From positions 1 to 64,000 of the IMG/VR virus record IMGVR_UViG_3300007072_000008: a stretch of 64,000 nucleotides of DNA; one strand, written 5' to 3'. The stretch is from a virus. The notes under the pieces are model-generated. The model worked only from the letters and a program-made list of their open reading frames with translations, had not been told where the DNA came from and searched no databases. Below, one piece after another: positions 1 to 64,000 of the stretch (positions are counted from its first letter, which is position 1; every line of letters starts with the position of its first letter). The position numbers and the translations under genes were made by a program.

Positions 1-1
1 A

Positions 2-667
2 GATGCATTTTGGTCTTATCAATTTGCAAAGGCTTTAGGTTTTAAAAATGTTCCTGATTTTATTGTTCAAAGGATTGCTACAAATGCAGAATGGTCTTAT
101 GAATTTGCTAGAAATGTAGGTTTTAAAGGTATTCCTATTTCTATTGTTCAAGTGATTGCTACAGATGCAAGATGGTCTTATTATTTTGCTAGAGATTTAG
201 GGTTCAAAAATGTTCCTGATTCTATTGTTCAAAGGATTGCTACAAGTGCAGAATGTTCTTATGAATTTGCCAAAAGTTTAAAGTTCCAAGATGTTCCTGA
301 TTCTATTATAAGAGGGATTGCTACAAGTGCAGAACGGTCTTATGAATTTGCCAGAGGCTTAGGGTTCAAAAATGTTCCTGATTTTATAGTTCGAGGGATT
401 GCTACAAATGCATATTGGTCTTATCAATTTGCAAAAGGTTTAGGTTTGAAAGATGTTCCTGATTTTATTGTTCAAAGGATTGCTACAGATGCATGGTGTT
501 CTTATCAATTTGCTGAAGGATTAGGTTTTAAAGATGTTCCTAATTCTATTGTGCAAAGGATTGCTACAGATGCATGGTGGTCTTATCAATTTGCTGAAAA
601 ATTAGGTTTTACAAATGTTCCTAAAATAATTATGGATAAGGTTAAAAACAAACATGCAATGGTATAA
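2..667 (+). CDS. 27-residue repeat protein, 5'-truncated by window edge
   Basis: The frame is open from the first bases, so the start lies outside the window. The visible part is about eight tandem copies of a 27-residue repeat: V-P-x-x-I-[IV]-x-x-I-A-T-[DNS]-A-x-x-S-Y-x-F-A-x-x-L-x-F-[KQ]-[DN]. The conserved Trp/Ser/Tyr/Phe core and regular spacing suggest a helical solenoid, which is inference. No signal peptide or membrane segment is visible. The last 14 bases overlap the start of the next, homologous gene. Copies are very similar at DNA level, which fits recent expansion by unequal recombination. Function unknown; a binding scaffold or surface protein are possibilities. Confidence 0.8.
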   Translation, partial: DAFWSYQFAKALGFKNVPDFIVQRIATNAEWSYEFARNVGFKGIPISIVQVIATDARWSYYFARDLGFKNVPDSIVQRIATSAECSYEFAKSLKFQDVPDSIIRGIATSAERSYEFARGLGFKNVPDFIVRGIATNAYWSYQFAKGLGLKDVPDFIVQRIATDAWCSYQFAEGLGFKDVPNSIVQRIATDAWWSYQFAEKLGFTNVPKIIMDKVKNKHAMV

Positions 668-1658
668 GGTATTAAAACAATCACAACAAAGAGATTCGCA
701 GTTGTTTTTAAAGCTATTAAAAACTACAGTTAATAAATTGCTTCAAGAGGGCAAATTGATGCCTGAAGTTCAGATAGAAAAACTTTTAGAAAAGGGTGTA
801 CCTGGTACAGCAGCGATTTTAAAACCAATGATAAACAGACTTTTAGAAAATAAGGGAGTAACAAATAATTCTAAAAATATTGTAAAAATTGTTGCTACCA
901 GTGCATATTGGTCTTATTTATTTGCTAGAGGTTTGGGGTTTAAAGATGTACCTAATATAATTATAGAGAGGATTGCTACAAATGCAGGGTGGTCTTATGA
1001 ATTTGCTAAAATGTTACATTGTCAAGATGTTCCTATAATTATTACAGAAGGGGTTGCTAAAGATGCACAATTATCTTGTATGTTGGCCCAGCTATGTACT
1101 AACTATTTGGGTGTTAAAAATGTTCCTAATGCTATTATTGAAGGCATTGCTAAAGATGTATTTTGGTCTTATAAATTTGCTGAAAGTTTAGGTTTTAAAA
1201 ATGTTCCTACTTCTATTATTCAAAAGATAGCTACAGATGCACAATTGTCTTATAAATTTGCTAAAGGTTTACGATTTAAAACCAGGAATATTTTTATTAT
1301 TGGAGCGATTGCTACAAATGTGGGGTTATCTTACTGTTTTGCTGATGGTTTGGGGTTTAAAAATGTTCCTGCTATAATTATTGAAACGATTGCGACAAAT
1401 GTATATTGGTCTTATAGATATGCTGAAGGGTTAAATTTCCAAAAAGTTCCTGAAATAATTGTGTTAACGATTGCTAGAAGAGCAGAGTTATCTTATCGTT
1501 TTGCCAAAGGTTTAGATTTCCAAGATGTTCCTGATTCTATTATAAGAGGGGTTGCTACAGATGCACAATGGTCTTATGAATTTGCAAAGGCTTTAGGGTT
1601 TAAAAATGTTCCTAAGATAATTATGGATAAGGTTAAAGACAAACATGCAAAGGTATAA
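654..1658 (+). CDS. 27-residue repeat protein with MQWYK N-terminus
   Basis: 334 residues. The N-terminus reads M-Q-W-Y-K, shared with several other proteins here (10068, 20375, 21422, and 34068 on the minus strand). Residues about 10-70 are a charged helical region without the repeat. From about residue 80 to the end there are about nine copies of the same 27-residue repeat as in the preceding gene, one enlarged by a short insertion. The start codon lies inside the end of the upstream gene, and the same Lys-His-Ala-x-Val C-terminal junction recurs at its own end, so the locus looks like a tandem gene duplication. No enzymatic motif is visible. Confidence 0.8.
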   Translation: MQWYKVLKQSQQRDSQLFLKLLKTTVNKLLQEGKLMPEVQIEKLLEKGVPGTAAILKPMINRLLENKGVTNNSKNIVKIVATSAYWSYLFARGLGFKDVPNIIIERIATNAGWSYEFAKMLHCQDVPIIITEGVAKDAQLSCMLAQLCTNYLGVKNVPNAIIEGIAKDVFWSYKFAESLGFKNVPTSIIQKIATDAQLSYKFAKGLRFKTRNIFIIGAIATNVGLSYCFADGLGFKNVPAIIIETIATNVYWSYRYAEGLNFQKVPEIIVLTIARRAELSYRFAKGLDFQDVPDSIIRGVATDAQWSYEFAKALGFKNVPKIIMDKVKDKHAKV

Positions 1659-1840
1659 GGTATTAAACAGTAATAAGTCTATTAAGAACAACAGTTGATA
1701 ACTTATTTGAAGGGGGCAAATTGATTTCTGAAAGCTATAGGTTTAGGGTTTAAAGATACCAATGCATATTTGACTTATGAATTTGCTATATGGTTATGGT
1801 TTAAAAGATATTTCTATTATAAACAACAGTTGATCACAGT
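1645..1840 (+). pseudogene. Decayed third copy of the repeat-protein gene
   Basis: An ATG overlaps the end of the previous gene exactly as that gene overlaps the one before it. It reads M-Q-R-Y-K-V-L (Trp replaced by Arg) and hits a stop after about 17 codons. Downstream DNA still resembles the start of the 654 gene ('gagggcaaattgat'-like segment) and then one and a half copies of the 27-residue repeat, with indels and stops. This is a relic of a third tandem paralogue. Confidence 0.65.
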
Positions 1841-1899
1841 GGGCTTCGTTAGAATTGCGTAATGTTATTCTATATAATAAATTATAGTCAGTTTAAGGT

Positions 1900-2406
1900 T
1901 TATACTCCTGTAGATCCAAAGCCACCTCCTCTGTCTTTTTTTTTAGTTTCCTCGTCAAATTCAACAACTTCCACGATTAGAGCCTGCTGGACCGGTGTAA
2001 GCACAGCTTGTGCTATTCGGTCGCCAATATTAATATAAAAGGCTTTATCTTTGGATAAATTGAACAGTATTATTTTTACCTCATCCAGGTAATCGGCATC
2101 AATAGTGCCTGGCGAATTAGTTATTGTGATGTTATATTTAGCTGCTAATCCGCTTCGGGGTCTAATTTGCATTTCATAATTAGGAGGTATATTAAAAGCT
2201 AATCCCGTCCTTACCACAGCTTGTTCTAGAGGTTTAATTAGCACTTTTTCTGCCGATGCGAGGTCGAACCCTGAGGATTGGACTGTGTGATATTTTGGCA
2301 CAGTTGCTTCAGGAAGGAGTTTTTTAACATTTAGTACTAAATTGTTAGTATATTTTTCTAAAGATTCTTTTGTCATAGTTACCTCAATTGCATTTTGAAT
2401 TTCCAC
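1900..2406 (-). CDS. dut: dUTP diphosphatase (trimeric type)
   Basis: 168 residues, normal for the trimeric dUTPase family, which hydrolyses dUTP to dUMP and pyrophosphate. This keeps uracil out of DNA and supplies dUMP for dTMP synthesis. All five family motifs are visible in order: SGFDLASA (motif 1), RPRSGLAAK (2), SPGTIDADY (3, catalytic Asp), GDRIAQAVLTP (4) and the C-terminal RGGGFGSTG (5, which closes over the active site). The start overlaps the last 23 bases of the ribonucleotide reductase gene, so the two are probably co-transcribed and translationally coupled. Cytoplasmic enzyme. Confidence 0.95.
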   Translation of the reverse strand: MEIQNAIEVTMTKESLEKYTNNLVLNVKKLLPEATVPKYHTVQSSGFDLASAEKVLIKPLEQAVVRTGLAFNIPPNYEMQIRPRSGLAAKYNITITNSPGTIDADYLDEVKIILFNLSKDKAFYINIGDRIAQAVLTPVQQALIVEVVEFDEETKKKDRGGGFGSTGV

Positions 2407-4801
2407 ATTCTATGCAAGATGAGCAGCCATCTTGTCTGACTATTTTTCCACCGCATTTGTCACATTTTTCACCGGTCCCGATTCCATCCTTGATATATTT
2501 TTTTAATGCTCTAGCCATAGCTTTACTAAAGCTAGTAAGATGTCCGTTGGTTTTCTCTAATTGCGAGACAATAAACGATACATCTGCCCCATGCCTTAAT
2601 GCTGTAGATGTTAGTCTTGTTAGTGCTTCTTCATCTTCGTTGATGTATTTAGTTATATCGGATAAAGAAGATCCATCGTTAAATTCGGCCTCGTATTTAC
2701 CTTTAGATTTTTTTATTATTTTTCCGTTTACTACTGTTTTATCTATCATTCCATTTTGTCCAGCAAATACTTCATACGGGTCATTATTGAACAATCCCAC
2801 TAGGACAAAATATTGTACTCCTTTTACCTTGACATGATGCACATCGCACGGTAATTCAGATGGTCGTTTTGGTGCTTGTGTTTTGGTAATTTTTTCCTTT
2901 GCTTTTTCTTCTGTATTGACCAGTACCCCTGTTCTACACCCATCTCTATAAACTGTAATTCCTTTACATCCCAATTGCCAAGCTTTTAGATAAATATCTG
3001 ATACGACTTCTTCAGTTACATCGTTTGGAAGATTAACTGTAGATGAAATAGAATTATCTATCCATTTTTGCAATGCTGCTTGCATTTTTACTCTATTAAT
3101 CCAATCGATATCATTTGCTGTGGCTTTATAGTAAGGTGATTTTTCTATATCATCAGTTCCATTTATTTTCATCCATCGTTGCAAACCATGATGATAAACA
3201 TCGAAGTGCATCCACTGATCACCGTTTTGGTCTATAAAATCAGTTCTAAATCCTTTATCACTTGGATTTCCTTTTTTACGTCGCATATATTTGAGCATAA
3301 ACACCGGTTCTAATCCAGAAGTTGTTTGTGTTAAGCAAGAAACTGATCCAGTAGGTGCAATGGTTAACAGCACCATATTACGCCTACCATATTTCTTCAT
3401 ATCTTCCCATAGTTCAGGATCTGCCTGTGCTATTCTTTGTATGAATCCTGATTTAATATCTATGTTAGAATCATATTGTGGGAATGGGCCAAGTTCTTTT
3501 GCCATTTCTACTGATGATCGATAGACTGACAGAGCATATTGCTTTTGCATTTCTTCACAGAACTCAATAGATTTTTGACTACCATATTTTATATTTAGAG
3601 CAGCCAAAGCATCTCCCAATGCTGTAAACCCACAGCCTGTGCGTCTATCCAAAAGTGCTGTTTTTCTAATATTATCCCAAAGATCTAACCCTATTTTTTT
3701 TATATATTCAGGTTCAGGATCGGACTTAATTTTAGCAATAATTCTATCTACGCATTCTATTTCCAGATCAACAAGATCATCTCCTAATCTTTGGATAATT
3801 CTTGCATGTTCTCTGAATAATTTATAATTAAAATATGCTTTATCAGTATATGGGTTTTCCACATAAGATAATAAATTTAAAACAAGTAATCGGCAACTAG
3901 CATATGGTGGCAAGAACTGCTCTCCACACGGGTTGCTAGATGTTTCAATATGCCCATAATGATAGCCAGTACTTTCACGATGGACAGTATCAATAAATAT
4001 ACAACCAGGCTCTGCCATTAACCACGCTGAATGAACAAATTGTGACCATATCTCTTTAGCTTTAACCAGTTTAGTTAAACGCGGTTGGTCAGAATCTACA
4101 GGCCACTGCAATTGGAATTGACTGTCTTTTAGTACTGCTTCCATGAATTGGTCGGTAAATTTAATACTAATATTTGATCCGGTAACTTGAGTAAGATCTT
4201 GTTTTACAGTTATAAAATCTAAGACTTGAGGATGTGCTACATGTAGTGATTGTAAGCTTGCCCCTCTACGACCGAACTGTGCAACTTCTCTAATAGTATT
4301 AGAATATCTTTTGACAAATTCTATCATACCACTGGTGGTTTTGGCGGCATTGCTAACAGCCATATTAGCTGGTCTAAGATTGCTTACATCCCAGCCCACT
4401 CCCCCACGCCTACAAGATATTTGTGCTATTTGAGAATCTGTGTAATTTATTCCTAAATAGGAATCGTAAGGAGAGGGTAAAACGAAACAATTTCCACTAG
4501 ATACATACTGATATGGATTACCTATTGCATACATCGGAGAACCTTGAAATACAATATACTTAAAACCCTCTTGTAATTTGTATATTTGTTCTTCGGTTAG
4601 TGGGTTTTTAAATTTTGCTTTCTCTATTCTTGCGAATTCCTTAGCAAGTCTAGAATGTAGATCTTTGGGAGTTTTTTCTAAGATATTATCTTCATTATCT
4701 CTTAGTGCGTATTTATCCACAAAAACTTTAGCGGCCAGTTCATCACCATTAAAATATTCTAAAGAAGCATTATAAGCATCATTATAGCTGTATTTTTTCA
4801 T
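2384..4801 (-). CDS. nrdJ: Adenosylcobalamin-dependent (class II) ribonucleotide reductase
   Basis: 805 residues. Reduces ribonucleotides to deoxyribonucleotides using a cobalamin-generated thiyl radical. Visible motifs: S-G-N-C near residue 105 (redox Cys), RRGGVGWD near 131, the radical-Cys loop N-P-C-G-E at 290-294, A-P-T-G-S-V-S near 480, and a Cys-rich tail (CxxCG then CxxC-xx-CGNSKC) that typically relays reducing equivalents in NrdJ. No small-subunit or NrdD/G gene is nearby, which fits class II. A thioredoxin at 10.6-10.9 kb is a plausible reductant. It is followed by overlapping dut and preceded by a structured RNA leader. No intein disrupts it. Confidence 0.95.
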   Translation of the reverse strand: MKKYSYNDAYNASLEYFNGDELAAKVFVDKYALRDNEDNILEKTPKDLHSRLAKEFARIEKAKFKNPLTEEQIYKLQEGFKYIVFQGSPMYAIGNPYQYVSSGNCFVLPSPYDSYLGINYTDSQIAQISCRRGGVGWDVSNLRPANMAVSNAAKTTSGMIEFVKRYSNTIREVAQFGRRGASLQSLHVAHPQVLDFITVKQDLTQVTGSNISIKFTDQFMEAVLKDSQFQLQWPVDSDQPRLTKLVKAKEIWSQFVHSAWLMAEPGCIFIDTVHRESTGYHYGHIETSSNPCGEQFLPPYASCRLLVLNLLSYVENPYTDKAYFNYKLFREHARIIQRLGDDLVDLEIECVDRIIAKIKSDPEPEYIKKIGLDLWDNIRKTALLDRRTGCGFTALGDALAALNIKYGSQKSIEFCEEMQKQYALSVYRSSVEMAKELGPFPQYDSNIDIKSGFIQRIAQADPELWEDMKKYGRRNMVLLTIAPTGSVSCLTQTTSGLEPVFMLKYMRRKKGNPSDKGFRTDFIDQNGDQWMHFDVYHHGLQRWMKINGTDDIEKSPYYKATANDIDWINRVKMQAALQKWIDNSISSTVNLPNDVTEEVVSDIYLKAWQLGCKGITVYRDGCRTGVLVNTEEKAKEKITKTQAPKRPSELPCDVHHVKVKGVQYFVLVGLFNNDPYEVFAGQNGMIDKTVVNGKIIKKSKGKYEAEFNDGSSLSDITKYINEDEEALTRLTSTALRHGADVSFIVSQLEKTNGHLTSFSKAMARALKKYIKDGIGTGEKCDKCGGKIVRQDGCSSCIECGNSKCN

Positions 4802-4857
4802 TTATTATTCCTTTTCACAACTAACAATTTCGGAAATATCTGTCTATAGAAAAAACA

Positions 4858-5007
4858 AATCACATTGCAATCATAGTCCAGGTCTCTTTAGATTTTGACC
4901 GCAGATACATCCGTTATCACTAGTATTAACATTTGTATCCATTCTACAAAAGGTCGTTTTGTCGCGTTTTCCAAATCCAAACCTCAATGCTATGATGCAA
5001 TGTGATT
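4858..5007 (-). ncRNA. Structured RNA leader upstream of nrdJ (candidate cis-regulatory RNA)
   Basis: On the minus strand a 150-nt element sits 57 nt upstream of the nrdJ start. Its ends form an 18-bp stem with a single bulged base (4858-4876 with 4990-5007). Inside, further nested helices can be drawn by eye: AGGUUU/AGACCU (6 bp), GGAUUU/AAAUCU (6 bp), and GGAUACA/UGUAUCU (7 bp) closed by GUUA/UAAC. This is too ordered for chance in AT-rich spacer. It lacks the canonical cobalamin-riboswitch B12 box, although GAGACCUG is present. A catalogued metagenomic 'nrdJ' RNA motif exists, but membership cannot be decided here. An AT-rich TATAAAAAT box lies just upstream of its 5' end. Confidence 0.6.
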
Positions 5008-5220
5008 GTTAATATTTTTATAGTATATAAATATATCTAAAAACCATATTTTGTTGTTACAATATCGTCTTTTTAGAACAGTTTAAAAAACAAAAATTTA
5101 TGTGAATGTAATTTTAATTGATTCGCTATACAACTGATAAAAAAGTTTGAAAGTAATACTGATAAACAAGAGAAACTTTTTTGCTTTTTAGATTTTTTAT
5201 TTTAAACCATTAAATTATAT
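5008..5220. other. AT-rich intergenic spacer
   Basis: No convincing ORF. It contains AT-rich promoter-like boxes reading leftward toward nrdJ (TATACTATAAAAAT near 5020-5035). Nothing else is recognisable. Confidence 0.4.
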
Positions 5221-5412
5221 TCAATATTCTGGTTTTTTTGTTCTTCTTGCTTCGGCATTTTTCAATATAGCCTCCTTACTGGTTAAGTTACGACGCATAG
5301 ATTTTTCTTTACATTTATTACATAAAATAAAAGAATAGTTTGTATTAATGTTCGGTTCAGAACATAAAACACATGGATGTTGTTTTATGATTTGTTCCAT
5401 ATCTTTTTTCAT
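5221..5412 (-). CDS. Small zinc-ribbon-like protein
   Basis: 63 residues. Two Cys pairs (C-V-L-C near 14-17 and C-N-K-C near 31-34) are spaced as in a small treble-clef or zinc ribbon, followed by a Lys/Arg-rich tail. This suggests nucleic-acid or protein binding, which is inference. An in-frame Met four codons in is an alternative start. It follows the HNH gene by 18 bases in the same orientation and probably belongs to the sigma factor-HNH operon. Confidence 0.6.
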   Translation of the reverse strand: MKKDMEQIIKQHPCVLCSEPNINTNYSFILCNKCKEKSMRRNLTSKEAILKNAEARRTKKPEY

Positions 5413-5430
5413 GCACTTTATTGCTAAGTG

Positions 5431-6081
5431 TTATGTTAATAGTGGTATTTTTCCTTCTGGCAAAAATTGTTTCCAGCACTCATCTATATTTTTACTAAGA
5501 TGAGACGCCAAAGGATACCACCTAGGCTTATGCGGTTTACTTCGTAACACGAAACCTGATTCTTTTAAGGTTCGATCTCTTTTTTTAGAATTACAATGGA
5601 AGCAAGCAATTACACAGTTTTCCCAAGAGTACTTTCCACCTTTAGCACGTGGAAACACATGATCTACAGTAAAAGTTTCATTGTTAACTCTTTTGCCACA
5701 ATACTGACAGCTATAGTTATCTCTTAATAATAGGTTTTTCCGAGTTAGGTTAATTTCTATCTGTGGAATTTCATTGTATTCGGTTAAAACTATAATTTTA
5801 GGCACTCTAACCTCTGTATGAGGCATTTTTATCACCTTTTGTCCTGGTATTGGTTCTAACAACTCCCACTCTTTCCAGGTGTACAGTTGTGAAAATTCAT
5901 CATAAGTATCAATGATTTTGGCGCATTCTGTAAATACATCACAAATAGCATCTTTAGCTGTTTTGATATGGATCGCATTCCAGCTTTTATTTAATACTAA
6001 TACTGGGCTGTTTAAGACGGATGACATAGCTTTCTGTTTCTTTCTGTATTGCAAATCATAAGCTATTCCGCTGATTTTCAC
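5431..6081 (-). CDS. HNH endonuclease
   Basis: 216 residues. The C-terminal half holds an HNH nuclease core: Y-S-C-Q-Y-C-G, then T-V-D-H-V-F-P-R (catalytic His), W-E-N-C and C-F-H-C-N-S-K-K, i.e. two CxxC pairs around the HNH residues. The N-terminal half (V-L-V-L-N-K-S-W-N-A-I-H-I) matches a common phage and bacterial HNH subfamily. The start overlaps the sigma factor stop by four bases (ATGA), so it is translationally coupled. A packaging-associated, homing or recombination nuclease are all possible. The free-standing operonic position argues against an intron-encoded enzyme. Confidence 0.9.
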   Translation of the reverse strand: MKISGIAYDLQYRKKQKAMSSVLNSPVLVLNKSWNAIHIKTAKDAICDVFTECAKIIDTYDEFSQLYTWKEWELLEPIPGQKVIKMPHTEVRVPKIIVLTEYNEIPQIEINLTRKNLLLRDNYSCQYCGKRVNNETFTVDHVFPRAKGGKYSWENCVIACFHCNSKKRDRTLKESGFVLRSKPHKPRWYPLASHLSKNIDECWKQFLPEGKIPLLT

Positions 6082-6893
6082 ACTAAGGCAGTGCCTTTGA
6101 ACTTTTTCACTACTGTCCAGATATCGCCAAAATATGTTGGATTTCTATCAACTTTATGTTTTAACCGTTGAATTATTTTATTGTGCATTTGACTAACACG
6201 AGATTCGGACAGATTTACTTTATCAGAAATTTCTTTCATATTTCGATTTTCAAAATAATACAGCCATATAATTTTACGTTCCTGGGGTGTAAAGTTCAAT
6301 CCCATTAGTTTGTTAAAGAATTCTTTTCGTATTATGCTTTCTGATGGATCTACAAAGTTACCATCTTCTATTTGTTCTATTGACATACCGCTATCGTCCT
6401 CATTTAAGTCATTAAAATTGTACATTACAGGAGGATTATACATAGCAACCATCTTATCAGCTTCTATTTCTGACATACCTATTTCTTCAGCAAGTTGTGC
6501 AGTAGACATTTTATATCCTTTTCTACTTTCTATAATTTGTCTATTTTTTTCAAACTTACTAGATCGACTTCTCACTAAGCGAGGAATCCAGTCGGATTTA
6601 CGAATTTCGTCTAACATATTTCCTTTAATGCGTCTGGCGGCATAAGTTTCGAATTTATTGTTAAATCGTACTGGATCGAATTTGCTTATTGCATCATAAA
6701 GACCGTCAACTCCCATAGATGTTAATTCATCTATAGATAAATGATTAATCTTTATGTGTAATTTTTGAGCTATTTTCTGAACTAACGGATAATAGTGTTC
6801 AACCAATTGTTTATATGATTTTTCACATATTACACCTGCTTCTTTAGAAGTTAAAAATTGTTTCCAAAGTGACGATAATTCTTCTTTGTTCAT
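6078..6893 (-). CDS. Sigma-70 family RNA polymerase sigma factor
   Basis: 271 residues, the size and layout of group 3 (FliA/WhiG-like) sigma factors. Region 2 is at about 25-105 (L-V-Q-K-I-A-Q-K-L-H-I, D-E-L-T-S-M-G-V-D-G-L, the KFETYAARRIKGNMLDEIR-type -10 recognition segment). Region 3 is at about 125-165 (A-Q-L-A-E-E-I-G-M-S) and region 4 at about 205-260 (F-T-P-Q-E-R-K-I-I-W-L-Y-Y-F, E-S-R-V-S-Q-M-H helix-turn-helix). Phage sigma factors of this kind redirect host RNA polymerase to middle or late promoters, so it is a candidate regulator of the structural block at 34-64 kb. First gene of the sigma-HNH-zinc protein group. Confidence 0.93.
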   Translation of the reverse strand: MNKEELSSLWKQFLTSKEAGVICEKSYKQLVEHYYPLVQKIAQKLHIKINHLSIDELTSMGVDGLYDAISKFDPVRFNNKFETYAARRIKGNMLDEIRKSDWIPRLVRSRSSKFEKNRQIIESRKGYKMSTAQLAEEIGMSEIEADKMVAMYNPPVMYNFNDLNEDDSGMSIEQIEDGNFVDPSESIIRKEFFNKLMGLNFTPQERKIIWLYYFENRNMKEISDKVNLSESRVSQMHNKIIQRLKHKVDRNPTYFGDIWTVVKKFKGTALV

Positions 6894-6985
6894 ATATATA
6901 CCTCTGTTGTAAGTGAATTGCTATATTGATATTTATTTAATATTATTTTGGATTTAGCATGTCTTTTACATATGCTATTACGCTA

Positions 6986-7960
6986 CTAAACCCCTTTTGT
7001 GTTTATTTTATTTTCATCAATGTCTGCGACAGTGTTTTTTATAGCCTGTTGGCTATCTTCTATTCCGTCATTATTTAAGTCTATAAATTGAGAAGGCACG
7101 ATGGGAGTTGCTCTTTTAAATAAAGGATTCGACCTAATGGAATCTACTATGTCTTTTGTTGTATCGCTTTGTATTAACCGAACAGTGCCTGGTACCGGTC
7201 CATCCCCAAAGAAAAACTGTCTGTTTGCTATGCTCATAAGTGGTTTTTGTCCTTCTACTGTTTCGATCAATTCTTTAGTAGCTACACTTAAGGTTTTGGA
7301 TTTTCTATCCTTAAAAAACTGCACATATACAAATATACCAATTGCTAATACACTGATACCAATCACAAAATAAGGAATTAAAGCAATGGTTTGTACTAAT
7401 AATACACATACAGCTAACCCAATGGCACATACAATGCCTCCATAGATAGCTAGTTTATTGCCTTGGGAAAATATAGCGATCCCAGCGCAGATTAGCACAC
7501 CAAAGAAACAGAATGCACTCCAACCCATGATTTTCTCTCTAAATTCTTTTGTAACATTTTCTTCTGCTTTTATTCTAGCAGCTTTTTCTTCCTCATACAT
7601 CTCCTGCAATATGCTTACCCTACTGTCCGCTTCTGTTAATTGTTTTTTTATATTAAATAATTTAGAAATTATACCATCTTGTATAATTGTTTGTTCCCAG
7701 ATTTTAAGTGTATGAGAACTCATTTCTTTTTTTAGATTATCTGGTGTAATTAGATTAATTTGATTTGTTTCGGCTTTAATAGTATCTGTTGTATCTTTTA
7801 ATAATTGGGCAGAATTGTCTACGTCGTTTGTCGCATTCCCTATGGAGTCTTTAGGGTTAGAATAGTCTGATATAACCCCTTTATTACCACATCCAACCAT
7901 AAAAAAACAAAAAATAAACCCCAATAATAAAAACAATAATCTTTGAAAAGTATTTTGCAT
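6986..7960 (-). CDS. Membrane-anchored lipoprotein with coiled coil and Ca-loop-like C-terminus
   Basis: 324 residues. It starts with a lipoprotein signal peptide (hydrophobic run, lipobox M-V-G-C at Cys 24). A Ser/Thr/Asp-rich stretch and a predicted coiled coil (about 90-140) follow, then two or three hydrophobic segments (about 145-215) and a polar C-terminal domain. Near the end, D-L-N-N-D-G-I-E-D has the spacing of an EF-hand or dockerin-type Ca-binding loop. Phages use such envelope proteins for lysis (spanins) or superinfection exclusion, but no specific family is recognised. Nearby genes at 8.2 and 8.5 kb also encode small or membrane proteins. Confidence 0.75.
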   Translation of the reverse strand: MQNTFQRLLFLLLGFIFCFFMVGCGNKGVISDYSNPKDSIGNATNDVDNSAQLLKDTTDTIKAETNQINLITPDNLKKEMSSHTLKIWEQTIIQDGIISKLFNIKKQLTEADSRVSILQEMYEEEKAARIKAEENVTKEFREKIMGWSAFCFFGVLICAGIAIFSQGNKLAIYGGIVCAIGLAVCVLLVQTIALIPYFVIGISVLAIGIFVYVQFFKDRKSKTLSVATKELIETVEGQKPLMSIANRQFFFGDGPVPGTVRLIQSDTTKDIVDSIRSNPLFKRATPIVPSQFIDLNNDGIEDSQQAIKNTVADIDENKINTKGV

Positions 7961-7968
7961 ATTTTCTC

Positions 7969-8199
7969 CTATATCAGTGTTTGCCTATCTCCCTTTTTCT
8001 CTCTTTCCATAATTTTATTTAAATATCCTTGTGCTTCGTTTTTGCTAAAGCTACGATAAGAATATGCAACTATATTATTTGTCATAAAATTTAATATTTT
8101 TGTATGGAAGCCCATTTCTTGCAATTTATTTGAATAGGAACGAGCATATACACTATCCCAATTAAAATATAACCCGGCAAATTTAATAGGATAATTCAT
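7969..8199 (-). CDS. Small hypothetical protein
   Basis: 76 residues, basic, rich in Tyr/Asn, without membrane segments. It overlaps the upstream membrane-protein gene by four bases (ATGA) and ends nine bases before the lipoprotein gene, so the three form an operon. No family recognised. Confidence 0.65.
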   Translation of the reverse strand: MNYPIKFAGLYFNWDSVYARSYSNKLQEMGFHTKILNFMTNNIVAYSYRSFSKNEAQGYLNKIMEREKKGDRQTLI

Positions 8200-8543
8200 A
8201 TATACCTTTTTTCAGAAATATTAGCAAAACTAATTAAAAAGTCCATAATAGTCCAGGTGATACCCGCGGTTACAAATCCTGACAAAGGCCACATCCAATA
8301 TATATCCATGTTATATAAATATGATATAAATAATACACATAATTCTGCCACTAGGGTAGTCCAAAAAGAAGTACATACTGTACACTTTAGCATACGCGGT
8401 AATCTGGGATGAAATCGTTTAAGTATTGATTTTAATATAAGATGATAGCGGCGAATAGGCCATTGTCGTTTCTTCTCAACTAAAATAACAGCCATTCCAT
8501 AACCAGTTAAAACTACAAATATAAGATGAAATAGGAATTGCAT
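8196..8543 (-). CDS. Small membrane protein resembling DUF1360
   Basis: 115 residues with an N-terminal hydrophobic helix, a basic loop, C-x-x-C-x-x-F-W (K-C-T-V-C-T-S-F-W), then two more hydrophobic helices. The Cys pair followed by Phe-Trp and downstream membrane helices resemble the DUF1360 phage and bacterial membrane family; this is from memory, not a search. First gene of the 8.5-7.0 kb operon of envelope-type proteins. Function unknown. Confidence 0.65.
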   Translation of the reverse strand: MQFLFHLIFVVLTGYGMAVILVEKKRQWPIRRYHLILKSILKRFHPRLPRMLKCTVCTSFWTTLVAELCVLFISYLYNMDIYWMWPLSGFVTAGITWTIMDFLISFANISEKRYI

Positions 8544-8572
8544 AAAACCCTTTCTAATGACGATACTTTAAT

Positions 8573-8872
8573 ATGGAAAACATACCTTTACATAAAGATC
8601 TAATTAACCCCCCTGAAGAGTCTTTGCATCAATTGTTTTCAAATATAATCGAAAACGGACAGAAGATATTGACTTTATTCGTAGAACAAAAAGATTATGT
8701 TGCGTTGGGCGAAATGTCATACGCTTTAAATTATGTCAAAGACGTAATTATCAAAGCAACCTTAAAACAAAGACCAACAACACCTAAATTAGACAACCGC
8801 GAAAATCCTTCAGATGATAGCTGGATTACTGAGTTAGAAAATAAATTGCTCATGACAAAAAATAAATCTTAA
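8573..8872 (+). CDS. Hypothetical protein on the opposite strand
   Basis: 99 residues, acidic, mostly helical, no known motif. It is one of the few plus-strand genes in this minus-strand region. It starts divergently from the membrane protein gene at 8543 and its end overlaps the convergent gene ending at 8869 by four bases. Confidence 0.6.
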   Translation: MENIPLHKDLINPPEESLHQLFSNIIENGQKILTLFVEQKDYVALGEMSYALNYVKDVIIKATLKQRPTTPKLDNRENPSDDSWITELENKLLMTKNKS

Positions 8873-9300
8873 AAGTTTTCGATAACATTATTCATATCTA
8901 CCGCTACTGCAGATGTCGTATCAATTGTGGGCAACAGTGCTATAGCACTGTTGTTTGATAACTTAAAAACATTTGCTGATACTTCTGTATTGTTGTTTCT
9001 TAGTTTATTCGTATACACTTCGTACACATTTCCTTCTATTTCTATAAAACTAGCTTTTTCCCCCAAATGTTTAACATTACATTTAATAGTACGATCTTTT
9101 TGCATACTTCTTACTAACAATTCAAATCCTATTAGTCGGCAACAGCTAGCTAAGATTTTTTGTTCTTGCTCACTTAATGTCTTGGGCACACTTTTGCTAT
9201 ATGAAACAACAAATACATATAAAGCCTCTATTTCTGCCCAATACTGGTCCAAAGAGGCGATCATCTGATTTAGAGCAATATTCTCTTCTTCAGTAATCAT
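8869..9300 (-). CDS. Hypothetical protein
   Basis: 143 residues. The N-terminal half is helical; the C-terminal half alternates hydrophobic residues and looks like beta structure. No family recognised. Its ATG overlaps the TGA of the upstream gene (ATGA), indicating coupling with the 9297-9539 gene. Confidence 0.7.
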   Translation of the reverse strand: MITEEENIALNQMIASLDQYWAEIEALYVFVVSYSKSVPKTLSEQEQKILASCCRLIGFELLVRSMQKDRTIKCNVKHLGEKASFIEIEGNVYEVYTNKLRNNNTEVSANVFKLSNNSAIALLPTIDTTSAVAVDMNNVIENF

Positions 9301-9539
9301 TTATAAAATAAATTATATAACTTGTTTACTGTGTTTATAAAATCTGCATGTGTGGGAAATATTTCCCATACATGATATATGTCATCATATTCGACTGTAG
9401 CAATAATTTTACCATCTTCAAATTCAATATCGGCTGTTCCTTCTTGAGAAATTAAACTAATATAATTGTGCGCTTTCACTATAGTGTAATTGTGCTGCAA
9501 AACAAAATGATCCAGGAACATGTTATATATATCATACAT
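9297..9539 (-). CDS. Small hypothetical protein
   Basis: 80 residues, Tyr- and Ile-rich, with a short acidic beta-like segment (D-I-E-F-E-D-G-K-I-I-A-T-V-E-Y). It lies between two minus-strand genes of unknown function, coupled by ATGA to the next. No family recognised. Confidence 0.65.
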   Translation of the reverse strand: MYDIYNMFLDHFVLQHNYTIVKAHNYISLISQEGTADIEFEDGKIIATVEYDDIYHVWEIFPTHADFINTVNKLYNLFYK

Positions 9540-9548
9540 AATTGTATC

Positions 9549-9989
9549 TTAATCAGATAAATCTTCACAGTGTTTCATCACCAATTTTTCATATTCCATC
9601 CATTTAGTTACTGCCCCATCCAACCACTCTTCGATGTCGTGATGTGTATTGTTATACTCTGTGTAAGCGTCTATCCATTCTTTGATAGTAAGAGTACATT
9701 CTTTACTTTTACTGTTTTTGAACGTCGATAACTGATCATTAATCACTGTAAGTTTAGCAAACATATCGTTTAATTTCGACCATCGGCTTGTGATGATTGC
9801 GAAATCTCTACTAATCTCGTCCATCTTTTCCTGTAGATGATTGGCATGGGTATAACAGAATTGTCGTGTATATTCATGTGCTTTGCGAGATTCATATATT
9901 AATTCTTTTATATTCTCGGTCAATCTATGGTGACATTTATATAAATCACTGAAATGAGTTTGAAACTTTTTGAGTACGTTGTTTTTCAT
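9549..9989 (-). CDS. Helical/coiled-coil hypothetical protein
   Basis: About 146 residues from the ATG at 9989; a TTG six codons upstream is a weaker alternative. The composition is almost entirely helical with heptad-like hydrophobic spacing and many charged residues. No known domain. First gene of the 9.99-8.87 kb operon, divergent from the C39-like gene at 10068. Confidence 0.65.
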   Translation of the reverse strand: MKNNVLKKFQTHFSDLYKCHHRLTENIKELIYESRKAHEYTRQFCYTHANHLQEKMDEISRDFAIITSRWSKLNDMFAKLTVINDQLSTFKNSKSKECTLTIKEWIDAYTEYNNTHHDIEEWLDGAVTKWMEYEKLVMKHCEDLSD

Positions 9990-10067
9990 AGTGGTGAATT
10001 GTAGCAAAAGTTTTTACACTTGTTGGTAAATTAAAGGTAAATTCAATCTAAATTAGAAAATAAGATT

Positions 10068-10631
10068 ATGAACTGGTATAAAAGACATAACACTCCATTG
10101 GGGGTTATTCGAGAGGTATTGAAAGATCAGACCGACCTGCAAGCTCAAGATACACACTTTTCTTGTGGAGGAGCAACCATACAGAATCTTTTTAGACTGT
10201 TGCATCGTAAGTTACCTTCAGAAAAAGTTCTAAATCACAAGCTAAATACCCAACCAACCTCTGGCACTGCACCTAAAGCATTAGAAACATTTTTACAACG
10301 CAACAAAGTGCCATATACATACTATACGGATCAAGACGATGTAGAGGACATACTAAAACACGGAAATATTATTATCATAGAATATCAGGACTATAATAAT
10401 AATAAAAACCTCGAAGACCGACTTGCGTACACATCAAGTCATTTTGCAATTCTTGCTGGATATGACAACCGTTTCTTTTATATAATAGATAGTTATTTAC
10501 CCAAAAAAATGCCTACTAAAAGTGTAATTAAAAAAGTATTAAAAAACAAATTTTTACAAAATTGGAAAGCCCGATCTTATGATAAGCACACTTTAATGAA
10601 ACGTTGGGGTCTTATAATATCAGTCCGTTAA
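10068..10631 (+). CDS. C39-like cysteine peptidase with MNWYK N-terminus
   Basis: 187 residues. The N-terminus is M-N-W-Y-K, the tag shared with other plus-strand accessory genes. The rest resembles the papain-fold peptidase C39-like group: Cys33 in H-F-S-C-G-G-A, with a His in S-S-H-F-A-I-L-A-G-Y near residue 125 followed by D/N and I-I-D-S-Y. These fit a Cys-His-Asp catalytic set. C39 peptidases cleave leader peptides or act as bacteriocin-type proteases. It is a lone plus-strand gene between minus-strand operons; its end overlaps the convergent thioredoxin stop by four bases. Confidence 0.7.
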   Translation: MNWYKRHNTPLGVIREVLKDQTDLQAQDTHFSCGGATIQNLFRLLHRKLPSEKVLNHKLNTQPTSGTAPKALETFLQRNKVPYTYYTDQDDVEDILKHGNIIIIEYQDYNNNKNLEDRLAYTSSHFAILAGYDNRFFYIIDSYLPKKMPTKSVIKKVLKNKFLQNWKARSYDKHTLMKRWGLIISVR

Positions 10632-10933
10632 ATTGCATCATTTACAGCACATATTAATGACTGTTCGTTTAATAGACCCGTTAACTTACTAACCATATTC
10701 CCATTTTTAAATATAATCACTGTTGGCAGGGAATTAATATTGTATTTACCAGTAATATAAGGATTATTGTCTATATCTACTTTACCGAAAGTAACATTAG
10801 AAATACCAGATGCAACTTTTGATATTGTTTTATCTAATGCTTGGCATGGCTTGCACCAATCTGCGTAGAAGTCTACGACTACTGTTCCACTTACTATTTC
10901 ATTATCAAAATTTAGATCTGTGAAATATTTCAT
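10628..10933 (-). CDS. trx: Thioredoxin
   Basis: 101 residues, full thioredoxin length. The active site D-F-Y-A-D-W-C-K-P-C is at residues 21-30 with W-C-K-P-C intact, and the cis-Pro region S-L-P-T-V-I-I-F-K-N-G is present. It reduces disulfides and is a plausible electron donor for the phage class II ribonucleotide reductase, which needs re-reduction after each turnover. Two bases separate it from the CYTH gene upstream. Confidence 0.93.
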   Translation of the reverse strand: MKYFTDLNFDNEIVSGTVVVDFYADWCKPCQALDKTISKVASGISNVTFGKVDIDNNPYITGKYNINSLPTVIIFKNGNMVSKLTGLLNEQSLICAVNDAI

Positions 10934-10934
10934 A

Positions 10935-11486
10935 TTAAAACCTCAATTCATATTGATTGTTTAGATGTTTTCTGATTATAGAACCATAGCCTTTATCTAT
11001 TAATACAACCTGTGTACAATTCATAGCATTTAATACCTCTTCAATATATTCTTTAGAATCCCCTTCTATTTCACAATAGAAACCTAATTGGGGGATTTCG
11101 TCTATTTCTACTAAACACTTATTGAATAAATAACTATGTCGTTTTTTTTCGAATAAAAAAACCTTTTTATACCCCATTTCAGAAATCATTTTTTCAAATT
11201 TCACGCCATCTGAAACTAAAAATTCTACCTCGTTACGATGCTTTAGCTTATCACCCACTCTTTTTTGTTTTCTTTTAAATGTAACAATAAACTCTGTTTT
11301 ATTATCATAAATAGCCTCCCTTAATCGAAGAACTTCATGATTGCTATTATGTAAAGCGTTTTTGTCATAAAAGGAATTGATTTCTAATCTTTTGTATTGA
11401 AGTGTTGCTTTCTTTGTTAAAAAGCTTATAATTTCACTCTTTTGTTTCTCATTAATTTTAAATTTAGCTTCTAATTCACTTTGCAT
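10935..11486 (-). CDS. CYTH-domain protein (CyaB/ThTPase-like)
   Basis: 183 residues, the size of class IV adenylate cyclase/CYTH phosphatases. The signature E-L-E-A-K-F at residues 4-9 is the family's metal- and triphosphate-binding ExExK-type motif. It is followed by R-L-R near 52, T-F-K-R-K near 72 and a C-terminal E-I-E-G acidic strand. CYTH enzymes bind triphosphates and either form cAMP or hydrolyse inorganic or thiamine triphosphate; the sequence alone does not decide which. It overlaps the 11476-11721 gene and abuts thioredoxin. Confidence 0.85.
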   Translation of the reverse strand: MQSELEAKFKINEKQKSEIISFLTKKATLQYKRLEINSFYDKNALHNSNHEVLRLREAIYDNKTEFIVTFKRKQKRVGDKLKHRNEVEFLVSDGVKFEKMISEMGYKKVFLFEKKRHSYLFNKCLVEIDEIPQLGFYCEIEGDSKEYIEEVLNAMNCTQVVLIDKGYGSIIRKHLNNQYELRF

Positions 11487-11721
11487 ATAGATCCTGTTTA
11501 TATTCCTGTTCTAAGTGATAAGTAATATGCAATGCTAAAGCCAAAGCAGATACAACGCATTTCTGAAATGTATCATCAGCGTTGATTAATAAGCTTAAAG
11601 AACGTTGTGCATTATCCAAAGCACAGACAGCCCCATATAAAACTAATGTTCTTTCATGTTCAGTTAATGATAATTTGTCTAAAAATTCATTGGTCAATCG
11701 AGTTATTTCTTGATCATTCAT
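11476..11721 (-). CDS. Small helical hypothetical protein
   Basis: 81 residues, helical and acidic, with no recognised domain. Its start overlaps the end of the 11718 gene by four bases and its end overlaps the CYTH gene by eleven, so it is an internal member of a tightly packed minus-strand operon running from about 14.06 to 10.63 kb. Confidence 0.7.
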   Translation of the reverse strand: MNDQEITRLTNEFLDKLSLTEHERTLVLYGAVCALDNAQRSLSLLINADDTFQKCVVSALALALHITYHLEQEYKQDLYAK

Positions 11722-12392
11722 ATATATATTTTACCCTCCCCTTTACAATATTCGCAAATTTTGATTTTTGCGTTGTCATAAATATATCCATTACCGTTGC
11801 ACAAATGACAACCAGAGCAGTACATAGTAACAATTTCTTTTTTTTCTATATACGTCCGTTCTTGCCCTGAAAGTATCAAATCTATAGGTTCTGCTCTGTT
11901 GTATAAATTTATTTCTTCTATATTAAGAGTATTAATTACTATGTCTGTTATTGTAAAAGTGGCATCTTTGCCATATCCTGTTTTGATTAAAGTACATAAA
12001 ATACCGCGCCTATAACTTCCAGGATTTTGCACTCCTAATTTGGTAGCAATTGTTTTTATTTGTTGTATCACTCTATCAGTGAACTCTACTAATTTAAGCT
12101 GCATCTCATTATCGGAATTGGTATATATAAAACACCAAGATATTATTTTATTAAACAGAGATGCTTTTTCTGGTACAGGCTCACCATCAAACAGAATTTC
12201 TACTTCATTTTTTCCATTTTCCTTCTGTAGAAAATATTTTACAACAGGATATAATTCACCTATCAAACGAATCCTATGTGATCCTGTAAACATATTATAT
12301 GTTAAAGAGCGGATCCAATTTTTCCTGTCTGCAACTGTCATATTGTGTGCAGATCGTTCCTTATACCATCCTTGAATAGTTAAATTACCCAT
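11718..12392 (-). CDS. Hypothetical protein with DnaJ-type zinc-finger tail
   Basis: 224 residues. Most of the protein matches nothing I recognise. The last about 35 residues hold C-S-G-C-H-L-C-N-G-N-G and C-E-Y-C-K-G-E-G, resembling one half of a DnaJ Cys-rich zinc module (CxxCxGxG). Zinc binding and a protein- or nucleic-acid-binding role are inferred. It overlaps both neighbours by a few bases. Confidence 0.75.
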   Translation of the reverse strand: MGNLTIQGWYKERSAHNMTVADRKNWIRSLTYNMFTGSHRIRLIGELYPVVKYFLQKENGKNEVEILFDGEPVPEKASLFNKIISWCFIYTNSDNEMQLKLVEFTDRVIQQIKTIATKLGVQNPGSYRRGILCTLIKTGYGKDATFTITDIVINTLNIEEINLYNRAEPIDLILSGQERTYIEKKEIVTMYCSGCHLCNGNGYIYDNAKIKICEYCKGEGKIYI

Positions 12393-12699
12393 TAATTACC
12401 TCTTGTTTTTTTGTTTTATTAATCTCAGCGATTATTTCGTTAAATTTATTTTCAGCCTGTTGTGCAAAATTAGAAAAAGCATCCTCTATAGAAGATGCTT
12501 CAATTAAGAAATCTATTGGGATTCTTCCTATTTGACCATTAGGCATAGGAGTGGTAAAAATGGCTGATCCTTCATACACTGTTATAGGAACCCCTTCTTT
12601 TAAGGCTAGCTCTGAATCTATAGCAGTATATTTGCTAACTTTACCTAGATTCTCTACGACATATTCTTCAACGGTTCTAATAACTAATGGTTTTCCCAT
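12385..12699 (-). CDS. Hypothetical protein
   Basis: 104 residues; a mixed beta-rich N-terminal part followed by a C-terminal helix rich in Glu, Asn and Lys. No family recognised. Ends overlapping the downstream gene and lies nine bases from the upstream one, in the same operon. Confidence 0.7.
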   Translation of the reverse strand: MGKPLVIRTVEEYVVENLGKVSKYTAIDSELALKEGVPITVYEGSAIFTTPMPNGQIGRIPIDFLIEASSIEDAFSNFAQQAENKFNEIIAEINKTKKQEVING

Positions 12700-12708
12700 A
12701 AGCTCGTC

Positions 12709-12981
12709 TCAGTTTTCTAATATTTTGTACAAATTCGCACCCAACCACTTTAGTTCAGCATTTAAAGCTTTTTTTCTCGTAGTAAATGGCCCCAATTTAG
12801 GACCATTCACCAACTTTAAATCGGCAAACCATTGCACATCGTCTTTAACAATCACAGGTTCTACATAGCTAACTCTCTTAATTTTATTTTTACCAATCTT
12901 TAATAGTGGTTTTAATTCATCATAATATACAAAACGCAAGTCGCCGTTAGGTAGTATAAAAATATTATATACTTTTGGCAT
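12709..12981 (-). CDS. Small conserved phage-type protein
   Basis: About 90 residues from the ATG at 12981; a GTG at 12990 is possible but less likely. The pattern R-F-V-Y-Y-D-E-L-x-P-L-L, V-E-P, W-F-A-D-L and G-P-F-T-T-R-K-K-A-L-N-A-E-L-K-W-L resembles a small hypothetical family I recall from phages and bacteria, whose C-terminus reads G-P-F-x-T-R-x-x-A-L-x-A-E-x-x-W-L. Function unknown. It immediately follows the frameshifted PAS gene. Confidence 0.7.
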   Translation of the reverse strand: MPKVYNIFILPNGDLRFVYYDELKPLLKIGKNKIKRVSYVEPVIVKDDVQWFADLKLVNGPKLGPFTTRKKALNAELKWLGANLYKILEN

Positions 12982-12982
12982 A

Positions 12983-13394
12983 TTATTCACCCAGTAGCTG
13001 TTTAACAGCCACGTAATATAAGTTCTTTCCTTCCCGAGAAATGGGAGTGATAGACATAAATTCTGTTGTCTTTTGTTTTGATTTATAAATGTTTATAATA
13101 TGGCCAAACCATGTTTTACCAGATTTTAAGACATTCCACATATCTTTATAAAATGCAGAATCATGGCATTCAGATTTAAATAATCTTGGGTTTTTCCCAA
13201 TGACCTCTGTTTTTTTTATAACCAGTGTGGTTTTCAAACGCCGGATTGACCCAAATAATGTTAGCATTTTCGTCTGTAATAATTACTGGATTGGGTACAT
13301 GTGTAATAGCTTCATATAATATTTCTAATAAAATACACTCATTCGAAATTTGCTCTGACAATTTTACCAATTCTATGATTGTGCTTATTTGCAT
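12983..13394 (-). pseudogene. PAS-domain protein interrupted by a frameshift at an A8 run
   Basis: Two overlapping frames together encode one PAS domain. The first (from the ATG at 13394 with an AGGAAA site) reads through I-T-D-E-N-A-N-I-I-W-V-N-P-A-F-E-N-H-T-G-Y-K-K. The second continues T-E-V-I-G-K-N-P-R-L-F-K-S and ends ...Q-L-L-G-E. This is the classic PAS sequence order. The break is at eight A residues on the coding strand (13210-13217); seven would restore the frame. PAS domains are small sensor or dimerisation modules. Mutation, sequencing error or productive slippage are all possible. Confidence 0.8.
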
Positions 13395-13424
13395 AAATTT
13401 CCTAAAACCATAACACATATGGTA

Positions 13425-14060
13425 CTATAAAAAATTCCACTTCCTCTGCAAAATTCCCATATACTTTATAAAATCTCCCCAACAGTGCCCTCGCTCCTGA
13501 CATGTTACTGCTTTGTGTATTACATAATTCTCTTTATCAATATTTAACCAATAAGACGGATATGCATTCACAAATATTGTTCGACATTCTAAACCGTGTT
13601 TCCTTCTGATTTGTGTACTATAATCTTCAACATAACAATGATAATTGTTAAAGTTTATATCATCAAATTTTAAGCCGTGCTTACGGTTTATTACTGCTAC
13701 ACAAGCATCAACAGTTGTTAAAATTTTAGATTCGTTAGCATTTGCCCATTCATATTTAATGAGTTTAAAATTGTTATCGTTAATCGCTCCTTCAACCCCT
13801 AATATCCCAAAATTGGGGTACTGATAAATTGTGTGTAATAAAAAATCTATAAAATTAGGACAAAAAGAAACATCTTCATGTATAAACATAATTATGTCAT
13901 TTGAAGCATTATCGATAGTTTGATTATAACTAGTAGCTGGCGGGATAGTATCTGATAAGCTAAGGAATTGATAATTATGATTATTAGAATTGTTAAGACT
14001 AGGTTCTAAGTAATTAGAAAAGGCCACAGGATTATGGCGTATAGAAGCAATAGTTAACAT
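13425..14060 (-). CDS. Glycosyltransferase (GT-A, Glyco_tranf_2_5-like)
   Basis: 211 residues. N-terminal I-A-S-I-R-H, then Y-N-Q-T-I-D-N-A-S-N-D-I-I-M-F-I-H-E-D-V with an E-D metal/nucleotide-sugar motif. A catalytic-type region follows (V-D-A-C-V-A-V-I-N, then F-D and Y-H-C-Y-V-E-D-Y). These fit a compact GT-A fold transferase of the kind named Glyco_tranf_2_5. Phage transferases modify DNA bases, virion proteins or host surface sugars; nothing here decides which. First gene of the minus-strand operon after the tRNA cluster. Confidence 0.75.
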   Translation of the reverse strand: MLTIASIRHNPVAFSNYLEPSLNNSNNHNYQFLSLSDTIPPATSYNQTIDNASNDIIMFIHEDVSFCPNFIDFLLHTIYQYPNFGILGVEGAINDNNFKLIKYEWANANESKILTTVDACVAVINRKHGLKFDDINFNNYHCYVEDYSTQIRRKHGLECRTIFVNAYPSYWLNIDKENYVIHKAVTCQERGHCWGDFIKYMGILQRKWNFL

Positions 14061-14064
14061 AAAC

Positions 14065-14153
14065 GGAAGCGATAGGATTCGAACCTATGGTGCATCTTTA
14101 TGACACACGGGAGTTTAGCAAACTCCTGCATTAAGCCGCTCTGCCACGCTTCC
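14065..14153 (-). tRNA. tRNA-Ser(GCT)
   Basis: 89 nt with a 7-bp GGAAGCG/CGCTTCC acceptor stem, anticodon stem GGAGT/ACTCC around loop TTGCTAA, a long variable arm typical of Ser, and T-arm GGTTCGAATCC. No CCA encoded. Confidence 0.95.
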
Positions 14154-14202
14154 CAATGTTGATGTAATCACTGAATTAATCAGCGACTGCAACCCTCGGG
14201 AA

Positions 14203-14278
14203 TGCTCCCGACCGGAATCGAACCGGCGATCTCTTCCTTGAAAGGGAAGCGATGTGAGCCAACCACATCTGCAGGAGC
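14203..14278 (-). tRNA. tRNA-Glu(TTC)
   Basis: Acceptor GCTCCTG/CGGGAGC, D-arm GATGT/ACATC, anticodon arm CTTCC-CTTTCAA-GGAAG, T-arm GCCGG-TTCGATT-CCGGT. Its 5' end overlaps the opposite-strand tRNA-Lys-like relic. Confidence 0.9.
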
Positions 14279-14331
14279 TAGATGCACTAGACTTTTAAAT
14301 CTAAGGTCTCCAGGTTCGTTTCTTCTCCCTA
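14268..14331 (+). pseudogene. tRNA-Lys(TTT)-like relic
   Basis: A plus-strand segment aligns with a typical tRNA-Lys from the D-loop on: CACTAGACTTTTAAATCTA anticodon arm, AGGTC variable loop, CCAGGTTCG T-arm start and TTCTCCC acceptor end. It lacks about five T-arm bases and any matching 5' acceptor strand, which has been replaced by the tRNA-Glu gene. Probably a decayed tRNA. Confidence 0.35.
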
Positions 14332-14333
14332 AA

Positions 14334-14411
14334 TACGACGGACAGAATTCGAACCTACAGTGAGTGTTTTTCACTCGGTCACTTTGGAGGCAAATTATAC
14401 TATCGCGTAGA
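14334..14411 (-). pseudogene. Degenerate tRNA-like sequence
   Basis: A T-arm-like GTAGG-TTCGAAT with weak stem pairing and a GAGTG/CACTC hairpin with a five-base loop are recognisable, but the acceptor strands pair over only three bases. Probably a decayed tRNA; identity cannot be assigned. Confidence 0.3.
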
Positions 14412-14415
14412 ATAC

Positions 14416-14488
14416 TGCCCTGCTAGGATTCGAACCTAGAACCTTGGGATCCAAAGTCCCCTGCGCTAACCGATTGCGCCACAGGGCA
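14416..14488 (-). tRNA. tRNA-Gln(TTG)
   Basis: Perfect acceptor TGCCCTG/CAGGGCA. Anticodon loop CTTTGGA (anticodon TTG), T-arm CTAGG-TTCGAAT-CCTAG. Confidence 0.93.
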
Positions 14489-14532
14489 ATTAGAAGAAGT
14501 CAGAGTGCATGATCCTCAGACTGTCTATTAAT

Positions 14533-14600
14533 TAGATCCAATTCGTTTCGAACGAACTGCGGGTTTTCTGCCGCCAATTCGTATAACCGTTGCACAGCAT
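14533..14600 (-). pseudogene. Degenerate tRNA-like sequence
   Basis: A good T-arm (GTTCG-TTCGAAA-CGAAT) and a D-arm-like GTGCAACGGTTATAC are present. The anticodon arm has an eight-base loop without U33, and no 5' acceptor partner for the 3' GGATCTA is visible. Likely a decayed tRNA. Confidence 0.3.
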
Positions 14601-14603
14601 AAA

Positions 14604-14674
14604 CTACCCCACAAGGAATCGAACCCCGACTAAAACGTTCAGAGCGTTTCGTGCGACCATTACACTATGAGGCA
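14604..14674 (-). tRNA. tRNA-Gln(CTG)
   Basis: Acceptor TGCCTCA/TGGGGTA (with wobble pairs), anticodon arm AAACG-CTCTGAA-CGTTT, T-arm CGGGG-TTCGATT-CCTTG. A second Gln isoacceptor beside tRNA-Gln(TTG). Confidence 0.9.
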
Positions 14675-14683
14675 AAAGGATTA

Positions 14684-15350
14684 TTAGTATAATCCATTAA
14701 TATGTAGAACTTTATGACTTACAACAACAGAAGGATTTGCATTACCATTCCAATTTGGGATAAAAAATTCTCTACTAGTAGCTGGTTCTGTAAGTCGTTG
14801 CCAACCTGCTCTGTTTAAAATTTCTTGATATATACGGGAACGAGCATTGTTATGTTTTTTATCCTTATTCCTAAATATATGAGATCTGGTAGCATAATAA
14901 CTAATTTTTATAGGCAACCCATTAATGGACTGAAAAAATTCATACAATTTTGCAACAAGTTGCTCATTCTTTTTGTTAGCTAAATATTTTTTTCCCACAC
15001 GACTATAATCACTTACACCTTCTTTATTAGACCATTCTTGCTCTTCACAATTGCTTTCCCAGCCAAATGAAACATCGCATAACGCAAATGCATTAGAATC
15101 ATCATATAAAGACAATTCAGTATATAATGCTAAATCAATAATACGACATGCATAAGTTGCATATACCCTTCTACGAATGGTATAATCCTCATCGTAATTT
15201 ACTACCTTAGCATTGTTGAATATCTGTTCAAAACTCTTTATGGCTAAATTAATTGCTTGTACAGCATCAACACCTAACTGTCTTGTTGGTAACTGTTTTA
15301 ATCTTGGAGGTAAAAAAGATATTTTTTTTCCATATTTTAGTTTTATACAT
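14684..15350 (-). pseudogene. Hypothetical protein gene interrupted at an A8 run
   Basis: The long C-terminal frame is open from 14684 back to about 15359 but has no ATG or GTG start, only an internal TTG at 15115. The ATG at 15350, nine bases after the upstream gene's stop, begins M-Y-K-T-K-I-W-K-K and meets eight A residues (15322-15329). With seven A's the frame continues I-S-F-L-P-P-R-L-K-Q-L and runs to the end, giving about 222 residues. No family recognised. The lesion is the same kind and direction as in the PAS gene. Confidence 0.7.
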
Positions 15351-15358
15351 ATTGTTAA

Positions 15359-15751
15359 CTATTCCTTTATAATTTGCGCATATACTTTATTTGGGGCCTG
15401 CTTAAAATACTTATTCAGAGCAGGACATAACCATGCTAGGTGACCTGTATTATCTTTGTACCAATACCCTGTCATATCAGATACTTTATTATCCACCAAT
15501 GTTAAAGCAATGGTTGAACCATCAAATGGATTATTGGAAAAAAGTAGCTTTACTTTTTCATGCCCTCCGGCATACTTATCTAAAAGATCATCTGTGCCAG
15601 AAACAAGACCTTCCATTTTAAGGTCTCTTAACTCGTCATCAAAATACCAGAATCGTTCACCTTGACTATTAACAACTTTGTAGGGGTAAATCGTGTAAAT
15701 CATATATGGAATGTGGTTTACTTTTACCGCGAAAATAGCCTTTTTAAACAA
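15359..15751 (-). CDS. Hypothetical protein (DUF6717-like pattern)
   Basis: 130 residues, mostly beta. The pattern I-Y-P-Y-K, W-Y-F-D-D-E-L-R-D-L-K-M-E-G-L-V-S-G-T-D-D-L-L-D is reminiscent of the small DUF6717 family; this is recollection only. It directly precedes the A8-frameshifted gene, in the same orientation. Function unknown. Confidence 0.65.
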   Translation of the reverse strand: MFKKAIFAVKVNHIPYMIYTIYPYKVVNSQGERFWYFDDELRDLKMEGLVSGTDDLLDKYAGGHEKVKLLFSNNPFDGSTIALTLVDNKVSDMTGYWYKDNTGHLAWLCPALNKYFKQAPNKVYAQIIKE

Positions 15752-15780
15752 TATACTTACGGTTCACCACAGTAAGGGAA

Positions 15781-15853
15781 TGGGCGATAAGGGATTTGAA
15801 CCCCTGACCTCTCGGATGTAGACCGAATGCTCTAGCCGCTGAGCTAATCGCCC
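15781..15853 (-). tRNA. tRNA-Val(TAC), unusual C33
   Basis: Acceptor GGGCGAT/ATCGCCC, D-arm GCTC/GAGC, anticodon arm TTCGG-TCTACAT-CCGAG, T-arm AGGGG-TTCAAAT-CCCTT. The base 5' of the TAC anticodon is C rather than the nearly universal U33. Confidence 0.85.
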
Positions 15854-15856
15854 GGA

Positions 15857-15930
15857 TGGAGACGGTGAGAATCGAACTCACAACAGATTGGTTGCAAACC
15901 ATTCTCGCTACCCTTAGCACATGCGTCCCC
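15857..15930 (-). tRNA. tRNA-Ala(TGC)
   Basis: Acceptor GGGGACG/CGTCTCC, anticodon arm AATGG-TTTGCAA-CCAAT (one A-A mismatch), T-arm GTGAG-TTCGATT-CTCAC. The acceptor sequence is typical of tRNA-Ala. Confidence 0.85.
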
Positions 15931-15963
15931 GAAAATACTATTAACTTTTGATAGAGCAGTCTA

Positions 15964-16037
15964 TAGCGGCTCTGGGACTCGAACCCAGCTTGAAAGCTTA
16001 TGAGGCTTTCCAGACCACCATGGCCTTGCCAGCCGCA
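15964..16037 (-). tRNA. tRNA-Met(CAT)
   Basis: Anticodon arm AAAGC-CTCATAA-GCTTT, T-arm CTGGG-TTCGAGT-CCCAG, acceptor GCGGCT/AGCCGC with an unpaired 1-72 position. The anticodon stem lacks the GGG/CCC of initiators, so it is an elongator Met, or a CAU tRNA-Ile if modified. Confidence 0.85.
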
Positions 16038-16041
16038 ATCA

Positions 16042-16086
16042 AATAACAGACAAGTTTTGTTGAGTTAACCATCCAATACTGGTCTG
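16042..16086. terminator. Inverted repeat between gene and tRNAs
   Basis: ATAACAGAC and GTCTGTTAT form a 9-bp inverted repeat with a long AT-rich loop. It could be a weak terminator or a processing stem between the 16135 gene and the tRNA genes. Confidence 0.3.
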
Positions 16087-16134
16087 TTATATTCTCCACA
16101 TACTAACACCCTAAAAACCCTTCTTGTTCACGAT

Positions 16135-16329
16135 TTATTTTTTACTGTTTAAGCTTTTAGATTCTAACAACTCTTTGGCTAGCTCTTCAAGCTCATCTTC
16201 CCATTCATTCATAGCTTTATTATAATCTGAATCTACTTCTTCTGATAATTGTTTTATAGGTCTAAATCTCCATAAAATTTGCATAGCATTTAACTTGCTA
16301 ATTATTTCATCAACCATTTTATCATCCAT
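16135..16329 (-). CDS. Small acidic helical protein
   Basis: 64 residues, strongly acidic and helical (W-E-D-E-L-E-E-L-A-K-E-L-L). No family recognised. Its leader carries the recurring GCGGTAAAAAAA motif followed by an AGAGG ribosome site. Same orientation as the 16358 gene upstream. Confidence 0.6.
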   Translation of the reverse strand: MDDKMVDEIISKLNAMQILWRFRPIKQLSEEVDSDYNKAMNEWEDELEELAKELLESKSLNSKK

Positions 16330-16357
16330 TGATACCTCTGTTCTTTTTTTACCGCAA

Positions 16358-16612
16358 TCACTCTTCTTTAAAAATATTCTCAGTTTGTTCTGGTGTATAT
16401 TTTCGCCTGTTAATAATCTCTTTTATTTTTCTGGCAATAAAAATATGAGTATATGTATGAATCTTAGAATCCTTTTCAATTGTTTCTAAATATTCTCTTA
16501 ACTCCGCTTTTTCCTCTTTAGTTAATTTCTTCTCATTTTCTTTTAAGGAAGATAATGTGGTGGATAAAGCATTATATATCTCTGCCTTTAATGCTTTCCA
16601 AGTTCTACCCAT
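16358..16612 (-). CDS. Small helical hypothetical protein
   Basis: 84 residues, helical, alternating Lys/Glu, with no known motif. It is followed after 28 bases by the 16135 gene and preceded by the 16641 gene in the same direction. Confidence 0.6.
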   Translation of the reverse strand: MGRTWKALKAEIYNALSTTLSSLKENEKKLTKEEKAELREYLETIEKDSKIHTYTHIFIARKIKEIINRRKYTPEQTENIFKEE

Positions 16613-16640
16613 ATTATTTACCAGTCGGGTTAGAGTTAGT

Positions 16641-16970
16641 TTACCACCATAGATTCAGAAAATGCTCAGAAAATAATTTCAAACCACTTTTGACTTCTTC
16701 ATATTCTTTGTTACTTAAATCCCATGCTCCTCTGCTAACTAATTCAAATGTGCGAATCATCTTATCAAGTTTGGCATTCCAGCTTTTTTCAGTTTCTCCA
16801 TAAGGAAATCCTTTACACAATTCTTTAAATCTAACCAGTCTTGGATATACAAATTTGGCAATTGTATAATCTAAACTCCAAGTATCTTGGTCAGTCCAGC
16901 CACGCTCTTTCATTTGCCTTTTAAATAAGGCTTTTCTATTTTCTGATTGTTTTTTACAACTTTTTTTCAT
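16641..16970 (-). CDS. Conserved phage hypothetical protein
   Basis: 109 residues from the ATG at 16970, which shares its A with the stop of the upstream membrane-protein gene (TAATG); the frame is open further upstream but that would overlap the gene there. The pattern W-S-L-D-Y-T-I-A-K-F-V-Y-P-R-L-V-R-F-K-E and E-K-S-W-N-A-K-L-D-K-M-I-R-T-F-E matches a small hypothetical family I recall from many phages. Function unknown. Confidence 0.7.
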   Translation of the reverse strand: MKKSCKKQSENRKALFKRQMKERGWTDQDTWSLDYTIAKFVYPRLVRFKELCKGFPYGETEKSWNAKLDKMIRTFELVSRGAWDLSNKEYEEVKSGLKLFSEHFLNLWW

Positions 16971-17128
16971 TAATACCAAAGTCCTATCATCGCTGTTATA
17001 AGCAGACTTGATAATACTACTACCTTTATAACACCAACAGTTACACATGAATAAAAAATCCAATTGGGAATATAAATACACTTACATCCGTAACTATCTT
17101 TGCAAGCAACACAATTTCTTGATTCCAT
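16970..17128 (-). CDS. Small single-span membrane protein
   Basis: About 52 residues from the ATG at 17128, chosen because AAAGGAG lies just upstream; an ATG eight codons earlier lacks such a site. The N-terminal half has four Cys (C-V-A-C and C-K-C spacing), followed by a hydrophobic C-terminal membrane helix. Holin-like size, but no specific evidence for that role. Coupled to the next gene by TAATG. Confidence 0.6.
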   Translation of the reverse strand: MESRNCVACKDSYGCKCIYIPNWIFYSCVTVGVIKVVVLSSLLITAMIGLWY

Positions 17129-17198
17129 GTTTTCTCCTTTTGTAAGAATCACGTTCCATCTACTTCATTTAGCTATACAAACCCTTATTAAGAATATA

Positions 17199-17390
17199 TT
17201 AAGTTTTTTGCAGACTTTTGGTTTTTTTTATAGCTCTGAAATATGAATTTATAGCTGCTTCTGCCGCTTTAAACTGGCATCTATAGTCTTTTTCAGAAGT
17301 ATAAATAGGATCAGTTTTTTTATCAGGTACTACATAAGCCCTGAATCTTACACCAAAAGGTTTAACTAATTTTTCTAATTTAATATTCAT
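17199..17390 (-). CDS. Small basic hypothetical protein
   Basis: 63 residues from the ATG at 17390, preceded by GGAG. The frame is open further upstream, but that part is a tRNA-like sequence. Basic, with a helical C-terminus (F-K-A-A-E-A-A-I-N-S-Y-F-R-A-I-K-K). No family recognised. Confidence 0.6.
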   Translation of the reverse strand: MNIKLEKLVKPFGVRFRAYVVPDKKTDPIYTSEKDYRCQFKAAEAAINSYFRAIKKTKSLQKT

Positions 17391-17415
17391 AATTTTCTCC
17401 AAATATAATATAAAA

Positions 17416-17474
17416 TGTCCACAGTAGAAATCGAACCGACAATACTTCTGTGATATGCAATTCGCCATGCGGAC
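17416..17474 (-). pseudogene. Shortened tRNA-like sequence
   Basis: The acceptor strands pair over seven bases (GTCCGCA/TGTGGAC) and a T-arm-like GTCGG-TTCGATT is present. The D-arm is collapsed and the anticodon loop lacks U33. At 59 nt it is too short for a normal tRNA, so it is probably decayed. Confidence 0.4.
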
Positions 17475-17489
17475 GTTATTTAAATACAC

Positions 17490-17900
17490 CTATAGGGTTG
17501 AACACATATGCTTTTTATTTCCCAATGTTGCATGGAAAGTTTTTCTCAAGCCTACGGGCGGCTGAATATAAAGGCTTTCATTAGGTAATCCTAACTCTTC
17601 CCTTATTTCTTCTAGCCGCTTTGACCATATATCTATCCAATAATAAACTTCACTATTCCTTATTTCATTACTGTATATAAAATCTACTATTTCCCCCTCA
17701 TACTTTCCCCAAAACTCCATTTTAGGCTCTACAATTTCTTTTCTTACTACAGAAATGTGAGCGTCATACATTTGTCTCTGCAAATAATTTGATATTGATT
17801 TTGGCAGTAGTTTTCTGTAATAATTAACAAGATCCTGTTCTATGTCCAGAACAACATTAGTCTTGCCATATCGAAGTTTTCTTTGTGACTGATAAATCAT
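17490..17900 (-). CDS. 2H phosphoesterase-like protein
   Basis: 136 residues. Two H-x-S/T motifs (A-H-I-S-V-V-R near residue 48 and F-H-A-T-L-G near 124) are the catalytic pair of the LigT/2H phosphoesterase superfamily, which acts on 2',3'-cyclic phosphates, 2'-5' oligonucleotides or cyclic dinucleotides. Several phages use such enzymes in RNA repair or to degrade immune second messengers; the choice here is open. No obvious ribosome site, because the start abuts a tRNA-Arg-like sequence. Confidence 0.65.
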   Translation of the reverse strand: MIYQSQRKLRYGKTNVVLDIEQDLVNYYRKLLPKSISNYLQRQMYDAHISVVRKEIVEPKMEFWGKYEGEIVDFIYSNEIRNSEVYYWIDIWSKRLEEIREELGLPNESLYIQPPVGLRKTFHATLGNKKHMCSTL

Positions 17901-17903
17901 AAC

Positions 17904-17964
17904 ATCGAACCCACTTGTTTCTGTTTAGAAAACAGACGCCTAATCCAGTCTAGCCACAGGAGCA
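17904..17964 (-). pseudogene. tRNA-Arg(TCT)-like sequence lacking its 3' half
   Basis: D-arm and a good anticodon arm (TCTGT-TTTCTAA-ACAGA, anticodon TCT) are followed by GTGGG-TTCGA. The rest of the T-arm and the 3' acceptor are replaced by the start of the 2H-like gene. Probably truncated. Confidence 0.4.
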
Positions 17965-18110
17965 ATGTCTTTCTTTTTTACCGCAACAAACTTGTAAAGC
18001 CCAATAACGGAATCGATCTTACCACGATTGCGTGATACCCTTTTACCAATCTGTCTAAACAAGATGCAGACGGAAAACACGCAGATCAGGTATGCAATTA
18101 CGCACTAACG

Positions 18111-18186
18111 GGTGTGCGACGGGATTCGAACCCGCGAATAACATGAACCACAATCATGCGCGTTAACCAACTTCGCCACGCACACC
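18111..18186 (-). tRNA. tRNA-His(GTG)
   Basis: Acceptor GTGTGCG/CGCACAC with the diagnostic extra 5' G opposite C73. Anticodon arm CATGA-TTGTGGT-TCATG, T-arm GCGGG-TTCGAAT-CCCGT. Confidence 0.95.
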
Positions 18187-18291
18187 AATTATACTTCTTC
18201 ATTATAACTTTACCTGCAAAGGTTGTTACTACACAATATAATAATCAATCGATCTAACTTTTTAGATTTTTTCTCCCGGTTTTGTATACAA

Positions 18292-18450
18292 CTAATATTG
18301 GCCAAGAATATTACAATATCGCCATATTTTAGGGGATGCTATGCTGATTTTTTTTACGGTAAACAACAGCCCTTTCTTGCGTTCTGATGCCCATTGAGGT
18401 TCAAAGACAATTACCTGTCCACCCTGAAACTGTTTCTGTTTTCTGATCAA
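18292..18450 (-). CDS. Small hypothetical protein (uncertain start)
   Basis: About 52 residues, read from a TTG at 18450 because no ATG is in frame downstream of tRNA-Pro. The segment V-I-V-F-E-P-Q-W-A-S-E-R-K-K-G-L-L-F-T-V and P-K-I-W-R-Y-C-N-I-L-G-Q looks like real coding sequence. An ATG six bases further upstream (18454) is in another frame, so a small indel may have displaced the true start. Function unknown. Confidence 0.45.
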   Translation of the reverse strand: MIRKQKQFQGGQVIVFEPQWASERKKGLLFTVKKISIASPKIWRYCNILGQY

Positions 18451-18455
18451 ACATA

Positions 18456-18527
18456 TCGGGGTGACAGGGATCGAACCTGCGACTTCAAGTTCCCAAAACT
18501 TGCGGACTACCTCTGTCCTACACCCCG
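18456..18527 (-). tRNA. tRNA-Pro(TGG)
   Basis: Acceptor CGGGGTG/CACCCCG, anticodon arm CAAGT-TTTGGGA-ACTTG, T-arm GCAGG-TTCGATC-CCTGT. Confidence 0.95.
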
Positions 18528-18581
18528 AACATTGCAAACAATAACAAACACTTTCACCAGATTAGCATCCCATAATTCAAG

Positions 18582-18653
18582 CTCGCAGAGCAGGATTCGA
18601 ACCTGCGACCATTCGGTTAACAGCCGAACGCACTACCGCTGTGCTATCTGCGA
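18582..18653 (-). tRNA. tRNA-Asn(GTT)
   Basis: Acceptor TCGCAGA/TCTGCGA, D-arm GCAC/GTGC, anticodon arm TTCGG-CTGTTAA-CCGAA, T-arm GCAGG-TTCGAAT-CCTGC. Confidence 0.95.
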
Positions 18654-18654
18654 A

Positions 18655-18727
18655 AGCCAGAGGGGGGACTCGAACCCCCGGTTACGGGTTTACAAAACCC
18701 GCGCTGTAGCCGCTGAGCCACTCTGGC
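18655..18727 (-). tRNA. tRNA-Thr(TGT)
   Basis: Acceptor GCCAGAG/CTCTGGC, anticodon arm CGGGT-TTTGTAA-ACCCG, T-arm GGGGG-TTCGAGT-CCCCC. It follows tRNA-Asn with only one base between. Confidence 0.95.
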
Positions 18728-18835
18728 ATTTCACATTCTAGTGCCTCTTTCATGCTATAATATTTCTTTGATTGAGCAATTATCTTTTCCGACAAGGTAA
18801 ATTGCAACAATTTTATTCATAGTAGTTTCCAAACA

Positions 18836-18908
18836 AGACCAGGGTGGGATTCGAACCCACGTATAGTGGATTTGCAATCCACTTCCTTAGCCACTCGGAC
18901 ACCTGATC
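18836..18908 (-). tRNA. tRNA-Cys(GCA)
   Basis: Acceptor GATCAGG/CCTGGTC, anticodon arm GTGGA-TTGCAAA-TCCAC, T-arm GTGGG-TTCGAAT-CCCAC. Confidence 0.93.
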
Positions 18909-18914
18909 GTACAA

Positions 18915-18986
18915 TAGGCTTAAGTGGAGTCGAACCACTAATTGTTTCTTATCAGGAAACTGGTATAACCGTTTACCTATAAGCCT
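18915..18986 (-). tRNA. tRNA-Ile(GAT)
   Basis: Acceptor AGGCTTA/TAAGCCT, anticodon arm GTTTC-CTGATAA-GAAAC, T-arm AGTGG-TTCGACT-CCACT. First tRNA of the minus-strand run, just downstream of repeat module copy 1. Confidence 0.93.
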
Positions 18987-18997
18987 ATGGTAACTTA

Positions 18998-19204
18998 TTC
19001 ACTTGTCAAAGATCCTAACAAAAAACCCAGACATTTTTTTTTGTCTGGGGTAAAAAGCACTTTTATTAATAGTACTCTTCACCCAGACGTAAAATCAGTG
19101 TGGGGGTTACATGTTGTTAGCATATTATTAATCGACATACGCATACTATATCCGTTTTTTCTACACACCATTAAAAACTCCCTCTGTTTTTTTTTTTTAC
19201 CGCG
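18998..19204 (-). repeat. Duplicated module, copy 1 (leader motif, mini-ORF, hairpin, terminator)
   Basis: On the minus strand this segment reads: CGCGGT followed by 12 A's, a GAGGGAG ribosome site, a 30-codon ORF (M-V-C-R-K-N-G-Y-S-M-R-M), a 10-bp hairpin (19050-19082) and a terminator-like hairpin with T run. A diverged copy lies at 19892-20054 in the same orientation. It could be a small RNA, a tiny mRNA or both. The surrounding interval 18987-19362 holds no larger gene. Confidence 0.6.
19019..19050 (-). terminator. Rho-independent terminator of module copy 1
   Basis: CCCAGACA and TGTCTGGG form an 8-bp stem with an A-rich loop, followed on the minus strand by six T's. It would end a leftward transcript before tRNA-Ile. 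Confidence 0.65.
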
Positions 19205-19362
19205 ATTCATTTTGCATTACCAGTTGTTCACTGGTTTTTCATTCTTATAGTTGATACAAGGTTTTTTAATGATATATTATATAAATTTAATTTATATAAT
19301 CTTCCTTTACATTTGTGATAAAATGCACCAAAGATTTGAACATGCCCTTTTATACAGAACAT

Positions 19363-19580
19363 TTATTCTAAAATAATGCCTTTACCAGACAACATTTCAT
19401 GTATCTCTTTCCTAAGTTCAATCAGTATATTTGTTGTTTTTCATCTAATTCGGAATATTTTACTAAATTCCTCAATTTATTGTCAATGTTATAAACAACG
19501 TTTTTCCACAAAGTCCCATCAAGAGCATCCCTATGTTTTTGCTGCTCTTCTAGTAAATTAAATATCAGTGTTACTTGCAT
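19363..19580 (-). pseudogene. Small helical protein gene with a frameshift
   Basis: From the ATG at 19580 the frame reads M-Q-V-T-L-I-F-N-L-L-E-E-Q-Q to D-E-K-Q-Q-I-Y and stops. A one-base backward shift near 19423 continues L-I-E-L-R-K-E-I-H-E-M-L-S-G-K-G and ends at 19363. The restored product is about 72 residues of uniform helical character. It follows the 19587 gene by six bases. No family recognised. Confidence 0.55.
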
Positions 19581-19586
19581 AAATGC

Positions 19587-19811
19587 TTAACCTTTTACTA
19601 AGTTACTTAAGTATATTGTTTTTTCTAGTGTTTTTATTAGTTTTCTTAAATATTTTTCTAGCTCGTACACATGATCAAAATTACTTTTACCGTGCCAAGC
19701 TTCTTCTGAAGCCGATGCAATCAGTGGATCAACTAGCATTTTTAACCGCTTTTCCATCTCTACAAGACTATCTATAGAAGTTTGATAGACTTCTTTTTTA
19801 CCATATCCCAT
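19587..19811 (-). CDS. Small helical hypothetical protein
   Basis: 74 residues from the ATG at 19811, with GGA seven bases upstream; a TTG four codons earlier is possible. Helical, with charged heptad-like spacing (L-V-E-M-E-K-R-L-K-M-L-V). No family recognised. Probably co-transcribed with the frameshifted gene downstream. Confidence 0.6.
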   Translation of the reverse strand: MGYGKKEVYQTSIDSLVEMEKRLKMLVDPLIASASEEAWHGKSNFDHVYELEKYLRKLIKTLEKTIYLSNLVKG

Positions 19812-19891
19812 ATCAGTTTCCAATTTAACAAATTTCTTCTCGAAGCAATTAGCATCTTCTATTAAGTCAGTTCTGTTTCAACTTGATGTAT

Positions 19892-20054
19892 ATTCACTTG
19901 TCAAAGAATATCCTAACAAAACCAGACATTTGTGGTGAAAAGTACTTTTATTAATAATACTCTTCACACAGACGTAAAACCAGTATTAATTGATGTGCAT
20001 ACTATATCTGTTCTTTTTACACACCATTGAAAACCACCTACTTTTTTTACCGCG
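19892..20054 (-). repeat. Duplicated module, copy 2
   Basis: A diverged direct copy of the 18998-19204 module. It keeps CGCGGTAAAAAAA, a mini-ORF beginning M-V-C-K-K-N-R-Y-S-M (13 codons only), the 10-bp hairpin (19935-19967) and the TTTGACAAGTGAAT end, but has lost the terminator's left arm. In the hairpin, changes between copies are U-A to U-G or C-to-U opposite G, so pairing is kept. Confidence 0.6.
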
Positions 20055-20071
20055 AAACTTTTTCGCGGTAA
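20047..20071. terminator. Perfect 11-bp hairpin containing the CGCGGTAA motif
   Basis: TTACCGCGAAA and TTTCGCGGTAA pair perfectly around a three-base loop. It is flanked by a T run on one side. It separates module copy 2 from the 20110 gene and could terminate transcription in either direction. Confidence 0.5.
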
Positions 20072-20109
20072 CTATTTTATTCAGCAGGTCTACATGATAT
20101 TGTTTTTAA

Positions 20110-20292
20110 TTAATTTTTAAGATTGAACAATTCCAACTGTTTTGGATTTTCATTATCTATCAATACAGTATAACCCAATGCAGTGAGAACTTTTTTTAAG
20201 GCTGTTATAACACAATCATCACGGTCTATATAACATTGTATAGAGCCTGTGTCAATAGCAATAGAAGATAATGTGGGGTGTATGTAAATCAT
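20110..20292 (-). CDS. Small hypothetical protein
   Basis: 60 residues from the ATG at 20292; the frame is open upstream but that part is a hydrophobic, AT-rich stretch likely to be the divergent promoter. It contains I-D-R-D-D-C-V-I-T-A-L-K-K-V-L-T-A-L-G-Y. No family recognised. Divergent from the 20375 gene. Confidence 0.55.
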   Translation of the reverse strand: MIYIHPTLSSIAIDTGSIQCYIDRDDCVITALKKVLTALGYTVLIDNENPKQLELFNLKN

Positions 20293-20374
20293 ATTAATAT
20301 ATATCGGACAAATTACTAAAAACAAATTACTAAAAACAAGGATAACCATGCAAACTTTTTAATATACAGCATAT

Positions 20375-21001
20375 ATGAATTGGTATAAGTATTCAATGCC
20401 GCAGATAAAAGATGTAAAATCTTCTGTAGATCAAATTTGTATGAAAATAAAACAAATTCAAGGAGTAAAAGATGTTTTTTTATTTGGTTCTTATGCAGCA
20501 AATATTAATAACCCATCCGCAATAGTAAAGGATGTTGATATCATTGCAGTTACGGAATTTAACACTGGTGATTTATTAGCAATTGATAACACAGCTTATT
20601 CGGCTTTGAAAATCAGTCCAAAAAATCTGGAAGAAGAGGGTTTTTGTAAAGAGGCTGTCAGTTTTACAAAGCAGTTTTTGTCATATGGGAACTATAATAT
20701 AGACCACTGGGCATTATCTGCTAGTAAGCAATTGTTACATTGGGGTGATATGCCAGAGACAAAAGAAGAATGGCAAGAAATACACATTAAAGCAGAGCAA
20801 GAAGCTAATGTCTTAACTGGAATTTCAAAAAATGATCTAAAAACAGCAACTAATGCACAAAAAAAGGAATGGAAAGAAATATTCGACAAATATATTAATA
20901 GATATGTGCAAAATAAAAATAGTGGCTGGTGTTTATCAGAAAACAAATTTAATTCTATAAAAAAAGATATTATTAAATGGACGATTTGGCAGAACAACTA
21001 G
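20375..21001 (+). CDS. Minimal nucleotidyltransferase with MNWYK N-terminus
   Basis: 208 residues. After the M-N-W-Y-K tag, V-F-L-F-G-S-Y-A-A (residues about 34-42) and V-K-D-V-D-I-I-A-V (about 52-60) give the G-S and D-x-D motifs of the pol-beta nucleotidyltransferase superfamily. The third Asp is not obvious. Members transfer nucleotides to antibiotics, tRNA or proteins, including toxin-antitoxin MNT enzymes; the substrate here is unknown. It overlaps the next small gene by 25 bases. Confidence 0.7.
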   Translation: MNWYKYSMPQIKDVKSSVDQICMKIKQIQGVKDVFLFGSYAANINNPSAIVKDVDIIAVTEFNTGDLLAIDNTAYSALKISPKNLEEEGFCKEAVSFTKQFLSYGNYNIDHWALSASKQLLHWGDMPETKEEWQEIHIKAEQEANVLTGISKNDLKTATNAQKKEWKEIFDKYINRYVQNKNSGWCLSENKFNSIKKDIIKWTIWQNN

Positions 21002-21198
21002 TATCTAAACTGCTTACCCCAGATGGTATTTGGGCTAATTACCATTGTCAACTAAGGCAGTGGCAAGCCTATCAAGCTTTAGTTAATAGTCATCTTATTC
21101 CAGATGGTCTAATGCCCAAAATGCCAACATATGATCAATTTAGTACAGATTTAGTGTCAGAAAGAACAGCGTGTAAGTATCCTAGCTTAGATCCTTAA
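20977..21198 (+). CDS. Small hypothetical protein
   Basis: 73 residues beginning M-D-D-L-A-E-Q-L-V. It overlaps the end of the nucleotidyltransferase gene, suggesting coupled expression. Contains W-Q-A-Y-Q-A-L. No family recognised; it might be a partner of the nucleotidyltransferase, purely from position. Confidence 0.5.
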   Translation: MDDLAEQLVSKLLTPDGIWANYHCQLRQWQAYQALVNSHLIPDGLMPKMPTYDQFSTDLVSERTACKYPSLDP

Positions 21199-21421
21199 AA
21201 TAATTTTTACAAAATGGCAAAAATTGTGTATAGAAAATCTGGTTTACCGCGTATATATAATAGTATACAGTAGTTAATTCTAGCTATAGTAGTTATAGTT
21301 GTTTAAAGATAAATAAAAGATATAAAAGATACAATTGTGATAATGAATTTTCAAAATACACACTTTAGTAGAAGGAATTGCATAGTTTTATTATAATTAG
21401 TGGTTAAACAGAGTGTGCAAT

Positions 21422-23578
21422 ATGAATTGGTATCAATTAGTTAAAATAGCAGAGCAGGTATCTACAGAAGACTTTACAGAATTAGTACGTCATCTCAAAA
21501 CTACAACTAATGCAGGTGAAGGGGAAATTAGACAATATTTAATTAATTTGTTAAACTTCAAAAATAGATATGAAAATATATTAAAACTTGTTTTTGCGTT
21601 CTGGAAAATTTCTGATGAAAACGAAAGAATTATTAATTCTTCTTTTGCTGAATTAAAACAATTCAGATTTGAACAGATTAAAGCGGCTGTAGTGTCCATA
21701 AATAAAATTAACTCAAATTACATTATTACTCAGGCAAAAAAATATGCTGAAGAATTAAACATAGATCAAAATGCTGATATTGATAGAATCAAAATTGATA
21801 TAATTAAGTTTATTTCTTTCAGGGAGACAGGGGTTTTACGAACATTGGCATCAAAACCTATTGAAGAAGTAACAGCCTATAATGAAGAAATTAGTGGATT
21901 ACTGGGTAGAGAAATTAGTCCAGATGAAATCGAAATAGTCGTTAATAATACAAAGAATAAAAATGATATAACTACTATACCTTATTCAGAACTGAAGGTA
22001 TTGTTAGCTATATTAACTATGATAAAAATTGAAAAAGATGAGAAGAGTGTCAAGAAAGCTCCTGTTTCTATATTAAAAAAACCTATATTTGCTAACAACG
22101 AAATTGAAATTTATCCTGGTTTAACCCCTGCTGACTGTGCAACCATTAAAGATTCATTTGGCATTCCAAGCAACGAGGGATGGTGTGTTGGACGTAGAGA
22201 TAATAATCTCTGGTATCATTATAGAAATAGGACCGAACGCAGAGAACCTACTTTTTATTTTGGAAGGAAATTAAATGTCCCCTTAACAGAAATTATGAAA
22301 ACAGAAGATCCTTATACTGTATTTGCTTTACAAATACATCCTGCTCATTGTGGTGGACTGCCTTATACTATAAGCAATAAATTTAACGACGGAATTGATA
22401 AAGATGTATCATGGGATAATTTAAAAAGATTGATTCCAGAATTAGATTCTATAGATATTAAAACTAATAAGCATTTTACAGAAATATTTAATCCAGAAGA
22501 TCCTAATGTTGCTATACCTTTGTCAAGGCAAGAAAAGCAATTTACACAACAGGTAGTACAAAATCGTAATCCTGAATTCTTTTGTAAATTAAATTATCTT
22601 AAAAAGAAGCGATATATAGATATAAAAATGTCTTTATCTGATGAGGAGTACAAATGTGCTGACGATTCTATTCAATTACACTATATTAATTTAAGAAATG
22701 AATTAACACCCGCACAAATTGCAATAACATCTGCACAAAATATAAAAAGATATGAATTCCTTCAGCAGGAAAAAATGCTGAAAAATACAAAACAGTTGCT
22801 GGGATATTTGCAGGTTAAAACATTAAATGGAACACCGCTTAAGCTGGTTGACAGAAGATTAGTCGATCACATTCCTAATATTATAAAGGAAATTGCGGGA
22901 AGCAGAGAATTAACTAATATGTTAAAGGATACTGTTGTACGCGGAATTCCTTTGGGTGATATAGTGCACCTGCCGCATGTCATACAAAGTGCTTTTACAA
23001 TTTCTTCTGTAGCACAAGCATATCTTAGTGGAGTTGATTTGCCTTTGAATGTTTCATTGCCAAATATACTAATTGAAATTATTAAAGAACGACAAAATTC
23101 TGTTGTTCTTTTAAGACTTTTATATAGCAGACTTAGAGACATAGGACACCCTGGTGCCGAGGTGTTAGAAAATATAATACAGCATAAATTGGAGCTAGAA
23201 ATAGCTAAAATAATACATAGTCCAGCATTAATATGCACTTATTTATTAAGTCTCCATGTAAAGGGAATAGGTTTAACAGGAATACCTGATTATGTCTTTG
23301 ATGCTTTATCAACTGATGCTGAACAGTGTTGTAGGTATATTCTCGGTGCTCATGTTTATTGCCTACAGGGGGTGATACCAAAAAGATCTTTTTATATACA
23401 TCCGGCTATCGTTCGCGGATTAGCCGCAAAACCTAATCTATTGTTAAAAACCGCTAAAGAACTGTATGCTGGTGGAACATTTAATCCCTTATCACTTGTT
23501 GAGAAATTAAAGGGACAGGGCTTGGTCGCCTATAATCGTTACATAGTTGATAAACCCATACCAGCTTACAATGTGTAA
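21422..23578 (+). CDS. Large MNWY-tagged protein with 'WCV' domain and helical repeats
   Basis: 718 residues from the ATG at 21422. It starts M-N-W-Y-Q-L-V-K-I-A. Residues about 220-345 form a distinct domain (E-G-W-C-V-G-R-R, Y-H-Y-R, T-F-Y-F-G-R, V-F-A-L-Q-I-H, V-S-W-D-N, I-P-E-L) shared with the 32845-34068 protein. The C-terminal about 250 residues contain degenerate repeats (I-P-D-Y-V-F-D-A-L-S-T-D-A-E) like those in the 1-1.6 kb genes. This links three loci into one family. Function unknown; no catalytic motif visible. Confidence 0.75.
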   Translation: MNWYQLVKIAEQVSTEDFTELVRHLKTTTNAGEGEIRQYLINLLNFKNRYENILKLVFAFWKISDENERIINSSFAELKQFRFEQIKAAVVSINKINSNYIITQAKKYAEELNIDQNADIDRIKIDIIKFISFRETGVLRTLASKPIEEVTAYNEEISGLLGREISPDEIEIVVNNTKNKNDITTIPYSELKVLLAILTMIKIEKDEKSVKKAPVSILKKPIFANNEIEIYPGLTPADCATIKDSFGIPSNEGWCVGRRDNNLWYHYRNRTERREPTFYFGRKLNVPLTEIMKTEDPYTVFALQIHPAHCGGLPYTISNKFNDGIDKDVSWDNLKRLIPELDSIDIKTNKHFTEIFNPEDPNVAIPLSRQEKQFTQQVVQNRNPEFFCKLNYLKKKRYIDIKMSLSDEEYKCADDSIQLHYINLRNELTPAQIAITSAQNIKRYEFLQQEKMLKNTKQLLGYLQVKTLNGTPLKLVDRRLVDHIPNIIKEIAGSRELTNMLKDTVVRGIPLGDIVHLPHVIQSAFTISSVAQAYLSGVDLPLNVSLPNILIEIIKERQNSVVLLRLLYSRLRDIGHPGAEVLENIIQHKLELEIAKIIHSPALICTYLLSLHVKGIGLTGIPDYVFDALSTDAEQCCRYILGAHVYCLQGVIPKRSFYIHPAIVRGLAAKPNLLLKTAKELYAGGTFNPLSLVEKLKGQGLVAYNRYIVDKPIPAYNV

Positions 23579-23827
23579 ATTATAGTATATGCAATATAGT
23601 TATTAGCCATATATATAGCAAGATTATAATAAAAAAAGAAAAAACAACCGATCCATGCGGTTTATATATCAAGCCCTTGCGTTTTTTAAATTTTGTCCCT
23701 AACAATTGAAGATGTTCGTTTTTGCAAAACATATATTAATTTGATTTGTAGCACTAGCTCCTGAAACTCTAGATAGTTTTTCAAATTATTTATATAATTT
23801 GCTAATTTATAAGTTTGTTTTTGTTTT
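23579..23827. other. AT-rich spacer
   Basis: 249 bases with no supported ORF, tRNA or strong hairpin, between two convergent genes. Confidence 0.4.
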
Positions 23828-24103
23828 TTATTCGATATCAATTTCTTCTATATATACGTAATGTCCTGGGCAACTTGCATAAGTTATAATAGAGCCAGTT
23901 TGTTCTGCAAATCGGTTAAAAACCATAGGTGGAGGTTTATCCTTATCTTCGCTATCTGTTGCATTACGCCATTCTTGTTCAGTATTATCTAAATAGGCGT
24001 TAAAAAAAGCTAGAGCATTTTTATAGTTGTAATAAGCCCCTATGGTGTTTACTGAAGGCTCACTCGATAGGTTTTCTTGGTGTAATATAATATATGCTTT
24101 CAT
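23828..24103 (-). CDS. Small hypothetical protein
   Basis: 91 residues, acidic, beginning M-K-A-Y-I-I-L-H-Q-E-N. No known motif. A single minus-strand gene between plus-strand genes, divergent from 24159. Confidence 0.6.
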   Translation of the reverse strand: MKAYIILHQENLSSEPSVNTIGAYYNYKNALAFFNAYLDNTEQEWRNATDSEDKDKPPPMVFNRFAEQTGSIITYASCPGHYVYIEEIDIE

Positions 24104-24158
24104 GTTTTTTTATCGTCTAAAAGGATAAACATTGTTAATGTTGTAAGAAATAAATATT

Positions 24159-24914
24159 ATGATTATAGTCAAAACAAAAAACACTTTTAGTATCAAGTTA
24201 ACCAAAAAAGAATGGTTTAAAATCGGTCAGACAGCGGGTTGGATAAAAACAGCTAAGAACCCATGCTGGAAGGGGTATAAACAGATAGGGATTAAAAATA
24301 ATGGGAAAAAGAAAGTTCCTAATTGCGTTCCTAGTAAAAAAGCGCAATTCTCAGGAACAGTTCCAGTAGATCAACTGGTAAACAGTTGGAATCAGCTTTC
24401 TTCTCAATTGGGAGTAGTAAATATTACTGGCTCAAATGTAAACTATTCTGTTAATTTAAAAGGAAAAAGTATTAGTATCCGTCCTCTGTTAGATAAGGTG
24501 ATTAACTTGATAAAACCTAAATTAACAGAAAATGGCGTTAAAGAAATAGATACGTCGCCTCTTCCCGCAGGAATACAGGGGTTAGCAGTTAGTAGTGAGC
24601 CAGGTAAAATTAGAGTGGATATAGAAAAGATATGTAAACAGTTTTTTGACCACTCACAAGCTCCAATCATACAAAATGATGGAACAGAGGTAGATCCTGA
24701 CATGGAAAAACAGCTTACTAACGCTATAGCACATGAATTATTAGCTACCATCGCTCATGAAAGTGCTCACTCAAGAGACTATAGCAATGAATTTCAGAAA
24801 TATGTCAATGATCCACAAAAGATGAGATTCCCAAGGTTTGATAAGGTCCAAGAAGCCCCTGGAGGGCAATTTGAAAACCAAATAAGAAATCAATATAAGT
24901 CGCAACAATTTTAA
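24159..24914 (+). CDS. Putative HEXXH metalloprotease with CWKGY motif
   Basis: 251 residues. The N-terminus I-K-L-T-K-K-E-W-F-K-I-G matches the next gene's N-terminus. Residues about 34-60 hold N-P-C-W-K-G-Y-K-Q-I-G and K-K-V-P-N-C-V-P, a short segment I recall from various phage head-associated proteins. Near residue 205, I-A-H-E-S-A-H-S-R-D-Y provides an H-E-x-x-H zinc-binding motif preceded by a long helix. It is therefore a candidate zinc metallopeptidase, perhaps virion-associated; both the catalysis and the location are inferred. Confidence 0.65.
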   Translation: MIIVKTKNTFSIKLTKKEWFKIGQTAGWIKTAKNPCWKGYKQIGIKNNGKKKVPNCVPSKKAQFSGTVPVDQLVNSWNQLSSQLGVVNITGSNVNYSVNLKGKSISIRPLLDKVINLIKPKLTENGVKEIDTSPLPAGIQGLAVSSEPGKIRVDIEKICKQFFDHSQAPIIQNDGTEVDPDMEKQLTNAIAHELLATIAHESAHSRDYSNEFQKYVNDPQKMRFPRFDKVQEAPGGQFENQIRNQYKSQQF

Positions 24915-24992
24915 TAAAAATATAAAGGGAAAAAACTTATTCAGACGAAATACTTATATGTCGTAGAGTAAAATCATACAAATGGAGATCAT

Positions 24993-25379
24993 ATGAAAAT
25001 AGTTAAGAAATCAAATGGGAAAAAAGCTCTTAGAATGACACGCAAAGAATGGGTAAGAATCGGACGGCAATTAGGTGCTATGGGAGAAGACTTAAATACC
25101 GTTACTACTCCCAAAACTGATACAGTGAGTACTTCAGTAAACACAGATCTAAAATCGCTTGTCAATAAGTTTCGTGATCTGTTAGCAGAACTTGAAGCTG
25201 CTGTGAATGAAAAAGATGTAGGCAATGACAATGACGCATTGGATGATGATGCATTGGACGATGATGCATTGGACGATGATGCATTGGACGATGATGCATT
25301 GGACGATGATGCATTGGACAATGATGCATTGGACGATGATGCGGGTAGTGAAGATGAAGATCTTTTGCCGCCATCCTAA
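24993..25379 (+). CDS. Small protein with KEW..IG N-terminus and acidic DDALD repeats
   Basis: 128 residues. The N-terminus (M-T-R-K-E-W-V-R-I-G) parallels that of the 24159 protein. A helical segment (about 50-75) follows, then about eight copies of D-D-D-A-L encoded by a 15-bp tandem DNA repeat. The C-terminus is acidic. Probably a tagged acidic tail or adaptor protein; function unknown. It is followed by a strong hairpin terminator. Confidence 0.65.
   Translation: MKIVKKSNGKKALRMTRKEWVRIGRQLGAMGEDLNTVTTPKTDTVSTSVNTDLKSLVNKFRDLLAELEAAVNEKDVGNDNDALDDDALDDDALDDDALDDDALDDDALDNDALDDDAGSEDEDLLPPS
25233..25341 (+). repeat. 15-bp tandem repeat
   Basis: About seven to eight copies of a GATGATGCATTGGAC unit inside the 24993 gene, nearly identical. 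Encodes the Asp-Asp-Ala-Leu-Asp tract. Confidence 0.9.
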
Positions 25380-25396
25380 ACATAATTTATATATCA

Positions 25397-25443
25397 TAAA
25401 ATAAGGTCTAGTCGCTTACAGTAAGCGACTAGACCTTATTTTA
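25397..25443. terminator. Perfect bidirectional hairpin terminator
   Basis: A 47-base perfect palindrome (core AAGGTCTAGTCGCTTA, loop CAG) ends in T-rich and A-rich tails on both sides. It lies between the convergent genes at 25379 and 25456, so it can terminate both. Confidence 0.85.
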
Positions 25444-25455
25444 CTACTGATGAGG

Positions 25456-25701
25456 TCATAATTGAATGTCTATTCCTATTATGTCTTCATTCTCAATAGA
25501 ACAGCAAATTTTACATAAAGACGAATGTTTTTCTAAAAATTCAAGACACCCCTCTACACCACTATATTGAGTTAAAAAATCATTTGCTTTTCTATACTGA
25601 ATAGCTCTATTTAGTTCAAAAGATAAAAATAATAACATTTCATACCTATGGTCTCCTTGTTTTTTCAAAAACTTCTCTAACTGCATATAACTGTGTTTCA
25701 T
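25456..25701 (-). CDS. Small helical hypothetical protein
   Basis: 81 residues from the ATG at 25701, preceded by a GAGGG site. Helical with four Cys near the C-terminus (C-K-I-C-C plus one upstream). No family recognised. Confidence 0.6.
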   Translation of the reverse strand: MKHSYMQLEKFLKKQGDHRYEMLLFLSFELNRAIQYRKANDFLTQYSGVEGCLEFLEKHSSLCKICCSIENEDIIGIDIQL

Positions 25702-25770
25702 ACTCAAATCCCTCGTTTGACGCGGCGGCGGCAATTGTTAAAGACTTGCAAGTGTCAATTTTCCTAGGTT

Positions 25771-25935
25771 CTACTTTGATTCATTGATATTGCTACAGTT
25801 GTTATAATTTAACATTACACTTATAACTTTAGAAGGAATGCTGATTAACCATACTGCTAAGCTAAAAATTGCTACTATAAATATAAATATTAGTATTCCC
25901 ACAAAAGTTAACCAATTATATATTTCATATTTCAT
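25771..25935 (-). CDS. Small membrane protein
   Basis: 54 residues. M-K-Y-E-I-Y-N-W is followed by one long hydrophobic membrane helix and a short polar tail. Too short for many gene finders. No strong ribosome site, so expression is uncertain. Confidence 0.45.
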   Translation of the reverse strand: MKYEIYNWLTFVGILIFIFIVAIFSLAVWLISIPSKVISVMLNYNNCSNINESK

Positions 25936-26036
25936 GTTGTGTTCACAATATGAAGTCTTGTGTGGGTGGAGTGTAGCACAAAAAAAAACACAATTTCTTG
26001 TGCCCTTTTAATGACTATGTGGGAGGAGGTTTTTTT

Positions 26037-26774
26037 TTACCGCGAACTTAATACTTTTAGCATAGTGCGGTTGTGAAAACCAATTGACTTCTTTGGCTTA
26101 AAAAAACTTTCCTGAAAACGTGTTAATTGATCTTTTCCAGTATTGTTAAGCCAGTTTTGAAAAAGATCTTTGTCCTTTATAGTGTTTTCAGAATTAATAT
26201 CATTAACTCCTTGCCATGATAGTAAGGCGTCATCTGGTATTGTGAAACGGAACCATCGTAAGACCTCACTAAGATGAGAAAGGACTTCATCTGCTTTATA
26301 ATTATGTCCTATAACAATAATGCCTGCTTTCTTGCCTTCGTAGGGGGGGGGTTCTCCAAAAACCGTGCTAAGGTTATCAATAACATTCAAACGCTCTATA
26401 ATGCGTTGTAGCACGGCTGAATGGCTAAACCATCGCACAGGTGTGGCGAAAATAACTATATCAGAATGTTTAATACCATCATATATTAATGGCATTTCGT
26501 CTTTACCGCCATATTTTTCTGGTTCTTTTATAGAATTATAATGTGCCCAACACCGGTAAGGTCCGGCATCTTTGCTGCCACATTTTTTCCCATCCTCAGA
26601 ATAACATCCTTGATTTTCGACGATATGCAGTTTGTTAGCTTCAATTAAATTTATACTATGTCCATTATTTTTGAATTGTTCTAGTATCTTTTCTAAAATC
26701 AGTAAAGATTTCGACGGAGAATCTGTTCCCGAGGGGGTCCAATGGTTAGATGTTGCAATTCCTAATATTTTCAT
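26037..26774 (-). CDS. Flavodoxin-like NAD(P)H-dependent FMN reductase
   Basis: 245 residues. The N-terminus M-K-I-L-G-I-A-T-S-N and central D-I-V-I-F-A-T-P-V-R-W-F-S-H-S-A-V-L-Q-R match the flavodoxin-fold FMN reductases (usual P-V-Y-W-x-x-x-S-x-x-L-K). A Cys-rich insert (C-Y-S-E-D-G-K-K-C-G..., C-W) near residues 57-76 is unusual. The 3' end runs into a CGCGGTAAAAAAAAA motif containing the stop codon. Role in the phage unknown; redox supply is one guess. Confidence 0.75.
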   Translation of the reverse strand: MKILGIATSNHWTPSGTDSPSKSLLILEKILEQFKNNGHSINLIEANKLHIVENQGCYSEDGKKCGSKDAGPYRCWAHYNSIKEPEKYGGKDEMPLIYDGIKHSDIVIFATPVRWFSHSAVLQRIIERLNVIDNLSTVFGEPPPYEGKKAGIIVIGHNYKADEVLSHLSEVLRWFRFTIPDDALLSWQGVNDINSENTIKDKDLFQNWLNNTGKDQLTRFQESFFKPKKSIGFHNRTMLKVLSSR

Positions 26775-26794
26775 TATTAAAGCTTTATATATAA

Positions 26795-27787
26795 CTATGA
26801 ATTTAGTATTTTTCCGAGTTTAGTTAATAATTTTTTACTGTTACTAACAGAAAGAATTTTGACAGACTTTGGTAATACGTCATGCACAATAGAATTAACT
26901 TCTGTAGTTTGATTGACCGTTTTTTGCAATCTGTTTAATACATTGTTTAACGGTTCTTTTAGGGCATATACCGCAGTGACAATTTCAGATAAATCGCCAA
27001 AGCTCATTCCGTCTGTTTTCTTAACTAGTTCTTCAATTTCTGCTTCTGATGATAAACCTCTTGACAATAATTTGTTTTGAAAATAAATCTTACGACCTTC
27101 ATAAGGAGGATAGGGAACATGTATTTTTTTGTCAAAACGACCAGACCGCAATAGTCTAGGAGGAAAACGATCTAGATAATTTGTAGTTGCTAAATAAAGC
27201 ACCCCATCAACAGTGTCTTGCCCATCTAAGAGGTGTAATAGCTGCTGCTCATTCCACTTAATTAATTCATCAATATCTTCTAACATAGCTACAACCTGAC
27301 GAGTAGGTTCGATATTCCTTAATGCTTTAAGACCAGTTTTTAAAGCACCTACGTCACTTGCGTATATAACTATATCTCCTTTGTTGGTAATTAATTCAGA
27401 AACTTGATTTAATATACTTGTTTTACCACCACCAGGAGTCCCGTATAATAGAATCCCACGACTATATACTAAGCCTAATTTTTTGTAATCATTACGTAAT
27501 GACCAAAAACGATCAATTTCACTTAAAACCTCTTTCATAGGACCAGATTCGAATTTATATAATTCAGCAGTTTTTGGTTTAATACGTTCGAATTGAACGT
27601 TTCCTTCCATGTCTAAAAACACCTTATAAGCTGCTTGATTAATAGTAGGGGATAAAGATACGTCGCCTACTGGTCTAATTGTATTTTTATCTTTTAACCA
27701 TCGAAAATAAGTTTTTTCTAAGGGTTCGTCAGAATTAGGGTGTTTTGAAGTTTCGGTTAATATCTGTTGAGCATTAATATGTTTCAT
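26795..27787 (-). CDS. AAA+ ATPase
   Basis: 330 residues. Walker A Y-G-T-P-G-G-G-K-T-S near 113-122, Walker B V-V-A-M-L-E-D-I-D-E-L near 165-175, sensor L-A-T-T-N-Y and arginine finger R-S-G-R-F-D. This is a classical FtsH/Bcs1/ClpX-adapter-type AAA module with a small N-terminal region and no protease domain. AAA+ proteins unfold or remodel partner proteins. Upstream of the flavodoxin-like gene in the same direction. Confidence 0.9.
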   Translation of the reverse strand: MKHINAQQILTETSKHPNSDEPLEKTYFRWLKDKNTIRPVGDVSLSPTINQAAYKVFLDMEGNVQFERIKPKTAELYKFESGPMKEVLSEIDRFWSLRNDYKKLGLVYSRGILLYGTPGGGKTSILNQVSELITNKGDIVIYASDVGALKTGLKALRNIEPTRQVVAMLEDIDELIKWNEQQLLHLLDGQDTVDGVLYLATTNYLDRFPPRLLRSGRFDKKIHVPYPPYEGRKIYFQNKLLSRGLSSEAEIEELVKKTDGMSFGDLSEIVTAVYALKEPLNNVLNRLQKTVNQTTEVNSIVHDVLPKSVKILSVSNSKKLLTKLGKILNS

Positions 27788-27966
27788 ACATGTCCTTATA
27801 AAAGATATGTTTATATATTAAAGAAATAGTAAAATCCCTTTCTTTTTATTAATGAAGCATAGATTAATAATTAACAAAAATTAATTAACAAAGGAAAACT
27901 ACTAAGAGAAAATAAATTACCATTATTTAACGACCAAATAGTTTAATAAATATAGGAGAAATAAAT

Positions 27967-28289
27967 ATGGCTCTTATTAATATTACAAATACACCTACAA
28001 CACCTGCAGAAAAAATAAAAGCTCATAATGAACAAGTTCTAAAATCAGCTTATGCGATAATTAAACATGCTTTTAATATAATAAAACGTAATGTTTGGCA
28101 AAATAAAGACCTAACACCACAGCAAGTATTTGATTTATATGGAACCGATGCAGCAGTCCTTTGTGTGCTATATCTGATAAGGCCAAAGAGATTTTAGCTT
28201 TGGTGGGAGAAGACGTGGGACCGGTGTGCCCTGCTGATAAAACACTTACTATAAATCCAGATGGGACGGTTACAGTGGGAAATGCTTAA
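27967..28289 (+). pseudogene. Small conserved protein gene with a frameshift
   Basis: The ATG at 27967 has a good AGGAG site. The frame reads M-A-L-I-N-I-T-N-T to G-T-D-A-A-V-L-C-V-L-Y and then drifts. A -1 shift at about 28171-28174 restores S-D-K-A-K-E-I-L-A-L-V-G-E-D-V-G-P-V and D-K-T-L-T-I-N-P-D-G-T-V-T-V-G-N-A, ending at 28289. The full product would be about 107 residues. The mobile cassette begins only 20 bases after its end. Confidence 0.65.
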
Positions 28290-28308
28290 GGGTTGCGGAA
28301 CTGTTCTC

Positions 28309-28326
28309 TAAAACCTACGGAAATCT
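28309..28326 (+). repeat. Left terminal inverted repeat
   Basis: 18 bases, perfect inverse of 30983-31000. Confidence 0.85.
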
Positions 28327-28425
28327 CGGATAACCTACGAGATGTAAAAGGAGATAAGGCAAACCTTTCAGATACTACTGGAACGCCGAGTGTGAATTGT
28401 TTATAATTAAAAAAGAGAAGGACGA

Positions 28426-29364
28426 ATGGGTGGTAGTAATATGTCTTTTTTTAGATACCCAGGTGGTAAATCTAAACTTCGTGATGAGATTGCAAAGTGT
28501 TTGTTTGAACAAGCCGATCATAATGGTTTGCAATACCGTGAGCCGTTCTTTGGTGGTGGCAGCATTGGTCTGAAACTACTTCAAGATAATCCAGATATTA
28601 AGAACATTTGGATCAATGACAAAGACATAGGCATTGCGTGCCTGTGGACATCTGTAATTAGATACATTGATGATTTCAAAGACCGTGTTAATGATTTCAA
28701 GCCGTCAGTAAAAGCATTCCACGAACTAAAAACGGAATTGCAATCGCTGACAGTGATACCAAAGCAAAAAAGCAAGATCGTTGAGATTGGCTTTAAGAAA
28801 TTAGCGATACATCAGATTTCGTATTCAGGGCTTGGAACTAAATCTGGTGGCCCGCTCGGTGGAGAGAACCAAAAGTCCAAATACAAAATCGACTGTCGCT
28901 GGTCGCCAAAATATATCTGCAAAAAGGTGGATTATCTTCATGCCCAATTTGCTGGCATTTCGGTTCAAGATGAGGCTTGCACTAATTTGGATTTCGGTGA
29001 TTTAATCACTGCGAACACCCACGACAGTCTGATTTATTTAGACCCACCTTATTTTGTTAAAGGCAATGACCTTTATCAGCACGGGTTTACCGAAGCGGAT
29101 CACCGCCGACTTGCCGATCTATTGAGAAAGTGCAAACACTCTTGGGTGTTGTCGTATGATGATTGCCCAGAGATACGTGAATTGTATGTTTGGGCTGATT
29201 TCCATTCGCTTAATGTGAAATACAGCATTACCGCCAACAAAGATGACGAAACAGGGGAGAGAACTTCAAGAACGAAGCCAGAGTTGTTGATTTACCCCAA
29301 GAAGAAGGAACTTAATGATGTTAGAGATGCAGCAATACACACCGTCGCAGGTTCAACCAGTTAA
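28426..29364 (+). CDS. DNA adenine N6-methyltransferase (D12/Dam class)
   Basis: 312 residues. F-F-R-Y-P-G-G-K-S-K at residues about 8-17 (SAM-binding motif I), P-F-F-G-G-G-S-I-G near 40, and catalytic D-P-P-Y near 206 (I-Y-L-D-P-P-Y-F) define the Dam/D12 family. It methylates adenine in a short target, probably protecting DNA from a nuclease. Start at 28426 preceded by AGAAGGAC; an in-frame ATG at 28441 is an alternative. It overlaps the next gene by 50 bases, suggesting a methyltransferase-nuclease pair. Confidence 0.92.
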   Translation: MGGSNMSFFRYPGGKSKLRDEIAKCLFEQADHNGLQYREPFFGGGSIGLKLLQDNPDIKNIWINDKDIGIACLWTSVIRYIDDFKDRVNDFKPSVKAFHELKTELQSLTVIPKQKSKIVEIGFKKLAIHQISYSGLGTKSGGPLGGENQKSKYKIDCRWSPKYICKKVDYLHAQFAGISVQDEACTNLDFGDLITANTHDSLIYLDPPYFVKGNDLYQHGFTEADHRRLADLLRKCKHSWVLSYDDCPEIRELYVWADFHSLNVKYSITANKDDETGERTSRTKPELLIYPKKKELNDVRDAAIHTVAGSTS

Positions 29365-29956
29365 GAAGACCATAGTTAATGGTGACAAAGAAGTAGAAGT
29401 GTTTGAAGTTGTAGTTGAGGGCGAAGAATATGAGAAATGTGAAGCCCAATCGACTAATATGTGGGCTAACTCAAAAACTGGCGAGTGGGGCAGTGGATTG
29501 ATGAACAATAAAGATGATCCACGAAAGACAGAAAGAACAGGCAATTTGGGAGAAATGGCATTTGCTAAAGTATTCAACCTGCCTGTGGATTTCTCTTATA
29601 AACGTGGTGGCGACGATCAGGACTTTATGCTTTTTGGTAAGCACTCGCTGAATATCAAAAATGCTGCTCGCAATTATGGGCAAGCACTTGTTAAAGCCGT
29701 CACCGATACAGGTTATCCAGTGCCTCCGAAAAACGACATTTATGTGTTTTCATACATTGCATCCGAAGATCGGGAAAACAAGCGAGCCACTGTAATGCTG
29801 GTTGGGTATGAGGTCAAAGATGCTATTGTTGCTCGTGAGAAAGTTCCAGCAATTAAGGGAAAGCATTTGAACTATGCAATCCCTTATAATGAATTGAAGC
29901 CAATCAGTCGTCTTTTTGAGGCATATCAGAAACACCAAACAAAGAAAGCAGCATGA
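29315..29956 (+). CDS. Putative PD-(D/E)XK nuclease paired with methyltransferase
   Basis: 213 residues. The central part reads G-N-L-G-E-M-A-F-A-K-V-F-N-L then R-G-G-D-D-Q-D-F-M-L-F and L-N-I-K-N-A-A. This order (E ... D ... x-x-K) resembles the restriction-nuclease PD-(D/E)XK core, with Asn replacing the usual second acidic residue before I-K. The AAGGAA ribosome site and overlap with the methyltransferase suggest a restriction-modification-like unit. The nuclease call is inference; it could be inactive. Confidence 0.55.
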   Translation: MMLEMQQYTPSQVQPVKKTIVNGDKEVEVFEVVVEGEEYEKCEAQSTNMWANSKTGEWGSGLMNNKDDPRKTERTGNLGEMAFAKVFNLPVDFSYKRGGDDQDFMLFGKHSLNIKNAARNYGQALVKAVTDTGYPVPPKNDIYVFSYIASEDRENKRATVMLVGYEVKDAIVAREKVPAIKGKHLNYAIPYNELKPISRLFEAYQKHQTKKAA

Positions 29957-30087
29957 CATTCGGAGAGTTCAAAGACCAGTTAGCCAGTTTTCCAGATGAT
30001 TGGGAAATCACTTTTGCTGGTGGGATGATTGTTTGTCGTCTCAAGCAACGAGATGTAAAGATGGTAAACGTAGAATTTGATGCTTAA
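29953..30087 (+). CDS. Small ORF in cassette
   Basis: 44 residues (M-T-F-G-E-F-K-D-Q-L-A-S-F-P-D-D-W-E). It overlaps the nuclease-like gene stop by four bases (ATGA) and the next ORF start by eight. A short conserved-looking segment D-D-W-E-I-T-F is typical of small phage or mobile-element proteins. Function unknown. Confidence 0.5.
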   Translation: MTFGEFKDQLASFPDDWEITFAGGMIVCRLKQRDVKMVNVEFDA

Positions 30088-30310
30088 ACATCATCCTAAC
30101 GGTGGTAGTTTGTGTCTGCCGATTGGGGAAGTAATTGGTGATAAAATAGAATGGGACGTAGTGCTATTCAAATACAGCGATAATGGCAATCAAATTAAAC
30201 AGGAGATCGAACGTAATCAGAAGCAAATCGAGTCAATGATAGAGATAGCCAACAAGCAGGTATCCCAGATACGGTCGAAGAGATATAAATTTCATCACAT
30301 AATGCCATAG
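30080..30310 (+). CDS. Small hypothetical protein in cassette
   Basis: 76 residues from the ATG at 30080. Beta-like N-terminus, then a charged helix (I-K-Q-E-I-E-R-N-Q-K-Q-I-E-S-M-I-E-I). Overlaps the preceding small ORF. Function unknown. Confidence 0.5.
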   Translation: MLKHHPNGGSLCLPIGEVIGDKIEWDVVLFKYSDNGNQIKQEIERNQKQIESMIEIANKQVSQIRSKRYKFHHIMP

Positions 30311-30606
30311 TGAAAAAGGGGAAAAAGCAACGGGCTGAAATCATCATTCAGAACGTGCATAATCAATACGTGGAAATGCTAATCCAAATCAACAACAATG
30401 TAAGTGAAGACGTGAATAATGTAATTTAATCAGCATAACAACAATCTTGGTGGAGATGTTAATAATGCCGTTGCATAACGGGGCAATGTGACACAGACGC
30501 TTGTGACTGGAAACAGGGTTGCTGTCGATCAACCCAAGGATAACTTCCTGACCATTTTGTGGAAGAAGGCAAAACAGCTTTTCAAGTGGCTGTTTGGGAT
30601 GAAATG
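30310..30606 (+). pseudogene. Degenerate gene fragments in cassette
   Basis: A GTG ORF of 39 codons (30310-30429) is followed by sequence reading H-N-N-N-L-G-G-D-V-N-N-A-V-A, a stop, then R-G-N-V-T-Q-T-L-V-T-G-N-R-V and a basic tail F-K-W-L-F-G-M-K ending in TGA. The continuity across the in-frame stop suggests one decayed gene. Origin unknown. Confidence 0.45.
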
Positions 30607-30927
30607 ACCCCAGAAGAAAAGAAACAAACTCTCATTGCAAGCGGTTGGGAACCAGTCATGGAAGGCAATCATCAACTTTGGCTCGACCCAGAAGACGAGA
30701 CAAGGGACGATCCAACTACATTCGTTGGATTGAATAATTTGGCTGCGATAACTTCCGACCAACATAACTCAATATTGGTCAATGGTCGCATCCTCAAGAG
30801 CATCAATCAGTGGTATAATAAACATCCGAGCAAAACCAACTCTCGCAAGCGACATTTTCGCTTGGAGAACTACTTTCACCACGTTTTCAAGATGATTGTC
30901 AAAAACTGTATCAGGCACGGACGGTGA
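30604..30927 (+). pseudogene. Truncated, chimeric TnpB (IS200/IS605-type) remnant
   Basis: About 107 residues. The first about 35 (E-K-K-Q-T-L-I-A-S-G-W-E-P-V, H-Q-L-W-L-D-P) resemble a small phage or mobile protein. From there the sequence is TnpB-like: G-L-N-N-L-A-A-I-T-S (RuvC-I region), L-V-N-G-R-I-L-K-S-I-N-Q-W-Y-N-K and a basic helix ending K-N-C-I-R-H-G. The usual catalytic Asp before G-x-N-N-L is missing, and RuvC-II, zinc finger and RuvC-III are absent, so it is inactive. Confidence 0.7.
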
Positions 30928-30982
30928 AGGTCAGACGATTGATGGCTCAAACTCTAAAAAGTAAGGAAATCTTGTCAATCAT

Positions 30983-31000
30983 AGATTTCCGTAGGTTTTA
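30983..31000 (-). repeat. Right terminal inverted repeat
   Basis: Perfect inverse of 28309-28326. Its inner half also pairs with 30965-30972 to make a local hairpin. Confidence 0.85.
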
Positions 31001-31116
31001 AGGAACGGTATAAATAGATTGGAGCAATAAACACGGATATAGAAACTTCGGGTAATTAGGATGATTCTGCTACTCTAATCTCTCCTGCTTTTACTGAGGA
31101 ATTTGATACCACAGAG
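31001..31116. other. Spacer right of cassette with possible coding remnant
   Basis: One plus-strand frame reads D-D-S-A-T-L-I-S-P-A-F-T-E-E-F-D-T-T-E-S-H-T just after a stop. It looks like the tail of a former gene, possibly one disrupted when the cassette arrived. No start or continuation upstream. Confidence 0.3.
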
Positions 31117-31515
31117 TCACATACTATAATTTACCCACAAAATAATATCGCATTCAAAAAAGCATTTTTTCCTCTGTATTCCAATAACAGGCAAATAATT
31201 CTTATTTCCCTCTTGTTGTTTACGAGCTATGAAAGCTTCGGGTTCTTCTCCGGTTAGCAAAAAGTTATTCATTACTTCAGCCGCGATTGGTTGTATGTCT
31301 GACCCTAGTTCGACACTTTTATTAATTGTGATAGTCCAATCTATAGTCGGCAGATCTGATATGTATATATCTTTGACTTCAAAATCTTTTATAACAGGTC
31401 CATCTCCCAGTACAGATGAAGTAATTATTTCTTTCATAGAAGGATATTGATGTATGCATTTCTTTACTAAAGATAAAAAGTCAGCTAAAGGAATGCGGCA
31501 TAGATCAGCATCCAC
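31117..31515 (-). CDS. Hypothetical protein
   Basis: 132 residues, mixed alpha/beta, without recognised motifs (D-W-T-I-T-I-N-K-S-V-E-L). It immediately follows the 31516 gene with no spacing and is in the ATPase operon. Confidence 0.6.
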   Translation of the reverse strand: MDADLCRIPLADFLSLVKKCIHQYPSMKEIITSSVLGDGPVIKDFEVKDIYISDLPTIDWTITINKSVELGSDIQPIAAEVMNNFLLTGEEPEAFIARKQQEGNKNYLPVIGIQRKKCFFECDIILWVNYSM

Positions 31516-31764
31516 CTACTCGTCTCCTAGTAATTGAACTATATTTTTGCCAAAGTGATTATTTGGAAAATCGAAACTAAATGTGGTATTTGCTTTTTTT
31601 GCAGAAGCATTGGCCATTACACCTCGATTAATTTTAAAATCGTAATCCAATAGGTGTGGAATGTTGTTATTGTTATTTGCCCATATGTCAATAGCAAAAT
31701 TAGCCAAAGCTTCAGCATGTTTTTCATTCAATAGGTTCAGTAGCTGTTTTGTTTTTTCGTTCAT
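31516..31764 (-). CDS. Small hypothetical protein
   Basis: 82 residues beginning M-N-E-K-T-K-Q-L-L-N-L-L-N-E-K-H-A-E-A-L. Helical first half and a polar second half. It lies between the SMC-like ATPase and the 31117 gene in one operon. No family recognised. Confidence 0.6.
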   Translation of the reverse strand: MNEKTKQLLNLLNEKHAEALANFAIDIWANNNNNIPHLLDYDFKINRGVMANASAKKANTTFSFDFPNNHFGKNIVQLLGDE

Positions 31765-31771
31765 AAATTCC

Positions 31772-32737
31772 TCAGTTAATATAATGATCGATACCTAAAT
31801 CTTGTTTTTTGTAATTTTCTATATCATACAAGCATCGATCCCCATATGTTTGAGCGACATGGGAGATTAATGTTTCACTATGAGTGACTATAAAAAATTG
31901 TTTATCAGGAAATGTGGTTATCATTTGATCTAATGCTCGGGTTTGTCTTTTATAGTAGATTTCTTTTTCAAAAGAATCTATGACAACCACACTGGCTTGA
32001 TTTATATAATTACTATCACACAAATGGGCTATCATTGTAGCTAATTTTTTTTCTCCACCACTAAATGATTTGTAGTGGACCTTAACACCATATTTGTTGA
32101 TCACAAAATCATTATAAAAATCCAAGGTATGTAAATACTCTGCGTCATCCCAAATAGACCTTACTAATTCTTCATTATGTTTAACAAAATTACAGTCAAA
32201 ATTATATATTATTTTGGCTAAAGATAAAAACTTTTCGCCGTCCTGTACCGCTACTTGAAATTTCGAAGTATTAATTGGATTGTCAGCATCAATATAGTAA
32301 GCATATCCGGCACGGTCTAAACAGGTTTGCACCACACCAAAATTATTGTATTCTACTGTGCCTATTTCACCACTAGAACGGTTCACTAAGTGGGCCAGTA
32401 TATTCATGTTGTAAACCGAAGACAAACCTTCTTTTTCTTTGATAAATTGATATGTATCATAGTCTTCGTTAAATACTAGTTTTTTTAACAACAAGGAATT
32501 GTCTCGATCTATTAGCCGCGGAGAATTATATACTAAATTAATAGCTTGCAATAAGGAGGTTTTTCCAGAACCATTAGGTGCAAATATTAAATACACAGGT
32601 TTAAAGGTATCGTCTATGAATGTAAACGTAATATCCCTATAACCCATAAAATTTTGCAAACGAATATCCTTCAAGTACCACATGTTACTATATCGGCCTG
32701 TTGGTGTAGCTATTGAATTAATTAACGACCGTAACAT
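31772..32737 (-). CDS. ABC/SMC-type ATPase (RecF/AAA_15-like)
   Basis: 321 residues in one compact module without a long coiled coil. L-Q-N-F-M-G-Y near 28, Walker A A-P-N-G-S-G-K-T-S near 53-61, ABC signature F-S-G-G-E-K-K near 228, Walker B V-V-V-I-D-S-F-E and switch His in F-I-V-T-H-S-E near 285. These match RecF/OLD-like ATPases that act on DNA or in anti-phage and anti-host systems. No partner nuclease is adjacent. First gene of its operon (followed by 31516 and 31117). Confidence 0.88.
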   Translation of the reverse strand: MLRSLINSIATPTGRYSNMWYLKDIRLQNFMGYRDITFTFIDDTFKPVYLIFAPNGSGKTSLLQAINLVYNSPRLIDRDNSLLLKKLVFNEDYDTYQFIKEKEGLSSVYNMNILAHLVNRSSGEIGTVEYNNFGVVQTCLDRAGYAYYIDADNPINTSKFQVAVQDGEKFLSLAKIIYNFDCNFVKHNEELVRSIWDDAEYLHTLDFYNDFVINKYGVKVHYKSFSGGEKKLATMIAHLCDSNYINQASVVVIDSFEKEIYYKRQTRALDQMITTFPDKQFFIVTHSETLISHVAQTYGDRCLYDIENYKKQDLGIDHYIN

Positions 32738-32844
32738 TACATATAGCTAATTTTATTAATTATATTTTAAGTCTACATGTTGAAAGTGTTGAAGTGGTTT
32801 TTGTTCTAAGTATGTTTTAAATGATAATTATTTAACTGATCTTA

Positions 32845-34068
32845 TTATTCTATAAGCCAACGTATAATTAAATCGTTAGATGTAAACTGTGTTGTGTTTG
32901 CGTATTGTTTTATTATATCCCATAATTCGGCATTATCTAATAATGACTGTTCCGGTGCTTCTAAAGAAAACCATTCAGCCTCATTATAATTCTGTAAAAA
33001 ATAGGCTCTATACTTTGGATCTTCGGTGAATTTTTTTATAGTATTTTTAACAGGTCCAAAGTGAGCATATTCATAGGTAATATTAGATAGTCGTTTAATT
33101 GATTTTATCTGATCTTTGGTAGAACATTTAAGTTTTTCTCTGTTTATAGGTAACTTGTCATTTATATATTTATTTTTTACTTCTTCTTTTGCTTCGCAAT
33201 ATAGTTTATCTTGTAAGCCATTATGAATCACTATATATAACATTTGTTCTTTCGCAGGTAGTGCTTTAAATTGCTCATCAGGCAAAACCTGTAACCTTTT
33301 TATGATTTGTTCATCTTCTGGTGAGATGGGTACATATTTTAATTGATTCATAGCATTTTTTAGTTCTGGAATAATTTTAAACACCTCTTTCCAATTAGAT
33401 TCCACACTGTCTTGATCGGTATTGTTTTTGCTGGTTAAGATGGGCTTATTATTAACGGTAATTTGTAGCGCAAATATTTTATAATCATCTGTATTTGGGG
33501 CTTGTTTTCTCAGTCCAAAATAAAAAGTAGATCGCAGTTTGTTGAATCTATATGTATAAAAAAGGTTTTTAGATGCCTCCGTTCTAGATACGCACCATGT
33601 TGTAGGTACGACTTTATTAATTTCACGATCTAATTTATTCCGAATGGCTACACATGCTTGAGGATTGTCTCCTCTGTACAAATCAATTTGATTGTCACTA
33701 TAAACAGGCTCTGGCCCATCTTGTGCTGGTGCTGAATAATTAGTTTTATCTTTTTCTGCTTTGTTTATGGTTTCTATAGCAGTGAGCACTTCGTTTTTTA
33801 ATTCATCAAACGACTGAATTTGTTGAATGTTTTTAACTATTCCTGTTATTTGACGATATCGTTCACGATATTGTTCAAATAAATCTATATATCTATTAAT
33901 TTCTTGAGCAAATTGGTGTAAATCGGGTATAGATTCAATAGATTTTTTGCTTTTACATTGTTTATACTGTTCTTCATTTATAATGCCTTGATTCCGCATT
34001 ATCTTTAAAATAATATCTAATTTACGTCCTCTACCAATAGCAAATTTTAATATTTTATACCACTGCAT
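32845..34068 (-). CDS. MQWYK-tagged protein with 'WCV' domain
   Basis: 407 residues. N-terminus M-Q-W-Y-K-I-L-K. A coiled-coil-like part (about 40-110) is followed by the domain shared with the 21422 protein at about 120-235: I-D-L-Y-R-G-D, T-T-W-C-V-S-R, Y-T-Y-R, S-T-F-Y-F-G-L-R, I-F-A-L-Q-I, W-K-E-V-F-K-I-I-P-E-L. The C-terminus is helical. No known catalytic motif. Its presence 11 kb away on the opposite strand from its paralogue indicates an old duplication or independent acquisition. Confidence 0.7.
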   Translation of the reverse strand: MQWYKILKFAIGRGRKLDIILKIMRNQGIINEEQYKQCKSKKSIESIPDLHQFAQEINRYIDLFEQYRERYRQITGIVKNIQQIQSFDELKNEVLTAIETINKAEKDKTNYSAPAQDGPEPVYSDNQIDLYRGDNPQACVAIRNKLDREINKVVPTTWCVSRTEASKNLFYTYRFNKLRSTFYFGLRKQAPNTDDYKIFALQITVNNKPILTSKNNTDQDSVESNWKEVFKIIPELKNAMNQLKYVPISPEDEQIIKRLQVLPDEQFKALPAKEQMLYIVIHNGLQDKLYCEAKEEVKNKYINDKLPINREKLKCSTKDQIKSIKRLSNITYEYAHFGPVKNTIKKFTEDPKYRAYFLQNYNEAEWFSLEAPEQSLLDNAELWDIIKQYANTTQFTSNDLIIRWLIE

Positions 34069-34651
34069 AAATTAAACCTTTTATGGTTTCTAAATATCTT
34101 TTTGTATACAATAATCTACAAAATTTTAAAGCATATATGTTCTATTTTAACGTTTATAAACAATTTCCTTGTTTTTATTGATTTTTTTATCTACTTGCAT
34201 ATAGTCAATATCACTTTGAGTGTCAGCTATTCCGTTTTGTTTTACTGCTTCTAAGACTATTTTTCTAATATGACTAAAATGCTTGCAATAATTTAGAACT
34301 AACCCATTTGTTTTTTACTGCTTCTAAAACAAAATTGGGGACTACTTCTTTGTCTGTTCTAAATATGCCCACGTCCTTTAAACTATAGCCATTTAGATTT
34401 ACTGCTGACAAGGCTCTTGGTTCCACCAGGCACCTTTAAAGAATTTTCTATAATAGTTTAAGGAAGGGGTTTGTTCTCTGCAAAAAATTCTTACATAGAA
34501 TAGCTAATTTGCCTAAGAAAACTTTTTCTCGACTTTGTGAACACTTTAAATTAAACATTATTTTTATGGTATTATTATTATTATTATTATTTAATTCGGT
34601 TTATACAATTCCTTTAAAGGAAAAGCATTATTTTCTGGGAAAGTTAAAGTT
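34069..34651. other. Intergenic region with decayed repeat sequence and late-block promoter region
   Basis: 583 bases without an intact gene. The left half contains a decayed minus-strand coding remnant (listed separately). The right half is AT-rich, with an ATT microsatellite near 34574-34594 and the 14-bp palindrome TTCCTTTAAAGGAA near 34610. It probably contains the promoter for the plus-strand structural block starting at 34652, but no defined box is assignable. Confidence 0.5.
34195..34440 (-). pseudogene. DUF4116-like repeat remnant
   Basis: Minus-strand reading gives A-L-S-A-V-N-L-N-G-Y-S-L-K-D-V, R-T-D-K-E-V-V and V-L-E-A-V-K-N-K, then after a stop I-R-K-I-V-L-E-A-V-K-Q-N-G-I-A. The D-K-E-V-V-x-x-A-V-K-x-N-G pattern is that of DUF4116 repeats. 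Stops and frame changes show it is dead. Confidence 0.5.
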
Positions 34652-36730
34652 ATGACTGATATTCGACTAAATATAAACAGACCAACTCAATTAGTTTGTG
34701 AAGTTTCATTAACATTAGGGTGTTTATCTGAATTGCCCGCAGAAAATACAAACACTACAGTTCCTTTTAGATATAGTATTATTGAAGGATCTGGTATTAC
34801 GGTAATTGATGTGAAGCTATATGCTTTTGCTGATTATTATGAATTGCACATATATCTTAATGATGTCCATGATGGATATTGTCATATAATTTGGTCTGAA
34901 TCAGATACAATTACGGTATCTGAGTTTTCTAAGACTGGTTGGACGATTGTTGTGGGTAATGGATCTTGGGCAGAAATATGGTTAGATTTAACTACTATTT
35001 CACTTTCTTCTAGTTCTACAACTGAATTTTCTGGTAATGTGGTAATTTTATACCGACAAAATGATGTTGACAGTCTAGAGTTTGCAAATTACTATAAAGA
35101 TAAGCATAATTTATCTGAAGGATCTTTAATCCCACTCCCCTGTTCGTTAGATGAGATATTAGCTTCTTATCAAGATTTTTACGATCAAATTGAAAGCCCC
35201 TTGATAAATCAATTAGGAGAATTATTATTAGGTTCAGAATATACGAAAAGTATAGTGAAATATATAATAGTGGGATTTCATGTTCCTGGCGGTTTTATTG
35301 ATAATGGGGATGTAATTGCTACAACATCTAGGTTGGCTAGAATTAATTTCCCATATGTTAAGAAAACAGACAATCCTATATATGCTCCAGCTTTATATGA
35401 TACTTCGCAAATAGATCTCGATGAGGTCATTATTTGTTCCCGAATTGATGCCCCGACTTTAGCAAATGCTAAATTTATAGTAGATAACGCTATCACAATT
35501 TCTAAACAAGGGTATGCTAATGGTCAATTCTATTTCGATAAAATAGCCGCTTCTAATGAATATAATGACGCATATGCATTAGTATTAGAAGATTTTGAAA
35601 ACACAGTGCTACCACAGTTAAATATGACCGTTTTTCGTACTTATGCATGGGATGAAAATACTGATGTGCCATTATTTAGACTAAAAAACGATAGTATAGT
35701 ATGGGCTTTTGAGGCAGACAGAGCTGGTTATACATATTTTGAACCCACAAAATATTCTCGTTGTTTTTGCTATAATGCGGATACTGATGGGGCATATACG
35801 GTTAGAGATGTTAATGCTGCCCGTTGGCCTATGTTAGCCCTACTGTCTGGATATGCATCCACTGCTGGAGCAATGTCTGATCCAACGGTAGATGGGTATT
35901 TGTCACCCTCTCCGTTCTTTGACGCATTATTACAAGGGTATACAGTCGGAGAAGCTTTCGTTCGTAGTGTCCCTTTTTTAAATTGGACAGTGGGGTTATT
36001 TGGTGATCCTTTATTGACTTTTAGATTTCCGCAGGGGCCAAGTAAAACATACACTATCTCTGAAATTAATACTATTGAACAAACTGCAGAAAACATAGCT
36101 GATAGTATTGCCTTTAATATTGCAAGACAAAACGCACTAACTAGCATAACAAATATTATACTTGGATATACAGATAACATAGCAGTAAAAGATAAATTAT
36201 TTAACGCAGCAGTCACTATGAAAGGCAGAGCAGAATTGATTAATGATTCCTATTATACTAAGCTGATAAATAGTTTCTTTCAATTTGCACCTAATATAAA
36301 TAGTTTATTATTAAAACATAACACAAAAATATCCAGTTTATTAAATGAAACTTTAGGTAATAATGTTGTAGATTCTAATAATCTATATGTTAATGGACAG
36401 TGGCATATAGATCATGTTCTGACTAGATCTTCAGGATTTTTTAGATATCATTTTGTGATAGAGGCTTCAGTGTATAGTGATTTTTTGAATCCTTTTGCAA
36501 CAATTGATAGTGAAATATCATTAAACGGATGGTTTTATGAAAAAAATCAAGATGAATTTGTGGCAATTCCTGCCAATGGTGTTGCAGCTAATTTTGCCGG
36601 AAGAAGAATAAGATATATAGGTTCGTTTCCGATCACACGCGGCACAATGTTTTATGTGAGAATAAGGCAAAGAGATAATCTATCTCAATTAACTGAGTGG
36701 GTGAATATTAATAAGGTTGGAAATACATAA
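34652..36730 (+). CDS. TIGR03790-like (caspase/gingipain-fold) protein
   Basis: 692 residues. The N-terminal about 130 residues look like a beta domain. From about 130 on, V-V-I-L-Y-R-Q-N-D-V-D-S-L-E-F-A-N-Y-Y, I-V-G-F-H-V-P-G-G, D-E-V-I-I-C-S-R-I-D-A-P-T, D-A-L-L-Q-G-Y-T-V-G-E-A-F and G-L-F-G-D-P-L-L-T-F follow the order of the TIGR03790 family, which has a C25-peptidase-like layout. A beta domain completes the C-terminus. Catalytic residues are not certain. First gene of the late block, coupled to the next by TAATG. Probably a virion or tail-fibre-associated protein. Confidence 0.65.
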   Translation: MTDIRLNINRPTQLVCEVSLTLGCLSELPAENTNTTVPFRYSIIEGSGITVIDVKLYAFADYYELHIYLNDVHDGYCHIIWSESDTITVSEFSKTGWTIVVGNGSWAEIWLDLTTISLSSSSTTEFSGNVVILYRQNDVDSLEFANYYKDKHNLSEGSLIPLPCSLDEILASYQDFYDQIESPLINQLGELLLGSEYTKSIVKYIIVGFHVPGGFIDNGDVIATTSRLARINFPYVKKTDNPIYAPALYDTSQIDLDEVIICSRIDAPTLANAKFIVDNAITISKQGYANGQFYFDKIAASNEYNDAYALVLEDFENTVLPQLNMTVFRTYAWDENTDVPLFRLKNDSIVWAFEADRAGYTYFEPTKYSRCFCYNADTDGAYTVRDVNAARWPMLALLSGYASTAGAMSDPTVDGYLSPSPFFDALLQGYTVGEAFVRSVPFLNWTVGLFGDPLLTFRFPQGPSKTYTISEINTIEQTAENIADSIAFNIARQNALTSITNIILGYTDNIAVKDKLFNAAVTMKGRAELINDSYYTKLINSFFQFAPNINSLLLKHNTKISSLLNETLGNNVVDSNNLYVNGQWHIDHVLTRSSGFFRYHFVIEASVYSDFLNPFATIDSEISLNGWFYEKNQDEFVAIPANGVAANFAGRRIRYIGSFPITRGTMFYVRIRQRDNLSQLTEWVNINKVGNT

Positions 36731-38577
36731 TGTTGTCAGCAGCTAATTATCAAAATATTGTTTGTGAATTAGAAAAAGCTATTGTTGCAGGCTCAAACGC
36801 TTATTCTAAACTAATATCGGCAATTTCAATTGTTAATAATTCTGGTTTGACTGCATCTCGGACGGGTTCATTGTTAGATCAGTTAGATAAAACTATAATA
36901 CAATTATACAATATAGGTGGAGCATTCCCAGAATTGGTATCGTTTGCCAGAGCATTAAATGCACACATTGTCGAGTATTATGGCAATTTTAGTGTTTTTT
37001 TGTCTACCTATAAAATATCTATACCGGTCAATACGGCGGTCATGTTTAATAGTATTGGATATTCTGTTCCCGTTGATAATATTTATAACTGTTCTTCAAT
37101 GGTAGTTAATTCTTTTGTGGCTTATGATGCAACAATAGGACCGGATGGTAATAGGTGGGCTATAGAAGTGAGCGGTGTACCTTGTTATAAAAGAGCTACG
37201 TGGATATCACCTAGTCAGATGACAAGTGATGGACATACATTGGATCCACTATATGCTCCCACAGTTGCTAGAGTGACAAGAGATGGGGGGACACTATGGG
37301 GAGGTGTTGTTATTAGCAGTGCCGAGGCTAAATATTTTGACATACTAGATTTTGAGCCTTGGATGCCAGCACATACAAAAAACAATGTGCCAGTTTCTTG
37401 GGAAGAAGACAAAATTAATTTGCAAACTATATTAGCGTGGATAGATGCTTATAGAAATGAATGGCCAGAAGCAGTTATCGGTTTTTATCCAACTTCTTTG
37501 TTTATACCTCCTGATGTTCCTTATTATTCAGGGGCATGGCCTAGAATGGGAGATACAAGGGAAGATTTAATTACGTCTGGTCCATATCGATCAACAGATT
37601 TTTCCCAATCGCAACAGTTAGCATATATCGAAAGAATGAAAGAATATAGTACTCCTTTGATAGAAAAATTGGATTATTTAGCACCTGATTTTTATTTATT
37701 AGGTAGGAAAGAGATTGAAAGGGATTTTGCTTTTTTTGAAAGCTTTGTTAATATCTTTTCTTCTTTCAATAAACCAATATACCCGTTTATTTGGGGAATA
37801 TGGCATAGTGCATTTCCATATCGGACTATAGATATAAATGTTACTGAAATAACTGTTACTATTATGAGTGCTACGCAAGCTATATGGACGTTCCCACAAA
37901 CATTTACTCAACGTTTGCCTGATGAGGGTTCTTTAACTGTAGCTGATGTAATTGGACTTAAAATAGGTTCTTTATCTCCTACTTCTATATCTTCTACTTA
38001 TTCTCCTGGTATAACAGTTAATTACACTGACACTTCAGCGGGCACTTGGTATTTTGAATCAGCTAATGTAAATCTTGGTTTTACAGGAGGAGGTTTTCCA
38101 GATTCTAGCGGTACTACGGTAGCATTTCCTCAACCAACTACAGAAGAATTAACTCGTTATGTGAATTTTATGCAAGAACATTGTGATGGTTGTATAGTTT
38201 GGGGAGGTAGTGCGGCTGATAATGTTAATCTTTGGGATATAATAGCCCGAGAAGTTCCCGTGTTTATTGAGTTGTCTTCTTCCTCTTCTTCATCATTCAA
38301 TAATGAATCAGTAGTATTAAACGTAAGTAGATTATCATCTACGGATATCGCTTGGACTTTTAATGTTGCTTTTACAAATGAGTCGTTTGAAATAGAGGAG
38401 CTTGTAACCTTGTTAGTGGGCGAACATGAACCTATAGAAGTTATTTCTGTAGCATCGCCCATAATTATATTAAAATACCCAGACAATAATGCCACTACAT
38501 GGTCTGTGTTAGCTAATTCAAATATAGTTTTTATCGACGGAAGTAATATTACTGAAGACACGGGGACAATTATTTAA
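36730..38577 (+). CDS. Glycoside-hydrolase-like virion protein (TIM-barrel)
   Basis: 615 residues. Residues about 120-410 show barrel-like features: Y-F-D-I-L-D-F-E-P-W-M-P (acidic D-x-E pair), V-I-G-F-Y-P, L-A-P-D-F-Y and I-Y-P-F-I-W-G-I-W-H-S, reminiscent of hyaluronidase-like or other endoglycosidases. The C-terminal part is Ser/Thr-rich beta repeats. The start shares a base with the upstream stop. A depolymerase or capsule-binding role is inferred from the adjacent TIGR03790-like gene and the structural block. Confidence 0.55.
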   Translation: MLSAANYQNIVCELEKAIVAGSNAYSKLISAISIVNNSGLTASRTGSLLDQLDKTIIQLYNIGGAFPELVSFARALNAHIVEYYGNFSVFLSTYKISIPVNTAVMFNSIGYSVPVDNIYNCSSMVVNSFVAYDATIGPDGNRWAIEVSGVPCYKRATWISPSQMTSDGHTLDPLYAPTVARVTRDGGTLWGGVVISSAEAKYFDILDFEPWMPAHTKNNVPVSWEEDKINLQTILAWIDAYRNEWPEAVIGFYPTSLFIPPDVPYYSGAWPRMGDTREDLITSGPYRSTDFSQSQQLAYIERMKEYSTPLIEKLDYLAPDFYLLGRKEIERDFAFFESFVNIFSSFNKPIYPFIWGIWHSAFPYRTIDINVTEITVTIMSATQAIWTFPQTFTQRLPDEGSLTVADVIGLKIGSLSPTSISSTYSPGITVNYTDTSAGTWYFESANVNLGFTGGGFPDSSGTTVAFPQPTTEELTRYVNFMQEHCDGCIVWGGSAADNVNLWDIIAREVPVFIELSSSSSSSFNNESVVLNVSRLSSTDIAWTFNVAFTNESFEIEELVTLLVGEHEPIEVISVASPIIILKYPDNNATTWSVLANSNIVFIDGSNITEDTGTII

Positions 38578-38612
38578 AAGGATTTTGCGTGGTTTTTAAT
38601 TAACTATATTTT

Positions 38613-40472
38613 ATGCCTCGTAAACCCATTGTAACTATTGGATCGCTCTTAAAAAGTACGGAAAAAATAATTGTTCCGTCACAAACAGACATTCCCTATA
38701 TTCCCAGCATTACTGAATTTTGCGAAAGTCCTAATTATTTAGCATTGTCATTACCTCTATACCCAATACAAAGGTTAATGCTTAGAGCTTTTTACAGAGG
38801 CACGGTTGGCAATACTGCACCCGAATGCATAAATTTAACAGAAGAGGAAATGCGATTATGTAAAGAGTGTGGTTTAGACAATGAAAAAAATGGCAATGTC
38901 ATTAAAAAATGGCACAGTGGCGAAACTTTTCGAGAACTGGTATTGGTATGGGGTAGAAGAAGTGGAAAAGATTATTGTATTAGTATTATTGCTTTATATG
39001 AAGCAATGAAATTGTTAGAATGTCCTGGTGGTGATCCTTATGCTTACTATAATATTGGTAACGCTAATCCATTTACTATTTTAGCTATAGCTAATAACAA
39101 GGCACAAACTCGCATTTTATATACTGAAATATTCGGTAAATTTAAAGAAGCTCCATATTTTAGAGATAAATATTTACCTGAAGGTATTACTAATGATCGT
39201 ATATGTTTGTTAACCCCCAAAAACAAAAAAGATAATGAGCAATTAATCAGCCGTGGGTTGCCCGCACATCCCGGTTCAGTACAAATAGAAACAGGACATT
39301 CTAACTCAAACGGATTAGTCGGAAAAAGCTGTTATGTACTTATGCTAGACGAAGCAGCAACATATAAAAGATCAGGGGGTCCAGGATCGGATGAACAGCT
39401 ATATGGGAATTTATCTCCTACTACAAAAACATATGTCCATGTGGAAGAAATTAAAGACGAAAAGGGCAATGTTATAGATAAGAAAGTCAGCTATGATGGT
39501 AAAATCATAAGCATTTCTTCACCAAGAGGTATGGATGGTGTTTTCTATAGAAGATATAAAGCAGCCGAATCTACACCTAGTATGCTTATGTGTAGATTGC
39601 CTACATGGTTAGTATGCCACATGCACACGGAAGAAAGGCTTCGCAAAGAAGAACAAACTATGACGGATGAAAAATTCCGCATGGAATATGGGGCAGAATT
39701 TAGTGGAACAGAAGGTGAAAACTTCTTTGATCCCGATTTGGTTGAAATATGTTTTAATTCTCATTCATATAAAATGAAAGAATACGGAGAACCTGGAATA
39801 ACCTATTTCGCACACCTCGATCCAGCGGTTAGTAGCCATAATTACGCCTTAGCGGTGGTTCATAAACATCCTTTTATTAATGTAGAATCCAAAAAAATGG
39901 ACTATCATATAGTTTTAGATCATATGGCAATTTGGACACCCGAAAAAGGTAAACCTATTAATATTAATGTTGTAGATGAGTATGTGATAAATCTTAATAA
40001 ATTATTTAGGCTAGGATTGGTAACATATGACCACTGGAACAGTCAGTCTAGTATCGAAAAGCTAAAAAAGAATGGTATCCCAGCACTTTGTACTCCATAT
40101 AACAAACGATATAAAATTAGAATATATGATGAATTAGAACAATTAGTGAATACTGGAAGGTTAAAATTACCATTTTTTAAAACATTAAAATTAGAAATGC
40201 TTAATTTGCAAAGGCGTTATTTGCATACAGGCTATCGGATATATCCAAAGACTGATGGTGAAATTCGAACTGACGATACAGTTGATGCTTTGGCAGGTGC
40301 TTGCTATAATGCTCTTAATAAAGAGATAAATCGATTGCCACAATCGCGTTTGGCTTATACAGGTTCAGTGCCTTCTAGTGCTATGCATCATTGGCAATCA
40401 ATGTCAGGCATGTATTATGGATATGGAACAGGAACGCAAGTTTTAAATAAATTAAACCATTTAAAAGGGTAG
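38613..40472 (+). CDS. terL: Terminase large subunit
   Basis: 619 residues. ATPase: Walker A G-R-R-S-G-K-D at 114-120, Walker B Y-V-L-M-L-D-E-A-A near 245, coupling motif S-I-S-S-P-R-G near 305. RNase H-like nuclease: H-L-D-P-A near 402, T-Y-D-H-W-N-S near 470 and R-T-D-D-T-V-D-A-L near 565 supply the acidic residues. It translocates and cuts concatemeric DNA into proheads at the portal. No intein or intron. First packaging gene of the block. Confidence 0.95.
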   Translation: MPRKPIVTIGSLLKSTEKIIVPSQTDIPYIPSITEFCESPNYLALSLPLYPIQRLMLRAFYRGTVGNTAPECINLTEEEMRLCKECGLDNEKNGNVIKKWHSGETFRELVLVWGRRSGKDYCISIIALYEAMKLLECPGGDPYAYYNIGNANPFTILAIANNKAQTRILYTEIFGKFKEAPYFRDKYLPEGITNDRICLLTPKNKKDNEQLISRGLPAHPGSVQIETGHSNSNGLVGKSCYVLMLDEAATYKRSGGPGSDEQLYGNLSPTTKTYVHVEEIKDEKGNVIDKKVSYDGKIISISSPRGMDGVFYRRYKAAESTPSMLMCRLPTWLVCHMHTEERLRKEEQTMTDEKFRMEYGAEFSGTEGENFFDPDLVEICFNSHSYKMKEYGEPGITYFAHLDPAVSSHNYALAVVHKHPFINVESKKMDYHIVLDHMAIWTPEKGKPININVVDEYVINLNKLFRLGLVTYDHWNSQSSIEKLKKNGIPALCTPYNKRYKIRIYDELEQLVNTGRLKLPFFKTLKLEMLNLQRRYLHTGYRIYPKTDGEIRTDDTVDALAGACYNALNKEINRLPQSRLAYTGSVPSSAMHHWQSMSGMYYGYGTGTQVLNKLNHLKG

Positions 40473-40494
40473 TCAATGGCAGAAAGGTTATTAT

Positions 40495-41121
40495 ATGGCT
40501 AAGGAAAAATTTAATTTGATTCACGAAAAACTAATGGAAAAGCGTAGAAAAACTCAAAAATTAGAAGCACCAGATGATATGGTATTTGAAAAACTATTAT
40601 CTCCCAAAGATGAAAAAGATATAAAAAAAACTATAGAATTTTTGTTAAAAAATAATAGAGACAAAAGCGTAGGACATAGTTCAATTGAGACAGCTATAGA
40701 TAAACTAAAAGGAGATAAAAATACACCAAAACGCACCGGAAAAGATAAATATGATACATTACCTTACAATCTTGTGGCAGAAGTAAATGATCAAGAGAAA
40801 ACAAAAGCGTATGATACAAAACAAAAAGATAATGATTCAGTTGTAGATAGCGTGGTGCCTGGTATGTCAAAACCACAAAGCCAATTGCATAATGATTCAG
40901 AAAGGTTTAAAGGGTTTTCAATAGAGGATGTTAGGAACAACAAAGAATTGAGGAAAATGGTCACAGCATCATTACAAGATGCTGATGCTATGTTATACTA
41001 TATATATAGACAAGCTCTTAACGAAAAGAGAAGTCTTTCTTCAGATGAAAATACTATTATTAGTCGCATCAATGCTGACAAAATGCAACTTATACAAAAA
41101 CTTTTTAACAATGCCGTATAA
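40495..41121 (+). CDS. Hypothetical late protein
   Basis: 208 residues, highly charged and largely disordered, with a helical C-terminus (F-S-I-E-D-V-R-N-N-K-E-L-R-K). It starts after the terminase gene and overlaps the start of the next gene. No family recognised; a packaging or head accessory role is inferred from position. Confidence 0.7.
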   Translation: MAKEKFNLIHEKLMEKRRKTQKLEAPDDMVFEKLLSPKDEKDIKKTIEFLLKNNRDKSVGHSSIETAIDKLKGDKNTPKRTGKDKYDTLPYNLVAEVNDQEKTKAYDTKQKDNDSVVDSVVPGMSKPQSQLHNDSERFKGFSIEDVRNNKELRKMVTASLQDADAMLYYIYRQALNEKRSLSSDENTIISRINADKMQLIQKLFNNAV

Positions 41122-41590
41122 CTTATCAAAATCTAAACTTGGCAGTGAAAAGCTGCCAAGTTTAACTTTTATCTGTACGTTGTGTAACCGGGCTACACAC
41201 AGACGGGTTTCTGCTTGTCTTTGTGGAAATTCGATGTTTAAAGTGGCACGGTATATGCCGTTGATAAATTACCCTCTCGATCCTTATAGGAAACAGAATG
41301 ATGAAAGCGGATACAAATTGAACGCACCAGGGGGGAATGAAAGCAGTGTCGGAGGGGCTGAGAATTATCAGATTCCAACAGAGGGGGGCGACGATGATGT
41401 TGGAACTCCAAATGCTAATAGCGAAGATTTAACCCAAACAGATGCAATGAAAACTTTCACCAAACCAGCAAGAGATCATGCAACAGGACCACATAGTATG
41501 AATGCAAATATGCCAACCATGCCCCCTAATCCAAATGTATTTATAAGGACGAAGAATAAATTAAATACCAATTTTACAGGGAAATTTTAA
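41111..41590 (+). CDS. Small zinc-finger late protein
   Basis: 159 residues from the ATG at 41111, overlapping the end of the upstream gene by 11 bases; the open frame extends further left but only inside that gene. C-T-L-C-N near 27 and C-L-C-G-N near 41 form a compact Cys4 site. The remainder is Asn/Pro/Gly-rich and disordered. Probably a structural accessory protein. Confidence 0.65.
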   Translation: MPYNLSKSKLGSEKLPSLTFICTLCNRATHRRVSACLCGNSMFKVARYMPLINYPLDPYRKQNDESGYKLNAPGGNESSVGGAENYQIPTEGGDDDVGTPNANSEDLTQTDAMKTFTKPARDHATGPHSMNANMPTMPPNPNVFIRTKNKLNTNFTGKF

Positions 41591-41602
41591 CAAGAGGAAA
41601 AT

Positions 41603-42217
41603 ATGTATAAAGGTCAAGTAACATCAAAAAATAAAGGATTATTAATGTTGCCGACGTTAGGTAAGCGAGCTAAAGCATCTGGTGAAACATTTGCTATATC
41701 AGAAAAAGATTTTTGGAATGATGATATACAAAAAAGCTTGAAACAAGGTTTAATTGTATTCTTAGATAAAACCCCGGCTTTAAAAAAAGTAAAAATCGTA
41801 CAAAATATATCTACCAGTAGCATCGCTTTGGGGAAATATGGTATATTAAAGTCGATGGGAACTAAAGAAATAGATGAAGAAGACCTTAAGCATCCTGATA
41901 TTAGATTGCATATAGATAATAATAAATTGAAAGAAATTACCACCGCAAAACAAATAGTTAAAGGGGTTAAAGAGGAATCCCCTGTAGATAGGCCAATGAA
42001 ACCGGTTGTATATCAGCCAAAATCAGATTTGCAAGAAAAACCAAAAAAGAAAAAAGGTAAAACTGTAAAAAAGGTAAATACTGATAATCTTTTAATAGAA
42101 AATGGGATAGAAGCTGAGGAAAACACAGAAGATATCAAATTTGTAGATATAGAACAGGCAGAAGAACGCATATCGCAGCATCCTATATTGAGTAAAATAA
42201 AGACCAATAAGGAATAG
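41603..42217 (+). CDS. Hypothetical late protein
   Basis: 204 residues. A beta-rich N-terminal half (T-L-G-K-R-A, L-I-V-F-L-D-K-T-P-A) is followed by a Lys-rich disordered tail (P-K-K-K-K-G-K-T-V-K-K). Good AGAGGAAA site upstream. No family recognised. Confidence 0.7.
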   Translation: MYKGQVTSKNKGLLMLPTLGKRAKASGETFAISEKDFWNDDIQKSLKQGLIVFLDKTPALKKVKIVQNISTSSIALGKYGILKSMGTKEIDEEDLKHPDIRLHIDNNKLKEITTAKQIVKGVKEESPVDRPMKPVVYQPKSDLQEKPKKKKGKTVKKVNTDNLLIENGIEAEENTEDIKFVDIEQAEERISQHPILSKIKTNKE

Positions 42218-42233
42218 AGGGGTGCGTAACCAA

Positions 42234-42389
42234 ATGGTTAAAATAGTTACAAAAAAAGCAGCTAAAAGAAAAAAAGAACATAAGCTAAAAACCAAAAATA
42301 AAAAACTATTAAAACAATACTGGAGTCTGCTATACCCACTAGAAATGGTGGAAAGAATAACTATTGACAGGCCACAATATGACAAATAA
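42234..42389 (+). CDS. Very small basic protein
   Basis: 51 residues, with many Lys in the first half (A-K-R-K-K-E-H-K-L-K) and a short hydrophobic centre. It overlaps the next gene's start by 11 bases. Plausible because it fills the gap in a tightly packed operon. Confidence 0.5.
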   Translation: MVKIVTKKAAKRKKEHKLKTKNKKLLKQYWSLLYPLEMVERITIDRPQYDK

Positions 42390-43116
42390 GGAAACACTGA
42401 TATCGGATTTAGCTATGTTTAATGTCCATTTAGATAAGATGGACATTTGCCATTTTGTACTGAATGGAAAACAATATAACGAGTCAGTAACTACAGCACA
42501 AAATATATTTCAACAAAGAATAGACCAAAATCGAACAATTTTTTTTGAATTGTGGCACGAAATTATCAATCTTATAAGAGATCATATTCCCTCTGTTTAT
42601 CTATCAAATGATAGTACGCAGCACCTGTTTATTAATGCTATAAAAAATATATACTTACTAAGCAAAAGATTCTCCCTTAAAGGTAAAAAGCATATTGTAA
42701 GTATATTAAACAAGGATTGTGATGAATTTTCAGAAGATTTTATGATTGAATGTATTGATCGATCAATTTGTGTATTTTGGGTATATCAACTTATAAGAAT
42801 AGATTTGCTAATTATTAAAATGCTAGAACAGTTGTCGGTAACTAAAGAAGCTTCTGGATCAGTGGGACATATTGATTTAACTATGCAAGAACGGGTGTAT
42901 CCTATGGGTGATTACCCCCCTGAAACAGAGCCAGATGTATCATATCTGCACCCACTATGGACACGTAAGTTTTTACAATATGATATACAGCATGGAAAAA
43001 CAACTTATAATATAGAAGACGAAGTTTATCGTAATATGAATGAACCTTATGGGTATAAGCTTCGAGAAGAAAGACAGCCCAATAGAGAATTATCTAGAGT
43101 TACTACAGGTCCATAA
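42379..43116 (+). CDS. Hypothetical late protein
   Basis: 245 residues from the ATG at 42379. Helical, with a more polar C-terminal tail containing R-V-Y-P-M-G-D-Y-P-P-E. No known domain. Within the operon between small proteins and the winged-helix-like protein. Confidence 0.7.
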   Translation: MTNKETLISDLAMFNVHLDKMDICHFVLNGKQYNESVTTAQNIFQQRIDQNRTIFFELWHEIINLIRDHIPSVYLSNDSTQHLFINAIKNIYLLSKRFSLKGKKHIVSILNKDCDEFSEDFMIECIDRSICVFWVYQLIRIDLLIIKMLEQLSVTKEASGSVGHIDLTMQERVYPMGDYPPETEPDVSYLHPLWTRKFLQYDIQHGKTTYNIEDEVYRNMNEPYGYKLREERQPNRELSRVTTGP

Positions 43117-43117
43117 T

Positions 43118-43522
43118 ATGTTTAAAGAGTTTAAAACATCGCAATCTTTAATGGATTATCTATACACACTTATGCCAGAGGTGACTCAATTTCATACAAT
43201 AAAGATAAGGCCATCAGTGAACAATAAAGCCGCTCAATCATTATATACGATGTGGAAAAATAATGGTATAGATGCATTTGCAATTAAAAAACCCAATTTT
43301 ATAACTAGAGATGAAGTTGAATTGCTTGAAAGAGAAGGTTTGGCTAAGGAAAACGGGGATCGGTTTATAATAACCGATAAAGGAAAAACTGTTATAAAAA
43401 CCATGATATTAGGAGATAATCGATCCGCATTTGATAAAAACCAAGAAGCTATTGACTTCAGTACTGCACAAGCAAATATCCAACGTAAAAACAAAACTAT
43501 TAAAATAGCACGTAAAAAATGA
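43118..43522 (+). CDS. Small protein with winged-helix-like segment
   Basis: 134 residues from the ATG at 43118, one base after the upstream stop. The middle (I-T-R-D-E-V-E-L-L-E-R-E-G-L-A-K-E-N-G-D-R-F-I-I-T-D-K-G) resembles a winged helix-turn-helix, with T-D-K-G as in many wHTH domains. DNA binding is inferred. It overlaps the next gene by four bases. Confidence 0.65.
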   Translation: MFKEFKTSQSLMDYLYTLMPEVTQFHTIKIRPSVNNKAAQSLYTMWKNNGIDAFAIKKPNFITRDEVELLEREGLAKENGDRFIITDKGKTVIKTMILGDNRSAFDKNQEAIDFSTAQANIQRKNKTIKIARKK

Positions 43523-43896
43523 TTATTGCAATAGATATAATACCTATATATAAAGATATAAAAGAGGAAATAGTAAATGACCTCTTTTGGTATGATACCA
43601 ATTCTCATATTTTACATCGATGGAAAGGATCAAAATTAGGATTTAAATACCAAAATGGGCAAACTATAGCATATCCAATAAAAGAATACAAAGTAGCACA
43701 TAAAATAGATACCAATGAAAAAGATATATTAGATTGGATAGAAAATACAGAAGACATATCTATTATAGGTCAAGATAATAAAGAAATAGTTATTTCATTT
43801 CCAGATAATAAACAAAATGAAATAGAAGACGAATTGTATGAAAAACGCTTTAGATACGAAATAATTAATTATGCTGAAAGTCAAAATAGCAGATAA
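43519..43896 (+). CDS. Hypothetical late protein
   Basis: 125 residues, ATGA-coupled to the gene before and overlapping the DUF192 gene by 26 bases. Mixed alpha/beta, with W-K-G-S-K-L-G-F-K-Y. No family recognised. Confidence 0.65.
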   Translation: MIIAIDIIPIYKDIKEEIVNDLFWYDTNSHILHRWKGSKLGFKYQNGQTIAYPIKEYKVAHKIDTNEKDILDWIENTEDISIIGQDNKEIVISFPDNKQNEIEDELYEKRFRYEIINYAESQNSR

Positions 43897-44785
43897 TCCT
43901 TATACTCTTGAAAAAGGATTGATGTTTGTTGAACACTTGCCCGAAGACGAGGGGATGCTGTTTGTGTTTGGTTCTAGTAGAATTCTTAATTTTTGGGGTA
44001 AAAACACCCTCATCCCGTTAGATATAGCTTTTATTGAAAACAATAAAATAGTAAAAATAAAACATATAAAAACTCTAGATTTAAACAATGTGTCTAGTGA
44101 AGTAAAGTGTTCAATGGCTTTAGAGGTAAACAAAGGATATTTTAGTAAAAATAAAATTTATGTAGGTAGTAGTATAACCATAGATAAACCTGTTAAAATG
44201 GGATTACCGTTCGATGAAGCAGTAATTTATTTCAATAAAGGAGAAAATTTAGAGGAATTTACCAACACTTTAAAGAAAACAAGCCAGGATACGTCTAATA
44301 ATAAAATTGGACGACCAGATGATGTGGTGGGTGTGCCCATAAACACAGAAGAACAAACGTTGCCGGTAGTTGATTCGGAAAATATAGGAGAAATATTAGA
44401 AGATGATATTATTGAAGAGGAGACGGGAACAGAACAGCATTTAGGAACAGAAGTCACACAGTTGGAAACAGCAAAGCCAGAAGAACCCAAAATTGTCGAA
44501 CCTACAGTTAAAGAATATCCTCTTTTTGATACAGCATATGCGGCAACAGAATGGGCAGAAAAGAATGGAGAAGTGATTCGTATATCATATGTAACCAAGC
44601 ATGGTAAAAAGATTACTAGAGATATTGAACCACACGGTAAATTCCATTCTGACTCTACTTATAGGCAAATTTTAGTAGCTTGGGACCAAACAATAGGAAA
44701 TATAAGAGCTTTTATAGTGACTAATATATATGAATGGGCATTTGTTGGTAAGAAGTTTAACAAAAAGTTTATGGTTAGAGCATAG
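43871..44785 (+). CDS. DUF192-domain protein with C-terminal extension
   Basis: 304 residues. The first about 105 match DUF192: L-E-K-G-L-M-F, G-M-L-F-V-F, F-W-G-K-N-T-L-I-P-L-D-I-A-F-I and C-S-M-A-L-E-V-N-K-G-Y-F. An acidic linker follows, then a C-terminal domain (R-I-S-Y-V-T-K-H-G, I-E-P-H-G, N-I-R-A-F-I-V-T-N-I) vaguely like a WYL-type beta fold. DUF192 proteins have unknown or poorly defined roles; here it sits in the head operon. Confidence 0.8.
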   Translation: MLKVKIADNPYTLEKGLMFVEHLPEDEGMLFVFGSSRILNFWGKNTLIPLDIAFIENNKIVKIKHIKTLDLNNVSSEVKCSMALEVNKGYFSKNKIYVGSSITIDKPVKMGLPFDEAVIYFNKGENLEEFTNTLKKTSQDTSNNKIGRPDDVVGVPINTEEQTLPVVDSENIGEILEDDIIEEETGTEQHLGTEVTQLETAKPEEPKIVEPTVKEYPLFDTAYAATEWAEKNGEVIRISYVTKHGKKITRDIEPHGKFHSDSTYRQILVAWDQTIGNIRAFIVTNIYEWAFVGKKFNKKFMVRA

Positions 44786-44794
44786 GGAGTAAAT

Positions 44795-46036
44795 ATGAGA
44801 ATTATACAGGATATTGTTAAATTAGCTAATAAATTGGATGCAAATCCTTCTACCAAACAAATGGCTTATGAGCTTGATGATATCGCTACTTGCTTGCTAA
44901 AAACCGCACAATATATTGGATCTCAAGGGTATTGGGTTAGAAATAGTAGATGTTGGTCCAATTGTTATAGGTATAAACGATACAGTTCGCCCACTAAGCC
45001 ATCTCAAGATATTTGGTTCGAATGCCAAAAAGAATTTCAAGAATCAATAAATAAAGATGGTGGCCAATGGGATAAATATGCGCATATGACTGGCCATACC
45101 AAATTGGCATCTGTTGATAATAGTTTAGAAGTAGTTAATAGGATGGAAAACAGTATTCAAACGCATTATGCAATAATACAAAAAGTTGCGGCAGAGAATG
45201 TGGCAAAGGTGGCTGACAGTTTAAATGGTTCTTTAAAGACAGAAGCAGAAGAACTGTCTAAAAAAATAGTAGAAGCCGCTTGGGGGCAGAATAAGTGGTG
45301 GAATCCTTCTACTTGGTTTGGAAAAAATAAGAGATTAAAACAATTAGAGCAGTATTTATTAAACCTTGATGCTTTAGGAAGGCAGAGGCGGTCAGATAAA
45401 AACGGTTATGCTATATACTCCCCAGAGTACGAAAAAGCTTGGCAAGATTTTAATTATTATTACTATAAAAATATTAGAGACATACCACCTGAATTGCGAA
45501 ATGTAATGGATCAGTTAAAGGAGACGCAAGCAGGACAACGTTTACCCGCTATACAGAAAGCATTACAGTCTGTGAAACAATATAATTTACAACAAGCTAG
45601 AGGCACAAAAACAGAAACCAACACCAACACCAACACCAACACCAACACCAACACCAACGCCAACGCCAACACCAATACCAATACCAACACAACAACAACA
45701 GACACAACAGACATAAATTCGTTTATAAAAGTATTTGAACAGTACAAACATGATCCACAATTTCAAAAAGCGATGAAAAAATTGATTCAATATCAACCAA
45801 AAGCGAAGCTGGGGCCATCGAGGACTAATGCTCCAAAGGTTAATTTATTAAGGGATAAACCAACAAAGACCAACAGAAAAAACAATCGTACACAAAAAAA
45901 TCCACAGGTTGTTCCAGAAGCAGGGAATTATACAGGTTTCTCAGGTGACTTATCTAATTATCAGAATGTTAAAGCTATAGGTACACCAGTAACCCTAGCC
46001 AGTAATAGTAAAAAGACAATTTTTAAACTATCATAA
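44795..46036 (+). CDS. Structural/internal protein with TN-repeat linker
   Basis: 413 residues. N-terminus M-R-I-I-Q-D-I-V-K-L-A-N-K-L, then K-T-A-Q and a Cys/Tyr/Trp segment. A long helical middle follows, then a Thr-Asn repeat (about 271-306) encoded by an ACCAAC-type hexanucleotide array, and a basic tail. The K-x-A-[SQ] motifs also occur in other structural proteins of this block. Probably a head or tail accessory protein. Confidence 0.65.
   Translation: MRIIQDIVKLANKLDANPSTKQMAYELDDIATCLLKTAQYIGSQGYWVRNSRCWSNCYRYKRYSSPTKPSQDIWFECQKEFQESINKDGGQWDKYAHMTGHTKLASVDNSLEVVNRMENSIQTHYAIIQKVAAENVAKVADSLNGSLKTEAEELSKKIVEAAWGQNKWWNPSTWFGKNKRLKQLEQYLLNLDALGRQRRSDKNGYAIYSPEYEKAWQDFNYYYYKNIRDIPPELRNVMDQLKETQAGQRLPAIQKALQSVKQYNLQQARGTKTETNTNTNTNTNTNTNANANTNTNTNTTTTDTTDINSFIKVFEQYKHDPQFQKAMKKLIQYQPKAKLGPSRTNAPKVNLLRDKPTKTNRKNNRTQKNPQVVPEAGNYTGFSGDLSNYQNVKAIGTPVTLASNSKKTIFKLS
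45620..45692 (+). repeat. ACCAAC/AACACC microsatellite
   Basis: About twelve tandem hexanucleotide copies with a few substitutions, in frame, encoding alternating Thr-Asn. Confidence 0.9.
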
Positions 46037-46047
46037 GGAGAAATTAT

Positions 46048-46479
46048 ATGAAGTTTGTTAGCAATTTTATTTCCACTCAAAGCAATCCGCCTACATTGTC
46101 TGATATAATCAAGGCAGCGCAAACGAAGGTTGCTATGTCAAACAAGGTGGTTAAAACAGCCGCTGGGTTAGATAACTTTGGCGACAAGAAAGCCCCTCCT
46201 TTCAAAAAGAAAAAGAAAAAGAAAGAAGAAGAAGAATACATAGAGGTTGAGTGCGAAGAAGAAGAAGAAGAAGAAGAAGAAGAAGAAGAAGATAAAAAGG
46301 AAGCTTGTGGGCGCAAAGGTAAGTCTAAGTGTAAGAAGTCAAAGACTTCAAAACGAGCCAGCAATCGCAAGTGGGTTGTATTAGCCAATTTAACCAAAGA
46401 ACAAAAGAACTTCTTGCGCGAAGAATTAGAAAAATTCTGGACTAAGAAGTTTGTTGATGCTTTGTTAGCTGATCAGTAA
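46048..46479 (+). CDS. Acidic poly-Glu protein
   Basis: 143 residues: K-T-A-A-G-L, a Lys run, then Glu tracts (up to twelve in a row) encoded by GAA repeats. Four Cys follow (E-C-E; A-C-G-R-K-G-K-S-K-C) with a helical C-terminus (E-E-L-E-K-F-W-T-K-K-F). The C-terminal helix is the most protein-like part. Structural-block accessory protein of unknown function. Confidence 0.65.
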   Translation: MKFVSNFISTQSNPPTLSDIIKAAQTKVAMSNKVVKTAAGLDNFGDKKAPPFKKKKKKKEEEEYIEVECEEEEEEEEEEEEDKKEACGRKGKSKCKKSKTSKRASNRKWVVLANLTKEQKNFLREELEKFWTKKFVDALLADQ

Positions 46480-46531
46480 TTGTATACTGATGTATATATT
46501 AACTGTTAATACCCAGAAAGGGATAGAATAA

Positions 46532-47377
46532 ATGTCTATTATACCAACTGGTAAGCGTAAAGACATGGTTGGACAAACATTCAAGAATGGCAACGATATA
46601 TTGCCTATAGGTTTGTACGCGCAAACCAGAGAGCCAATAATCCCGGTAGAGCGTGATTTGGTTCAACAAACACCAGTTGCCCCATCTCTTGCAAACCTAC
46701 TTACCACATCGGTTTCTCCACCACTAAAACAATCCGTTGATAAAGAAGATATAACAAATAACCCTTCCGTAGATACAAGTTTTAAAGATAATACAGATGC
46801 TAAAGATAATACAGATGCTAAAGATAATACAGATGCTAAAGATAATACAGATGCTAAAGATAATGCTAACGAGGGGGTACGTAAAAATTTAGATGATACA
46901 GAAGAATCTGATGAGAACGATATATCTAAATTAGTTATTAAGTCTCTTACAGAGTGGGGTTGGCCTCTGAGACATGTTGTTAAATATAGAAAAAATATGG
47001 TTAAAGAAAAGCTTACTCCAGATGGATATGGCGGCATAAAAAAAGATATTACTATTACAGCCCCAAATAACTATTATGGTAAAAATAAATTAATTAGTGA
47101 TAAGGATTATAGTTCATTAGTTAATCAGATACGAAGTAAAGCAAAATTGCGATGGACAGGTGGAAATCGCAGCGGTGAAGTAATGACTATACAATTTTCA
47201 TCTGAATCTGTTAATGAAATGCAAGATCCTGTAGATGAAAAGTTAAATCGCATATATGGTAAGCCAGGAAAACAGGTTACTGGCGAAAAAGAAGCTACTT
47301 TGAGTGAAATGATTAAATCTCGCAGAAACGATTTATTTAACATTATGAGGAAAATTGCACAAGGAGATAGAAAATGA
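46532..47377 (+). CDS. Structural-block protein with DNTDAK repeats
   Basis: 281 residues. A disordered N-terminus, four copies of D-N-T-D-A-K encoded by an 18-bp repeat (46783-46866), then a folded region (W-G-W-P-L-R-H-V-V-K-Y, I-R-S-K-A-K-L-R-W-T-G-G) and a C-terminus M-R-K-I-A-Q. It overlaps the next gene by four bases. Confidence 0.65.
   Translation: MSIIPTGKRKDMVGQTFKNGNDILPIGLYAQTREPIIPVERDLVQQTPVAPSLANLLTTSVSPPLKQSVDKEDITNNPSVDTSFKDNTDAKDNTDAKDNTDAKDNTDAKDNANEGVRKNLDDTEESDENDISKLVIKSLTEWGWPLRHVVKYRKNMVKEKLTPDGYGGIKKDITITAPNNYYGKNKLISDKDYSSLVNQIRSKAKLRWTGGNRSGEVMTIQFSSESVNEMQDPVDEKLNRIYGKPGKQVTGEKEATLSEMIKSRRNDLFNIMRKIAQGDRK
46783..46866 (+). repeat. 18-bp tandem repeat
   Basis: Four full and one partial identical copies of AAAGATAATACAGATGCT. 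Confidence 0.9.
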
Positions 47378-48222
47378 TTATAAAAGTATCTAGCCATATT
47401 GATTGGCTTGAGAGTTCGGAGAGTAGTGATATTAATAGACCAAGTATTAGCAAATCTGCTATGGATGCTTTTGAAGCGGTGGTACACAAGAGAGCCGCTA
47501 ACCTAAGAGCATTAGGCATGTCTGATGACCAAATTGCTGTTAAATTTAATCTACAGAAAGATTACATATCTAATTTACTTAAACCAGTCACTAAAGTAGC
47601 TTGTGCTTGTGAATCAAGACCTGAACCAACACCCAAAGACAATTATGCTGATGGTGCGTTACAGGCGTATAATGCACTTCATAATATCAAAAACTCTAAA
47701 GAATTTAATAATAAGCCTATATTGGCACACAAAATATTAGCGTCTAGAAAAGGCGATATTACTGATATAGGGGGTCCGCGTAGACAGATAAAATTTGATT
47801 CGTCTAATAGTATTTGGGACAGCGAGGTTTTAAGCCGGCAGTCAAAAATTAAAGGTAACGATGAAAAACTGAAAACCAAGAAAGAGAAAATAGCGCAGCA
47901 AAGAGAGGAAATGAAAGAAATATCTAGATACCAAACTATAGACGGCAAATCATTAAAAGAGTATATAGAAAATAATGATTTGACAAAAGGAAATAGTATA
48001 CAAAGTTTGTCTGGCAAAGAAAGTTATTCGTATGATAAAAAAATTCCTATTAATGGGATAAGCATTTTTGAAAATAGTTTCGATAAAATCCCTGAAAAAA
48101 CAGAAGGTGAAAAGCTAGCAAATAAGGTGTCGAAAAATGATCGTAGCTGGTTAAATAATACTAAATCTTTAACTACTAAAGATATATTTAATAAAATGGT
48201 AGACAGCTTAACTGGGAAATAA
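47374..48222 (+). CDS. Hypothetical structural-block protein with HTH-like segment
   Basis: 282 residues. Near residues 45-70, A-L-G-M-S-D-D-Q-I-A-V-K-F-N-L-Q-K-D-Y-I resembles a helix-turn-helix. A basic and highly charged region follows. K-V-A-C-A-C-E is near 75. No family recognised. Confidence 0.65.
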   Translation: MIIKVSSHIDWLESSESSDINRPSISKSAMDAFEAVVHKRAANLRALGMSDDQIAVKFNLQKDYISNLLKPVTKVACACESRPEPTPKDNYADGALQAYNALHNIKNSKEFNNKPILAHKILASRKGDITDIGGPRRQIKFDSSNSIWDSEVLSRQSKIKGNDEKLKTKKEKIAQQREEMKEISRYQTIDGKSLKEYIENNDLTKGNSIQSLSGKESYSYDKKIPINGISIFENSFDKIPEKTEGEKLANKVSKNDRSWLNNTKSLTTKDIFNKMVDSLTGK

Positions 48223-48223
48223 C

Positions 48224-50218
48224 ATGCCTAATAAAACAATTGATACTTTAACTGGTTTAGAAGAGCAAATGGAAGAAGCAGTAGATATTGCGATTGGTGG
48301 GCAACCTTTAAAACCAGATGGGACTCCTATAACCGATCCTGCTGAATTAAAACAATATAACGCAGAAACCCAACAAATGGGTGATAAAATTAAGGGATTA
48401 GGAGATGTTATTAAAGAAATTGGTAATCAAAAGAAAGACATGAGTGAAGAATTAACAGAAACACTAGCTTCTACATATTTTTCTATCAAAGATGCTCAAC
48501 TAAATAATTTGCCAGATGTTGCTAGAAATGAATTTACTAGCACCACTCAGGGTGGGGTGTCCTCGCAGGGAGGTGCTGGAGATTTAGAAGAAGATATATT
48601 ATTAGAAAATTCTAATTCGGAATTTTCTATTGAAAATATGCATTTTTCTAGTGCTTCTGATGTGATTGATGCTTTAGAAGCAATAGGCAACCCAGAAGAA
48701 GCGTCTCAACAGTTTTTTAGACGTTTTGGTAAAGATAACGGATTTACAGAAGACCCCGATATGCCTGGTCGTATTAGCGCAGACGATGATACGATTCGAG
48801 ATCCGATCAATGAATTTTTTAGTACCAATGATAAAGATGTGAAAGAAAAAATAGCTGAATTTTTATACACAACTGTAATATCAGAAGATGCAAAAGAAGA
48901 GGACACCGTGCCCCCAAAAGAAGAAGGGGCTAATGATAATTCTTTAAACAACACACTGTCCTATATACATCCCGCAATCATAAAAATTGTTAAGTATACT
49001 GAAAATTACATCAAAAAAATAGCAGAAGAACATCATAAAAATGTACCCTACAATTCTTCTTTTAATTTGGTAAAAGAAGCTCAGCATAAGAGTTTTGAAA
49101 ACGTTATTATGTATGGTCCTAGTGATAAGGTAGATGCGTTTACTGGAATGCCTATTTCAGATTGGCATTTAGTAGAACGTAATAAAGGTTTTGGGCTAAA
49201 AATTGAAGAAATTTGGAATATAGACTGGGAAGTATTGTGGCGCGGTTATGTGATGGATAAATATTCGGCTCCACATAAGGATAAAGATGGGAATTGGGTT
49301 GGTGGCTATATTCAAGATCGTTTTGAGGTCGATAAATATATTCCGTCTTATAATAATATGCAATTGGCTCCTGGCGAGCGTCGTCGGGCTACACCTCCAG
49401 AATATAGTCATACTGAAGCTCGTTTAGAAGCTGCCCGTGAAAAAGGCAAACCTTTTAATTGGGCCAAAGAAGCATCTTCTGTGCAAACAGTCAACAAGTA
49501 TGCTAAAAATAAGAGAGGGCAAACAGCTTCTATAAATATATATGCTTCTGATAATGATTTATATGAGAAGGGCTATAAAGACGGAAAAGATGGCGAAGAG
49601 ATGGGTTTCCCGGATAACGATATATATATGTGTGGCTATTCAGAAGGGGTTAAAAGTAATAGAGAAATGTACAGGGAACATAAAGAAACAGATGAAGATA
49701 TAGTTGAAAATCTATCAAAAAAAAAAGTAATCCAGTCTAATAATTCTGGCATTTTTTCTGTCAAGGTAAAGCAACCGCAAAGATGGTGTCCTTATTGTGG
49801 TTCTAAAATGCGCAATGCTCTTACACCTACGGACCCGACGGGGGCTACAGGTCGTACTAAAAAATTTAAAGGCAATCCTGATGAATGTCCTAATTGTCAT
49901 AGAATAGTTATCAACCCACTTACTAGCGATCCACAAATGAACCGTTCTAATCCCGGTCAATCAGGAAGTCCAGTAAACATTCAAAATAATCAATATATAC
50001 AACAGGGTGTGCCATTAAAGGCTACTAGTGGCATCTTTTTTGATGGTAAACAATTTGTATGTTACAAGGAAGGACAAAAGACTTTGTTTGATACTTTTGA
50101 GGATGCAGAAAATTATAATAAAGACGATGAAGAATTGTGGGAAAAGCCTGTAGATATGATAAATGAGGAACAAGAGGAAATATTATCTACAATGGATAAT
50201 CTCGCTATAGATGGATAA
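48224..50218 (+). CDS. Large structural-block protein with zinc ribbon
   Basis: 664 residues. Helical N-terminus, an acidic middle, a W/Y/G-rich region around 300-400, and near 520-560 a zinc ribbon (W-C-P-Y-C-G-S-K-M ... E-C-P-N-C-H-R). It directly precedes the portal gene. Possibly a portal- or neck-associated protein; no homologue recognised. Confidence 0.65.
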   Translation: MPNKTIDTLTGLEEQMEEAVDIAIGGQPLKPDGTPITDPAELKQYNAETQQMGDKIKGLGDVIKEIGNQKKDMSEELTETLASTYFSIKDAQLNNLPDVARNEFTSTTQGGVSSQGGAGDLEEDILLENSNSEFSIENMHFSSASDVIDALEAIGNPEEASQQFFRRFGKDNGFTEDPDMPGRISADDDTIRDPINEFFSTNDKDVKEKIAEFLYTTVISEDAKEEDTVPPKEEGANDNSLNNTLSYIHPAIIKIVKYTENYIKKIAEEHHKNVPYNSSFNLVKEAQHKSFENVIMYGPSDKVDAFTGMPISDWHLVERNKGFGLKIEEIWNIDWEVLWRGYVMDKYSAPHKDKDGNWVGGYIQDRFEVDKYIPSYNNMQLAPGERRRATPPEYSHTEARLEAAREKGKPFNWAKEASSVQTVNKYAKNKRGQTASINIYASDNDLYEKGYKDGKDGEEMGFPDNDIYMCGYSEGVKSNREMYREHKETDEDIVENLSKKKVIQSNNSGIFSVKVKQPQRWCPYCGSKMRNALTPTDPTGATGRTKKFKGNPDECPNCHRIVINPLTSDPQMNRSNPGQSGSPVNIQNNQYIQQGVPLKATSGIFFDGKQFVCYKEGQKTLFDTFEDAENYNKDDEELWEKPVDMINEEQEEILSTMDNLAIDG

Positions 50219-50230
50219 TGAGGTAAAAAA

Positions 50231-53200
50231 ATGCCAATTAAATTTTCAATGCCTGATAGTAGTCCTTCTGGAAAACGTAAGATATCTAATGCTAAAGGTT
50301 TACAACCGGATACACCTTTAACATCAAAAAGTTACGTCACTTCTGGTAGTGCTTATTTACCTATTACAAGAACATCGCAGTTTTCTGGGTATGGCGCAAA
50401 TGTAGCTATATCTCAGCCAATGTTTTTTTCGCCTATGTTTACTCCGCAATCTTGGCAGATTGCTAGTAGGCGCAAAGAGATTTATCAATGGCTGTTTATA
50501 AATCCTTGTGATGTAATGACTGAAGATTATACTTATTCAGGATTAACCGACATCTCGTTTGATTATAAAAAGGTTGTACAAGATACTTTAACTGGTGGGG
50601 TTTTATTTGAAGGTATTGATTATCCACCAATTATGGACAGTGAAGGCAATTTTAGAAAACCGCCACGATATTCAGAGAGAGAGTGTATAAATAAAAGAAT
50701 ATTTAAGTTTTATGCCATAGGCTATTGGAGAACAGTATCTATTTCTGAAGAGCATTATATTTTTGTGCTTGATGGTAGTGAGGGATTGATTAAACGCACT
50801 ATGTCATGTAATGTGAGTTCTAATGACTATTTATTAACACCAGTTCCTCATGTCGGTAATAAGTCTGTAGATAAAGATATGGCATGGCTTATTGGGCTAT
50901 TAGCTACAGATGGTTGTTTGTCAAAATCAGCTAGTGGCTCATATGCTGTACGCATTCCAGAACATTTACAAAAAGTTGTTGATGCTATATGGGGGCAACA
51001 GTGTGGAAATAACAATGTTTGGAGAGTAGATAGTGGACATGTGTGGGAAACAATTAAAGATTTTATTGTTTTAAATAATAAACACAGTTCAAAGAAATTT
51101 ACTAATTTTATTGCTCAGTTAGACAGAGAAAGTAGGTTGCATTTAATTGCAGGGTATTTAGATGGGGTTGGAAGTTTTGATGAAACAGGTGACATAGTAG
51201 TTAACATCAGTTCTTGTGATTTGTCGGATCAGTTATATGCATTGTTGTTATCAACTGATATTGTATGTAGTTTAAATAAAGTTCCTCTGCATGGGGGAAA
51301 TTATGCTTGTGCTACAAATTCGGAATGGTTTTATCGTATATGTATCCATAATTCCGAAGTGCATAAGATTGCTCCTTATATAAAGGGAGATAAAACGCCT
51401 TTTAATCAGCCAGCAAATTTAAAAAGAGGGCTAAGATTTTTTTATGAAAATAGTGGTATTAAGTACCTTTGTTCTCCTATCGCTAAGATAGAACAATTTT
51501 ATTATAATGGTAAGGGTTTTGATATTGAAATGACCAATGAGCGACATGCATTGGTTGCCGGTGGATACATTTGTTCTAATTCTAGGTTTTACTATGAGAA
51601 TGAACCCAAAGTAGCCGCTGGTGTAGATTTCTATAGTCAATTCCCGCTTTCGGGTTTTGTATTAGAGTGTAAAGATAAAAAGGTTTTATCCTATTTTGAA
51701 CAGATGGTTGAAGAATTAAGACTAGCCAATTGGTTACGTCTAATAAGTCATGAATATTTTTTATTAGGTGATGTATTCCCATTTTTAAGTATAGAGTGTC
51801 CACATTGTTCTGGTACTGGTATCAAACCCAATGGTAAGCCCTGTAATCATCCAGATGGTAAATTTAAGAGCATAACGGTACTAAATCCTGATTTTATAGA
51901 AGTTACAGATTCTCCGTTTCCTGATCAAAGACAAATATATTTAATACCTGATGAACAATTGCGCAAAACGGTATTAAGTAAAGAACCAAAGAATATATAT
52001 GATCGTATTCCTGATCAATTAAAGAAACTGATTGCATCTGGCCAAAACATTTTATTATCTCCACGTTCAGTCAGCCATATTAAGCATAGTGAATGTCCCT
52101 ATGGTAAATATGGCGTTTCTATGTTGCGCAGACTGTTTCATCCATTAGCTTATAAAACCAAGTTAATGACTGCAAATTGGATTGTGGCTGAAAGGTTAAT
52201 ATTACCAGTAAGAGTTATAAAGATTGGGGATAAAGATCGTCCTGCGGGTCCAGATGATATTGCGGATATGCAGCAGCAAATATCAGCATTGGCTAATGAT
52301 CCCAATTTAACTATAGTTACTCATCACGCTTTTGAGTATGATTATATTGGGGCTACTGGCAAAATACATAATATCACTTCTGAGTTAGAATATATTGGTA
52401 AAGAATTGTTAGATGGCTTAATGTTAAATCAAGCATTGTTGAATGGTGAAATGAGCGGATATGCATCTGCACAAGTAGGTATTGAAACATTAATTAAAAG
52501 ACTGGAGACCTGGCGTGCTACTTTATCAGATTGGATATATGAACATTTATTTAAACCTACAGCAATGATGCAGGGCTTTATAGATGAGGAAGCGACTAAA
52601 GAATTGGGTAAAACCAAATATTTATATCCAACTATTAAGTTTAATGATATGCAACTTAGAGATAAGACTAATAGGTTGCAAATGTTTATGCAATTGCACG
52701 ATAAGGGCTTAATTTCTACTGAAAAGTTATTAGAAGAATTTGATATCGACTATGATCAAGAAATGATTAGGATACGTAGACAACAGGTAATGTCATCGCC
52801 CGGTGGTCCTAGCGTAGGGGGCACTGGAGGAATAGCTGGCGGTGCTGGTGGCGGTATGCCTGTTATGGGTGGTATGGATATGATGGGTGGGCCACCGCCT
52901 GGTGGTGATATAGGCGGAATGCCTGGTGGGGATATGGGTGGCGGGGCTGGTGGTGCATCACCTCCTATGGGGGCGGCGGCGAGTTCCCAAAAAGTTTATA
53001 AGAAGGGGAAAGCTCCTAAAGCTAAAGACCATGAAATTAAAATGGTTGCTCCCTCTTTCGTGAAGCTTACTAGATTAGAACAGAAAACTTTAGGGATTAT
53101 ACAAGAATTACAGTTACCGTTTAAGTTGTATGGGCAATTTCAAAAGAAATTACCAGGAGAGCCTCAACCATTTGTTATGGATTTTGCTATGCCAGAAATA

Positions 53201-54583
53201 ATGGTTAATATCGAATGTTTACATCCAGATCAATTGGTTTCAACTGTTAATGGATCATTACCGGCATGTACCATTCAAGAAGGGGATAAATTAATAGGAC
53301 AAAACGGGGATGAAGTTGTTGTAGAAAGAAAAATAATTAATTTATGTACACATAACTTATTAAGTATAAAAGTTCTCGGGCATTTGCCTATTCATGTAAC
53401 AAAAAATCATCCTATGTTGGTAGCGAAGCCTAAAAAAGTGTCTAGATTGTCTGTTGAGCCAAATACAACCAGATATAGAACATATGTTGAACCAGGGGAT
53501 ATTTCTTTTATAAATGCTGATGAAATAAAAGTTGGCGATTTTTTGATGATGCCAAAATTTAAAACCGACACAATCGTAGAGCAAATAGATTTATCAGATT
53601 GTAACAAAATCGCCCCGAAAGGTAGTAAAATTTTACCCGATTCAATTGAAGCCACAGAAGAATTAGGCTGGCTTTTAGGGGTATATTTAGCAGAGGGTTG
53701 TTCCGATACAAATGGTTCTAATGTTGTATTTTCTTTTAATATTAATGAAATTGAATATGTAGAAAAAGTGCAGCTATTATTGAAAAATATATTTAATTTA
53801 GATTCAAAACTATATCATAATTTAACTGATCATTGCGCCAGAGTTAGTGTATCGAGCCATATTTTAGCTAGTTTTTTGCATAATTCATTTGGTCAGCATA
53901 CACATCTTAAAAAGCTTCCAAAATGGATATATCAAATGCCTGATATATTTATTGTTGGATTTGTGAGGGGATTTTTGGGAAGTGATGGTTGTGAAAATTT
54001 AAATATTATTCAAAGATATATATCATCTTCAGTGGCTTTATTGATGGATCTGCAAAGGCTTTTGACCAGATTGAACATTTTTGCCAATTTATGCCAATCT
54101 AGGTCACAAGGGACAGTCAATGGTTTGTGGGAATTAACCATATATTCGAATGTGCAGGAAAAGCAATTCTATGAAGATAATAATTATTTTTATATGCCAG
54201 TAAAAACGATTATTGAAATTCCATACACAGGCGATGTTATTAATTTTACTACTTCTGGTGTCAAGGAATCTAATCATACTTATTGCGTTGGCAATTTAAT
54301 TTCTCACAACTGCGACGGGGCCATATGGCATGAGCAGGAGGGTGCTAAAGAGCGTGATGCTGAACGTGATCGGAAATTAGCTTCTTATGGTTGGAGAGTG
54401 TTACGATTTACCGAACAGGCAATTAATCAAAATGCAGATCAAGTGAAGCAATTAATATATGAAAATGTGAAAGAGGCCGCTGAAGAACATTTTCATAGAA
54501 GGAAAACCGCAAGTTCTGTTGAAAAAATTACTAAACATGCTAGTGAGATAGATCACAACACAGATTTAGATGATAAATCGTGA
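50231..54583 (+). CDS. Portal protein fused to a DUF559-like nuclease domain, carrying two inteins
   Basis: 1450 codons; 727 residues after removal of both inteins. The portal part (R-K-E-I-Y-Q-W near 82; F-Y-Y-E-N-E-P-K-V-A-A-G-V-D-F-Y; G-S-L-free helical crown) runs to about the Gly/Met-rich linker near 860-915. A Vsr/DUF559-like domain follows: Y-G-Q-F-Q-K-K, F-V-M-D-F-A-M-P, V-N-I-E then C-D-G-A-I-W-H-E, R-D-R-K-L-A-S-Y-G-W-R-V-L-R-F. The portal forms the DNA channel. Why a nuclease is attached is unknown. The C-terminus has K-T-A-S and K-H-A-S. Confidence 0.85.
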   Translation: MPIKFSMPDSSPSGKRKISNAKGLQPDTPLTSKSYVTSGSAYLPITRTSQFSGYGANVAISQPMFFSPMFTPQSWQIASRRKEIYQWLFINPCDVMTEDYTYSGLTDISFDYKKVVQDTLTGGVLFEGIDYPPIMDSEGNFRKPPRYSERECINKRIFKFYAIGYWRTVSISEEHYIFVLDGSEGLIKRTMSCNVSSNDYLLTPVPHVGNKSVDKDMAWLIGLLATDGCLSKSASGSYAVRIPEHLQKVVDAIWGQQCGNNNVWRVDSGHVWETIKDFIVLNNKHSSKKFTNFIAQLDRESRLHLIAGYLDGVGSFDETGDIVVNISSCDLSDQLYALLLSTDIVCSLNKVPLHGGNYACATNSEWFYRICIHNSEVHKIAPYIKGDKTPFNQPANLKRGLRFFYENSGIKYLCSPIAKIEQFYYNGKGFDIEMTNERHALVAGGYICSNSRFYYENEPKVAAGVDFYSQFPLSGFVLECKDKKVLSYFEQMVEELRLANWLRLISHEYFLLGDVFPFLSIECPHCSGTGIKPNGKPCNHPDGKFKSITVLNPDFIEVTDSPFPDQRQIYLIPDEQLRKTVLSKEPKNIYDRIPDQLKKLIASGQNILLSPRSVSHIKHSECPYGKYGVSMLRRLFHPLAYKTKLMTANWIVAERLILPVRVIKIGDKDRPAGPDDIADMQQQISALANDPNLTIVTHHAFEYDYIGATGKIHNITSELEYIGKELLDGLMLNQALLNGEMSGYASAQVGIETLIKRLETWRATLSDWIYEHLFKPTAMMQGFIDEEATKELGKTKYLYPTIKFNDMQLRDKTNRLQMFMQLHDKGLISTEKLLEEFDIDYDQEMIRIRRQQVMSSPGGPSVGGTGGIAGGAGGGMPVMGGMDMMGGPPPGGDIGGMPGGDMGGGAGGASPPMGAAASSQKVYKKGKAPKAKDHEIKMVAPSFVKLTRLEQKTLGIIQELQLPFKLYGQFQKKLPGEPQPFVMDFAMPEIMVNIECLHPDQLVSTVNGSLPACTIQEGDKLIGQNGDEVVVERKIINLCTHNLLSIKVLGHLPIHVTKNHPMLVAKPKKVSRLSVEPNTTRYRTYVEPGDISFINADEIKVGDFLMMPKFKTDTIVEQIDLSDCNKIAPKGSKILPDSIEATEELGWLLGVYLAEGCSDTNGSNVVFSFNINEIEYVEKVQLLLKNIFNLDSKLYHNLTDHCARVSVSSHILASFLHNSFGQHTHLKKLPKWIYQMPDIFIVGFVRGFLGSDGCENLNIIQRYISSSVALLMDLQRLLTRLNIFANLCQSRSQGTVNGLWELTIYSNVQEKQFYEDNNYFYMPVKTIIEIPYTGDVINFTTSGVKESNHTYCVGNLISHNCDGAIWHEQEGAKERDAERDRKLASYGWRVLRFTEQAINQNADQVKQLIYENVKEAAEEHFHRRKTASSVEKITKHASEIDHNTDLDDKS
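50507..51580 (+). mobile_element. Intein 1 (LAGLIDADG homing intein) in the portal
   Basis: 358 residues from Cys93 (N-P-C-D-V-M-T-E-D-Y) to Asn before Ser (Y-I-C-S-N / S-R-F-Y-Y). Blocks: T-V-S-I-S-E-E-H-Y near the TxxH position, dodecapeptides W-L-I-G-L-L-A-T-D-G and L-I-A-G-Y-L-D-G-V-G, and a C-terminal F-D-I-E-M-T-N-E-R-H-A-L-V-A-G-G-Y. The penultimate residue is Ser rather than the usual His; the +1 nucleophile is Ser. The N-terminal boundary is my best estimate. Confidence 0.8.
53216..54310 (+). mobile_element. Intein 2 (LAGLIDADG homing intein) inside the nuclease motif
   Basis: 365 residues, from Cys (E / C-L-H-P-D-Q-L-V) to Asn (L-I-S-H-N / C-D-G). It shows block B H-V-T-K-N-H-P-M, dodecapeptides W-L-L-G-V-Y-L-A-E-G and F-V-R-G-F-L-G-S-D-G, and a standard V-I-N-F-T-T-S ... 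N-H-T-Y-C-V end. After splicing the junction is V-N-I-E-C-D-G-A-I-W-H, between two residues of the nuclease acidic motif. Confidence 0.93.
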
Positions 54584-54610
54584 AGATTAGATCTATTAGT
54601 GGAGTGGATA

Positions 54611-55033
54611 ATGGAACCATTCAATTTAACAAAAATATCTGGTCGAAAAAGAATTAAGGATCGTGGGATTAATTGGAAAGAGAGATATCGAGAAAAATCA
54701 TTGACGTTAAAGAAACGTTATGATAAACAGATTGGACAGGGAGCTTATAGGCGATGGGAGGGGCATGATTATACAACGAATTCGGACTATTATGTAGTAG
54801 TTGGCCCGACTGTACAAAGCGATTTTGGTAAGTGTTTTTTTGCTGGAATTAAGAAGTTGCCAAAAGACCCTCATAAAAAAGTATATAGTCCTAGTGGGGA
54901 ATATTTTATTAATATTATAGCTGCATATTCACATGCTAGTAATAAGTGGGGGGTCCCATTTCCTACCGGTCAAATAGCTTATACACAGGCACATTTGGTT
55001 GATGTAAAAATTCCTGAACATATTAAAGGATAA
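54611..55033 (+). CDS. Hypothetical structural protein
   Basis: 140 residues from the ATG at 54611. Basic N-terminus, then Y-Y-V-V-V-G-P-T-V-Q-S-D-F-G-K-C-F-F-A-G and Y-S-P-S-G-E-Y-F-I-N-I-I-A-A. No family recognised; it sits between portal and the 648-residue protein, where neck or head-completion proteins often lie. Confidence 0.65.
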   Translation: MEPFNLTKISGRKRIKDRGINWKERYREKSLTLKKRYDKQIGQGAYRRWEGHDYTTNSDYYVVVGPTVQSDFGKCFFAGIKKLPKDPHKKVYSPSGEYFINIIAAYSHASNKWGVPFPTGQIAYTQAHLVDVKIPEHIKG

Positions 55034-55038
55034 AAGAC

Positions 55039-56981
55039 ATGAATGAGTATACTCTTAAACAATTAATTAGTAAATTAACCGGCGTAGAGCTAGTACGTAC
55101 AGGAATGGCTCGTCATATGCAGGGAGTAAATATAAAAAATCGTATGTTAGAGTGGAAACCTTGGAGCATGAGTGGTGAACTTCCTAATTATGTAAAGCAA
55201 TATATAGACAAACGACTGTTGGATTGGGAAACAACATTTGGAGATAGTGTAGCATTTGCTTTATTTGCTATAGATCCTTCTGTTACTGATGAAGATTTGG
55301 CACGTTTAGATGAGTCAAATCATCCTAGGAAAGACGAGATTAGAGAGGTGGTTGATCGGATAGTAATAGAGAGTGGTATTCCTCTTTTGCAGAGCAAAAC
55401 TGAGGCTTCCATGAGAAGGCCAGGTATACAGGTGGGCGGTGATTTTAACGGAAGTGAATCACATGCACAGGCATACGGTTGGGCTTGGGGAGCAGAAAAG
55501 GCATATCCAGACGAAGATACTCGTCAGGTGAAGCATTTGACTCAAGTGGAGCAGTCAAGGCACTTACGTAAAGCTGAAAATTATAAGAGGCTACGAGAGG
55601 ATGGTCAATTACCGAACTGGTATGCAACTCCTAAAGTATTTACACCAGTGGTAGCTCCAGTTGGAGGTGGTTTTGGTTTATTTTTAAAGAATATATATGA
55701 TGATACTTTAATGAATATTATTTCGCCTAGCATATTAGCTTTACAGGCTAAGTTGTTAGATAAAGAAGTTGATGATTTAGATTCGAATATGGATTTATCG
55801 GTGAAAGTATTAAGGCACACCAGTACTATTAATACATTTTTTGCCAACACAGTACAACAGGGAAAACAGACTATTAGAAGCAATTTCGCCCCTGGTAGGC
55901 GAATGTTTTTATTAGATAGTCCGAACGATCCAAATCCAAAACCCATATATCCTAAAAGGTCGGACACACCGGATAAAATAGATCCTGTGTTTCAGGGGAG
56001 AACTATATCTGATTTTGCTACTGCAAAGCAGTATAAAAATCAGATTAAATATACTAAATTTGATGATCGTTTATATATTTTAAAATTAAAGCTAAATGGT
56101 TTATTATTTTGGGAAAATGTTCAAGATCCTAGCAAAGTTTTTAACGCTACAGAAGAACAAATTAATACATTTAATTGCTATAAAGGACGGATATTTCAAA
56201 TTTCCAATTTTGTAAGAAATAAATATAAATTTACAACATATGCACAAAAAGCACAATATGAGAAAGACTGTAATTTATTGAATGAATTTCGTGATTTTAT
56301 TAGAACTTTGCCAGAGTCACAGAAAAAAAACGATTTAGGGGAATTGTTATATATTGGACCTGATGGGAACCCTACAACAGAAGATACTGGACAACCTCTT
56401 TATAATCGTCGTAGGACAGATGTTCCTACAAATAATATTATAGTATTATTAATATCTCCTAGATTTAGCATATCTAGAATGGTAGGCAAAAATCAGGCTG
56501 AAGGAAGACTCCTTAATCCTAACTATGAATCTGACAAACCTTCTTTGGTGTGGCATAGAGGCCGATTCACAGCTAAACGGGAAGTGTGGTCGGTATGTGA
56601 ACGTCAGTATTCTATATCTCGTTTAAAACAACAGCGAATGCAGTTTACCCCCATGAACACTGTTATAGAAAAACCAACTTGTAAAGAAGCAGTTGAAGAA
56701 GCGAAAATCCGATTTAGAATACCAGATACAGCCTTGCCTACTGAAGCTCAAATCCAAGCTGCTCAAACATTATATGATAAAAAACAGGCGGCTCTGCAAG
56801 CACTGGGTGAGGAGAGGGGGGTATATGATTCAGAGGTAGCCCAAGAGACATCCGCAGTACCAGAAGAAGGCATGGTGGCTGACAATAACGTTGACAATAA
56901 TGATGTAAATGATGTAGATGATGTAGATGATGTAGATAATAACATACTAGCTCGTGTTAAACAACATTACTATAAAATAAT

Positions 56982-56985
<4 letters not shown>
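55039..56985 (+). CDS. Large structural protein of unknown function
   Basis: 648 residues. Contains G-W-A-W-G-A-E-K-A-Y, F-T-P-V-V-A-P-V-G-G-G-F-G-L-F and F-A-P-G-R-R-M-F-L-L-D-S-P-N-D-P, then a helical C-terminal region ending in an Asn/Asp/Val repeat (D-D-V-D-D-V-D). It overlaps the protease gene by four bases. Head or connector protein by position. Confidence 0.65.
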
Positions 56986-62924
<5,939 letters not shown>

Positions 62925-62965
62925 GTTGATTGCTTCCTTAGAAGCAACAACAGGAGAAAATATAT

Positions 62966-63553
62966 ATGGCTTTAATTGTATTACATCACACAGTGGTTGA
63001 CGCCTTCGATGTCAACCCGAACACGGCATGGTCTTCTTCTAATCGTATCGTACAGGGATCGGTCGTTGGTGTAGATAATTCAACTGGTTATTTGTCGTTA
63101 CCGTCTTCAACTGCATTCCCCTTGGGTATCGCAGGCGACAATGCTACTGATGAATATAAAACTACAGCTTATGCTGCTCAGTTGGTTGTCTCCCCAAGCG
63201 GAAAAACCCGCTGGACTAGCAATCGTGTTTCAGATATGTTTAATGAAACCATGGCTTCTGGTAAAATGACCGTATACGTAGGATCTGGTGTGTTTGCTAC
63301 CGATCAGTATCTAACACATAACACTTTCACGGTCGGTCAACCAGTTTATGCAACCTCTAATGGTGTGTTAACATCTACTGCGGGTAATGCTGGTACCTTT
63401 GGAGCACGAGTAGTGGGATATGTAACTAAAACCCCAACCTCGTACCCAAGCGGTGTTCCCGGTGCTGATACTGATGCAACACTTGGTGCTGCCGCACAAG
63501 GTGGTACAACTATGTCGTTGGGTCAGTTCTTAACTTTCCACTTAAGCATTTAA
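62966..63553 (+). CDS. Capsid decoration-like protein
   Basis: 195 residues, beta-rich and Ser/Thr/Gly-rich, with V-V-G-Y-V-T-K-T-P and T-M-S-L-G-Q-F-L-T-F-H-L at the C-terminus. Composition and position immediately before the capsid gene fit head-decoration proteins (inference; no specific family recognised). A good AGGAG site precedes the ATG, with a small TTGCTTC/GAAGCAA hairpin just upstream. Confidence 0.7.
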   Translation: MALIVLHHTVVDAFDVNPNTAWSSSNRIVQGSVVGVDNSTGYLSLPSSTAFPLGIAGDNATDEYKTTAYAAQLVVSPSGKTRWTSNRVSDMFNETMASGKMTVYVGSGVFATDQYLTHNTFTVGQPVYATSNGVLTSTAGNAGTFGARVVGYVTKTPTSYPSGVPGADTDATLGAAAQGGTTMSLGQFLTFHLSI

Positions 63554-63607
63554 TAGTTGTCTAATAAGTTCTATTGAACTGTTTTAGAAACTATAAGGAG
63601 AAAATAT

Positions 63608-64000
63608 ATGGCTTACAAAAATTCTAATTCTGACGCACAAAAAGAAGCTGTAATTGCACAGGCTCTAGAGACTGATGAAGGGCGCGTCGCCTTAGCTCAG
63701 TCAATGGTTGAACCAATTCGTCGTTCTCTTGAATATCAGGCGGTTGGTCGCAAACTGCTCATGGTAGATGAGCTTCCACAGGGCGCACTCGCTCGTTATG
63801 AAAGAGATGTTGCTTCTGTTGCTCACGTAATACCACGTCGAGGAGCAGTCCCTGATATGATTACCGAAGGCGAAGAAATATTGGTTCCAACCTTTGAAAT
63901 TGCTGCTTATCCAACTATTCGTTTGTCTGAAATTAAAGCACGTAGATTCTACATTGTAGATCGTGCTCAAATTAAGGCAAAAGAAGCTATCCAAAAAGAA
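63608..64000 (+). CDS. Major capsid protein (HK97-fold-like), 3'-truncated by window edge
   Basis: First 131 residues only. AAGGAG lies at the expected distance. V-E-P-I-R-R-S-L-E-Y-Q-A-V-G-R-K-L-L, P-Q-G-A-L-A-R-Y-E-R-D-V and V-P-T-F-E-I-A-A-Y-P-T-I-R match the N-terminal arm and P-domain pattern I recall from jumbo-phage HK97-like capsid proteins. The absence of a long leader fits use of a separate scaffold, possibly within the upstream giant protein. Confidence 0.88.
   Translation, partial: MAYKNSNSDAQKEAVIAQALETDEGRVALAQSMVEPIRRSLEYQAVGRKLLMVDELPQGALARYERDVASVAHVIPRRGAVPDMITEGEEILVPTFEIAAYPTIRLSEIKARRFYIVDRAQIKAKEAIQKE

What the first reader, a model, noticed from the sequence alone, without database searches (positions are those of the whole stretch)
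50231..54583. Portal protein fused to a nuclease, with an intein inside the nuclease motif
After splicing, the C-terminus reads D-F-A-M-P ... V-N-I-E-C-D-G-A-I-W-H ... G-W-R-V-L-R-F, the DUF559/Vsr-type core. Intein 2 sits between the Glu and Cys-Asp-Gly. Inteins usually occupy conserved functional sites, so the domain was probably active and under selection. A nuclease at the portal could trim or sense DNA ends or attack host DNA on entry. I know of no standard portal with this addition.
Basis: partly seen in the sequence, partly recalled or inferred. Interest (0 to 1): 0.82.

Follow-up and report, generated by a model that had tools for sequence, protein, structure and literature searches.

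The report
Phage portal with built-in DNA-cutting domain
A whole lineage of large, uncultured phages carries an apparently intact DNA-cutting domain on the inward-pointing end of the portal, the ring through which DNA enters and leaves the virus head; no phage in the reference collection searched has this, and its function can be tested directly.

Summary
ORF 50231-54583 is a tailed-phage portal (relative of Bacillus phage G gp14, about 30% identity) followed by a ~110-residue Gly-rich linker and a C-terminal DUF559/Vsr-type nuclease. Two inteins interrupt it; the second sits between catalytic Glu and (Cys)-Asp-Gly. It is not a frame error or oddity: of 101 distinct portal ORFs fetched, 74 carry the domain in frame; close relatives without it run off a contig end or are frameshifted, and 19 distant phage G-like portals lack it. 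Catalytic D and E are invariant (74/74), constraint resembles the portal core, and the two trees largely agree, so this is an inherited enzyme, not a roaming homing gene. No such fusion was found in 50,697 phage records. The terminase keeps its own nuclease, so the portal domain does not replace it. Homology puts the domain beyond the crown, inside the head. Function is inferred: DNA processing at the portal during packaging (precedent: portal-bound T4 endonuclease VII), about 40%. Also, this gene is an intein hotspot (51 of 80 ORFs, up to four each), and the window's first intein belongs to a group lacking the usual first-residue nucleophile.

The parts
50231..54583 (+). Whole gene: intein-bearing portal-nuclease fusion, 1450 aa (722 aa if both inteins splice out)
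50231..50491 (+). N-terminal portal extein (residues 1-87, ends YQW)
50492..51580 (+). Intein 1 (site A), 363 aa, LAGLIDADG type by eye, first residue Leu, last two Ser-Asn, +1 Ser
51581..52789 (+). Portal core (residues 451-853)
   Evidence: phrog_16240 to residue 794, tblastn to phage G gp14 residues 452-852; portal fold of relative L013
52790..53056 (+). Gly/Pro/Met-rich linker, predicted disordered in relative L013
53057..53215 (+). Nuclease domain, first part (T-x-x-E, Q, DFA, catalytic E995)
53216..54310 (+). Intein 2 (site E), 365 aa, canonical class 1 ends, LAGLIDADG_3
54311..54481 (+). Nuclease domain, second part (C-D-G, H, D..RD..L, GW..R)
38613..40472 (+). Terminase large subunit with its own intact ATPase motifs and nuclease Asp triad (context)
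56982..62924 (+). Large ORF whose N-terminal part matches head maturation protease phrog_18299 (context)

Best explanation
The gene makes a portal subunit whose C-terminus, beyond the crown, carries a DUF559/Vsr-type nuclease on a long flexible Gly-rich leash; both inteins are expected to splice out to give a 722-aa protein. A ring of (by portal homology) twelve such subunits would hold about twelve nuclease domains at the inner mouth of the DNA channel. The most likely role is processing of the phage's own DNA at the portal during packaging: cutting branched, recombination-derived or otherwise abnormal DNA, or dressing ends, comparable to T4 endonuclease VII (gp49) bound to the T4 portal gp20, but fused instead of recruited and of an unrelated nuclease fold. 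Shown here: fusion, intact motif, fold, constraint, vertical inheritance, intact terminase nuclease. Inferred: splicing, oligomer state, location in the head, catalysis, substrate.
For: 74 portal ORFs carry the domain in frame, each close relative with a complete 3' end has it. 16 invariant residues in 42 aligned domains including the D / E-x-D-G / H / D set; D621 and E632 invariant in 74 of 74. dN/dS of close pairs 0.01-0.09, like the core. Core and nuclease distances agree (Mantel r 0.76, 0 of 2000 shuffles; 29 of 68 splits shared, shuffle mean 0.2). Nuclease fold matches I-Bth0305I, NGO0050, PvuRts1I and Vsr. Terminase nuclease intact, so this is an additional activity. Precedent of a portal-bound resolvase that releases stalled branched DNA (PMC9958956, PMC10893049). 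No known resolvase family over cut-off in ten clade records, versus RuvC in phage G and T7 endo I in another outgroup (weak).
Against: If the C-terminus sits inside the head, as in P22, it faces packaged DNA and not the entry side where branched DNA stalls; a free-acting nuclease there would threaten the genome. The resolvase absence is weak: records may be incomplete, two of the family searches lacked a positive control, and host enzymes could serve. No activity or structure is measured.
Confidence: 0.4

Rival explanations
1. Ejected nuclease: the head maturation protease encoded nearby cuts the linker, freeing the nuclease into the head, from where it is injected with the genome and cuts host or competing phage DNA.
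For: A head maturation protease match lies just downstream; the linker is long, Gly-rich and predicted disordered; the expected location inside the head would suit a cargo protein (inference).
Against: No conserved cleavage site was identified; the domain is always kept fused rather than encoded as a separate internal head protein.
Confidence: 0.2
2. Non-catalytic tether: the fold is kept to bind or order DNA at the portal, not to cut it.
For: Would explain how packaged DNA survives next to about twelve nuclease domains (inference).
Against: Catalytic D and E never vary in 74 sequences; a pure binder would be expected to lose them somewhere.
Confidence: 0.16
3. Captured homing endonuclease: a Vsr-like homing enzyme fused to the portal gene and still acts, or recently acted, as a selfish element.
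For: Best structural match is the homing endonuclease I-Bth0305I; this gene already hosts many inteins.
Against: Present in every complete close relative and inherited with the portal, whereas homing genes are patchy; the domain is itself the target of an intein, as conserved host sequence is.
Confidence: 0.12
4. Packaging-cut helper: the domain makes or trims genome ends together with the terminase, for example at a specific packaging site or end.
For: A portal location is where packaging is terminated (general knowledge); the domain is an addition to an intact terminase.
Against: Terminase keeps the full Asp triad and would suffice; the expected location inside the head is the wrong side for cutting the concatemer (inference).
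Confidence: 0.12

Closest known systems
Bacillus phage G gp14 portal and related large-phage portals (phrog_16240)
   Same: Portal core aligns over its length at about 30% identity
   Different: Phage G-like portals (about 550-670 aa in most cases) have no nuclease
DUF559 (PF04480) / REase_MTES_1575 nucleases, e.g. Neisseria NGO0050 (3hrl)
   Same: All 42 domains match both profiles; same fold and motif order
   Different: Known members are not parts of portals as far as found here
I-Bth0305I and Vsr endonucleases
   Same: Same catalytic fold: 3r3p target TM 0.77-0.81, Z 12.4; Vsr 1cw0 Z 10.8
   Different: Intron homing enzyme and mismatch repair enzyme respectively; low sequence identity
T4 endonuclease VII (gp49) bound to portal gp20
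   Same: A nuclease stationed at the portal (PMC9958956, PMC10893049)
   Different: Separate protein and, from general knowledge, a different nuclease fold; here a fused domain after the crown
P22 portal C-terminal barrel
   Same: Lineage-specific C-terminal addition beyond the crown, inside the head (PMC5290284)
   Different: A helical barrel, not an enzyme
Mja KlbA class 2 inteins
   Same: No Cys/Ser at position 1, Ser at the penultimate position, and Cys+1 in most group members
   Different: First residue Leu/Glu/Asp/Lys/Gln/Met rather than Ala; in phage portals; the window copy has Ser+1

Membership tests
Tailed-phage portal | Portal family profile match | tested here: met
   phrog_16240 E 1.2e-43; Pfam Portal_Mu above cut-off
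Tailed-phage portal | Portal fold | tested here: met
   Model of intein-free relative L013: residues 76-498 match SaPI1, lambda, T4, SPP1 and G20c portals, Z 10-12; model confidence is low
Tailed-phage portal | Ring assembly in virions | not testable with these tools
   Needs purification or cryo-EM
DUF559 / Vsr-type nuclease | Profile match above curated cut-off | tested here: met
   45.1 bits against cut-off 20.6; 42 of 42 relatives match
DUF559 / Vsr-type nuclease | Intact catalytic residues | tested here: met
   D621, E632 in 74/74; D634 in 72/74, Glu in two
DUF559 / Vsr-type nuclease | Fold | tested here: met
   3hrl Z 13.2, 3r3p Z 12.4, 1cw0 Z 10.8; Foldseek
DUF559 / Vsr-type nuclease | DNA cleavage | not testable with these tools
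   Needs an assay
Class 1 intein (intein 2) | Cys1, terminal His-Asn, +1 Cys/Ser/Thr | tested here: met
   CLHPDQ...ISHN|C
Class 2 intein (intein 1) | No nucleophile at position 1, Ser penultimate | tested here: met
   Leu1...ICSN
Class 2 intein (intein 1) | Cys at +1 | tested here: not met
   Window and L062 have Ser+1; the other eight of the group have Cys+1
Class 2 intein (intein 1) | KlbA orthologue with Ala1 | tested here: not met
   Leu1 in a portal gene; definition from PMC4031507
Homing endonuclease | Sporadic distribution independent of host gene | tested here: not met
T4 endonuclease VII-like packaging resolvase (works like, not a member) | Endonuclease_7 profile match | tested here: inconclusive
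   No match in 16 records, but the control genomes did not ring either; the portal domain matches DUF559 instead
T4 endonuclease VII-like packaging resolvase (works like, not a member) | Branched-DNA cutting at the portal | not testable with these tools
   Needs an assay

The most novel reading that the evidence does not exclude
A widespread lineage of large phages has built a catalytically active nuclease into the portal ring itself, on the inner side of the head, as a fixed part of genome packaging or delivery; I found no earlier description of such a portal.
Probability: 0.55. Interest if true: 0.85.

Novelty: new variant of a known kind. Interest (0 to 1): 0.74.

Why it matters
Portals are treated as gates and pressure sensors. 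An enzyme kept on the portal through dozens of diverse lineages implies a DNA-processing step at the packaging vertex that standard phages do with separate proteins or not at all. The same gene is a natural collection of inteins at about a dozen sites, including a group without the usual first-residue nucleophile, which is useful for studying splicing chemistry.

Tried and rejected
Replacement of the terminase nuclease: rejected, its Asp triad is invariant with and without the portal nuclease. Obligate pairing with a D12 DNA methyltransferase: not supported, no match in 4 of 10 clade records. Frame error or chimaeric assembly: rejected (one contig, L057/L158, is broken up by frameshifts). Second nuclease copies: each of 10 clade records has the portal copy, one has one more DUF559 elsewhere, no outgroup record has one over cut-off. 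Hosts: the genome-contig scan found no relative. Single-sequence scans with the window portal and terminase found nothing; alignment-based scans worked. AF2 of the full portal is poor (mean pLDDT 57.9), so only its portal fold match and the separate nuclease model are used. Literature: the one held paper with both 'portal protein' and 'DUF559' is unrelated; DUF559 papers found concern other subjects; the huge-phage survey PMC7162821 does not mention inteins. Class 3 mechanism for intein 1: block F keeps Asp rather than Cys, so not supported. Intein 1 starting instead at Cys93 would leave five extra residues (LFINP) in a gapless conserved portal segment, so not favoured.

Full report
Observation. 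The window is 64 kb of a 73,277-base IMG/VR virus record. ORF 50231-54583 is open throughout. It matches portal families and DUF559. Aligning it with the phage G, LR745208 and Rctr197k portals shows a gapless join of W87 to residue 451, giving intein 1 as residues 88-450; intein 2 is residues 996-1360. Taking both out in silico raises the DUF559 score from 32.6 to 45.1 bits, as expected for an intein inside a real domain.

Relatives. Two alignment-based scans of viral contigs gave 80 loci each, partly the same contigs; some lie on contigs of 476 and 494 kb, so these include large phages. A portal profile and a nuclease profile run over all six frames give 101 distinct portal ORFs, of which 74 carry the nuclease in the same frame. 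Of the 27 without, six run off the contig end, two are pieces of one frameshifted contig and 19 are distant phage G-like portals. tblastn of the window portal and of an intein-free relative against 50,697 phage records finds the portal core only, at about 32% identity or less; apart from an intein-bearing Eggerthella phage portal whose match extends into the intein, nothing beyond the core matched in the listed rows. The nuclease alone finds only weak, partial hits to other nucleases, none under a portal annotation among the rows listed.

Activity signature. Forty-two aligned domains share T, E, Q, DF, E-x-DG, H, D..RD..L, GW and R. Over 74 sequences D621 and E632 (spliced numbering) never vary and D634 becomes Glu twice; the other departures listed look, on reading the printed sequences, like misalignments in one subclade or an intein cut by a contig end (L146). 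The closest pairs show dN/dS of 0.01-0.09 in the nuclease, like the core (more distant pairs are saturated). Core and nuclease distances and trees agree far beyond shuffles, with four well-supported conflicts, two of which involve the window's nuclease grouping with L046, so some recombination within the clade is possible.

Fold and place. The nuclease model (pLDDT 83.6) matches I-Bth0305I, NGO0050, PvuRts1I and Vsr. The full-length model is poor overall, but residues 76-498 match entire known portals, so the linker (median 110 residues, 33% Gly) and the nuclease are additions after the crown. In P22 that direction is into the head; that this holds here is inference.

Mechanism. The terminase keeps its own nuclease. 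Ten clade records show no match over cut-off to RuvC, RusA, RecU, Hjc or T7 endonuclease I, whereas phage G has RuvC and another outgroup has T7 endonuclease I; endonuclease VII and A22 searches had no positive control. This is a hint only, since records may be incomplete and unknown resolvases would be missed. T4 shows that a nuclease held at the portal can be needed to clear branched DNA during packaging. I therefore put DNA processing at the portal first (0.4), ahead of an ejected nuclease (0.2), a non-catalytic tether (0.16), a homing relic (0.12) and a packaging-cut helper (0.12).

Inteins. 51 of 80 clade portal ORFs carry inteins, up to four, at about a dozen sites. Site E in the nuclease is filled in five, plus L146, with Cys at +1 in the five mapped, where intein-free relatives mostly have Ala, Thr or Val. 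Site A inteins, the window's intein 1 among them, fall mainly in two groups. Ten have Leu, Glu, Asp, Lys, Gln, Met or (one) Ser first, end Ser-Asn, and have +1 Cys (eight) or Ser (window, L062). Lack of a first nucleophile with Ser at G:6 and Cys+1 is the class 2 pattern, described in 2014 as confined to KlbA orthologues with Ala1 (PMC4031507). Whether the window's Leu1/Ser+1 version splices is open; if it does not, the window's portal would not mature normally, but the nuclease finding rests on the relatives as well.

Noticed in passing
50492-51580 (intein 1) and site A inteins of L027, L059, L062, L077, L116, L118, L123, L145, L152: Inteins at YQW|(S/C)RF whose first residue is Leu, Glu, Asp, Lys, Gln, Met or Ser, ending Ser-Asn and mostly followed by Cys: looks like a new class 2-like group.
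   Followed up: partly
L050, L056, L120, L140, L146, L149, L161 (site A): Second group at the same site starts with Ser or Cys and ends in Gln instead of Asn.
   Followed up: no
L056, L059, L062 and one more ORF: Portal ORFs with four inteins each, 1802-2051 aa for the three named.
   Followed up: partly
window portal, residues about 521-541, and relatives: Conserved C-x2-C-x-G-x-G ... C-x-H pattern inside the portal core, zinc-finger-like, absent from phage G gp14.
   Followed up: no
28426-29364: D12-type adenine DNA methyltransferase; multiple copies in some relatives.
   Followed up: partly
56982-62924: 1980-aa ORF: head maturation protease-like N-terminus followed by long Asp/Glu/Asn-rich low-complexity stretches.
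   Followed up: no
14064-18987, minus strand: Thirteen tRNA genes in two clusters.
   Followed up: no
L065 portal ORF (1016 aa) and L083 (874 aa): Outgroup portals with long C-terminal extensions that do not match this nuclease.
   Followed up: no
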